Made by a program: the position numbers and the translations under genes. Under the pieces are notes generated by a model. The model did no database searches, was not told where the DNA came from, and saw only the letters and a program-made list of their open reading frames with translations. Shown here one piece after another: positions 1-34,642 of a stretch of 34,642 nt of DNA (the stretch's first letter is position 1; every line of letters begins with the position of its first letter). The DNA is from Anaerolineae bacterium (GTDB lineage Bacteria; Chloroflexota; Anaerolineae; Aggregatilineales; Phototrophicaceae), in assembly GCA_016788625.1 (NCBI GenBank), contig JAEUQX010000447.1, forward strand, positions 1 through 34,642, read 5' to 3'.

Positions 1-813
1 TTGGGCAGCGCGCTGGCCGCCGAAGCGCTGAATAAGCCGCGCGAAATGCTGATCTGGCGCGCGCCGGAATGGAGCCGCTGGACGTTGGCGATCATCATGG
101 TGGGGCTGCTCAGCATGTTCGCGGTTCACGCCCAATCGTTGGGGCGGTCGCTGCTGTTCGTCTCTGATAGCCCGTTTAACTTCGCTTCGGTCAATTCGAT
201 CAGCGTTATCTGGGTGGTCATCATCATCCTGTTCATCGCCATTGGTTACTTCCTGGCGGCGGGTATCTGGGGCGCAGGCATGACGACGCGCGGCGCGTTG
301 ATCGGCCTGATGGCTTTCGCGTTGGTGACTAGCCTGGGTGGTGGTTGGCGTGCTGCCGTAGAGGATGCTGACAACCCGGTTGAACTGTGGAATCGGCAGG
401 CGACCAGCGCTGACACACGCCAACTTCGTGCGACGCTGCTCGAACTGGCTGACCGTGAAACCAGCGGCTTCCCCAAGATTACGGTGACAGCCCTTGCGCC
501 GGACGATGGGGTGGTGGCCTGGCTACTGCGTGATTTCCCGAATGCTCGTTTTGTTCCAGATGTCGCCTCTGCACGGACTCAGGAGATTGTCCTGCTGCCT
601 GCTGCCCTGGAAAACCCTGATCTGGGCGGGAGTTACGTGGGTCAGCGTTTTGTCATTACGAGTACCTGGAACACCCGCGATGTGCGCTTCCTTGATTTCC
701 TGGGATGGTGGTTGCAGCGTCGGACGCGTACAGGCGGCGTTCCCTCGGAAACGATGGTATTATGGCTGCGCCAGGATGTATATAATGGCGTATCTTTCGA
801 GCCAGGACAGTGA
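1..813 (+). CDS. C-terminal part of a membrane protein, probably related to the TIGR03663-type glycosyltransferase downstream (5' partial)
   Basis: The reading frame is open from the first base, so the gene probably begins outside the window; the TTG at base 1 is not a convincing start. The 270 visible residues contain three hydrophobic segments (about 25-45, 65-90 and 95-112), followed by a soluble domain to the C-terminus. That domain has WLLRDFPNARFV near residue 172, a stretch of beta-like strands (EIVLLPAAL), then FLGWWLQRR and a closing WLRQDVYNG. The same order (aromatic-RDF, hydrophobic strand, WW-x-R, arginine-aspartate-aromatic end) occurs at residues 810-935 of the large membrane protein at 2048-5989. 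I therefore infer a paralogous GT39-like membrane enzyme with an extracytoplasmic tail. No catalytic residues are visible because the N-terminal part is missing. A short 58-base gap separates it from the ECF sigma gene. Confidence 0.7.
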   Translation: MGSALAAEALNKPREMLIWRAPEWSRWTLAIIMVGLLSMFAVHAQSLGRSLLFVSDSPFNFASVNSISVIWVVIIILFIAIGYFLAAGIWGAGMTTRGALIGLMAFALVTSLGGGWRAAVEDADNPVELWNRQATSADTRQLRATLLELADRETSGFPKITVTALAPDDGVVAWLLRDFPNARFVPDVASARTQEIVLLPAALENPDLGGSYVGQRFVITSTWNTRDVRFLDFLGWWLQRRTRTGGVPSETMVLWLRQDVYNGVSFEPGQ

Positions 814-871
814 GGAATCATCGCGGCGCTTGTGTATAGTAAATATGCATAAGTGCCAGGATGGATAAGGC

Positions 872-1468
872 ATGGATCCGCAATCCGAAACGCTTGAAGC
901 GATCATCAACCGGTGTTTGCAGTCCGACCAGACGGCGTATGCTGCGTTGTATGAGTCATGCGCGCCCAGCATCTACCGTCTGTGCTATGGCCTGCTCATG
1001 AATCGACAGGATGCCGAAGATGTGATGCAGGAAGCGTTCGTCTATGCCTTCAAGAATCTGCACCGCTACGACTCGACGCGTTCCGCCTTCAAGACCTGGT
1101 TGTACACCATCGCGCTCAGTCGCTGCCGGAATCTGTACCGCCGTAAGCGCTTACCCTGGATGGATTTCGCGAGTCTGCTCTCGCCAGATCTGCCCGCCCC
1201 GCGCTCCGAAACACCGGAGTCGCGCCTGATGGAAACGAGCGCGAAGGCCGCCGTCGAGGCTGCGCTGGCCGAGCTGACGCCGCGCCTGCGCGAAGCAATT
1301 GTGCTGCGTTATGGGCATGGCCTGACTTATCGTGAAATCGCCGAAGTGATGGGCTGTCCGCAGAAGACCGCAGAAAGCCGCGTGCGGTTGGCGCATGAAC
1401 GGCTGCGCGGCGTGTTGCAGCCTGTCGGCCCTGGACTGTTAGAAGAACTCATTGGAATTGAAGCATGA
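872..1468 (+). CDS. RNA polymerase sigma factor, ECF (sigma-70) family
   Basis: A 198-residue ECF sigma factor, a regulatory subunit that directs RNA polymerase to a small promoter set, usually in response to envelope stress. Sigma region 2 spans roughly residues 25-90: YRLCYGLLMNRQDAEDVMQE, then FKTWLYTIALSRCRNLYRR. Region 4 spans about 128-178 and carries the helix-turn-helix LTYREIAEVMGCPQKTAESR. The length is typical of ECF factors with no extra C-terminal domain. The ATG at 872 follows a purine-rich ATAAGG. The stop codon overlaps the start of the anti-sigma gene (ATGA), so the two are translationally coupled. The targets are unknown; adjacency suggests control of the flanking membrane glycosyltransferase genes, but that is inference. 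The ECF subgroup was not assigned. Confidence 0.95.
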   Translation: MDPQSETLEAIINRCLQSDQTAYAALYESCAPSIYRLCYGLLMNRQDAEDVMQEAFVYAFKNLHRYDSTRSAFKTWLYTIALSRCRNLYRRKRLPWMDFASLLSPDLPAPRSETPESRLMETSAKAAVEAALAELTPRLREAIVLRYGHGLTYREIAEVMGCPQKTAESRVRLAHERLRGVLQPVGPGLLEELIGIEA

Positions 1469-1974
1469 TGCACTGTTGGAAGGTTCGTTCGCGCCTGGTC
1501 GCGTATATTCACGGGGAACTTCAGCCGCACGAACGACATCTGGTCGCGCGGCATCTCGAAGACTGCGAAACCTGCTATGCCGCATACTTGCAGCAGCTTG
1601 AACTGACGCGCGAACTGGAACAGGTCGTGCCGTTTGTTGGAGCGGATTACCGCCCCGATTTCAAGCGCGTCTGGGCAGCGATGCAGTCTGAAACGGTTCA
1701 CTCGCGCTCGGCGCCCCGGCTGCAATCGCTGCATTACGGGCTGGCTGCGCTGATCGTAGCCGCGCTGTTTTTCATCCCGCTGACGTTTGGTGGAAACGAA
1801 ATCACCTTCGCGTCGCCGCCCACGCAGCCCGCGCCGCTGACGGTGCGCGCGACACCCGGCGGCACGCAGCCCATCGAAGGCACAGCCGTCGCCATGCATA
1901 TAGTGGCTGACGTGACGCCCGAACCCCGGCGCAATCTGTATGTGCCGCTGACTGAAGCGAATACGACCCCTTGA
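1465..1974 (+). CDS. Zinc-finger anti-sigma factor, single-pass membrane protein
   Basis: A 169-residue partner of the preceding ECF factor. The N-terminal zf-HC2-like anti-sigma domain has the ligand pattern H-x3-C-x2-C within VARHLEDCETCYAAYLQQL (residues about 28-46), with an additional upstream Cys at position 4. A single transmembrane helix (LAALIVAALFFIPLTFGG) lies near residues 92-110. The remaining ~60 residues are Pro/Thr-rich with no recognisable fold and would sit outside the membrane. The standard model is that the cytoplasmic zinc domain sequesters the sigma factor and releases it on a signal sensed outside or by redox change of the zinc site. The ATG lies within the sigma stop (ATGA overlap). 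The extracytoplasmic tail is short, so any sensing partner is not obvious. Confidence 0.88.
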   Translation: MMHCWKVRSRLVAYIHGELQPHERHLVARHLEDCETCYAAYLQQLELTRELEQVVPFVGADYRPDFKRVWAAMQSETVHSRSAPRLQSLHYGLAALIVAALFFIPLTFGGNEITFASPPTQPAPLTVRATPGGTQPIEGTAVAMHIVADVTPEPRRNLYVPLTEANTTP

Positions 1975-2047
1975 GGGCAAAACGATACCCTGCGACTCCC
2001 TGCGTTCGGCTCGAAGGCGGGGGTGACTGTTTTATGGTTGAGGCTTT

Positions 2048-5000
2048 ATGACAACGATCAGTTCGAATGTTGAAAACGACGCACCCAACCCATTGGAGCG
2101 CTGGCTGACCAGCCGTTTTCGCCTGAACTGGGAAACCTGGGTTTACCTGGTTATCCTGGTGCTGGCGATCTTCACGCGCTTCTACATCCTCGGCGACCGC
2201 ACGATGAGCCACGACGAGAGCTTACACACCAAGTTCTCGTGGGATCTGTATGCCAACGGCATCTTCGCGCATACGCCGCTGATGCATGGCCCGATCCTGT
2301 TTCACGTCACCGCGCTGAGCTATTTCCTGTTCGGTGATAATGATTTCACTGCCCGCATATACCCGGCGGTGCTGGGTGTGTTGATGGTCATGTTCCCACT
2401 GCTGTTCCGCCGCTGGTTGGGGCAGTGGGGTGCGATCCTCGCTTCGGTGATGTTCCTGATTTCACCGCTGATCCTCTACTACAACCGTTACATCCGCGAG
2501 GACACGCCGTCGATCTTCTATACGCTCGTGATGGTCTACTGTACTTTCATGTACCTGAACGGGCCGCGCTGGGCGCTGCGAAAGGCGCGCTGGTTGTATA
2601 TCTTCTCGGCGGCGCTGCTGGCGAGTCTGGCGACCAAAGAAGTCGCCTTTATGTATATCGCCATCTTCGGCAGCTTCCTCACGCTGTACTGGCTGGCGCG
2701 TATGGCGCAGCAGTTCCTGCGGATGCCCGGACGGACGTTGATGTATTTCATCTCGATGGCTGGGTTGATCGCGGGCGTCGCCGCGTTGGGCATGTATATC
2801 GTGCTGTCCATCGCACCGTTAGATACAGCTTTGCAGCTCGGCCAGGGGTCCCCGGAATTCGGCGCGTTGGTGCGCTGGACAGTGATGGTCGTCATCGCCG
2901 TCGTGCTGGTGGTCGTTGGCACGCTGCTGTGGGCGTTTCGGGGGAGTGCTGCGCGTGTGCCCTGGCTGGACGTGCTGCTGCTGCTGGCGCTCGTACTGGT
3001 TTTTGCGACCGTTTTTGTTATTGTCGAAGAGCGTTCGCACGTCCTCAACACCAATGCGGGCGAAACCTCTGCGCCCGCCGTACCGGGGCAGGAGGGCGCG
3101 ACCGACGCGGGTACCTTCTATATCACCTGGCCGTTTTACGCCTTCTGGGCTGGCTGTATCGCGCTGATCGCTTTGATCGCTTTCCTCAAGCGTTCCGGTT
3201 GGTGGCAGCAGCTCTACCGCTTCCCGGAATTCGACATTCTGCTGCTGATGGGCACGCTGACTCTGCCCTGGCTAACGCCGTTTATCATGAAGTCGATGAA
3301 CGCCAGCCCGATGTCCATGCCGCAAATCGCGCAGGCGGTGCAGGCGGCGCTTCCATTCCTGCAATTCGACACCAGTGTGTTCGGTATACAGGTGTTCCTC
3401 TCGTTCCTGCCCGTACTCCCGGCATTTCTCGTCGGTATCGCCGCGGGACTCGCCTGGAATTGGAAGCGATGGGCAATCGCAACAGCGGTGTTCTACGTCT
3501 TGTTTGTCTTTTTCTTCACCACTGTCTTTACCAACATCAACGGTCTTGGTACGGGTCTGATCGGCAGTCTGGGTTATTGGCTGGAACAGCAGGCGGTGCG
3601 GCGTGGTAACCAGCCGCAGTATTACTATCTGGTGCTGATCCTGCCGTTTTACGAATTCCTGCCTGTGATCGGCAGCTTCTTTGCGATGCTCACGGGCATG
3701 GGAATCTTCTGGCGTTTCCGCCGTTCGCGCCTGGAAACGCGCCTGCTGAGCCGCATTGAGGCAGAAGCCGAAGCAGGTGTCCTGGCCGAAGGCGAAGTGC
3801 TGGTGCAGGATGATGGCTTTGACGAGAAGCCTAAAGGTCTGCCCCCGGCCTTTTCTGCCGTTGAGCGCTTAAAACAGTTACCGATCATCCTGTTCATCTC
3901 GTGGTGGGCGGTCTTCAATATGATCGCCTACACTCTGGCGGGCGAGAAGATGCCCTGGCTCGGCACGCACATGACCACGCCGATGATTTTCCTGGCGGCC
4001 TGGTACTTTGCGCGTTTCTTCACCCGGCTGGACGTGCGCGCCTTCTGGAAAGAGAACTGGCTGTATCTCCTGCTTCTGCCGCTGCTGATCGTGGCTGGGG
4101 CACAGTTGGTCGCGCCGTTCCTCTTCGGCGGCACGGGCGGCCTGGAACAGCAGCAGCTTTCGCGCACCTTCCAGTGGCTCGCGGGGATGGTGATTGCGGG
4201 CGGCGTGCTGTACTTCATCTGGCGGCGTGTTGAACGCGGTGGGTGGCTGCAACTGCGCTTGCTGATCGGCATCACGACGTTCATCCTGCTCTCTTTCCTG
4301 ACGTTCCGTTCAGCCTGGATGGCTTCGTTCATTAACTACGATTTGGCGACCGAGTTCCTGGTTTACGCGCATGGTGGCCCGGCCAACAAGCAGGTCACGG
4401 AGCAGCTTGAGGAACTCAGCGAACGCATCACAGGTGGGATGGAGTTGCAGTTCGCCTACGACTTCAAGATCTCCTGGCCGGGTGCATGGTACTTCCGCGA
4501 TTTCAGCGGCGCAGCCTACTTAGGCGAGAATCCCAGTCCGCGCCAGCTTGATGATGCGCTCGTGGTGATCGTTGGTGATGAGAACCGTGCGTCCGTCGAG
4601 GCCATGCTGGAAGATCGCTACTTCAAGTTCGACTACCCGCGAATGTGGTGGCCGATGCAGGATTACTTCAACCTTACGCCGCAGCGCATCGACAGCACCT
4701 TTGATTTTTCGCCGGAGAACGTCCAGGCTGCGCAGATTCGCCAGGGTATGTGGGACATCTGGTGGTCGCGTGATTACACCACCTATGGCGAGGCGCTCGG
4801 ACGCGACTTTTCGCTGGTGCGCTGGCCCGTCTCCGACCGGATGCACGTCTTCATTCGCAAGGACATCGCTGCACAGGTCTGGGACTTGGGCATCGGTGAT
4901 GGTTCAGCGATCAGCCCCTTGACTGTCAATGAGGTGAATCTTTGCAACGAGAACTGGCAGCAGCTTCAGGCGCAGCAGTTGCTCACCATCAATGACGGTC

Positions 5001-5989
5001 TGCTGCCGCCGCTGAACCGCCCGCGCGATATGGCGTTCAGCCCGATCACGGGTCAGCTGTATGTGGCGGAGGAGTTCAACCACCGCATCTCAGTCTTCAA
5101 CGCTGATGGCAGTTTCGCCTTCGCCTTTGGTGAGCAGGGTACTTCCTCCGGCCAGTTTGAACGCCCGAACAGTGTTGCAGTTGGGCCAAGTGGCGATGTG
5201 TATGTCGCGGATACCTGGAACTACCGCGTGCAGGTCTTCACGCCGCAGGGCGAGTTCCTGCGCCAGTGGGGACAACCGGGTGAGTTCGGTCTGGGCGCGC
5301 AGCAGCAGCCTGTCGATGCCTTCTGGGGGCCGCGTGCGATTGCGGTCGATTCTGCCGAGCAGGTCTATGTGGCGGACACCGGCAACAAGCGCGTTCGTGT
5401 CTACAACGCCGCTGGTGAGTTCTTGCGCGACATCGGTATGGGCGGCAGCGGCATGGGGCAGTTGGATGAACCTGCTGGTCTGGCGATTGGGGCTGATGGA
5501 CGCCTGTACGTGGCAGATACCTGGAACCGGCGCGTGTCGGTCTTCACGCTGGATGGCAACCCGGCGATGAACTTCGTCGCTGCCGATGGGCAGACTGTCA
5601 ACAGCTTCCGGGTGCGCGGTTGGTTCGATGACCTGGGTAACCGCCCATATCTGGCAGTGGACTCGGTACGCAGCCTGGTATATGTCACCGACCCGGATGC
5701 AGGGCGTGTCCTGGTCTACGATACAACGGGCAACTGTGTCGGTTCGTTCGGCCAGCTATCTCGCGAGTTCCCCGATCTCACGCAGTTCTCCAGCGTGGGC
5801 GGCATCCGCGTTGATGCGGCGGGCAACGTCTATGTCTCCGATGCTGGCTCTGGTCGAATCCTACGTTTCGCGCCTTTTGTCCCCCTGACTGTGCAGCAGC
5901 CTGTGCTGCCGGTCATCGAGGCGACAGTGGAGGTGACACAGGAACTGCTGCTGCCAGAAGCTACGCCGGAGGCCACTGCTGCCGGATAA
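2048..5989 (+). CDS. TIGR03663/Agl23-type membrane glycosyltransferase-like protein fused to a C-terminal NHL beta-propeller
   Basis: A 1313-residue polytopic protein. The N-terminal half resembles GT-C/PMT-type (GT39-like) glycosyltransferases that use lipid-linked sugars. After the first membrane helix comes SHDESLHTKFSWDLYANG with an acidic D-E pair, then HGPILFHVTALSYFLFG and YNRYIREDTPSIFY, features I associate with the TIGR03663 (flippase-associated Agl23) family. A dozen or more hydrophobic segments extend to about residue 770. A soluble region (about 770-985) contains WYFRDFSGAAYLG and IWWSRDYTTYG. Residues about 990-1280 hold six NHL repeats (YVAEEFNHRISVF, YVADTWNYRVQVF, YVADTGNKRVRVY, YVADTWNRRVSVF, YVTDPDAGRVLVY, YVSDAGSGRILRF), enough for one closed propeller. 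The tail is Glu/Thr/Pro-rich. The start is supported by GAGG upstream. The substrate is unknown; a role in surface glycosylation is inferred. A double hairpin follows the stop. Confidence 0.85.
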   Translation: MTTISSNVENDAPNPLERWLTSRFRLNWETWVYLVILVLAIFTRFYILGDRTMSHDESLHTKFSWDLYANGIFAHTPLMHGPILFHVTALSYFLFGDNDFTARIYPAVLGVLMVMFPLLFRRWLGQWGAILASVMFLISPLILYYNRYIREDTPSIFYTLVMVYCTFMYLNGPRWALRKARWLYIFSAALLASLATKEVAFMYIAIFGSFLTLYWLARMAQQFLRMPGRTLMYFISMAGLIAGVAALGMYIVLSIAPLDTALQLGQGSPEFGALVRWTVMVVIAVVLVVVGTLLWAFRGSAARVPWLDVLLLLALVLVFATVFVIVEERSHVLNTNAGETSAPAVPGQEGATDAGTFYITWPFYAFWAGCIALIALIAFLKRSGWWQQLYRFPEFDILLLMGTLTLPWLTPFIMKSMNASPMSMPQIAQAVQAALPFLQFDTSVFGIQVFLSFLPVLPAFLVGIAAGLAWNWKRWAIATAVFYVLFVFFFTTVFTNINGLGTGLIGSLGYWLEQQAVRRGNQPQYYYLVLILPFYEFLPVIGSFFAMLTGMGIFWRFRRSRLETRLLSRIEAEAEAGVLAEGEVLVQDDGFDEKPKGLPPAFSAVERLKQLPIILFISWWAVFNMIAYTLAGEKMPWLGTHMTTPMIFLAAWYFARFFTRLDVRAFWKENWLYLLLLPLLIVAGAQLVAPFLFGGTGGLEQQQLSRTFQWLAGMVIAGGVLYFIWRRVERGGWLQLRLLIGITTFILLSFLTFRSAWMASFINYDLATEFLVYAHGGPANKQVTEQLEELSERITGGMELQFAYDFKISWPGAWYFRDFSGAAYLGENPSPRQLDDALVVIVGDENRASVEAMLEDRYFKFDYPRMWWPMQDYFNLTPQRIDSTFDFSPENVQAAQIRQGMWDIWWSRDYTTYGEALGRDFSLVRWPVSDRMHVFIRKDIAAQVWDLGIGDGSAISPLTVNEVNLCNENWQQLQAQQLLTINDGLLPPLNRPRDMAFSPITGQLYVAEEFNHRISVFNADGSFAFAFGEQGTSSGQFERPNSVAVGPSGDVYVADTWNYRVQVFTPQGEFLRQWGQPGEFGLGAQQQPVDAFWGPRAIAVDSAEQVYVADTGNKRVRVYNAAGEFLRDIGMGGSGMGQLDEPAGLAIGADGRLYVADTWNRRVSVFTLDGNPAMNFVAADGQTVNSFRVRGWFDDLGNRPYLAVDSVRSLVYVTDPDAGRVLVYDTTGNCVGSFGQLSREFPDLTQFSSVGGIRVDAAGNVYVSDAGSGRILRFAPFVPLTVQQPVLPVIEATVEVTQELLLPEATPEATAAG

Positions 5990-5993
5990 CGCG

Positions 5994-6028
5994 ACATGCC
6001 CGGTCTTGTCAGTGAAGATCGGGCATGT
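5994..6028 (+). terminator. Hairpin after the NHL-fusion gene
   Basis: ACATGCCCG (5994-6002) pairs perfectly with CGGGCATGT (6020-6028). An additional inner TCTT/AAGA pairing shortens the loop to seven bases. It begins four bases past the stop codon. The downstream run is only moderately T-rich (TAAAAT), so this may be an mRNA-end stabiliser or the first part of a tandem terminator. Confidence 0.6.
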
Positions 6029-6058
6029 TAAAATCTCTCGTATTGATTTTGTGCAGAG

Positions 6059-6083
6059 AAAAGTGGGTCAACCCCACTTTTTT
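6059..6083 (+). terminator. Rho-independent terminator between the NHL-fusion gene and nusA
   Basis: AAAAGTGGG (6059-6067) and CCCACTTTT (6073-6081) form a 9-bp stem with a five-base loop, followed directly by more T residues to 6083. The A-tract before and T-tract after make it a classical intrinsic terminator that could work on both strands. It separates the membrane-protein block from the nusA operon. Confidence 0.8.
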
Positions 6084-6107
6084 CGTATGTTCTGTGCTTG
6101 CCGTATA

Positions 6108-6136
6108 TCTACACGACCGACAATTTGCGGTATGAT
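6108..6136 (+). promoter_or_regulatory. Candidate sigma-70 promoter of the nusA operon
   Basis: TATGAT (6131-6136) matches the -10 consensus at five of six positions, and TCTACA (6108-6113) matches the -35 at four of six, with a 17-bp spacer. It lies just after the terminator and about 50 bases upstream of the nusA start. This is inferred from consensus matching only. Confidence 0.45.
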
Positions 6137-6186
6137 TAAGCAAGCACTGTGAGAATCCCTGCGAGGGGGAGCAGAAGCTACAGCAT

Positions 6187-8094
6187 ATGAAAAGTGAGTT
6201 TGAGGTCGCCTTTAACGAAATCACCGAACTGCGGTCGCTGCCGCGCGATGTGGTGCTGGAAGCACTGCAGACGGCGCTGATTTCCGCTTATCGGCGTGAC
6301 GCGGGCGTGGGCACGGCGCAGCGGGTTGAGGTCAAGATAGATCCCAATACCGGGCGGGCGCGCATCTTTGTCGAAAAAGAAGTCGTTGACAGTGTGATGA
6401 ACCAGAATACGGAAGTCACGCTGGAGAAAGCGCGTTATTACGAGCCGGAGGCCAACTTTGGCGATATGGTGATGGTGCAGCTTGAGGGCACCACCAAGAA
6501 GTTTGGGCGCATCGCCGCTCAGACCGCCAAACAGGTCATCCTCCAGAAAATCCGCGAGGCCGAACGCAACTCTCTTTACGATGAGTATGCCGAGCGTGAA
6601 GGCGATCTGGTCACCGGGACTGTGCAGAGCGTCAACTCCACCATGATCACCGTCAGCCTGGGGCGCGCCGAGGCGGTCATGCCGCGCAACCAGCAGATCC
6701 CCGGCGAGCGCTATAAGCCGCACGATAAGGTTCGAGCTTTTCTCGTCGAGGTCAAGCGCAGCAATCGCGGTCCACAGATCGTGGTCAGCCGCGCGCATCG
6801 CAACATGCTGCGCCGCCTGCTGGAATACGAAGTTCCTGAAATCTTCAACGGCCAGGTCGAGATCAAGAACATTGCCCGCGAGGCTGGCTACCGTTCGAAG
6901 GTTGCTGTCGCCGCGCTGCAAGAGGGCATTGATCCGGTCGGCGCGTGTGTTGGTATGCGCGGTATCCGTATCCAGAACATCGTCAAGGAACTCCACGACG
7001 AGAAGATTGATGTTATCGAGTGGAATCCCAACCAGGAGCAGTTCATCGCTAAAGCGCTTAGTCCAGCGCGTGTGAGTGGTGTCTACCTGGAAGACGATCC
7101 CGACTCGGGTCGTACTGCTGTCGTGATTGTGCCGGATGACCAGTTGTCTCTGGCGATTGGTCGCGAGGGGCAGAACGCTCGTCTCGCCGCCAAACTGACT
7201 GGCTGGCGCATTGATATCAAGAGCGTCACCGAGGCCGTGCAGGATGCGCTCAACAATCTGACACAACCTTCACTTTCTGATCTGCCCATCAAGCAACCCG
7301 ATTTGATCTCCGAAGTCGTTCGTATTGTGGAGAAGAAGGCGGGCGGCAAGACCGTGCAGCCGGAAGAATTCACAACGCTGGCACGCTTCGCTGATATTGT
7401 CGAACGCCGTATGCTGGCGACACGCGACAGCGCTCGTCAGGAGCGTGTGGCCGAGATTCAGGCCGTCAAATCCACGCTGCCGCAGCAGGCCTTCAAGATG
7501 TCGGTCACGACTCTCGACCTGCCCGACGAGATCATCGAAGCGCTGCAACCGCTGGAAAATGTCGGCGAGATTATGTGGCGCTTCCTGCTCGATGAGGATC
7601 GTCTTCGTTCGATGCTCAAGGGTCTTCCCGAAGATTCGCTCGAACGGCTGCAAACGGCGCTGGACAAGGTGGTTATCCCCACTGAAGCTGAAATGGCTGC
7701 TGCAGAGGAATTGCAGGCCGTCGAGCCAGAAGTAGTCGCGGAAGCGCCTGCTGCTGTCGTTCCCGCCGTTGAGATTGAGGAAGAAGAGGCCATCCCCGCC
7801 GCATTCGGTGATGAAGCCGAAGTCGAGGTTGCCCCAATCGAGCGCAAAGTGGTGCGTCAGCCTGCTTTTGTGCAGCAACCTGTCGAGGTGGTTGAATCCG
7901 AAGACGATGATGAGGAGGATGAGGACGACGACGCTGAACTGGTTGCGGGCGGCAAACCAGCCAAGAAAGAAAAGAAGAAGAAAAAGAAGGAGCGTCAGCA
8001 GCGCCGCCAACTGATTTTCGACGAGGAAATCGGCCAGGTTATTGCCAAGCGCCGCCGTAAGGGTGGACGTGGTAGTGAGTGGGATGACGAATAG
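6187..8094 (+). CDS. nusA: Transcription termination/antitermination factor NusA with extended C-terminus
   Basis: NusA binds RNA polymerase and nascent RNA and modulates pausing, termination and antitermination. The 635 residues show the NusA N-terminal domain (1-130), an S1 domain starting at [20 protein letters not shown] (about 138-205), and KH1 and KH2 (about 205-350) with the signatures [18 protein letters not shown] and [20 protein letters not shown]. Beyond these lies a ~285-residue extension. At residues about 439-492 it has a helical segment ([20 protein letters not shown], then [20 protein letters not shown]) whose pattern resembles the helix-hairpin-helix of NusA AR repeats or the RNA polymerase alpha CTD. 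An acidic linker, a 10-residue Asp/Glu cluster, a lysine block and a basic end follow. It is the first gene of the operon; rimP, often upstream, is absent. The purine-rich GAGGGGGAG at 6163-6171 is rather far from the ATG. Confidence 0.96.
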
Positions 8095-8383
8095 CACGGC
8101 TATGACGGCCAATCAGCAGCCTCGCGCCAGGCATGTGCCGATGCGAACGTGTGTGGTCTGTCGGGATAAAACCGGCAAACGCATACTCACTCGCATGGTG
8201 CGGACGGAGAACGGACTGATGATCGACCCGACGGGCAAGATGAATGGACGTGGCGCGTATTTGTGTGAGCGCCTGGCTTGCTGGGAGCGCGCCATTAGCA
8301 GTGATGTGCTGGGCAAAGCGCTGCGCATGTCTCTGAACGCGGAAGACCGTGAACGCCTGCAACAGGCAAAGCCCAAAGCATGA
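8084..8383 (+). CDS. ylxR: YlxR/RnpM family RNA-binding protein
   Basis: A 99-residue small basic protein of the YlxR family (DUF448), found next to nusA and infB in many bacteria. In Bacillus it has been linked to RNase P modulation and gene regulation. The hallmark motifs are RTCVVCRDKTGKRILTRMV (residues about 21-39) and GRGAYLCERLACWERAI (about 55-71), with the conserved CxxC and GRGAY patch. I chose the ATG at 8084, which overlaps the nusA stop by 11 bases after a GTGAGTGGG. An ATG at 8102 is also possible, and an upstream ATG at 8042 would add 14 unconserved residues inside nusA. Confidence 0.9.
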   Translation: MTNSTAMTANQQPRARHVPMRTCVVCRDKTGKRILTRMVRTENGLMIDPTGKMNGRGAYLCERLACWERAISSDVLGKALRMSLNAEDRERLQQAKPKA

Positions 8384-8510
8384 TGGGCAGCAATTATGAA
8401 CACGACGCTGTGTTCGATACGCATTCGATAAACCATGCGGTAGGTCAAACGGGGAAACCGTAACGCTTGTTTCCTGGCCTGCCGCTCCATACAGCATGGA
8501 GGCAAAGGGT

Positions 8511-10316
8511 ATGGCACAGGAAAAACAGATTATTCTGTTACCGGACTATCTCACAGTCCGTGAGTTGGCGGAATTGGTATCCGCCAGCCCGATTGAAGTG
8601 ATGAAACGTCTGATCGCCAACGGCATCATGGCGTCCATCAATCAGCAGATCGACTTCGATACAGCCGCCATCGTCCTCGAAGAGATGGGGTTCGAGCCGC
8701 AGTCCGCCACCGTTGTTCACGAACAAGAAGAGAAGAAGAAGGCTGCCGACGCGCAGACCTGGCGCCGGAAATACGCCGAAGAACGCCCGGAAAGTTTGCA
8801 GCGCCGCCCACCAATTGTCACCATCCTCGGTCACGTTGATCATGGCAAGACCACGCTGCTCGACACCATTCGTAAGGCGTCGGTGGCGGCTGGCGAAGCC
8901 GGTGGTATCACCCAGCACATTGGCGCTTACCGCGTCAACCGCGAAGGTCGCTGGCTGACCTTTCTGGATACCCCCGGTCACGAAGCCTTTACTGCCATGC
9001 GCGCGCGTGGGGCACAGGGCGCGGACATTGCTGTGCTGGTGGTCGCGGCGGACGACAGCGTGATGCCGACCACAAAAGAAGCGCTCAGCCATGCCCGCGC
9101 AGCCAATGTACCTGTTGTCGTGGCGATCACCAAGATCGACAAGCGCAACGCCAATGTCGACACTGTCAAGAAGGATCTTTCCGATATTGGCCTGACCCCC
9201 GATGAGTGGGGCGGCGACACGTTGGTCGTGCCTGTCTCGGCACAGCAGGGGCAGGGTATCGATGACCTGTTAGAGGCCATCCTGCTCATGGCAGATGATA
9301 GCGACATCGTTGCCAATCCCAGCAGTGATGCTTCCGGAATCGTGCTCGAATCTGAGGTCAGTCCTTCGCGAGGCACACTGACGACGCTGGTTGTGCTGAA
9401 TGGCACGCTCAAGCGCGGCGATGTCATCATCGCGGGTGAAGCGCATGGCCGTATCAAGGCGATGTTCGACGAGGCAGGTAAGCCGATCGATCAAGCGGGG
9501 CCATCTGTTCCGGTGCGCGTCCTGGGTTTGAGTGAACCGCCGCAGCCTGGCGACAGCTTTGAGCGCGTCAAGAACGACAAGATTGCCCGGCAGCTCAGCG
9601 ACGAGCGCCGACAGGAGTCTGTGGCGCGCCGCGCTCAGCCCGAACGTGCAGCCTTCACGCTGGAAGACGTGTTTGCGCAGTTTAACGCGGGTAAGACCAA
9701 AGAGCTGGCGCTCATCATCAAGGCGGACGTACAGGGGTCGCTGCAACCCGTCGTCGACTCTGTCAAGCAGTTAGGTGACAAAGCTAAGGCGGAACACGGG
9801 ATCGGGATGCGCATTCTGCTCGCAGATATCGGCAACATCACCGAGAATGACGTGATGCTCGCCAGTGCATCTGGTGCCATCGTCATCGGCTTCACGGTGG
9901 ATGTTGATCCCTCCGCGCGTCGCACGGCTGACTCTAAGGGCGTGGACATCCGCCAGTACACCATCATATATAAACTCCTGGAAGACATCGAACTGGCGTT
10001 GAATGGTCTGCTCGAACCCGTCTACCGCGACAAGACCATCGCGACCGTTGAGGTGCGCGCACTCTTCAAGCTCAAGTCCGGCATGGTCGCTGGTTCCTAC
10101 GTCAAAGAGGGCGAAGTGCGCCGTAACGCTCGTGTCCGCGTCAAACGTGGTGGCAAGGTGTTGGCGGAAAACCTCAGCGTAGCGGCACTCAAGCGCGAGA
10201 AAGATGATGTGCGCGAGGTGCGTTCCGGATTTGAATGCGGCATTTCGCTGAACGGTTTCGATGAATTCGTTGTCGGCGACCTGTTGGAATTCTACATCTC
10301 TGAGCGCGTCAACTGA
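8511..10316 (+). CDS. infB: Translation initiation factor IF-2
   Basis: IF-2 is the GTPase that brings initiator fMet-tRNA to the 30S subunit and promotes subunit joining. The 601-residue form is short: an IF2_N module (about 16-60, VRELAELVSASPIEVMKRL), a brief charged linker, the G domain, then domains II, III and the fMet-tRNA-binding C-terminal domain. G1 is GHVDHGKT at residues 107-114 and G3 is DTPGHEAF at 153-160. G4 reads TKID (207-210) instead of the usual NKID, and G5 reads SAQQG instead of SAKxG. Start 8511 is chosen because GGAGG (8498-8502) sits eight bases upstream; the ATG at 8496 overlaps that Shine-Dalgarno sequence. The 127-base gap after ylxR holds no convincing gene. Confidence 0.97.
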   Translation: MAQEKQIILLPDYLTVRELAELVSASPIEVMKRLIANGIMASINQQIDFDTAAIVLEEMGFEPQSATVVHEQEEKKKAADAQTWRRKYAEERPESLQRRPPIVTILGHVDHGKTTLLDTIRKASVAAGEAGGITQHIGAYRVNREGRWLTFLDTPGHEAFTAMRARGAQGADIAVLVVAADDSVMPTTKEALSHARAANVPVVVAITKIDKRNANVDTVKKDLSDIGLTPDEWGGDTLVVPVSAQQGQGIDDLLEAILLMADDSDIVANPSSDASGIVLESEVSPSRGTLTTLVVLNGTLKRGDVIIAGEAHGRIKAMFDEAGKPIDQAGPSVPVRVLGLSEPPQPGDSFERVKNDKIARQLSDERRQESVARRAQPERAAFTLEDVFAQFNAGKTKELALIIKADVQGSLQPVVDSVKQLGDKAKAEHGIGMRILLADIGNITENDVMLASASGAIVIGFTVDVDPSARRTADSKGVDIRQYTIIYKLLEDIELALNGLLEPVYRDKTIATVEVRALFKLKSGMVAGSYVKEGEVRRNARVRVKRGGKVLAENLSVAALKREKDDVREVRSGFECGISLNGFDEFVVGDLLEFYISERVN

Positions 10317-10412
10317 CCGAAAATCCTGGGCCGCTGACTCATGCGCACGGACGCAATATGGCTGTAGAGCCGTTCACGCAAAGTCAGCGGCATAAGTCCG
10401 CATTTCGGTCAG
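10313..10412 (+). repeat. ~100-nt nested inverted repeat between infB and rbfA
   Basis: The outer arms CTGACCGAAA (10313-10322) and TTTCGGTCAG (10403-10412) are perfectly complementary. An inner pair, GCCGCTGACT (10330-10339) and AGTCAGCGGC (10382-10391), is also a perfect 10-bp match. Deeper short pairings are TGCG 10342-10345/CGCA 10377-10380 and ACGG 10347-10350/CCGT 10370-10373. The outer left arm includes the infB stop codon, and the outer right arm ends about nine bases before the rbfA AAAGGAG. There is no T-tract, so it is not a standard terminator. It could be an RNase III processing site, an attenuator, a small mobile inverted-repeat element or a structured RNA. Confidence 0.75.
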
Positions 10413-10433
10413 CCTATTGTAAAGGAGTCTTCG

Positions 10434-10829
10434 ATGTCGAAGATCAAACAGGATCGGATGAATGACCGCATCCGCGAACTGCTGAGCGAATTGATGCTGC
10501 GTGAAGTTTCCGATCCGCGCTTGCAGCATATCACCATCACTGAGGTCAAGCTCGATCCGGAACTGATGTATGCCAATATCTACATCAACGCTCTCGGTGA
10601 CGAAAATCGTCAGCAGCAGGTTATGGCAGGTCTCGAACGTGCTAAAGGATTCCTGCGCCGTGAACTGGCGAAGCGTGTGCGGCTTCGGAATGCGCCCGAC
10701 TTGCATTTTCATTGGGACGAAACGCTGGAACGGGGCGAACGTATGAACGCCTTGCTCAACCAGTTGGACATTCCTGGCAAGCCCGCGAAGCCTGCCAAAC
10801 CCGTTCTGGACGGTACGAATGACGAGTAA
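10434..10829 (+). CDS. rbfA: Ribosome-binding factor A
   Basis: RbfA is a single-KH-like domain protein that binds the 30S subunit during late 16S rRNA maturation and is important in cold adaptation. The 131 residues show the family pattern: the N-terminal helix KIKQDRMNDRIRELLSELML, EVSDPRLQHITITEVKLDPE, and the AAxxY-like strand LMYANIYINALGDE, followed by GFLRRELAKRVRLRNAPDL and HFHWDETLERGERMNALL. The length is normal. A strong AAAGGAG lies seven bases before the ATG. It sits between infB and nrnA as in many bacteria, and its last 11 bases overlap the next gene. Confidence 0.96.
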   Translation: MSKIKQDRMNDRIRELLSELMLREVSDPRLQHITITEVKLDPELMYANIYINALGDENRQQQVMAGLERAKGFLRRELAKRVRLRNAPDLHFHWDETLERGERMNALLNQLDIPGKPAKPAKPVLDGTNDE

Positions 10830-11790
10830 GCTTGCGTGGCAGCAGGCGACGCAGACCGTGATGGCAGCAGGCCGCGTCCTGATTGTGACGCATGTCAAAC
10901 CAGATGGTGATGCGATTGGTTCGATGCTGGGACTGGCTGCCGCGCTGCGTGAGCGCGGTATAGAGGTGGACACCGCTGTGGATGGCGGTGTTCCCCGCTA
11001 TCTGACGTACCTGCCCGGCGCGGGTGAGGTACGCTCAGCGTTGGACACAGGTAACTGGGATGTGATGATCTCCGTCGATGCCAGCGACGAACCCCGCAGC
11101 GGTCTGGTCGGCGTGTATGGCCGCGAACACAGTGCCGTAGTGATCAATCTCGATCATCATCCGACCAATACGATGTTCGGAGATGTTCAGCTCGTTGCGG
11201 GCGAGGCTGTTTCGTCAACCGAGGTCATCTACGATTGGCTCGTGCATATGCAGTGTGCCATCTCAGCACCTGTCGCTACAGCGCTGCTCACCGGACTGCT
11301 GACCGATACCATCGGTTTTCGCACGTCCAATGTTGTGCCGCGCACCCTGGAGATCGCCAGCGTGCTGATGCAGTGCGGCGCGCCGATGTATGATCTTATC
11401 CAGCGTACTTTAGTCAGCCGGCCCTACAGTGATCTCGACCTCTGGCGCTACGCCTTGCCCACCATGCGCTTGAATTCAGGGATTGTGTCGGTCGTGGTTT
11501 CACAGGCTAATCTGCGCGAAGTTGGGCTGGATGAATCGACCGATGGTGGACTGGTCAGCGCACTCATCGAAGTGGATGAAGCGCAGATTGCCATCGTCTT
11601 CAAAGAAGAACCTGACAATACAGTACGTCTGAGCATCCGCAGTAAGCCTGGCGTTGATGTGGGTACCGTAGCGTTTTCTCTTGGTGGCGGCGGCCACGCC
11701 CAGGCGGCAGGCGCGACGGTTCCAGGGACGCTCGAAGAGGTACAGGCGCGTGTGCTGCCGCTGCTGCGCGCTGCTTTGACGCAGGGGTAG
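10819..11790 (+). CDS. nrnA: DHH/DHHA1 phosphoesterase, NrnA-type (nanoRNase / pAp phosphatase)
   Basis: A 323-residue member of the DHH family. NrnA degrades 2-5-mer RNAs and dephosphorylates 3'-phosphoadenosine 5'-phosphate. The N-terminal DHH domain has HVKPDGDAIGS (His25, Asp29, Asp31 as metal ligands) and the DHH triad at residues 112-114 (INLDHHPTN). The C-terminal DHHA1 domain ends with FSLGGGGHAQAAGATV, the substrate-binding GGGH loop. The ATG lies inside the rbfA 3' end (11-base overlap), and the stop is four bases before truB, indicating tight coupling. The size matches NrnA rather than the larger RecJ, which is separately encoded at 21409. Exact substrates are inferred from family and context. 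Confidence 0.93.
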   Translation: MTSKLAWQQATQTVMAAGRVLIVTHVKPDGDAIGSMLGLAAALRERGIEVDTAVDGGVPRYLTYLPGAGEVRSALDTGNWDVMISVDASDEPRSGLVGVYGREHSAVVINLDHHPTNTMFGDVQLVAGEAVSSTEVIYDWLVHMQCAISAPVATALLTGLLTDTIGFRTSNVVPRTLEIASVLMQCGAPMYDLIQRTLVSRPYSDLDLWRYALPTMRLNSGIVSVVVSQANLREVGLDESTDGGLVSALIEVDEAQIAIVFKEEPDNTVRLSIRSKPGVDVGTVAFSLGGGGHAQAAGATVPGTLEEVQARVLPLLRAALTQG

Positions 11791-11794
11791 TACG

Positions 11795-12676
11795 TTGGCT
11801 GACCCCTGCGGTTTTCTGAATATCAACAAGCCGGCTGGGCTGACCAGTCACGACGTTGTGGCGCGTCTGCGGCGCAGTCTGAGGCTGAAGAAAGTCGGGC
11901 ACGCGGGCACGCTCGATCCGTTGGCGACAGGCGTGCTGGTCATTTGTGTTGGCGCGGCCACGCGTCTGAGCGAATATGTTATGGCCTCGCGCAAGCGTTA
12001 CCAGGCTGTGGCACGGTTAGGCGTCACGACGGATACCTATGATGCCGACGGTCAGGTCGTGCAGGTGCGCGATGCTTCTGGCGTTACCCGCCCTGATGTT
12101 GAGGCAGCGTTGAACGCTTTTCGCGGTGATATACTCCAGCATCCACCGGCTTACAGCGCGATCAAGCAGGGCGGGCGTAAGCTCTACGAACTGGCGCGTG
12201 CCGGAGAGGTGGTCGAAGCTGCTGCGCGCCCGGTTACGATTCACGCGCTCGACCTGGTCGACTGGTCAGCGCCGCAGTTCACGCTTGATGTGGCGTGCAG
12301 CGCCGGGACTTACATTCGCAGCCTTGCCTATGATCTGGGTGAAGCGTTGGGCGTTGGCGCGCATCTGACGGCTTTGACGCGCACGGCCAGCGGTATTTTC
12401 GATGGTAGCGCCAGTGTCGATCTGGGTGCGCTGCTCCAGGATGCGCAGTGGCAGCGCCACCTCATCAGCCCTCAACGCGCCCTGGCCGATTATCCAGCGA
12501 TCACTCTGACAGCGCACGCCATCACTGAGCTGCATTACGGTCGCCCTGTGCCTGACCTGACAGCAGACGAGGGCGCTGCCGCCTTCGCTTACGCGCCGGA
12601 TGGTACTCTGGTGGCGGTGGTTCATGGGGTGGGTGGTCTGTGGCGGCCACATAAGGTATTCTTGAGTACAGAGTGA
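11795..12676 (+). CDS. truB: tRNA pseudouridine(55) synthase TruB
   Basis: TruB converts U55 to pseudouridine in the T loop of tRNAs. The 293 residues carry GFLNINKPAGLTSHDVVARL at the N-terminus and the catalytic motif GHAGTLDPLATGVLVICVG with the nucleophilic aspartate at residue 41. Further family blocks are KRYQAVARLGVTTDTYDADG, PPAYSAIKQGGRKLYELARA and CSAGTYIRSLAYDLG. A short C-terminal domain completes a normal length. The start is TTG at 11795, four bases after the nrnA stop. No in-frame ATG precedes the conserved N-terminus, so the TTG is the best choice. It is fifth or sixth in the nusA operon. Confidence 0.96.
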   Translation: MADPCGFLNINKPAGLTSHDVVARLRRSLRLKKVGHAGTLDPLATGVLVICVGAATRLSEYVMASRKRYQAVARLGVTTDTYDADGQVVQVRDASGVTRPDVEAALNAFRGDILQHPPAYSAIKQGGRKLYELARAGEVVEAAARPVTIHALDLVDWSAPQFTLDVACSAGTYIRSLAYDLGEALGVGAHLTALTRTASGIFDGSASVDLGALLQDAQWQRHLISPQRALADYPAITLTAHAITELHYGRPVPDLTADEGAAAFAYAPDGTLVAVVHGVGGLWRPHKVFLSTE

Positions 12677-12737
12677 CGGCCAGCGGGATTGCTGCGCCGT
12701 TTTCTGTGAGCCGAAGTCACCGACGAGAAGTCAATTC

Positions 12738-13670
12738 ATGCGACACGTCTACAGCCTTTCCGAAGTCAACCTGAACCAACCGTCTATCGTGACCATCGGC
12801 GTGTTTGATGGCGTCCATCGTGGACATCAACACCTCGTCCAGCGTCTTGTGGCCGAGGCGCGTGCCACCGGGCGTCTCGCTGTTGTGCTGACCTTTTTTC
12901 CGCATCCAGATATTGTGCTGCGAAATCTGCAGGGTCGCTACTACCTGACGTCACCGGAACAGCGCGCCGACCTGCTGATTGAGGCGGGTGTCGATTACGT
13001 CGTGACGCATCCTTTTGATGAGCAGGTGCGGCAGATGCGTGCGGCGGCCTTTGTAGACGAGATGCGTGCGCATTTGCAGCTCTCGTCGCTATGGGTTGGC
13101 GCTGATTTCGCGTTGGGCTATAAGCGCGAGGGCGATGTGCCGTTCCTTCGCGCGCAGGGGGCGGAGAAGCAGTTCAGCGTACACGAGGTTGATCTGCTCA
13201 CGGCGGAAGGCACGACCATCAGCAGTACAGCGATTCGCCAGGCGCTCGAAGTGGGGCAGGTTGAGCAGGCGCGCGAATGGCTGGGGCGTGGTTATGCCTT
13301 GTCCGGCGAGGTTGTACGTGGCGAGGCGCGCGGGCGCAAGATCGGCTACCCAACCGCCAACATCGCCGTCTGGGAACATCAGGTGATTCCCGCCAACGGC
13401 ATCTACGCGGGCTGGGCGCGCCTGGGCAGCGAACGTTTCATGGCTGCTACCAACGTCGGCGTGCGTCCCACATTTGATGGCAGCAATATCACCGTCGAAC
13501 CCTATCTGCTGGACTTCGACCGCGATATTTACGGCCAGACCCTGGAAATTACTTTTGAGAAACATCTGCGACCGGAGGCGAAGTTCTCCAGTCTGCCGGA
13601 GTTGATCGAGCAGATCGGGCGCGATGTGGACGATGCGCGCGCGTTTTTAGCAAGTCTGCGACAGCCCTGA
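12738..13670 (+). CDS. ribF: Bifunctional riboflavin kinase / FAD synthetase
   Basis: RibF phosphorylates riboflavin to FMN and adenylylates FMN to FAD. The N-terminal FMN adenylyltransferase domain (about 1-165) has VTIGVFDGVHRGHQHLVQRL with the nucleotidyltransferase HxGH-type site and the SSTAIRQAL block that binds ATP. The C-terminal riboflavin kinase domain (about 185-305) has GEARGRKIGYPTANIAVWEH, GIYAGWARLGSERFMAATNV and the ExxLLDFDRDIYGQ pattern. The length of 310 aa is standard. GAGAAG about eight bases upstream supports the ATG. It follows truB after 61 bases and ends the operon. Its TGA abuts the stop of the opposite-strand era with no bases between. Confidence 0.96.
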   Translation: MRHVYSLSEVNLNQPSIVTIGVFDGVHRGHQHLVQRLVAEARATGRLAVVLTFFPHPDIVLRNLQGRYYLTSPEQRADLLIEAGVDYVVTHPFDEQVRQMRAAAFVDEMRAHLQLSSLWVGADFALGYKREGDVPFLRAQGAEKQFSVHEVDLLTAEGTTISSTAIRQALEVGQVEQAREWLGRGYALSGEVVRGEARGRKIGYPTANIAVWEHQVIPANGIYAGWARLGSERFMAATNVGVRPTFDGSNITVEPYLLDFDRDIYGQTLEITFEKHLRPEAKFSSLPELIEQIGRDVDDARAFLASLRQP

Positions 13671-14621
13671 TCACTCACGGTCGGGCTTTGGCATCCGGTA
13701 GCCCAGGCGGCGCATCAGATCCTCGTCTGCCCGCCAGTTTTTAAGCACCTTGACGTGCAAATCCAGATAGACCTGTGTGCCCAGCATCGGTGCCAGTTCG
13801 GCGCGCGCTTCCGAACCGAGGCGCTTGATCATCTCGCCGCTCTTGCCGATGATGATACCCTTCTGCGAGTCGCGTTCGACATAGATCACGGCGTTGATAT
13901 AGGTCATGTTTTCCGAGCGTTCTTTGTACTCGGTGATCTCGACAGCGACAGAGTAGGGGATTTCCTGGTCAGTATTGAGGATGATCTTCTCGCGGATGGT
14001 TTCGGCGGCGATGAAGCGCATGTTCACCTCGCTGACCTGATCAGCGGGGTAGTAGCGCGGCCCCAGCGGCAGACGCGCCACGAGGTCGTTGAGCAGTTCA
14101 TCAAGGCCATCGCCGTTGACCGCGCTGAGCAGCAGCGCGCTTTCATGCGGGATGAGTGTGGCATAGGCGGCCTGATGCGCCGCGCGTTGGGCGTCTGTGC
14201 CCAGATCTGCTTTGTTCAGAGCCAGCACCAGCGGCGTTTGCCCACCCACCTGTTTGAGTGTCTCCGCGATGTAACGGTCAGCGTCGGTTGGTTCAACCGA
14301 TACGTCCAGCACCCACAGGATGACATCGGCATCCCGCAGCGCTTCTTCCGCCACGGCCACCATGTATTCACCCAGCTTGTGCTGCGGTTTATGCAGCCCT
14401 GGTGTATCGGTGAACAGGATTTGGGCGTTTTCGGTCGTGTAGATGCCAAGCTGCTGGCGGCGGGTGGTTTGTGGCTTTGGGCTGACAATGGCGATTTTCT
14501 GGCCGAGGATGCGGTTGATCAGCGTGGATTTGCCAACATTAGGTCTTCCAGCCACCGCGATCACGCCGGAGCGATGATCATCGGGTAGCTTTTCGTCGAG
14601 GAATTGATCGAGATCAGTCAT
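13671..14621 (-). CDS. era: GTPase Era
   Basis: Era is a GTPase with a KH domain that binds the 3' end of 16S rRNA and assists 30S assembly. The 316 residues contain G1 GRPNVGKSTLINRILGQKIA (about 26-45), the G2 region KPQTTRRQQLGIYTT, G3 FTDTPGLHKP and G4 NKADLG. The C-terminal KH domain carries IIGKSGEMIKRLGSEARAEL and LDLHVKVLKNWRADEDLMRR. The length is normal for Era. The ATG overlaps the stop of the upstream hypothetical gene by eight bases, so it is the third gene of a minus-strand operon. The stop codon is directly adjacent to that of the convergent ribF. Confidence 0.97.
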   Translation of the reverse strand: MTDLDQFLDEKLPDDHRSGVIAVAGRPNVGKSTLINRILGQKIAIVSPKPQTTRRQQLGIYTTENAQILFTDTPGLHKPQHKLGEYMVAVAEEALRDADVILWVLDVSVEPTDADRYIAETLKQVGGQTPLVLALNKADLGTDAQRAAHQAAYATLIPHESALLLSAVNGDGLDELLNDLVARLPLGPRYYPADQVSEVNMRFIAAETIREKIILNTDQEIPYSVAVEITEYKERSENMTYINAVIYVERDSQKGIIIGKSGEMIKRLGSEARAELAPMLGTQVYLDLHVKVLKNWRADEDLMRRLGYRMPKPDRE

Positions 14622-15132
14622 TCATGGTTTCCATCTGCCACTCGGCAGCACTACTGAAGCGCGGCAGATACTCACGCACGCGCGGTGGGAAGGTTTCGAG
14701 TTCATCTTCAGCGGCGATCAGGGCGCTGACCTGGGCGAACGGTGAAGGAGTGCTGGCATCATTGTACAACAGCACAGCCGGCGCGACGGCAAAATCCAGG
14801 GTGCGTAGGAACACCATATCCTCGCTGCCGTCATCGCGGTAGCCGATAATTTCTGCACGAGGGTGCAGGTTGCTGCGCTTGATCAGGAAGTCCCAGGCAG
14901 CTTCGCCCGTCAGCATATCTCCGTAGTCCAGTACAACCAGACCCGGTACTATTGACTGGTGCAGTTTACCCAGGAAACGCACGCCGTAGCGCACGATCAT
15001 GCTGCCACTGTAATGGACTTCGGCCTGCTGCTGGGGCCTGAGCGCCAGCCCGGTTTTGTCGCCCGTCCGCAGTACAACCCCGTCAAACGGGTCGCCGACT
15101 GGTTCACGAGCTGGAATGCTGCCGCGTGCCAC
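14614..15132 (-). CDS. Hypothetical protein, cotranscribed with era
   Basis: A 172-residue protein I do not recognise. It looks soluble: there is no signal peptide or clear membrane helix. Short beta-type stretches (GVVLRTGDKTGLALRP, AEVHYSGSMIVRYGVRFLGK, SIVPGLVVLDYGDMLTGEAA) are followed by mixed helix with a conserved-looking GYRDDGSEDMVFLRTLDF. The C-terminal ~45 residues are acidic and helical (LIAAEDELETFPPRVREYL). A GTG at 15132 is the likely start, five bases after the stop of the upstream membrane protein gene; no strong Shine-Dalgarno sequence is visible. Its last eight bases overlap era. The context suggests either a ribosome-assembly accessory or simple operon hitchhiking; neither can be decided from the sequence. 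Confidence 0.7.
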   Translation of the reverse strand: MARGSIPAREPVGDPFDGVVLRTGDKTGLALRPQQQAEVHYSGSMIVRYGVRFLGKLHQSIVPGLVVLDYGDMLTGEAAWDFLIKRSNLHPRAEIIGYRDDGSEDMVFLRTLDFAVAPAVLLYNDASTPSPFAQVSALIAAEDELETFPPRVREYLPRFSSAAEWQMETMND

Positions 15133-15137
15133 AGCGA

Positions 15138-15464
15138 TCAGTGATGCCCCGTGCTGGCGTGTTCTTCGGCATGTTCGTCTTCATGGTGGGCGTCATGACC
15201 ATGATGCCCGTCGTCCAGCGGTTTATTGATGTCATCGAAATGTTTGTGCGGTTGCGCCATCCCGACCCACGCGCCCGCGCCGAGCACAAACAGCACCACG
15301 CCACCTGCGAACACCAGGCCGATCAGGTTGTTATCTGCCGCGCTGCCCTGCACAACGCCGACCGCCAGCGCCAGGATAGCGATGATCACGCCTGTGCCCG
15401 CGATTAGCGAGACGGTCAAAATGGCGGGGTTCGAAGCGCCATTGATCTTGTCGAGTACTTTCAC
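15138..15464 (-). CDS. Small two-helix membrane protein with histidine-rich tail
   Basis: A 108-residue protein of unknown family. After a short cytoplasmic start (MKVLDKINGASNPA) come two hydrophobic segments, ILTVSLIAGTGVIIAILALA and LIGLVFAGGVVLFVLGAGAW. The remaining ~35 residues are dominated by His, Asp and Glu (KHFDDINKPLDDGHHGHD, then HHEDEHAEEHASTGHH), with about a dozen histidines. Such a tail is consistent with binding Zn, Ni, Co or Cu, but that is inference. I start at GTG 15464 because GAAGGAG lies nine bases upstream; the TTG at 15482 would place that ribosome-binding site inside the gene. It is first in the operon with the hypothetical gene and era. Confidence 0.75.
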   Translation of the reverse strand: MKVLDKINGASNPAILTVSLIAGTGVIIAILALAVGVVQGSAADNNLIGLVFAGGVVLFVLGAGAWVGMAQPHKHFDDINKPLDDGHHGHDAHHEDEHAEEHASTGHH

Positions 15465-15593
15465 TGAAATGTTCTCCTTCAAACGTTGAGGAGGATACTA
15501 CTATGTTCTGGCATTCATTTTGCCGCTAGAATGATGTAGCGTCAACCCTGGTACAACTCCCGCAAAATCTGGTTGTCATCAAGGAGCGTGTAA

Positions 15594-16262
15594 TTGACCT
15601 TCTCGACCAATGGTAAGGCCTTGCAGCGCGTGCTGCTCATCCGTCACGGACAGACTGATTGGAATATGGACGGTCGCTGGCAGGGCAATGAACCGGTTGC
15701 CCTCAATGCGGAAGGCCACGAACAAGCGCGCCGCTTGGCCGCGCACCTCAGCAGTCGCCCCATTGCCGCGATTTACAGCAGCGACCTCCCGCGTGCATTT
15801 GAGACTGCCACTGCAATAGGCAACACCAGGGATATGCAGCCGCGTCTCGATGCGCGCTGGCAGGAGATCAACCTGGGTATCTTCCAGGGACATACCCGGC
15901 AGGAGATGGAAACACGCTTCCCTCTTGAATGGCAGGCTTTTCATGACCAGTACTGGGATTATGTTGTGCCGCGTGGCGAATCGCGTCGTAATTTCCAGGA
16001 TCGTCTGTATGCGGCCTGGCAGCAGGTGATTGCGGACGATTATGGCCCGGAAGTCGCGGTCGTTACACATGGCGGCGCCATTCGGATGCTGCTGCTCAAA
16101 CTCTTTCCCGATGAACCGCGTTTGACCAACCTGCACATCGAGAATACCTCGGTGACGATTGTTGAGCGGATGGAGCAGAGTTGGGCATTGACGACGCTGA
16201 CTGACGCGGCGCATCTGGCACGCCATGCAGACGACGAACGAGGCGAATCTGGGACTATGTGA
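15594..16262 (+). CDS. Histidine phosphatase family protein (phosphoglycerate-mutase-like)
   Basis: A 222-residue member of the histidine phosphatase superfamily, branch 1. The phospho-acceptor RHG motif is LLIRHGQTDWNMDGRWQG, with His at residue 18. YSSDLPRAFETA follows, and a second catalytic His lies in VVTHGGAIRMLL at residue 159. The family includes cofactor-dependent phosphoglycerate mutases, alpha-ribazole phosphatases and many broad-specificity phosphatases; the residues visible do not settle which. The start is TTG at 15594, supported by AAGGAG at 15581-15586. It is divergent from the era operon and upstream of pckG, with the palindrome TGTGA-N6-TCACA overlapping its stop codon. A glycolytic role is suggested only by the neighbours. 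Confidence 0.9.
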   Translation: MTFSTNGKALQRVLLIRHGQTDWNMDGRWQGNEPVALNAEGHEQARRLAAHLSSRPIAAIYSSDLPRAFETATAIGNTRDMQPRLDARWQEINLGIFQGHTRQEMETRFPLEWQAFHDQYWDYVVPRGESRRNFQDRLYAAWQQVIADDYGPEVAVVTHGGAIRMLLLKLFPDEPRLTNLHIENTSVTIVERMEQSWALTTLTDAAHLARHADDERGESGTM

Positions 16263-16273
16263 CAAAAATCACA
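16258..16273 (+). promoter_or_regulatory. CRP/FNR-family-like operator upstream of pckG
   Basis: TGTGA (16258-16262), six bases, TCACA (16269-16273): a perfect inverted repeat identical to the TGTGA-N6-TCACA consensus recognised by CRP-type regulators. It overlaps the stop codon of the upstream phosphatase gene and lies about 93 bases before the chosen pckG start. A -10-like TAGAAT at 16319-16324 would place it roughly 60-66 bases upstream of transcription start. Its function is inferred; no CRP/FNR gene is in the window. Confidence 0.45.
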
Positions 16274-16283
16274 ATTAAAACGG

Positions 16284-16306
16284 GGGAATATTCACTCTCT
16301 ATTCCC
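16284..16306 (+). terminator. Small inverted repeat between the phosphatase gene and pckG
   Basis: GGGAATA (16284-16290) is complementary to TATTCCC (16300-16306) with a nine-base loop. It lies between the palindrome at 16258 and the presumed pckG promoter. It may be a weak terminator for the phosphatase gene or a second operator; no T-tract follows. Confidence 0.35.
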
Positions 16307-16365
16307 GCGAGCTTACTCTAGAATGTGATCTTGTGCTTAGACTGATCTGGGAGGAACAAAACCGA

Positions 16366-18243
16366 ATGGTTCAGCAGATGCCAACGCAAATGCCGCCGAT
16401 TGATCTCTCATTCCCCGACTACCTGCGCCATCAGAAACTCCGCAATTGGATTGCCGAGATGGTGCTGTTGTGCAAGCCAGACCATGTGCATTGGTGCGAT
16501 GGATCGCAGCAGGAATACGATGACCTGTGCGAATTGCTCGTACGGAATGGCACATTTATTCGCCTCAATAACGAGTTGCGCCCAAACAGCTTTCTATCGC
16601 GTTCCGACCCTAGCGACGTGGCACGCATGGAGGACCGTACCTTCATTTGCAGCCTGAGCAAGAACGAAGTCGGCCCTACCAACAACTGGATGGACCCGCG
16701 CGAAATGCATAAGACCCTCGATCAGCTTTTCGACGGTTGTATGCGTGGTCGCACCATGTATGTGATCCCTTTCAGCATGGGGCCATTGGGATCACCCATC
16801 GCTTATGCAGGTGTTGAACTCTCAGATTCAGCCTATGTCGCTGTCAATATGCGGATTATGACCCGTATGGGTAAAGCCGTCTATGATGTCTTGGGTGAAG
16901 ATGGTCAGTTCGTACCGTGTATTCACTCTGTTGGCGCGCCGCTCGAACCCGGCCAGCAGGATGTGACATGGCCGTGCCAGACCGACCCACAGAACAAGTA
17001 CATCGTGCATTTCCCGGAAGAACGCTCGATCTGGTCCTATGGCAGCGGTTACGGTGGCAACGCGCTTTTGGGCAAGAAGTGCTTTGCCCTGCGTATTGCT
17101 TCGAACATCGCCCGTGACGAAGGCTGGTTGGCTGAACACATGGCCTTGATCGGCGTCGAAAATCCTGATGGGGAGAAGACTTACCTGGGCGCGGCGTTTC
17201 CCAGCGCGTGCGGCAAGACCAATTTCGCCATGCTGATCCCGCCCGAAGGCTTCGATGGTTGGAAGGTGACAACGGTCGGCGATGACATCGCCTGGATTAA
17301 GCTCGGTGATGATGGTCAGCTTCGTGCCATTAACCCGGAAGCCGGTTTCTTCGGTGTTGCGCCTGGTACGAATGCCAAGACGAACCCGAATGCGATGGCG
17401 ACCATTGAACGCAACACCATCTTCACCAACGTCGGCTTGACGCCCGAAGGTGATGTGTGGTGGGAAGGCATGACCGATACACCTCCTGCCGAACTGATCG
17501 ACTGGCAAGGGAAGCCCTGGACGCCGGAGAGCGGGCGCAAAGCCGCACACCCCAACGCGCGATTTACCGCCCCCGCCAGCCAGTGTCCCTCGATTGACCC
17601 GGAATGGGAAAATCCTGCGGGCGTGCCCATCAAGGCGTTTATCTTCGGCGGTCGCCGAAGCACAGTTGCGCCGCTGGTCTTCCAGGCCTTCAACTGGATC
17701 TATGGCGTCTACTACGCCGCCACGATGGGTTCGGAGATGACCGCCGCTGCTGCTGGTAAGGTCGGCGAGGTGCGCCGAGATCCGTTCGCCATGCTGCCCT
17801 TCTGCGGTTATCACATGGCGAGCTACTTCAATCACTGGCTGCGTTTTGGACGTCATATCCCTAACCCGCCGCGAATCTTCCTGGTCAACTGGTTCCGTAA
17901 GGACGAGAACGGCAAGTTCCTGTGGCCGGGCTTTGGCGAGAACATGCGCGTGCTGGAGTGGATCGTCTCGCGTGCTCGCACCCGCGCCAGCGGCGTGGAA
18001 ACCGCTCTGGGGCGTGTGCCTCGTTATGAGGATCTACACTGGGAAGGGCTTGAGAACTTCAGCAGCGCGGACTTTGACCGCGTGATGTCGGTGGACAAAG
18101 AGGCATGGAAGACCGAAATCCTCTCGCATGAAGAGCTGTTCATCAAGCTGTATGATCGCCTGCCGAAGGAATTCCTGGCGGTGCGCGAACTGCTGCTCTC
18201 CAGCCTGTGGAGCGAACCGGAATGGCTTGATCGTCACGAGTAG
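16366..18243 (+). CDS. pckG: Phosphoenolpyruvate carboxykinase (GTP)
   Basis: PEPCK converts oxaloacetate and GTP to phosphoenolpyruvate, CO2 and GDP, the first committed step of gluconeogenesis from TCA intermediates. The 625-residue length and motifs are those of the GTP-dependent class: [20 protein letters not shown] (about 127-146), the P-loop [15 protein letters not shown] with PSACGKT at residues 279-285 and its active-site cysteine, [15 protein letters not shown], and [20 protein letters not shown] start at ATG 16366 because GGGAGGA lies just upstream; a GTG at 16333 would add 11 residues and engulf that site. The TGTGA-N6-TCACA palindrome upstream and mdh downstream suggest carbon-source control of the oxaloacetate node. 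Confidence 0.97.
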
Positions 18244-18269
18244 GTTGACTACTCTCTGAATTTTGGGTT

Positions 18270-18306
18270 AGACGGCGGGGCCGCGCTGAGAGCGTGCGCC
18301 CCGTCT
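18270..18306 (+). terminator. GC-rich hairpin after pckG
   Basis: AGAC (18270-18273) pairs with GTCT (18303-18306), and GGGGC (18277-18281) with GCCCC (18298-18302), leaving a three-base bulge. A small inner CGC/GCG stem closes a TGAGA loop. It precedes the mdh -10 box, occupying the space where a -35 would lie. It may terminate pckG transcripts; no long T-tract follows. Confidence 0.45.
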
Positions 18307-18307
18307 G

Positions 18308-18316
18308 TGTTATAAT
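18308..18316 (+). promoter_or_regulatory. Extended -10 promoter of mdh
   Basis: TGTTATAAT is a TGn extended -10 followed by a perfect TATAAT (18311-18316), about 38 bases before the mdh ATG. No good -35 is visible, which is typical of extended -10 promoters. The palindrome TGTGTTATAATCACA (18306-18320) overlaps it, so a repressor or CRP-like protein bound there would cover the -10. Confidence 0.6.
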
Positions 18317-18353
18317 CACAACGTTTACATCAGCTATCGATGGAGTATGAAAC

Positions 18354-19298
18354 ATGGCTCGCAGCAAAGTTACTGTGGTCGGCGCAGGCAATGTCGGCGC
18401 GACTTGTGCTCATTGGATTGTCAGCCGGGAGCTGGCTGATGTCGTCCTGATCGACATTGTCGAGGGACTGCCGCAGGGTAAAGCGCTCGATCTGGCGCAG
18501 TCTGCCCCGGTAATGGGCTTTGATCTCAATATCGTCGGTGCCAATAACTATGAAGCCACCGCCGGTTCGGATGTGGTCGTCATCACCGCTGGGGTTCCGC
18601 GCAAGAAAGACCCTGTGACGGGCAAATTCCCCAGCCGCGACGAGTTGGTCAAGACCAACCAGAAGATCGTCGGCGAGGTGACGCGCCAGGTCGCCAAGTA
18701 TTCACCCAATGCGATTCTGGTTGTCGTCTCCAATCCGCTCGACGCCATGTGCCATGTCGTCCTGCAGGAGAGCGGCTTCCCCTCGGAGCGCGTGATTGGG
18801 CAGGCGGGCGCGTTGGACACTGCCCGTTACAAGACTTTCCTCGCGCAGGAGCTGGGCGTGAGCGTGCGCGACATTCACGGTATTGTGCTGGGTGGGCATG
18901 GCGACACGATGGTACCGCTGCCCCGGCACACATCGGTCGCGGGTATCCCGGTGCGTGAACTGCTGGCGGAAGACAAGCTCCAGGCCATCATCCAGCGTAC
19001 CCGTAACGGCGGTGGTGAGATCGTCGGTTTGATTGGTGTGAGCGCGTGGTATGCCCCAGCGGCTGGCACGGTTGAGATGGTCGAGGCGATTCTGAAAGAT
19101 CAGAAGCGCGTCATCCCCTCGGCGGTTTATCTGCGCGGGGAATACGGTTACAATGGCCTTTATATTGGCATCCCGGCGTTGCTGGGCGCGAAGGGCGTGG
19201 AGCGCGTCATCGTCATGGATCTGAATGACGATGAGAAGGCCATGCTCGACATCAGCGCCAAGGCCGTGCAGGATGTTGTGAATATTTTAGGCTACTAG
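18354..19298 (+). CDS. mdh: Malate dehydrogenase (LDH-like, NAD-dependent)
   Basis: MDH interconverts malate and oxaloacetate with NAD. The 314-residue protein is the LDH-like type: [19 protein letters not shown] Rossmann loop at the N-terminus, Asp near residue 35 (LIDIVEG) for NAD preference, and catalytic Asp155/His182 in [10 protein letters not shown] and [11 protein letters not shown]. Substrate specificity for malate is supported by the arginine in AGVPRKKD. The mobile active-site loop is unusual: six or so extra residues (DPVTGKFP) sit between PRKK and SRDEL. GGAG upstream supports ATG 18354. The palindrome TGTGTTATAATCACA overlaps its -10. Together with pckG it controls flux at oxaloacetate. 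A GC-rich hairpin follows. Confidence 0.95.
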
Positions 19299-19322
19299 TT
19301 TACGGTTCAATCATGAGCGTAT

Positions 19323-19348
19323 GGGGGCGCACCCGACGGGACGCCCCC
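19323..19348 (+). terminator. Hairpin after mdh
   Basis: GGGGGCG (19323-19329) pairs with CGCCCCC (19342-19348), with a possible inner CCC/GGG. The T-tract is weak. It lies between mdh and the metallophosphoesterase gene and is probably a partial terminator. Confidence 0.5.
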
Positions 19349-19380
19349 GCGCTTGATTCTAGCAACGGGTGAGGTAACGA

Positions 19381-20436
19381 ATGTCCCAACGCATCATTGA
19401 TCTCAGCGGCGGCATGGCGATGGTCGTGACAGACTTGCATGGCGCATGGGATGTTTATCGCCGGCTCCGTGACCAATTCTTGGCGTTGCAGGCAAAAGGT
19501 GCGGTTGACCACCTGGTCATCTGTGGCGATCTGATTCATAACGAAGGCCTGGAAGAGGTCGATGCCAGCCTGGATATGGTGCTGGATGTGATGGCGCTGC
19601 AAGCCGAGATGGGCACCGAACGTGTGATCATGCTGCTGGGCAACCACGAATTGCCCCATATCTATGGCTTGACGCTCGCGAAAGGTTCAGTCGAATATAC
19701 CCCGCGTTTTGAAGCCGCGCTGACCCGCTTCGATCAACGCTATAAATCGACGTTGAAACGTAAGGATGTGATCGCTTTCTTGGCCGGGCTGCCTTTCTTC
19801 GCCCGTACCAAGGCTGGCGTCCTGCTTACCCACGCAGGTGCGGCGGCGGACGTGGCCTCCGTGCGTCACGTCGAACGACTGAAGAATATCAGCCATCAGG
19901 ATCTGATCAATTCTGCCGACGGTGAACTGAAGAAGTTCGATATCGGCAGCTTACAGCGCGGCTATTCACACTTCACAGGTGTATCCTATGAAGAACAGGC
20001 CCGGCGCTACCTGGCTGTGACTGGCCCTGATGACCCGCGCTATAACGAACTGCTGCGCGTGCTCTTCCTCAGCGGCCAGAACACCGATTTCGATCTGATG
20101 TGGAATACGTTGTTTTCCCAGAATGAGCTTGATGTGGGCGAGGGTACTTACACCAAGATCGTCAGGAATTTCCTGCAATATGTGTCTGAAGCCAGTCCAA
20201 ATGAGCAGCGCGTCCTCGTCGCAGGGCACATTGGCGTCAAGGATGGTTATGCCGAGGTGGGCAAACAGCAGCTCCGCCTCGCCAGTTACACACATGCATT
20301 CCCCAAGCGTGCCGCGCGCTACATGATGCTGGACTGCAACAAGCCTGTGCAGACGGCTGCTGACCTCGTCCCCTATCTCAAACCCGTTTTTGAGGATGCT
20401 CAGGTGCCCAGCCTGGCGCCTGTGAAGGCGAGTTGA
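19381..20436 (+). CDS. Calcineurin-like metallophosphoesterase
   Basis: A 351-residue protein with the binuclear-metal phosphoesterase motifs: VVTDLHGAWDVYRRL (D-x-H), HLVICGDLIHNEG (GD), IMLLGNHELPHIYG (GNHE) and later GVLLTHAGAA and VAGHIGVKDGY for the remaining histidine ligands. The family covers Ser/Thr phosphatases, Ap4A hydrolases and nucleases. The long middle insertion with ARRYLAVTGPDDPRYNELL does not match a named subfamily I know, so substrate is open. The ATG follows GGTGAGG. The gene follows mdh after an 82-base gap with a hairpin. Its 3' end overlaps the convergent fmt by 37 bases. Confidence 0.85.
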   Translation: MSQRIIDLSGGMAMVVTDLHGAWDVYRRLRDQFLALQAKGAVDHLVICGDLIHNEGLEEVDASLDMVLDVMALQAEMGTERVIMLLGNHELPHIYGLTLAKGSVEYTPRFEAALTRFDQRYKSTLKRKDVIAFLAGLPFFARTKAGVLLTHAGAAADVASVRHVERLKNISHQDLINSADGELKKFDIGSLQRGYSHFTGVSYEEQARRYLAVTGPDDPRYNELLRVLFLSGQNTDFDLMWNTLFSQNELDVGEGTYTKIVRNFLQYVSEASPNEQRVLVAGHIGVKDGYAEVGKQQLRLASYTHAFPKRAARYMMLDCNKPVQTAADLVPYLKPVFEDAQVPSLAPVKAS

Positions 20437-21323
20437 CCGCGCACGAATTCTTCAATTGACAATGCCTTGCGCCCGGCAAGCTGCAAGCGCGCGACGCACA
20501 GCAAGTCTTTACCTGTGCCAATGCCGATCCCCTCGCGTTCCTGCACAACTTGTCCGGGTGCGGCGCTCCCGGCGATGACCGTCCCAGCGAGTATCTTCAA
20601 CTGTTCGCCATTCCATGTTGTGTAGGTTCCCGGCCAGGGCGTGAACGCACGTATCAACCGCTCGATGGTGGCTGCGTCCTGCGTCCAATCGATCAGCCCG
20701 GCTTCCTTCTCAATCTGCGGCGCGAATGTCACGCCATCTTCGGGCTGCGGCTGCGGCTGAATGCTGCCTGCCAGATAACCCGGCAGCGTCTCGATCAAGA
20801 GTTCCGCACCCAGCAGCGCCAGCTTGTCGTGCAGCGATGCGCCTGTTTCGTCCGGCGCGAGTGGGATGGCGCGCTGGCTGAGCATTGGCCCGGTGTCCAG
20901 CCCGGCGTCCATCTGCATAATGGTGATTCCTGTTTGGGCGTCACCCGCGCGAATGGCCGCCTGGATTGGGGCGGCTCCCCGCCAACGCGGCAGCAGTGAG
21001 GCGTGCACGTTGATCGACCCATGCGGCGGAATATCCAGCACGACCTGCGGCAGAATCTGCCCGAATGCGGCCACGACATACACATCCGGTTGCCACTGGC
21101 GCAGTTCCGCAATGGCCTCTGCGCGGCGGATTTTCTCCGGTTGCAGGACAGGGATATTGTGTTGTAGGGCAACCTGCTTGATGGGCGACATCTGTACCTG
21201 GCGGTTGCGTCCGGCGGGGCGGTCAGGCTGTGTCACCACGCCGATCACCTCGTGGTGCGCGATTAATCCGGTTAGCGTTTGCACGGCGAAATCCGGCGTG
21301 CCCATGAAAACAACTTTAGCCAT
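20400..21323 (-). CDS. fmt: Methionyl-tRNA formyltransferase
   Basis: Fmt formylates initiator Met-tRNA using 10-formyl-tetrahydrofolate. The 307 residues begin MAKVVFMGTPDFAVQTLTGL and carry the catalytic block GSINVHASLLPRWRGAAPIQ with the Asn and His of the active site, then GITIMQMDAGLDTGPML with the catalytic Asp. The C-terminal tRNA-binding domain (FTPWPGTYTTWNGEQLKIL) is present. I start at ATG 21323 rather than the upstream in-frame ATG at 21356; GGAG lies just before. The usual def and priA partners are absent. It is divergent from recJ, and its last 37 bases overlap the metallophosphoesterase gene. Confidence 0.95.
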   Translation of the reverse strand: MAKVVFMGTPDFAVQTLTGLIAHHEVIGVVTQPDRPAGRNRQVQMSPIKQVALQHNIPVLQPEKIRRAEAIAELRQWQPDVYVVAAFGQILPQVVLDIPPHGSINVHASLLPRWRGAAPIQAAIRAGDAQTGITIMQMDAGLDTGPMLSQRAIPLAPDETGASLHDKLALLGAELLIETLPGYLAGSIQPQPQPEDGVTFAPQIEKEAGLIDWTQDAATIERLIRAFTPWPGTYTTWNGEQLKILAGTVIAGSAAPGQVVQEREGIGIGTGKDLLCVARLQLAGRKALSIEEFVRGQLAFTGARLGT

Positions 21324-21408
21324 CATGGCTCCAATTTGTAACGCGGCGGGCAACATGATAAGATCGACATCTCATCCTCTCATCCTATTGTAAACGTCGG
21401 ATTCGCGC

Positions 21409-23124
21409 GTGTCTACTTTGCCTAAACACTGGGTGGTGGCCGCTCCCGCCTCGCCCGATTTCCTGCGCCGCTACCAGATGCATCCCGCCCTGGCGCAAAC
21501 CTTGTTCAACCGGGGTTTCATCGAGCCAGACACGGCGCGACGCTTTTTGCGTGCTGAAGTTGGCAACGATAACCCCTTCACCATGAAGGGCATCCCGGAA
21601 GCAGTGCGTCGCATTCGCACCGCCATCAAGAACCGCGAACTCATCATTGTCTACGGCGACTTCGATGCCGATGGCGTTACCTCAACGGTGCTGCTCACCT
21701 GGATACTGAAGGCGTTGGGGGCGAATGTACGCGCCTATATTCCGCACCGCGTGGATGAGGGCTATGGCCTGAACACACAGGCGCTGCTCAAGCTGGCGCA
21801 CGAGGGCGCGCGGGTGGTCATCACGGTAGACTGCGGTATTCGGTCGGTCGATGAGGTCGAAGCAGGCAAGGCCGCCGGGCTGGATATGATCGTCACCGAC
21901 CATCATTCGATTGGGCCGGAAATCCCGCGCGGCCTGGCGGTGATCAACCCCAAGCAGGAAGACTGCAACTACCCGGAAGACATGCTCGCTGGGGTAGGGG
22001 TGGCCTACAAACTGGCACAGGCACTCCTCCGCAGCACGCAGCAGAACGATAAAACCCATCGCGACATTGATGAAGAGACACTGCTTGATCTGGTCGCTAT
22101 CGGCACCGTAGCCGACCTCGCGCCGCTCAACCGTACCGAGAACCGCGCACTCGTTCGGCGTGGTCTGGAAGTTCTCAACCGCGCTGAACGCCCGGGCATT
22201 CGCGCCCTGCTGGATGTGGCGGGCGTCAAGTTGGGCGCGGTGACATCTACCAGCATCGGCTTTGCTCTGGGGCCGCGCATCAACGCCGCCGGGAGGCTGG
22301 AAGACGCGATGATGGCCTATGACCTGCTGGTTTCTGCGGACGAGAAGCAGGCGCGCTCACTGGCCGAGCACCTCCAGGATTTGAACGTTCGTCGCCAGGA
22401 GCTGACCCGTGAGGCGCAGGAACTGGTGCGCGGCCAGATTGACACACGCTTCGAGCAGTCGCCGCTGATCTTCGCGGGCGACCGCAGCTTTCGACCGGGC
22501 ATTGTTGGTCTGGTCGCAGGACGACTGACCGAGGAGTTCTTCCGTCCCGCTGTGATCATGGAGGAGGGCGAGCAGGAGAGCCGCGCCTCTTGCCGCAGTA
22601 TCCCGCAGTTCGACATCACCCGCGCGCTGGACGAGTGTGCCGATTTGTTGGTGCGGCACGGCGGCCACGCTCAGGCGGCTGGCTTCACGGTTCTCAACGA
22701 GAATATCCCCGCGCTCAAGAACCGCCTGACTCAGATCGCCTATGACCGCCTCTATGGGCTGGAACTGCGCCCGCTGCTGGAAATCGACGCAGAACTCGAT
22801 ATTCATCACCTCAACGAGTCACTCGTGCGCGAACTGGCGCAGCTTGAACCGACCGGGCATTCCAATCCCGTCCCAGTCTTCAAGTCCGATAACCTACGGG
22901 TCATCGAGACGCGCACGGTTGGCCGTGATGCCAGCCACCTCAAGCTCAAATTGGCGCGCGCAGGGTCGCCGCCGCTGGACGCTATTGGTTTCGGGTTGGG
23001 AAGCTGGGCGGCGAACATGCCCGACCGCATCGATGTCGCTTACCAGTTGGAGATGAATGAGTGGAACGGCAACCGCTCATTGCAACTCAATTTGCAGGAT
23101 ATTCGCCCGGCAGGTGCGTCATGA
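21409..23124 (+). CDS. recJ: Single-stranded-DNA-specific exonuclease RecJ
   Basis: RecJ is a 5'-3' single-strand exonuclease for recombination and mismatch or base-excision repair. The 571 residues match family size. The DHH domain has VYGDFDADGVTSTVLLTWIL (Asp86, Asp88) and IVTDHHSIGPEIPRGLAVIN (DHH at 164-166). LGPRINAAGRLEDAMMAYDL follows. The DHHA1 domain carries RHGGHAQAAGFTVLNENI, and a C-terminal OB-type domain ends the protein. The start is GTG at 21409, the first in-frame start before conserved sequence. It overlaps the next gene by four bases (ATGA). Confidence 0.96.
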   Translation: MSTLPKHWVVAAPASPDFLRRYQMHPALAQTLFNRGFIEPDTARRFLRAEVGNDNPFTMKGIPEAVRRIRTAIKNRELIIVYGDFDADGVTSTVLLTWILKALGANVRAYIPHRVDEGYGLNTQALLKLAHEGARVVITVDCGIRSVDEVEAGKAAGLDMIVTDHHSIGPEIPRGLAVINPKQEDCNYPEDMLAGVGVAYKLAQALLRSTQQNDKTHRDIDEETLLDLVAIGTVADLAPLNRTENRALVRRGLEVLNRAERPGIRALLDVAGVKLGAVTSTSIGFALGPRINAAGRLEDAMMAYDLLVSADEKQARSLAEHLQDLNVRRQELTREAQELVRGQIDTRFEQSPLIFAGDRSFRPGIVGLVAGRLTEEFFRPAVIMEEGEQESRASCRSIPQFDITRALDECADLLVRHGGHAQAAGFTVLNENIPALKNRLTQIAYDRLYGLELRPLLEIDAELDIHHLNESLVRELAQLEPTGHSNPVPVFKSDNLRVIETRTVGRDASHLKLKLARAGSPPLDAIGFGLGSWAANMPDRIDVAYQLEMNEWNGNRSLQLNLQDIRPAGAS

Positions 23125-24503
23125 GTCGACCGGTTCGGATGCTTATGTTCGCGCTGCTGCTGTGGGGCGGTGCATCGGTTCATGCCCAGGATGCCGCCGA
23201 GCCGAACCGCTTCGGCGTGGTCGAGGGCTTCTGGTTGCCGGAGGTGGTGTGCGAACTTGGCGCGGGCTGGGAACGGATCATCTTTGATTGGACGCAGCAT
23301 CAGCCGACCGGGCCGGACGATTGGCATACTCTTAACGTGGATGACCGCTGGTTGGCTGCTGCGCGTGACTGTGGCCGCGAGGTGGTGGCGATCTTCAAGC
23401 ACACGCCGGATTGGGCAACAGACGGCACCCCAGGCGCGGGCGTGCCGCTTGGCCTGTATCTGCCTGTCGATGACCCACAGAACTACTGGGCGAATTTCGT
23501 CCGCAAGAGCGCTGAATACTACGCGCCACGCGGGGTGAGCCGTTTTATCATCTGGAACGAACCAGACATCGAACGCGACACATATGGCTTTGAGTACGAA
23601 GGCTCGCTAGACGATTATTACCGGATGCTCCAGGTCGCTTATCTCGCGCTCAAGCAGGGCAACCCGGATGCCGAGGTACTGCTGGCAGGCACAACGTACT
23701 GGCATGACATCAATGCCGGGCGGCACTTGTATCTCGACCGCTTGCTCGAACGCATCACCAGCGACCCGGATGCTGCGTCGAACGAGTACTACTTTGACAT
23801 CGTGAGCCTGCATATTTATTTCCGTACTGAAACGGTCTATGATATTGTCCACCAGACGCGTGAACTGCTTGATAGTTACGGCCTGACGGACAAGCGCATC
23901 TGGGTCAACGAGTTCAATGCTGGCCCGACGGATGACCCGCTGTGGCCGGTGGTGCGCCCGCAGTATCAGATCGACCTCGAACAGCAGGCCGCTTACATTG
24001 TGCAGGCGGCGGCGCTCGGTCTGGCGGCGGGCGTTGAGCGTATGGCGGTCTACAAGTTCTTCGATTGGAGCTTGCCGCCGGGCGGCGAGGCCTTTGGGCT
24101 GCTGCGCCCGGATGGCTCGCGGCGGCCCGCTTTCGATAGCTGGGCGCTGGTTATCCGCGAGTGGAACGACGTTACAGCGGCTCAGTTGGTGCGCGGCCAG
24201 CGCGTCGATGTGGTGCGGCTGCTGCACGCTGATGGCCGTGTCACGATTGCGGCATGGGCGACGACTGCTGACGCAGCCCAGGTGCGGGTGAGCGCGGCGC
24301 AGGCAGCAATGACCGACCAGTACGGCAATGTTCTGTCCGCGCAGCCACAGGGTGATGTTTACACGCTTGACTTGCCGGGCGCGCGCTGCAACGAGGTGGA
24401 TAAGTGCGCGGTGGGCGGGGCGGTGCTGCTGCTCAACGCGCAAACGGTGAGCGCTGTACAGGAAATGACGGCTTCCGGAGCAGTAAATTTGGTATTTGAA
24501 TGA
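23121..24503 (+). CDS. Secreted glycoside hydrolase, clan-A (TIM barrel)-like
   Basis: A 460-residue secreted protein. The N-terminus is a signal peptide (MSRPVRMLMFALLLWGGASV, cleavage likely at HA-QD). The body resembles clan GH-A barrels such as GH5, GH39 and related families. A putative acid/base Glu147 lies in FIIWNEPDIERDTYG, and a putative nucleophile Glu264 in RIWVNEFNAGPTDD, 117 residues later, a typical spacing. A C-terminal region (about 355-460) looks beta-rich, probably an accessory domain. Substrate cannot be assigned. The start overlaps the recJ stop (ATGA), an odd pairing of repair exonuclease and secreted enzyme. The ORF could extend upstream to 23061, but that would remove the signal peptide from the N-terminus. 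Confidence 0.8.
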   Translation: MSRPVRMLMFALLLWGGASVHAQDAAEPNRFGVVEGFWLPEVVCELGAGWERIIFDWTQHQPTGPDDWHTLNVDDRWLAAARDCGREVVAIFKHTPDWATDGTPGAGVPLGLYLPVDDPQNYWANFVRKSAEYYAPRGVSRFIIWNEPDIERDTYGFEYEGSLDDYYRMLQVAYLALKQGNPDAEVLLAGTTYWHDINAGRHLYLDRLLERITSDPDAASNEYYFDIVSLHIYFRTETVYDIVHQTRELLDSYGLTDKRIWVNEFNAGPTDDPLWPVVRPQYQIDLEQQAAYIVQAAALGLAAGVERMAVYKFFDWSLPPGGEAFGLLRPDGSRRPAFDSWALVIREWNDVTAAQLVRGQRVDVVRLLHADGRVTIAAWATTADAAQVRVSAAQAAMTDQYGNVLSAQPQGDVYTLDLPGARCNEVDKCAVGGAVLLLNAQTVSAVQEMTASGAVNLVFE

Positions 24504-24572
24504 GCGGATAGCTGACGGTCTTTAATCGTTTGCAGGACGCCGGGATGTTCGGTGTTCAGCACAATGACCAAA

Positions 24573-24607
24573 GACTAGCGGCTAACGACTAAAGGCTATT
24601 GGCTTAG
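24573..24607 (+). repeat. Degenerate heptamer tandem repeat
   Basis: Five consecutive 7-base units: GACTAGC, GGCTAAC, GACTAAA, GGCTATT, GGCTTAG. They share a G-R-C-T-A core and fill the end of the 107-base gap between the glycoside hydrolase and DUF1385 genes. Similar short heptamer arrays occur dispersed in some bacterial genomes; no other copy is seen in this window. Confidence 0.5.
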
Positions 24608-24622
24608 CAGATGGGCGGGATA

Positions 24623-25768
24623 ATGTCACAGAACGGTCACAATGCCAACGCGCGGGTGGATGAAAAGGGCGAAATGAAGTTCTCGTATGGCGGTCAGGCC
24701 GTCATCGAGGGCGTGTTGATGCGCGGCGCGCACACGGCGGCGGTGGCTGTCCGTGACCCCAAGGGGCAGATCGTCGTGCATGAGCAGCCGCTCAACGCCA
24801 CGCTGTATCGCGGGCGCATCGCCAAGACCCCGTTTATACGCGGCGTGGTCGGCCTGTGGGACGCGCTTGGTCTGGGCACGCGCGCGCTGATGTGGGCGGC
24901 GGATGTGGCTATCGGTGAAGATGAGCAGGTCAACTTCAACGGCCCACTTGGCTGGGCGACGGTCGCTTTCTCGCTGCTGATCGGCATTGGCGTGTTCTTC
25001 CTACTGCCAACCACAGCGGCGACGGGGATTGGTAACCTGTTGGGCATTAGCACCTCTTATGTGGTCGAGTCACCGACCAACCCAGCGGATGCAAATTCAC
25101 CCTTAGCGGCTACGCCAGCACCAGGCGAGGTTGCGCCAGAGGGAACTGCTGCGCCCGCGGCACCGGTTTCGAGCAGGGTTAGTTTTGATATAGGGCCGAT
25201 CATTACCAACCTGATCGAAGGGTTAATCCAGTTGGGCCTGCTGATTATCTATATCTCGTTGATCGGGCGCATCCCGGATGTCAAACGCTTGTTTGGCTAT
25301 CACGGCGCTGAACACAAGACCATCAATGCCTATGAAGCCGGCGCGGAACTGACGCCTGAAGTTGTCGCGCGGTATCCCATCGAGCATCCGCGCTGCGGCA
25401 CAGCCTTCCTGCTGACGGTGGTATTTGTCAGCATGGTTGTGTTCTCGGTGGTCTATGTCGACCGCAATCAGTTCCTGCTGCTGATCCTCTCGCGCATCAT
25501 CCTCATCCCGGTGATCGCCGGCATCGCCTACGAACTGCTGCGCTGGACGGCACGCAACATTGACCGCCCCTGGGTGCGGCTGATCGTTAAGCCCAATCTG
25601 GCCTTGCAGCATCTGACCACGCGCCAGCCCGACCTGCACATGATCGAGGTCGCTATCGTCGCCTTCAATCACGTCCTGGCTTCGGAAGGGCTGATCAAGC
25701 GCGACGAACTGGTGATCCCCGAACCGCGCCCGGAGGCCGTCTCGCCCACCCTGGCCGGAGCGAAGTAG
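24623..25768 (+). CDS. DUF1385 domain integral membrane protein
   Basis: A 381-residue protein of the DUF1385 family, widespread in Chloroflexota, Firmicutes and Thermotogota and of unknown function. Diagnostic motifs are YGGQAVIEGVLMRGAHTAAV near the N-terminus, FIRGVVGLWDALGLGTRALM, and the central YHGAEHKTINAYEAGAEL followed by HPRCGTAFLLTVVFVSMVV. About four hydrophobic segments lie at 110-135, 195-220, 265-285 and 290-315. A ~50-residue Ala/Pro/Thr-rich insertion (NPADANSPLAATPAPGE) sits between the first and second. I prefer ATG 24623; ATG 24611 is an alternative. Conserved His and Glu suggest metal binding or catalysis, unproven. A hairpin follows. Confidence 0.88.
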   Translation: MSQNGHNANARVDEKGEMKFSYGGQAVIEGVLMRGAHTAAVAVRDPKGQIVVHEQPLNATLYRGRIAKTPFIRGVVGLWDALGLGTRALMWAADVAIGEDEQVNFNGPLGWATVAFSLLIGIGVFFLLPTTAATGIGNLLGISTSYVVESPTNPADANSPLAATPAPGEVAPEGTAAPAAPVSSRVSFDIGPIITNLIEGLIQLGLLIIYISLIGRIPDVKRLFGYHGAEHKTINAYEAGAELTPEVVARYPIEHPRCGTAFLLTVVFVSMVVFSVVYVDRNQFLLLILSRIILIPVIAGIAYELLRWTARNIDRPWVRLIVKPNLALQHLTTRQPDLHMIEVAIVAFNHVLASEGLIKRDELVIPEPRPEAVSPTLAGAK

Positions 25769-25814
25769 GGCGGTATCGGCACGGTGATGTTGAATTAGCG
25801 AGTCATGCTGATGG

Positions 25815-25853
25815 GCGACATCCCCTCTGCGAATCTGCGTCGGGGGATGTTGC
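25815..25853 (+). terminator. Terminator-like hairpin after the DUF1385 gene
   Basis: GCGACATCCCC (25815-25825) pairs with GGGGATGTTGC (25843-25853), an 11-bp stem with one G-T pair and a 17-base loop. It lies about 47 bases after the stop codon. The downstream tail has only scattered T, so efficiency is uncertain. Confidence 0.55.
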
Positions 25854-25955
25854 TATCCTTGTAGAACTGCTTGAGCATCCTGCTGCTTGTGAACTACTTC
25901 TTGTTCCTTCAGCCCGCTCTCGTGAGTTTGCCGGACTTAGCGTAACATTATTTGC

Positions 25956-25988
25956 GGGAGGATATACGCGCTTTGCGCTAATCCTCCC
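25956..25988 (-). terminator. Two-part hairpin at the end of the minus-strand hypothetical/methyltransferase pair
   Basis: GGGAGGAT (25956-25963) is perfectly complementary to ATCCTCCC (25981-25988), with an inner GCGC/GCGC closing a TTT loop. The stop codon of the minus-strand hypothetical gene (25978-25980) lies inside the structure. It may act on both strands. Confidence 0.55.
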
Positions 25989-26301
25989 CTACGGTATCTC
26001 TCCATGTGCGCTCTGTGTTCTCAGCGCCTCTGTGGTGAGTTCTTCTCTGGTTCATCGTTGGTGGTAGCTCACTGTCTGCTTCCTCATCCGCCTCGTGAAA
26101 ATATACCCACAGCGCCTCGGCTTTCTCCGGGTAGGCGGCGATCCACTGTGCTGGTTTCATCAGCCGTGCTCGGTAGACCGCCGCTGCGTAGTGCCGCAGT
26201 TCGTCGGTCATGCCTGCTTTCGCGGCGATATGGCGGTCGATCATGCCCACCAGGCGCAGTCCCATCGGCGTCAGGCGTTCTCCGTCTAATAGTGGCATCA
26301 T
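25978..26301 (-). CDS. Short hypothetical protein, 3' end running into repeat-like sequence
   Basis: A 107-residue protein with no family I recognise. The first ~80 residues (MMPLLDGERLTPMGLRLVGM, then YRARLMKPAQWIAAYPEKAE and an acidic end) look like a small helical domain. The last ~22 residues (THHRGAENTERTWRDTVGED) are low in structure and are encoded by a segment resembling the dispersed CACAGAG-type repeat noted at 26008-26047, so the native C-terminus may once have ended earlier. Start 26301 is chosen because GGAGGG, eight bases upstream, lies in the 3' end of the methyltransferase gene, whose stop is four bases away. The two are almost certainly cotranscribed. Confidence 0.6.
   Translation of the reverse strand: MMPLLDGERLTPMGLRLVGMIDRHIAAKAGMTDELRHYAAAVYRARLMKPAQWIAAYPEKAEALWVYFHEADEEADSELPPTMNQRRTHHRGAENTERTWRDTVGED
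26008..26047 (-). repeat. CACAGAG-type dispersed repeat-like segment
   Basis: Read on the minus strand, it contains two CACAGAG copies 17 bases apart (CACAGAGGCGCTGAGAA, then CACAGAGCGCAC), a sequence style I associate with intergenic repeats in several phyla. That association is from memory, and no second copy is in the window. It is translated as the C-terminal tail of the hypothetical protein. Confidence 0.4.
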
Positions 26302-26305
26302 TGCG

Positions 26306-26938
26306 TTAGCCCTCCGCTCGCCGCGCATGAACCACGTACAGTGGGTCGGCGTGGCGCGGATAGCCGTCCGCCGGATTGGTCTGCTGCGCCGTCAACTCTG
26401 CCCAGTTGCCTGCTTCCTGGAAGTAACGCCCGACCAGCGCGATGTGCCCAGCGTCGTCGGTCGCTACCCACACAGCCACCGCTTTGCTGGGAAAGCAGCG
26501 GTTCGAGAACGAGACCACGAAAATCCCATCCGGCTTCAACACACGGTTGACCTCGCGGAAGACGGCCACCGGGTCGGTCAGGTACTGCACCGAGACCGCG
26601 CACGTCACTGCATCAAAGAGGCGATCTTCGTAGGGCAGGGCGGGGTCGGCATTCAGGTTATGGACGATGAACTTGTCCAACTGCGGATTGTCGGCCATCT
26701 CATCAGCATTCATGCCCAGCCCGATCACGCGCGCGGGTTTCAATGCTGCCGGATAGTGCGAACGCCAACTGCTCATCAAATCCAGGTACACCCCGCCCGG
26801 CGGCAGCAGTTCGGCGTAAGTGCTGCTCAGTGCTGCGATGGCATCATCGTCAATATGTACCACCTTGCGCGGGAAGCTGTAGAAATAGGCGTCGTCGCTC
26901 GTGTCCTGGCGCTCGAAGAGTTCGCTTGGAAGCGGCAT
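26306..26938 (-). CDS. SAM-dependent methyltransferase-like protein (class I)
   Basis: A 210-residue protein with a class I methyltransferase layout: motif I region PPGGVYLDLMSSWRSHYPAA, an acidic strand 2 (VIGLGMNADEM), LPYEDRLFDAVTCAVSVQYL as motif II, and FREVNRVLKPDGIFVVSFSN as motif III. The usual GxGxG of motif I is replaced by DLMSSW, so SAM binding is inferred from overall pattern. Start choice is uncertain: ATG 26938 gives MPLPSELFERQD with an AGGATAG upstream; ATGs at 26989 and 27028 add basic residues that look unconserved. It is followed by the small hypothetical gene and is divergent from the propeller gene. Substrate is unknown. Confidence 0.75.
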   Translation of the reverse strand: MPLPSELFERQDTSDDAYFYSFPRKVVHIDDDAIAALSSTYAELLPPGGVYLDLMSSWRSHYPAALKPARVIGLGMNADEMADNPQLDKFIVHNLNADPALPYEDRLFDAVTCAVSVQYLTDPVAVFREVNRVLKPDGIFVVSFSNRCFPSKAVAVWVATDDAGHIALVGRYFQEAGNWAELTAQQTNPADGYPRHADPLYVVHARRAEG

Positions 26939-27084
26939 GAAATAGTCTATCCTATCCTGATCACGGTCATGCCTGTGACTGTAGCGCATCGTCGTGAATG
27001 TGGCGTGAGAATTCAACGGCGGATGCACACTGCGCCAATCTGATCTACACTATTCGAAAGTGCGTTTATTGCAGGAGGATAATT

Positions 27085-28449
27085 ATGTTGCAGGTGCTGC
27101 GACTGCTGTCCCTGGTTGTGCTGTGGGCGCTGCTGGTTGGCGCTGCTCAGGCGCAGGATGTCCCCTTCGACGCGCTCATCATGCAGATTGGAGACGAACT
27201 TGTGCGCTGGGCGCCCGACGGCGGCGAAACGTTCATTGCCACACTGCCGCCGGGTTATTACTCGCTCAACGTTTCATCCTCGCGTAAGTACGCCATCTAC
27301 GAGACGCTAAGCCAGCGAGTCCAAGCGGAGTGTGGTAATGGCGGCTGTGCGGGTCCGTCCAAGTTTCCCACTGAGTTCTACCTGATTGACCTGGACGCGC
27401 CCAGCATTGCGCCATTGGCTGGCGCGGTGGCCGGTGGTGCGGAAAATGGGCGCTCGTCGCCCGTCTGGTCGCCGGATGGGGCACGCATCGCCTGGACGGA
27501 AGGCTATGATGCTGCTGACTTGATGATCTATGATGTGACCAGTGGCACTACAACCACGCTCGCCAGCGGCGTCTCGACCTATATGGGTACGGGTGTTTCG
27601 GCAGTGGTGGCAATCGAAGCATGGGTGGATGCAGGCATCGTCTTCCGTCTATCACGGGAGACCGCCAGCGGTATTGTCGGTGATGGTTACGCGGTGTACG
27701 ATCCCACGTCGGGTGCGCTGCTGCGGACGATACCCGCTCTGTTGAAGATCGCACTTGCGGAAGGTATTGTTCGCTTTCAGGGCGGTGATTACGTCGTCAC
27801 GGATATGCAGTTGATCAACCTTGCTACGGGCGAAGCAGTCACAACGCCGGGCGGGACGCTGTATGCCGTATCGCGCACTGCGCCGGAAATGTCGCTACGG
27901 GTTGCGCCGGGTAAGCTGAGTGACCAGGGACTATGGTCTTACGACGTATTCACCGCTGATGGCGTGCTGACGTATACCATCATTGATCAGTTTTATTACG
28001 TCTCGCCATCTGGAACTGCGTTCCTTGAAGTCGCGAATGACCTGTCGCGCTATACCCTGCGCGTGCCGGGACGTGACCCGCAGGTGCTCGATCTGCCGCG
28101 GCTGCCAGAGCGCCTGTTCTGGGAAAACCTGACCTATCTGTTCGAATTAGATGACATCGCGTTCATCGCCGGGGGACGCTGTGAGGGAAGCGTACTGCCG
28201 TTCCGACTGATGGTTGCCTTATCCGGTCTTGTGCTGGGCGATACACCCAACAACATCCGCAGCCAGCCAAACACCGCCGCCGAGCGTATCGGCCAGATTC
28301 CGGCGGGTGAGCGCTTCACCGTTCTGGATGGACCTGTCTGTGCCGAAACCGTTGCCTGGTGGTACGTCAGCCATAACGGCATAGAGGGCTGGACGGCAGA
28401 AGGCGCGGGCGGTGAGTACTGGCTGTCGCCGGAGTCTGGCGCAGGATGA
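27085..28449 (+). CDS. Secreted beta-propeller protein with C-terminal SH3 domain
   Basis: A 454-residue secreted protein. AGGAGG at 27073-27078, six bases before ATG 27085, decides the start; the frame is open upstream but without a Shine-Dalgarno sequence. The signal peptide (MLQVLRLLSLVVLWALLVGA) ends AQA-QD. The body holds WD40/TolB-like blades, for instance SSPVWSPDGARIAWTEGYDA and repeated strand patterns. The final ~70 residues are a bacterial SH3 type domain (NIRSQPNTAAERIGQIPAGE, then WWYVSHNGIEGWTAE) typical of cell-envelope anchoring or protein binding. Function is unknown; it precedes an ABC importer and is divergent from the methyltransferase. Confidence 0.78.
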   Translation: MLQVLRLLSLVVLWALLVGAAQAQDVPFDALIMQIGDELVRWAPDGGETFIATLPPGYYSLNVSSSRKYAIYETLSQRVQAECGNGGCAGPSKFPTEFYLIDLDAPSIAPLAGAVAGGAENGRSSPVWSPDGARIAWTEGYDAADLMIYDVTSGTTTTLASGVSTYMGTGVSAVVAIEAWVDAGIVFRLSRETASGIVGDGYAVYDPTSGALLRTIPALLKIALAEGIVRFQGGDYVVTDMQLINLATGEAVTTPGGTLYAVSRTAPEMSLRVAPGKLSDQGLWSYDVFTADGVLTYTIIDQFYYVSPSGTAFLEVANDLSRYTLRVPGRDPQVLDLPRLPERLFWENLTYLFELDDIAFIAGGRCEGSVLPFRLMVALSGLVLGDTPNNIRSQPNTAAERIGQIPAGERFTVLDGPVCAETVAWWYVSHNGIEGWTAEGAGGEYWLSPESGAG

Positions 28450-28527
28450 GTCTCCGTGAATCGTTTGACAGGTCGAGTGTTTCGGCTTAAAGTAGGCGCT
28501 CAAAATAAGCCAAAGGGGGCTTCTTAC

Positions 28528-30096
28528 ATGAAACGACATTTTGCCATTCTCCTTGCCGTTCTCATCGCCCTGCTGTCGGTCGGCGGTGCGCTGGCACAGG
28601 ACGGCGCGTTGATCATCGCCACTGAGCTGGACGACGTGATCACGCTCGATCCGGGCCGTGCCTTCGAAACCACCAACCTGACCATCAACCATGCGACTTA
28701 TGACACCCTCGTCGAGATCCGCGCGGATGACCTCAACACGCTGGTGCCCAGCCTGGCTGAAAGCTGGACGGTCTCCGATGATGGTCTGGTGTACACCTTC
28801 ACATTGCGTTCGGGCGTCACCTTCGCTTCCGGTAATCCGCTCACGGCGGAAGATGTGCGCTTCTCGTGGACGCGCCTCAAGAACCTCAAGGGTAACCCGT
28901 CATTCTACGCCGATACGGTTGCGAGCGTCGAAGCTGTTGACGATCTGACTGTTCGTGTCACGCTCAGCGCGCCAACCCCTGCATTCCTGACGATTGTCAC
29001 CGCCCCGGCGATGAGCGTACTCGACAGCGTGCTGGCGAAGGCCAATGGCGCGACGGATGCTGCTGATGCCGACACGACTGATACCGCTAACGACTGGCTC
29101 AGCCAGAACTCGGCGGGTTCGGGACCCTTCGTTCTGACGGGTTGGACACCGCTGGGCGAAATCACACTGGTGCGCAATGACAATTACTGGCGCGGTGCGG
29201 CGGCGCTGCCTGCTGTGACTCTGCGCCACAGTGATGACGCCACCACCAAACTGCAACTGCTCGAACGTGGCGACATTGATGTGTATGAGAACGTCGATAA
29301 AGACCTGGCCGCGCAAATTCAGGGTAATGCTGATCTGCAACTGTCCATCGGTCAGACGCTCAACATTACCTATCTGGCGATTTCTGGCGATGCCAAATTC
29401 AACCTGCCGTTGAGCGATGCTCGTGTGCGCCAGGCCATTGCGCAGGCCGTCGATTATGATGGCATCATCAACGGGCTGCTGTCCGGCTATGCCGACCGTC
29501 CGGCTGCGATGCTGCCGTTGGGCGTGGCGGGTTCCGACCCGGCGAAACGCTATGAACGCAATGTTGATGCGGCTAAGGCGCTGCTGGCCGAAGCGGGTTA
29601 TGCCGATGGCTTCGAGATGCCTATCTACATCGGGCAGGGCGCGCCAGGTGGTATCCCCAGCGAGACGCTGGCCGCCAAGCTCCAGGCTGACCTGGCCGAG
29701 ATCGGTGTCACGGTCACGATTGACCAGCGCCCGACCTCGGACTTCCTGACCGCGTATCGTGCGCAGGAACTGTCATTCCTCTTCGCCACCTGGACGCCTG
29801 ACTACCTTGACCCGACGATGTGGTCGGATTACTTCTCGTATCCGGATTCCGGCCCAGCCGCGCGTATCCTGCTGAACTCGCAGGCCATTGCGGATGCCGC
29901 CGCCCAGGCCGCCGCTGAAGCAGACCCGGCCAAGCGCCTGGAAATCTACACCGCGTATCAGGACGCGCACGTGGCCGAGGCGGTATTCGTGCCGCTGTTC
30001 CAGCCGCAGCAGCTTTATGCACTGCGCAACAATGTGCAGGGGTTCGCGTTCCATCCGGTCTACTTCATGGATTTCTACATGATGAGCAAGTCCTAG
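28528..30096 (+). CDS. ABC transporter substrate-binding protein, peptide/nickel family (SBP_bac_5)
   Basis: A 522-residue family 5 extracellular solute-binding protein, the capture component of Opp/Dpp-type importers for oligopeptides, dipeptides, nickel or sugars. Start ATG 28528 is preceded by AAAGGGGG. The signal peptide (MKRHFAILLAVLIALLSVGG) ends ALA-QD. No lipobox cysteine is present and I see no Cys in the protein, so membrane anchoring by lipidation is not predicted. The body has the family pattern TLDPGRAFETTNLTINHATY, LVPSLAESWTVSDDGLVYTF and GNPLTAEDVRFSWTRLKNLK. The ligand cannot be predicted. It is followed by a hairpin and two permease genes. Confidence 0.94.
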   Translation: MKRHFAILLAVLIALLSVGGALAQDGALIIATELDDVITLDPGRAFETTNLTINHATYDTLVEIRADDLNTLVPSLAESWTVSDDGLVYTFTLRSGVTFASGNPLTAEDVRFSWTRLKNLKGNPSFYADTVASVEAVDDLTVRVTLSAPTPAFLTIVTAPAMSVLDSVLAKANGATDAADADTTDTANDWLSQNSAGSGPFVLTGWTPLGEITLVRNDNYWRGAAALPAVTLRHSDDATTKLQLLERGDIDVYENVDKDLAAQIQGNADLQLSIGQTLNITYLAISGDAKFNLPLSDARVRQAIAQAVDYDGIINGLLSGYADRPAAMLPLGVAGSDPAKRYERNVDAAKALLAEAGYADGFEMPIYIGQGAPGGIPSETLAAKLQADLAEIGVTVTIDQRPTSDFLTAYRAQELSFLFATWTPDYLDPTMWSDYFSYPDSGPAARILLNSQAIADAAAQAAAEADPAKRLEIYTAYQDAHVAEAVFVPLFQPQQLYALRNNVQGFAFHPVYFMDFYMMSKS

Positions 30097-30108
30097 AGGA
30101 ATAGCTTC

Positions 30109-30135
30109 AGGGGCGGGCGTACAGCGCTCGTCCCT
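30109..30135 (+). promoter_or_regulatory. Hairpin between the binding-protein and permease genes
   Basis: AGGGGCGGGCG (30109-30119) pairs with CGCTCGTCCCT (30125-30135), 11 bp with two G-T pairs and a five-base TACAG loop. It lies 13 bases after the binding-protein stop. Such hairpins commonly protect or partially terminate the upstream message so that binding protein exceeds permease. Confidence 0.6.
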
Positions 30136-30150
30136 GCTGCATAAACAGCC

Positions 30151-31164
30151 ATGCTGCGTTACATCGCCCGCCGCCTGATTCTGACCATCCCGATGCTGCT
30201 CGGCATCTCGCTGGTGTTGTTTTTGATTTACAACCTGGTGCAGATCGATCCGCTGGTGATGATTGTTGGCGAGCGGGCGATGGATAACCCGGAAGTCGTG
30301 GCTGCCGCCGTCAAGAAGTGGGGCTTAGACCGCCCGATCTGGGAACAATATCTGACCTACGTGGTCAACATGGCGCGCGGCGACTTTGGCGCTTCATTCC
30401 TGACGCGCCGTCCGGTCATGGATGACCTGCGTTTGTTCCTGCCTGCAACGGTTGAACTTGCGCTCAGTTCCCTGGCTTTCGCGACTGTTCTGGGAATCCC
30501 ATTGGGCATCCTCGCTGGCGTTAAGTACCGTAGCCTGTTCGACAGGGGAGTCTGGTTCATCTCGCTGCTGAATGCCTCGCTGCCGCCGTTCTGGACAGGT
30601 CTGATCTTTCTGACGATCTTCTATTTCTACCTGGGCATCATGCCCGGCCCCGGACGACTTGACCCGCGCATGTCCGACCCTGAACGCGTGACTGGTCTGT
30701 ATACCGTCGATTCGCTGTTGGCGGGCGATGTGCAGGCGTTCGGCAGCACGCTGCATCATCTCGTCCTGCCGACGCTCATTCTGGGCGGCTTCACGCTGGC
30801 GCTGGTCGTGCGGGTGACGCGCGCCGCGATCATCGAGGAGATGCGTCGTGATTACATCCGTACCGCACGGGGCAAGGGGCTGAGCGAACGGCGCGTGATT
30901 GTGCGTCACGCGCTGCGCAATGTGATGATGCCGCTGGTCACCATCCTGGGGCTGGCATTTGCCGGGCTGCTGAGCGGCGCGGTGATGACCGAAACGGTCT
31001 TCGACTGGCCGGGATTGGGGCAGTATCTGGTCAAAGCGGCTGTCAACTTTGATTATCCGGCTATTCAGGGTGGCACGCTGCTGATCGCCATTGTTTACGT
31101 GCTGGTCAACCTCGTCGTCGATGTGATGTATGGGCTGCTCGATCCCAGGGTGCGTTATGACTGA
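30151..31164 (+). CDS. ABC transporter permease, DppB/OppB type
   Basis: A 337-residue membrane permease of the binding-protein-dependent transport family. The N-terminus MLRYIARRLILTIPMLLGIS and PTVELALSSL-like TM layout (six helices) are standard. The EAA-like loop that meets the ATPase is YIRTARGKGLSERRVIVRHA followed by LRNVMMPLVTILGL. The C-terminal LLDPRVRYD-type end is typical of DppB. It overlaps the next permease gene by eight bases, so the pair is coupled. It forms a heterodimer pore with the DppC-type partner. Confidence 0.94.
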   Translation: MLRYIARRLILTIPMLLGISLVLFLIYNLVQIDPLVMIVGERAMDNPEVVAAAVKKWGLDRPIWEQYLTYVVNMARGDFGASFLTRRPVMDDLRLFLPATVELALSSLAFATVLGIPLGILAGVKYRSLFDRGVWFISLLNASLPPFWTGLIFLTIFYFYLGIMPGPGRLDPRMSDPERVTGLYTVDSLLAGDVQAFGSTLHHLVLPTLILGGFTLALVVRVTRAAIIEEMRRDYIRTARGKGLSERRVIVRHALRNVMMPLVTILGLAFAGLLSGAVMTETVFDWPGLGQYLVKAAVNFDYPAIQGGTLLIAIVYVLVNLVVDVMYGLLDPRVRYD

Positions 31165-32044
31165 TGCGGTGCGCCTGAAACCGGAACACGCCGTTCAGCC
31201 GCTCAAAGCCCGCCGTGAGCAGGGCGGCCTGCGCGAACATGTGCGAAAGTATCCGGCGTTTTGGGTTGGTCTGGCGATACTGCTGTTCTTTGGATTGCTG
31301 ATCATCTTCGCCGAGCAGATTGCCGCTGCCGACCCGCTGGCACAGGATTTGTCAGTGCGTCTCAAGCCGCCGTCTGCCGAACATCCCTTCGGCACCGATG
31401 AACTGGGACGTGACATCTACAGCCGGACGGTGCACGGCGCGCGCGTGTCGCTGCCCGCGTCGTTTTTTGTCGTCGTCGTGTCGGTGGTGGTCGGGTCGCT
31501 GTTGGGCGCCTTGGCGGGCTTTCTGGGCGGCGTGGTAGAGGAAGTCGTCATGCGCGTCGCCGATGTGACACTGGCGTTTCCTTCCATCGTCCTCGCGCTG
31601 GCGATTTCGGCATTTCTCGGCCCCAGCCTGACCAATGCCATCCTGGCGGCCTGCGTCGTTTTGTGGCCGGAGTATGCTCGCCTGATGCGCTCCCAGGTGC
31701 TGGTCATTCGCTCGCTGGACTACATTCTGGCGGCGCGTTCGCTTGGTCTGCCGGAGTGGTACATCCTCGTGCGCCATGTCCTGCCGAACGCCTGGACGCC
31801 GCTGATCATTAAGGCATCGCTCGATGTGGGCGGGATCATCCTGTTGGTTTCGGCGCTGAGCTTTCTGGGATTGGGCGTGACCCCGCCGACCGCTGAATGG
31901 GGCGCGATGATCGCCCTGGGACGTACCAAGTTCTACCAGTGGTGGCTGGCAACCTTCCCCGGCTTAGCCATCCTGATCGTAATCTTCGCCTGTAACCTGC
32001 TCAGCGAAGGGCTGCGCGACTGGCTCGACCCCAACTACCGCTGA
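31157..32044 (+). CDS. ABC transporter permease, DppC/OppC type
   Basis: A 295-residue permease partner. The N-terminal cytoplasmic arm (residues 1-35) is followed by a helix and the OppC_N pattern HPFGTDELGRDIYSRTVHGA, then helices and the EAA-loop YILAARSLGLPEWYILVRHV. ATG 31157 is chosen because it overlaps the dppB-type stop; the upstream ATG at 31130 would lie inside that gene. No ATPase gene follows. Two bases separate its TGA from that of convergent mutS. The importer therefore relies on ATPase subunits encoded elsewhere. Confidence 0.94.
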   Translation: MTDAVRLKPEHAVQPLKARREQGGLREHVRKYPAFWVGLAILLFFGLLIIFAEQIAAADPLAQDLSVRLKPPSAEHPFGTDELGRDIYSRTVHGARVSLPASFFVVVVSVVVGSLLGALAGFLGGVVEEVVMRVADVTLAFPSIVLALAISAFLGPSLTNAILAACVVLWPEYARLMRSQVLVIRSLDYILAARSLGLPEWYILVRHVLPNAWTPLIIKASLDVGGIILLVSALSFLGLGVTPPTAEWGAMIALGRTKFYQWWLATFPGLAILIVIFACNLLSEGLRDWLDPNYR

Positions 32045-32046
32045 GT

Positions 32047-34642
32047 TCACTGTCCGGCCATCCGTTTTAGCTCATACAACTTCGTCAGCGCCTCCAATGG
32101 GCTGAGGTTGTCTACTTCCAGCTTGCGCAGTGCGTCTACTGCCGGGTTCTCCGCTGAGGTGAACAGGCTCATTTGCCCGGCGTCCTGCTGCTTTCTCTGG
32201 CGCGGCGTACTGGGTGTCTCCGGTGCTGCAACTGGCAGCTTGAAGTCGCTGCTTTGGGCTTCAAGCTGTTTCAACAGTTCGTGCGCGCGTTCCACCACCG
32301 GGCGCGGCATCCCGGCCAACTGCGCCACATGCACGCCGTAGCTGCGGTCGGCGCCGCCGGGGGCGACCTTGTGCAGGAAGACGATCTCATCGCCGTCTTC
32401 GCTCACCGCCACGTTGAAGTTGCGCGTGCGTGGCAGGATGTTCGGCAGTTCGGTCAGTTCGTGGTAATGCGTGGCAAAGAGCGTGCGGCAGTTCAGTCGT
32501 GGGTTGTTGTGGATGTATTCGACCACCGCCCGGGCAATCGCCAGCCCATCATATGTTGAAGTTCCGCGCCCGACCTCATCGAGGATCAGCAGGCTGCGCC
32601 GCGTGCTGCCAGAGAGCAGTCGTGCCGTCTCGACCATCTCGACCATGAAGGTGCTTTGCCCGGCGTGAATCTCGTCCTGTGCCCCGATGCGCGCGAAGAT
32701 GCGGTCAACCAGCCCAATCGTCGCCTCGTCGGCTGGCACGAAACTGCCAATCTGCGCCATCAGCGTGATGATCGCCACCTGGCGGATGTACGTCGATTTG
32801 CCGGACATGTTTGGGCCGGTGATGATGTGAATGCGTGACTGGCCATCGAAGTGCGTTTCGTTGGGCACATAGCGAATGCCGCTGTCTAGCAGTTTTTCCA
32901 CCACAGGATGCCGGCCATCGCGGATGATCAGCAGATCGTCGTCGCTCAGCTTGGGGCGGACGTATGCCTCGCGCACTGCTACTTCCGCCAGCGAGAGGAA
33001 CGCATCGAGATGCGCGATGGCGCGGGCGGTTTGCAGCAGGCGCGGCCCGGCTTCGGCCAACTGCACGCACAGCTCATCGAACAGCTGCCGCTCTACGCGC
33101 AGAATCTCTTCTTCCGCGTTCAGTACCAGCGTCTCGTAGTCTTTCAACTCTGGCGTGATGAAGCGCTCCGCATTCACCAGCGTCTGTTTGCGAATGTAGT
33201 CCTGCGGCACTTTGTTCAGGTTGGCGTTGCTGACTTCGATGTAGTAGCCGAAGACCTTGTTGAAGCCGACTTTGATGCTGGCGATGCCCGTGCGCCGCCG
33301 TTCCTGTGGTTCAAGGTTGGCAATCCAATCGCGCGCGGCCTGTGTCGCGTTCAGAATGTCATCCAGCTCCTGTGCGTAGCCGGGGCGAATCACGCCGATG
33401 CTGTTCATCACGGCGGGCGGGTCGTCGGTGATGGCCTTCAAGACTTGCTCGGCCACATCCTCGCACAGGTGAATGGTCTTGAGCAGGGCTGCCAATGCGG
33501 GAATGGGTTCGATCAGCCGCTGAATCACCGGGATGGTCTCCAGGCTGGCGCGCAGTCCGATCAGGTCGCGCGGTCCAGCCTTGCCGATCAGCAGGCGGTT
33601 GGTCAGCCGTTCGATGTCCGCGATGCTTTTCAGCGCGTCGCGCAGCTCTACCCGCAGCGCCTCGTTGCTCGTCAGCGCCTCCACCGCGTCCAACCGGGCA
33701 TTCAGGCGGTTGATCTCCAGCAGTGGTTGGTTCAGCCATGTTCGCAGCAGGCGCGCGCCCATCGCCGTCACGGTGCGGTCGAGGATGCCCAGCAGGCTGC
33801 CTTCGACCTTGCGGCTGCGGATGGTCTCGGTCAGCTCCAGGTTGCGCCGTGTGAAAGGGTCCAGCACCATGAAGCTGGCGGTGGAGTAGGCGCGGATGCT
33901 GGTGAGCTGCCCCAGGCTGCCGCGCTGTGTGCTGCTGATGTATTGCAGGATCGCGCCCGCCGCTCGGATGGCTGCTGGCATCTCGCCCAATCCAAAGCCG
34001 TCCAGTGTGCGCGTGCGGAAATGCTGCTGCAGGGACTGCTGCGCGCCGCTCATCTCGAAGTGCCAATCGGCGTAAGCAGACAGGTGAATGCCTTGTGGCA
34101 GCGAGACGCCGCGTTCAACCCAGCTTTGTGGAAGCAGCACCTCGCGCGGGGTGAGCCGGGCGATTTCTTCCAGCACCAACACACCTGCGTTTTCGCTCTC
34201 AAGCTGTGTGGCCGCGAATTCGCCCGTCGAAATATCGACATAGGCAATGCCGGCGCGCGACCACTGGCGGCTCTCTGCATCGCCAATCGGCAGGATGCAC
34301 ATCAGGTAATTGGCGCGGTCTTCGGCCAGCAGTTCCGGCTCGATGATCGTGCCCGGCGTCAGCACGCGTGTCACCTCGCGGTCAACGATGCCGCGCCCGT
34401 CCGGTTCGCTGGTCTGCTCGCACACGGCGACGTGATAGCCTTTTTCGATCAGGCGCGCAATGTAACTTTCCAGCGCATGATGCGGCACGCCCGCCATCGG
34501 CACGCGCTCATCGCGGCTGACGGGGCGCCCCGTCAGTACCAGGTCAAGCTCGCGAGCGGCTACCTCGGCGTCTTCGTCAAAGGTCTCATAGAAATCACCT
34601 AGACGAAAAAATAAGATACAATCTGGATACTGTTGTTTGATG
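32047..34642 (-). CDS. mutS: DNA mismatch repair protein MutS (5' end outside window)
   Basis: MutS recognises mismatches and small loops and starts repair with MutL. The frame is open from the stop to the window edge at 34642, giving 864 visible residues; an internal Met at 34503 is not the start, because upstream sequence encodes the conserved mismatch-binding region (LFFRLGDFYETFDEDAEVAA, with the Phe-x-Glu motif as F-Y-E). Connector and core domains follow. The ATPase has Walker A GPNMSGKSTYIRQVA (the usual GPNMGGKST with Ser), DEVGRGTSTYDGLAIARAVV and TLFATHYHELTELP. Only a short N-terminal piece is missing. It is convergent with the ABC permease genes. Confidence 0.97.
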   Translation of the reverse strand, partial: IKQQYPDCILFFRLGDFYETFDEDAEVAARELDLVLTGRPVSRDERVPMAGVPHHALESYIARLIEKGYHVAVCEQTSEPDGRGIVDREVTRVLTPGTIIEPELLAEDRANYLMCILPIGDAESRQWSRAGIAYVDISTGEFAATQLESENAGVLVLEEIARLTPREVLLPQSWVERGVSLPQGIHLSAYADWHFEMSGAQQSLQQHFRTRTLDGFGLGEMPAAIRAAGAILQYISSTQRGSLGQLTSIRAYSTASFMVLDPFTRRNLELTETIRSRKVEGSLLGILDRTVTAMGARLLRTWLNQPLLEINRLNARLDAVEALTSNEALRVELRDALKSIADIERLTNRLLIGKAGPRDLIGLRASLETIPVIQRLIEPIPALAALLKTIHLCEDVAEQVLKAITDDPPAVMNSIGVIRPGYAQELDDILNATQAARDWIANLEPQERRRTGIASIKVGFNKVFGYYIEVSNANLNKVPQDYIRKQTLVNAERFITPELKDYETLVLNAEEEILRVERQLFDELCVQLAEAGPRLLQTARAIAHLDAFLSLAEVAVREAYVRPKLSDDDLLIIRDGRHPVVEKLLDSGIRYVPNETHFDGQSRIHIITGPNMSGKSTYIRQVAIITLMAQIGSFVPADEATIGLVDRIFARIGAQDEIHAGQSTFMVEMVETARLLSGSTRRSLLILDEVGRGTSTYDGLAIARAVVEYIHNNPRLNCRTLFATHYHELTELPNILPRTRNFNVAVSEDGDEIVFLHKVAPGGADRSYGVHVAQLAGMPRPVVERAHELLKQLEAQSSDFKLPVAAPETPSTPRQRKQQDAGQMSLFTSAENPAVDALRKLEVDNLSPLEALTKLYELKRMAGQ

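Follow-up and report, generated by a model that had tools for sequence, protein, structure and literature searches.

Near the start of contig JAEUQX010000447.1 from an Anaerolineae bacterium (Chloroflexota; Anaerolineae; Aggregatilineales), a membrane protein resembling GT-C glycosyltransferases continues, in the same reading frame, into an NHL propeller, and the genes for an ECF sigma factor and an anti-sigma factor stand directly ahead of it. Do the propeller fusion and the sigma-dependent control of the locus belong together, as in the stress-controlled surface-glycosylation module envisaged by the original prediction, or do they have separate histories, and what would such a locus contribute to the cell surface? 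We addressed these questions in the whole stretch of 34,642 nucleotides (hereafter, the window) and in related loci of Chloroflexota.

A GT-C membrane protein with a predicted six-bladed propeller

The protein and its parts are encoded as follows:

2048-5989, + strand: GT-C membrane protein fused to an NHL propeller, 1313 aa (ORF, profiles, AlphaFold2 models)
2129-4333, + strand: GT-C transmembrane part, residues 28-762 (AlphaFold2 helices, structural matches)
2210-2227, + strand: invariant H55-D56-E57-x2-H60 of the first outer loop, with an acidic pair predicted to be catalytic (alignments of 25 and 53 homologues)
2486-2497, + strand: invariant R147/R150 (R-x2-R), second GT-C signature (alignments of 25 and 53 homologues)
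4340-4888, + strand: soluble alpha/beta domain, residues 765-947 (AlphaFold2 model, alignments, comparison with ArnT)
5021-5875, + strand: six NHL repeats, residues 992-1276, predicted six-bladed propeller (NHL profile, AlphaFold2, Foldseek)

The gene is a single uninterrupted frame of 3942 nt with an ATG start. Its product matches TIGR03663 with 210.4 bits, against a curated cut-off of 126.25, is matched in profile searches by PMT/PMT_2 as well, and contains NHL sequences (3.7e-33) in five stretches by Pfam; a profile built from the repeats of the window and trained on relatives finds six, at residues 992-1032, 1040-1079, 1095-1135, 1142-1176, 1199-1240 and 1252-1276. The combination of a GT-C-like membrane half with six NHL repeats in one intact frame is thus borne out, and sequence analysis confirms the domain order of a GT-C membrane enzyme, an ArnT-like soluble domain and then the six repeats. 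The originally proposed limits of the propeller (990-1280) hold, the end of the membrane part moves from about residue 770 to about 762, and the soluble domain at about 765-947 had been overlooked. Architecture and gene order are kept across dozens of genomes, far above chance expectation.

The AlphaFold2 model of residues 1-985, computed from a 53-sequence alignment (pLDDT 87.5, pTM 0.89), finds ArnT as its top match among solved structures (Z 27.3, 439 residues aligned, rmsd 3.6, about 15% identity), followed by Pmt4 (Z 26.4) and the oligosaccharyltransferases OST/AglB (Z about 25), so that the predicted structure has the GT-C fold. The acidic motif expected in the first outer loop of GT-C enzymes is present too, with H55, D56, E57 and H60 unchanged in all 53 aligned homologues. 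The soluble domain is conserved, also in members that lack the propeller, and the alignment with ArnT runs across it. The protein thus shares with ArnT and the protein O-mannosyltransferases the fold, soluble domain included, and the acidic loop motif, but is distant from them in sequence and has the propeller in addition.

For residues 755-1300, the AlphaFold2 model reaches a pLDDT of 88, mostly above 90 in the propeller portion, and the propeller lies nearest to the NHL domains of Thin (Foldseek TMt 0.85), TRIM71, Brat and Mycobacterium tuberculosis PknD. The expectation that the six repeats make one closed propeller agrees with the six profile matches and the closed fold of the model. Outer accessory domains rich in beta structure are familiar from other GT-C enzymes, namely, the MIR domain of PMT and the carbohydrate-binding modules of Emb and AftD. 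The window protein resembles these in combining a GT-C core with an outer domain thought to handle the substrate, but differs in having a six-bladed NHL propeller in this place; a literature search on NHL combined with GT-C, and on NHL in Chloroflexi, turned up no report among the papers covered.

The propeller fusion is widespread in Chloroflexota

Six blades are present in nearly every long TIGR03663 homologue in two sets of loci, 60 from relatives and the phylum, with long frames preferred, and 80 named loci that are the best 80 of 579 matches, both sets being biased toward similar or long proteins. An evenly drawn sample of the phylum contains an above-cut-off TIGR03663 member in 32 of 49 genomes; 24 of these 32 encode a member that reaches 900 aa, length serving as a proxy for the propeller, and 8 have only shorter ones. 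The shorter homologues whose sequences were inspected lack NHL. A search for NHL as a separate gene beside short TIGR03663 genes, in 20 neighborhoods, recovered NHL only in two genes that were already fused. Because six blades occur in nearly all long homologues and long members in three quarters of the sampled TIGR03663-bearing genomes, the fusion is, as judged from sequence comparison, ancient and widespread in Chloroflexota, where propeller-less members exist as well. That most TIGR03663 proteins might already carry NHL repeats, which the original prediction had named as counting against a special module, is therefore largely the case within this phylum.

Several loci depart from the usual form of the gene. 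Homologues of 1730-1770 aa occur at L100, L101, L105 and L175, with about 290 residues beyond the propeller at L105; at L093 (181-7797), the gene is duplicated in tandem, and the sigma pair lies directly upstream only of the copy that comes first in gene order. In three assemblies (L178, L191 and L164), frame breaks split the gene, probably through sequencing error.

An ECF sigma/anti-sigma pair within a GT-C tandem

Three genes precede the fusion gene:

1-813, + strand: partner GT-C protein, a divergent TIGR03663 paralogue, C-terminal 270 aa, cut by the contig start (orthologues, gene order)
872-1468, + strand: ECF sigma factor, regions 2 and 4 (TIGR02937 5.6e-33; Sigma70_r2, r4_2)
1465-1974, + strand: membrane anti-sigma factor with one hydrophobic stretch, gene overlapping the sigma gene by 4 nt (zf-HC2 1.2e-6)

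The sigma factor has regions 2 and 4 only, as ECF factors do, and the anti-sigma factor carries the zinc motif H30-x3-C34-x2-C37 (HLEDCETC, residues 30-37) of class I ZAS proteins; the predicted ECF factor with a zinc-finger anti-sigma directly ahead of the fusion gene is accordingly well founded in the TIGR02937, Sigma70 and zf-HC2 matches. The pair resembles other ECF factors with class I ZAS anti-sigma factors in its sigma regions, in the overlapping gene for a membrane anti-sigma and in the promoter-like element ahead of it, and differs in an unusual -10 box and in its linkage to TIGR03662/TIGR03663 genes. The related membrane protein that had been noticed ahead of the pair is the partner, identified as a divergent TIGR03663 paralogue through its full-length orthologues, which measure about 620 aa, match TIGR03663 with 57-83 bits, below the cut-off, and lack the HDE motif, although an acidic residue, E63, is retained.

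Throughout the phylum, a propeller-less GT-C protein is often encoded directly 5' of the fused one, and the order partner, sigma, anti-sigma, fusion gene is conserved, the genes overlapping or being separated by short gaps in the majority of genomes. In a protein tree, the ECF pair lies between the two GT-C genes in 63 of the 69 members of one well-supported Anaerolineae clade that includes Aggregatilineales, and in clade members without the pair (L089, L091, L159/L167 and L163), the GT-C genes adjoin. Presence or absence of the pair changes 8 times over this tree, compared with 34 in shuffles; the tree is a FastTree reconstruction with some long branches, and the sigma-bearing L183 and L194 fall outside the clade and may reflect separate gains. 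On the simplest reading, the pair was inserted essentially once into an ancestral tandem of GT-C and GT-C-NHL genes and was then lost several times. Sister lineages possess the fusion without an adjoining sigma pair, so that the idea of the fusion as the novelty of this locus, or as tied to the ECF pair, is not supported: by these comparisons, the fusion predates the pair and is independent of ECF control.

A promoter-like element ahead of both operons of the cluster

One further feature lies at the junction of the partner and sigma genes:

811-838, + strand: promoter-like element TGAGGAA-N14-GTGTATA (14/14 match; boxes conserved and spacer unconserved in relatives)

In the upstream regions of most of 20 genomes, the gene order is PF03706 protein, GT4, PMT-like GT-C, motif, TIGR03662 (about 1800 aa), TIGR03662 (about 870 aa) and partner GT-C, after which the cluster continues with motif, sigma, anti-sigma and the fusion gene. 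On the best reading of the sequences, the locus holds five GT-C-type proteins, namely, two TIGR03662/DUF2298, two TIGR03663 and one PMT-like, together with a GT4 enzyme and an LPG_synthase_TM-type membrane protein. The TIGR03662 (Chlor_Arch_YYY)/DUF2298 proteins share the cluster and the predicted regulon with the GT-C-NHL protein, but form a separate family without NHL; in the literature searched, DUF2298 turns up in two papers, one of which lists it close to PMT2 genes in a Chloroflexi genome. In the genome of the window, the left half of the cluster lies on contig C526, where each of the two TIGR03662 genes has the motif ahead of it, and gene order, the basis of this placement, suggests that C526 adjoins the window contig. 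On the other side of the locus, the window continues with ordinary housekeeping genes in an order found in many relatives (nusA, infB, nrnA-like, truB and ribF, 6187-13670); at 26998-32044, genes that have no relation to the locus encode an SH3_3 protein and an ABC transporter of the peptide type (SBP_bac_5, two permeases); comparison of the window with viral contigs gave no match.

The element emerged from a dyad, AGGA-N16-TGTA, found upstream of the sigma gene at 39 of 54 loci, compared with a shuffle maximum of 5; aligned, these sites read TGAGGAA-N14-GTGTATA. The genome contains no perfect match other than the window copy, which leaves 33 nt to the sigma start and whose -35 box shares nucleotides with the partner stop codon. 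As the TGA often is this stop codon, the first three positions were omitted from the scoring profile. The core AGGAA-N14-GTGTATA has 26 matches in 41 related genomes, compared with 3 for a reversed control; 14 lie ahead of sigma genes and 5 ahead of TIGR03662, and in four genomes with both genes on one contig, the motif-bearing TIGR03662 gene is about 10 kb upstream of sigma. The remaining 7 matches in these 41 genomes, considered as further regulon members against the 3 in the control, share no common gene, and we propose no additional members. Applied to 17 held-out genomes, a profile trained only on sigma-upstream sites reaches a score of at least 12.9 within 200 nt upstream of TIGR03662 in 15, and a sixteenth has its site at about 216 nt; the 95th percentile for random windows of the same loci, true sites included, is 6.6. 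The motif is found at 52 of 64 loci with sigma and 1 of 44 without, counts that are not independent given that the loci are related; the other 12 sigma-bearing loci show no clear motif, and matches scoring at least 12 in sigma-less loci are scattered, about one per 33 kb. Directly ahead of the fusion gene, the best dyads occur at 7 of 54 loci, compared with a shuffle maximum of 5-6, and we therefore claim no motif there.

Additional copies of the form TGAGGAA-N15-GTGTAT[AC] lie within the 3' terminal part of the first TIGR03662 gene, ahead of the second, in three genomes including that of the window (L258, 1678-1705, on C526; L265 near 8259; L270 near 6691). In the closest relative (G400, L239), the motif stands 43 nt ahead of a gene for a DsbA-like protein, which may be due to chance.

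A proposed ECF-controlled surface-glycosylation locus and its alternatives

The reading that we favor, with a probability of roughly 0.65, is that of an ECF-autoregulated surface-glycosylation locus in which the GT-C-NHL protein is an outward-facing GT-C glycosyltransferase. This protein, which comes second in an ancestral tandem of two GT-C proteins within a surface-glycosylation cluster, would take a sugar from a polyprenyl-phosphate carrier on the outer side of the membrane, and the propeller, outside the membrane, would most likely position or hold the acceptor, which could be a glycan of the surface, a component of the S-layer or wall, or an enzyme acting as partner; transfer, sidedness and acceptor handling are all suggested by fold, motif and analogy. 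The sigma/ZAS anti-sigma pair would have been inserted between the tandem members in the clade that includes Aggregatilineales. A postulated envelope signal would release sigma from the anti-sigma factor, and the free sigma would transcribe two operons from TGAGGAA-N14-GTGTATA promoters, the one to which it belongs (sigma, anti-sigma, GT-C-NHL) and the one upstream (TIGR03662, TIGR03662, partner GT-C); the conservation of the element ahead of the operon of sigma itself, and its co-occurrence with sigma, would fit such autoregulation. On balance, it also seems probable that this is a dedicated ECF regulon for a GT-C-type locus (two TIGR03662/DUF2298, two TIGR03663, the propeller fusion among them) with its own promoter code and a single origin in Anaerolineae, by insertion of the pair into the GT-C tandem. 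Of the module originally proposed, then, the idea of an ECF-controlled locus is strengthened, given the pair in 63 of 69 clade members and the motif at both operons and at 52 of 64 against 1 of 44 loci, and the tie between propeller and ECF control is not supported; stress as the trigger and binding of glycan or wall polymer by the propeller are conjectural.

The only characterized TIGR03663 protein that we found, Agl23 of Haloarcula hispanica, is reported to be a flippase for lipid-linked sugars rather than a transferase: when purified, it translocates M5GN2-PP-Dol in liposomes, and it suppresses a yeast rft1 deletion (PMC11182771). For this reason, we retain as a rival, unlikely but deserving serious attention, a role of the GT-C-NHL protein in flipping polyprenyl-phosphate-linked sugars, with other proteins of the locus supplying the transferases. 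The window protein and Agl23 belong above the cut-off to the same NCBIfam family, which occurs in archaea and Chloroflexota, but the 435-position family model lacks the NHL part, and Agl23 is described as acting on dolichol-linked sugars. The GT-C fold and the invariant HDE motif of the outer loop are what would be expected of a transferase active site, and the flipping reported for Agl23 is compatible with transfer as well. A literature search on TIGR03663 found nothing among the papers covered, and no ECF control of Agl23/TIGR03663 is described in the literature searched.

The remaining alternatives concern regulation. That GTGTATA is not a classical ECF -10 box counts against the favored reading. 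The element might be a housekeeping promoter or some other conserved DNA or RNA element, given that its TGTATA resembles an AT-rich housekeeping -10 and that a stop codon makes up some of the -35 box; its near absence from homologous junctions without sigma, and a geometry akin to that of known ECF promoters such as that of SigW (TGAAAC-N16-CGTA), make this improbable. A signaling role, in which the propeller contacts the tail of the anti-sigma factor and reports the state of the envelope, would fit the shared operon and the predicted outside location of the propeller, but many lineages have the fusion without an adjoining sigma pair, so that the fusion did not arise for this role, and we regard it as quite improbable. 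Least credible is that the pair is a mere passenger controlling something else: sigma pairs are common, and GT-C genes lack the pair in other lineages, but in many genomes the two operons of the cluster have this motif ahead of them, and it is missing where sigma is missing and has few other sites genome-wide.

Implications

The papers searched describe no ECF link to TIGR03662/TIGR03663 genes, and the regulatory link to this locus, as deduced from genome comparison, appears to be newly recognized. Little is understood about the envelope of Chloroflexota, and TIGR03662 and TIGR03663 proteins are nearly uncharacterized in bacteria. Proteins with the widespread propeller fusion form a GT-C subfamily, and their accessory domain is suited to expression and ligand testing. 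The promoter element would provide a testable handle on the timing of surface-sugar remodeling, for which the sigma-less relatives are a natural control.
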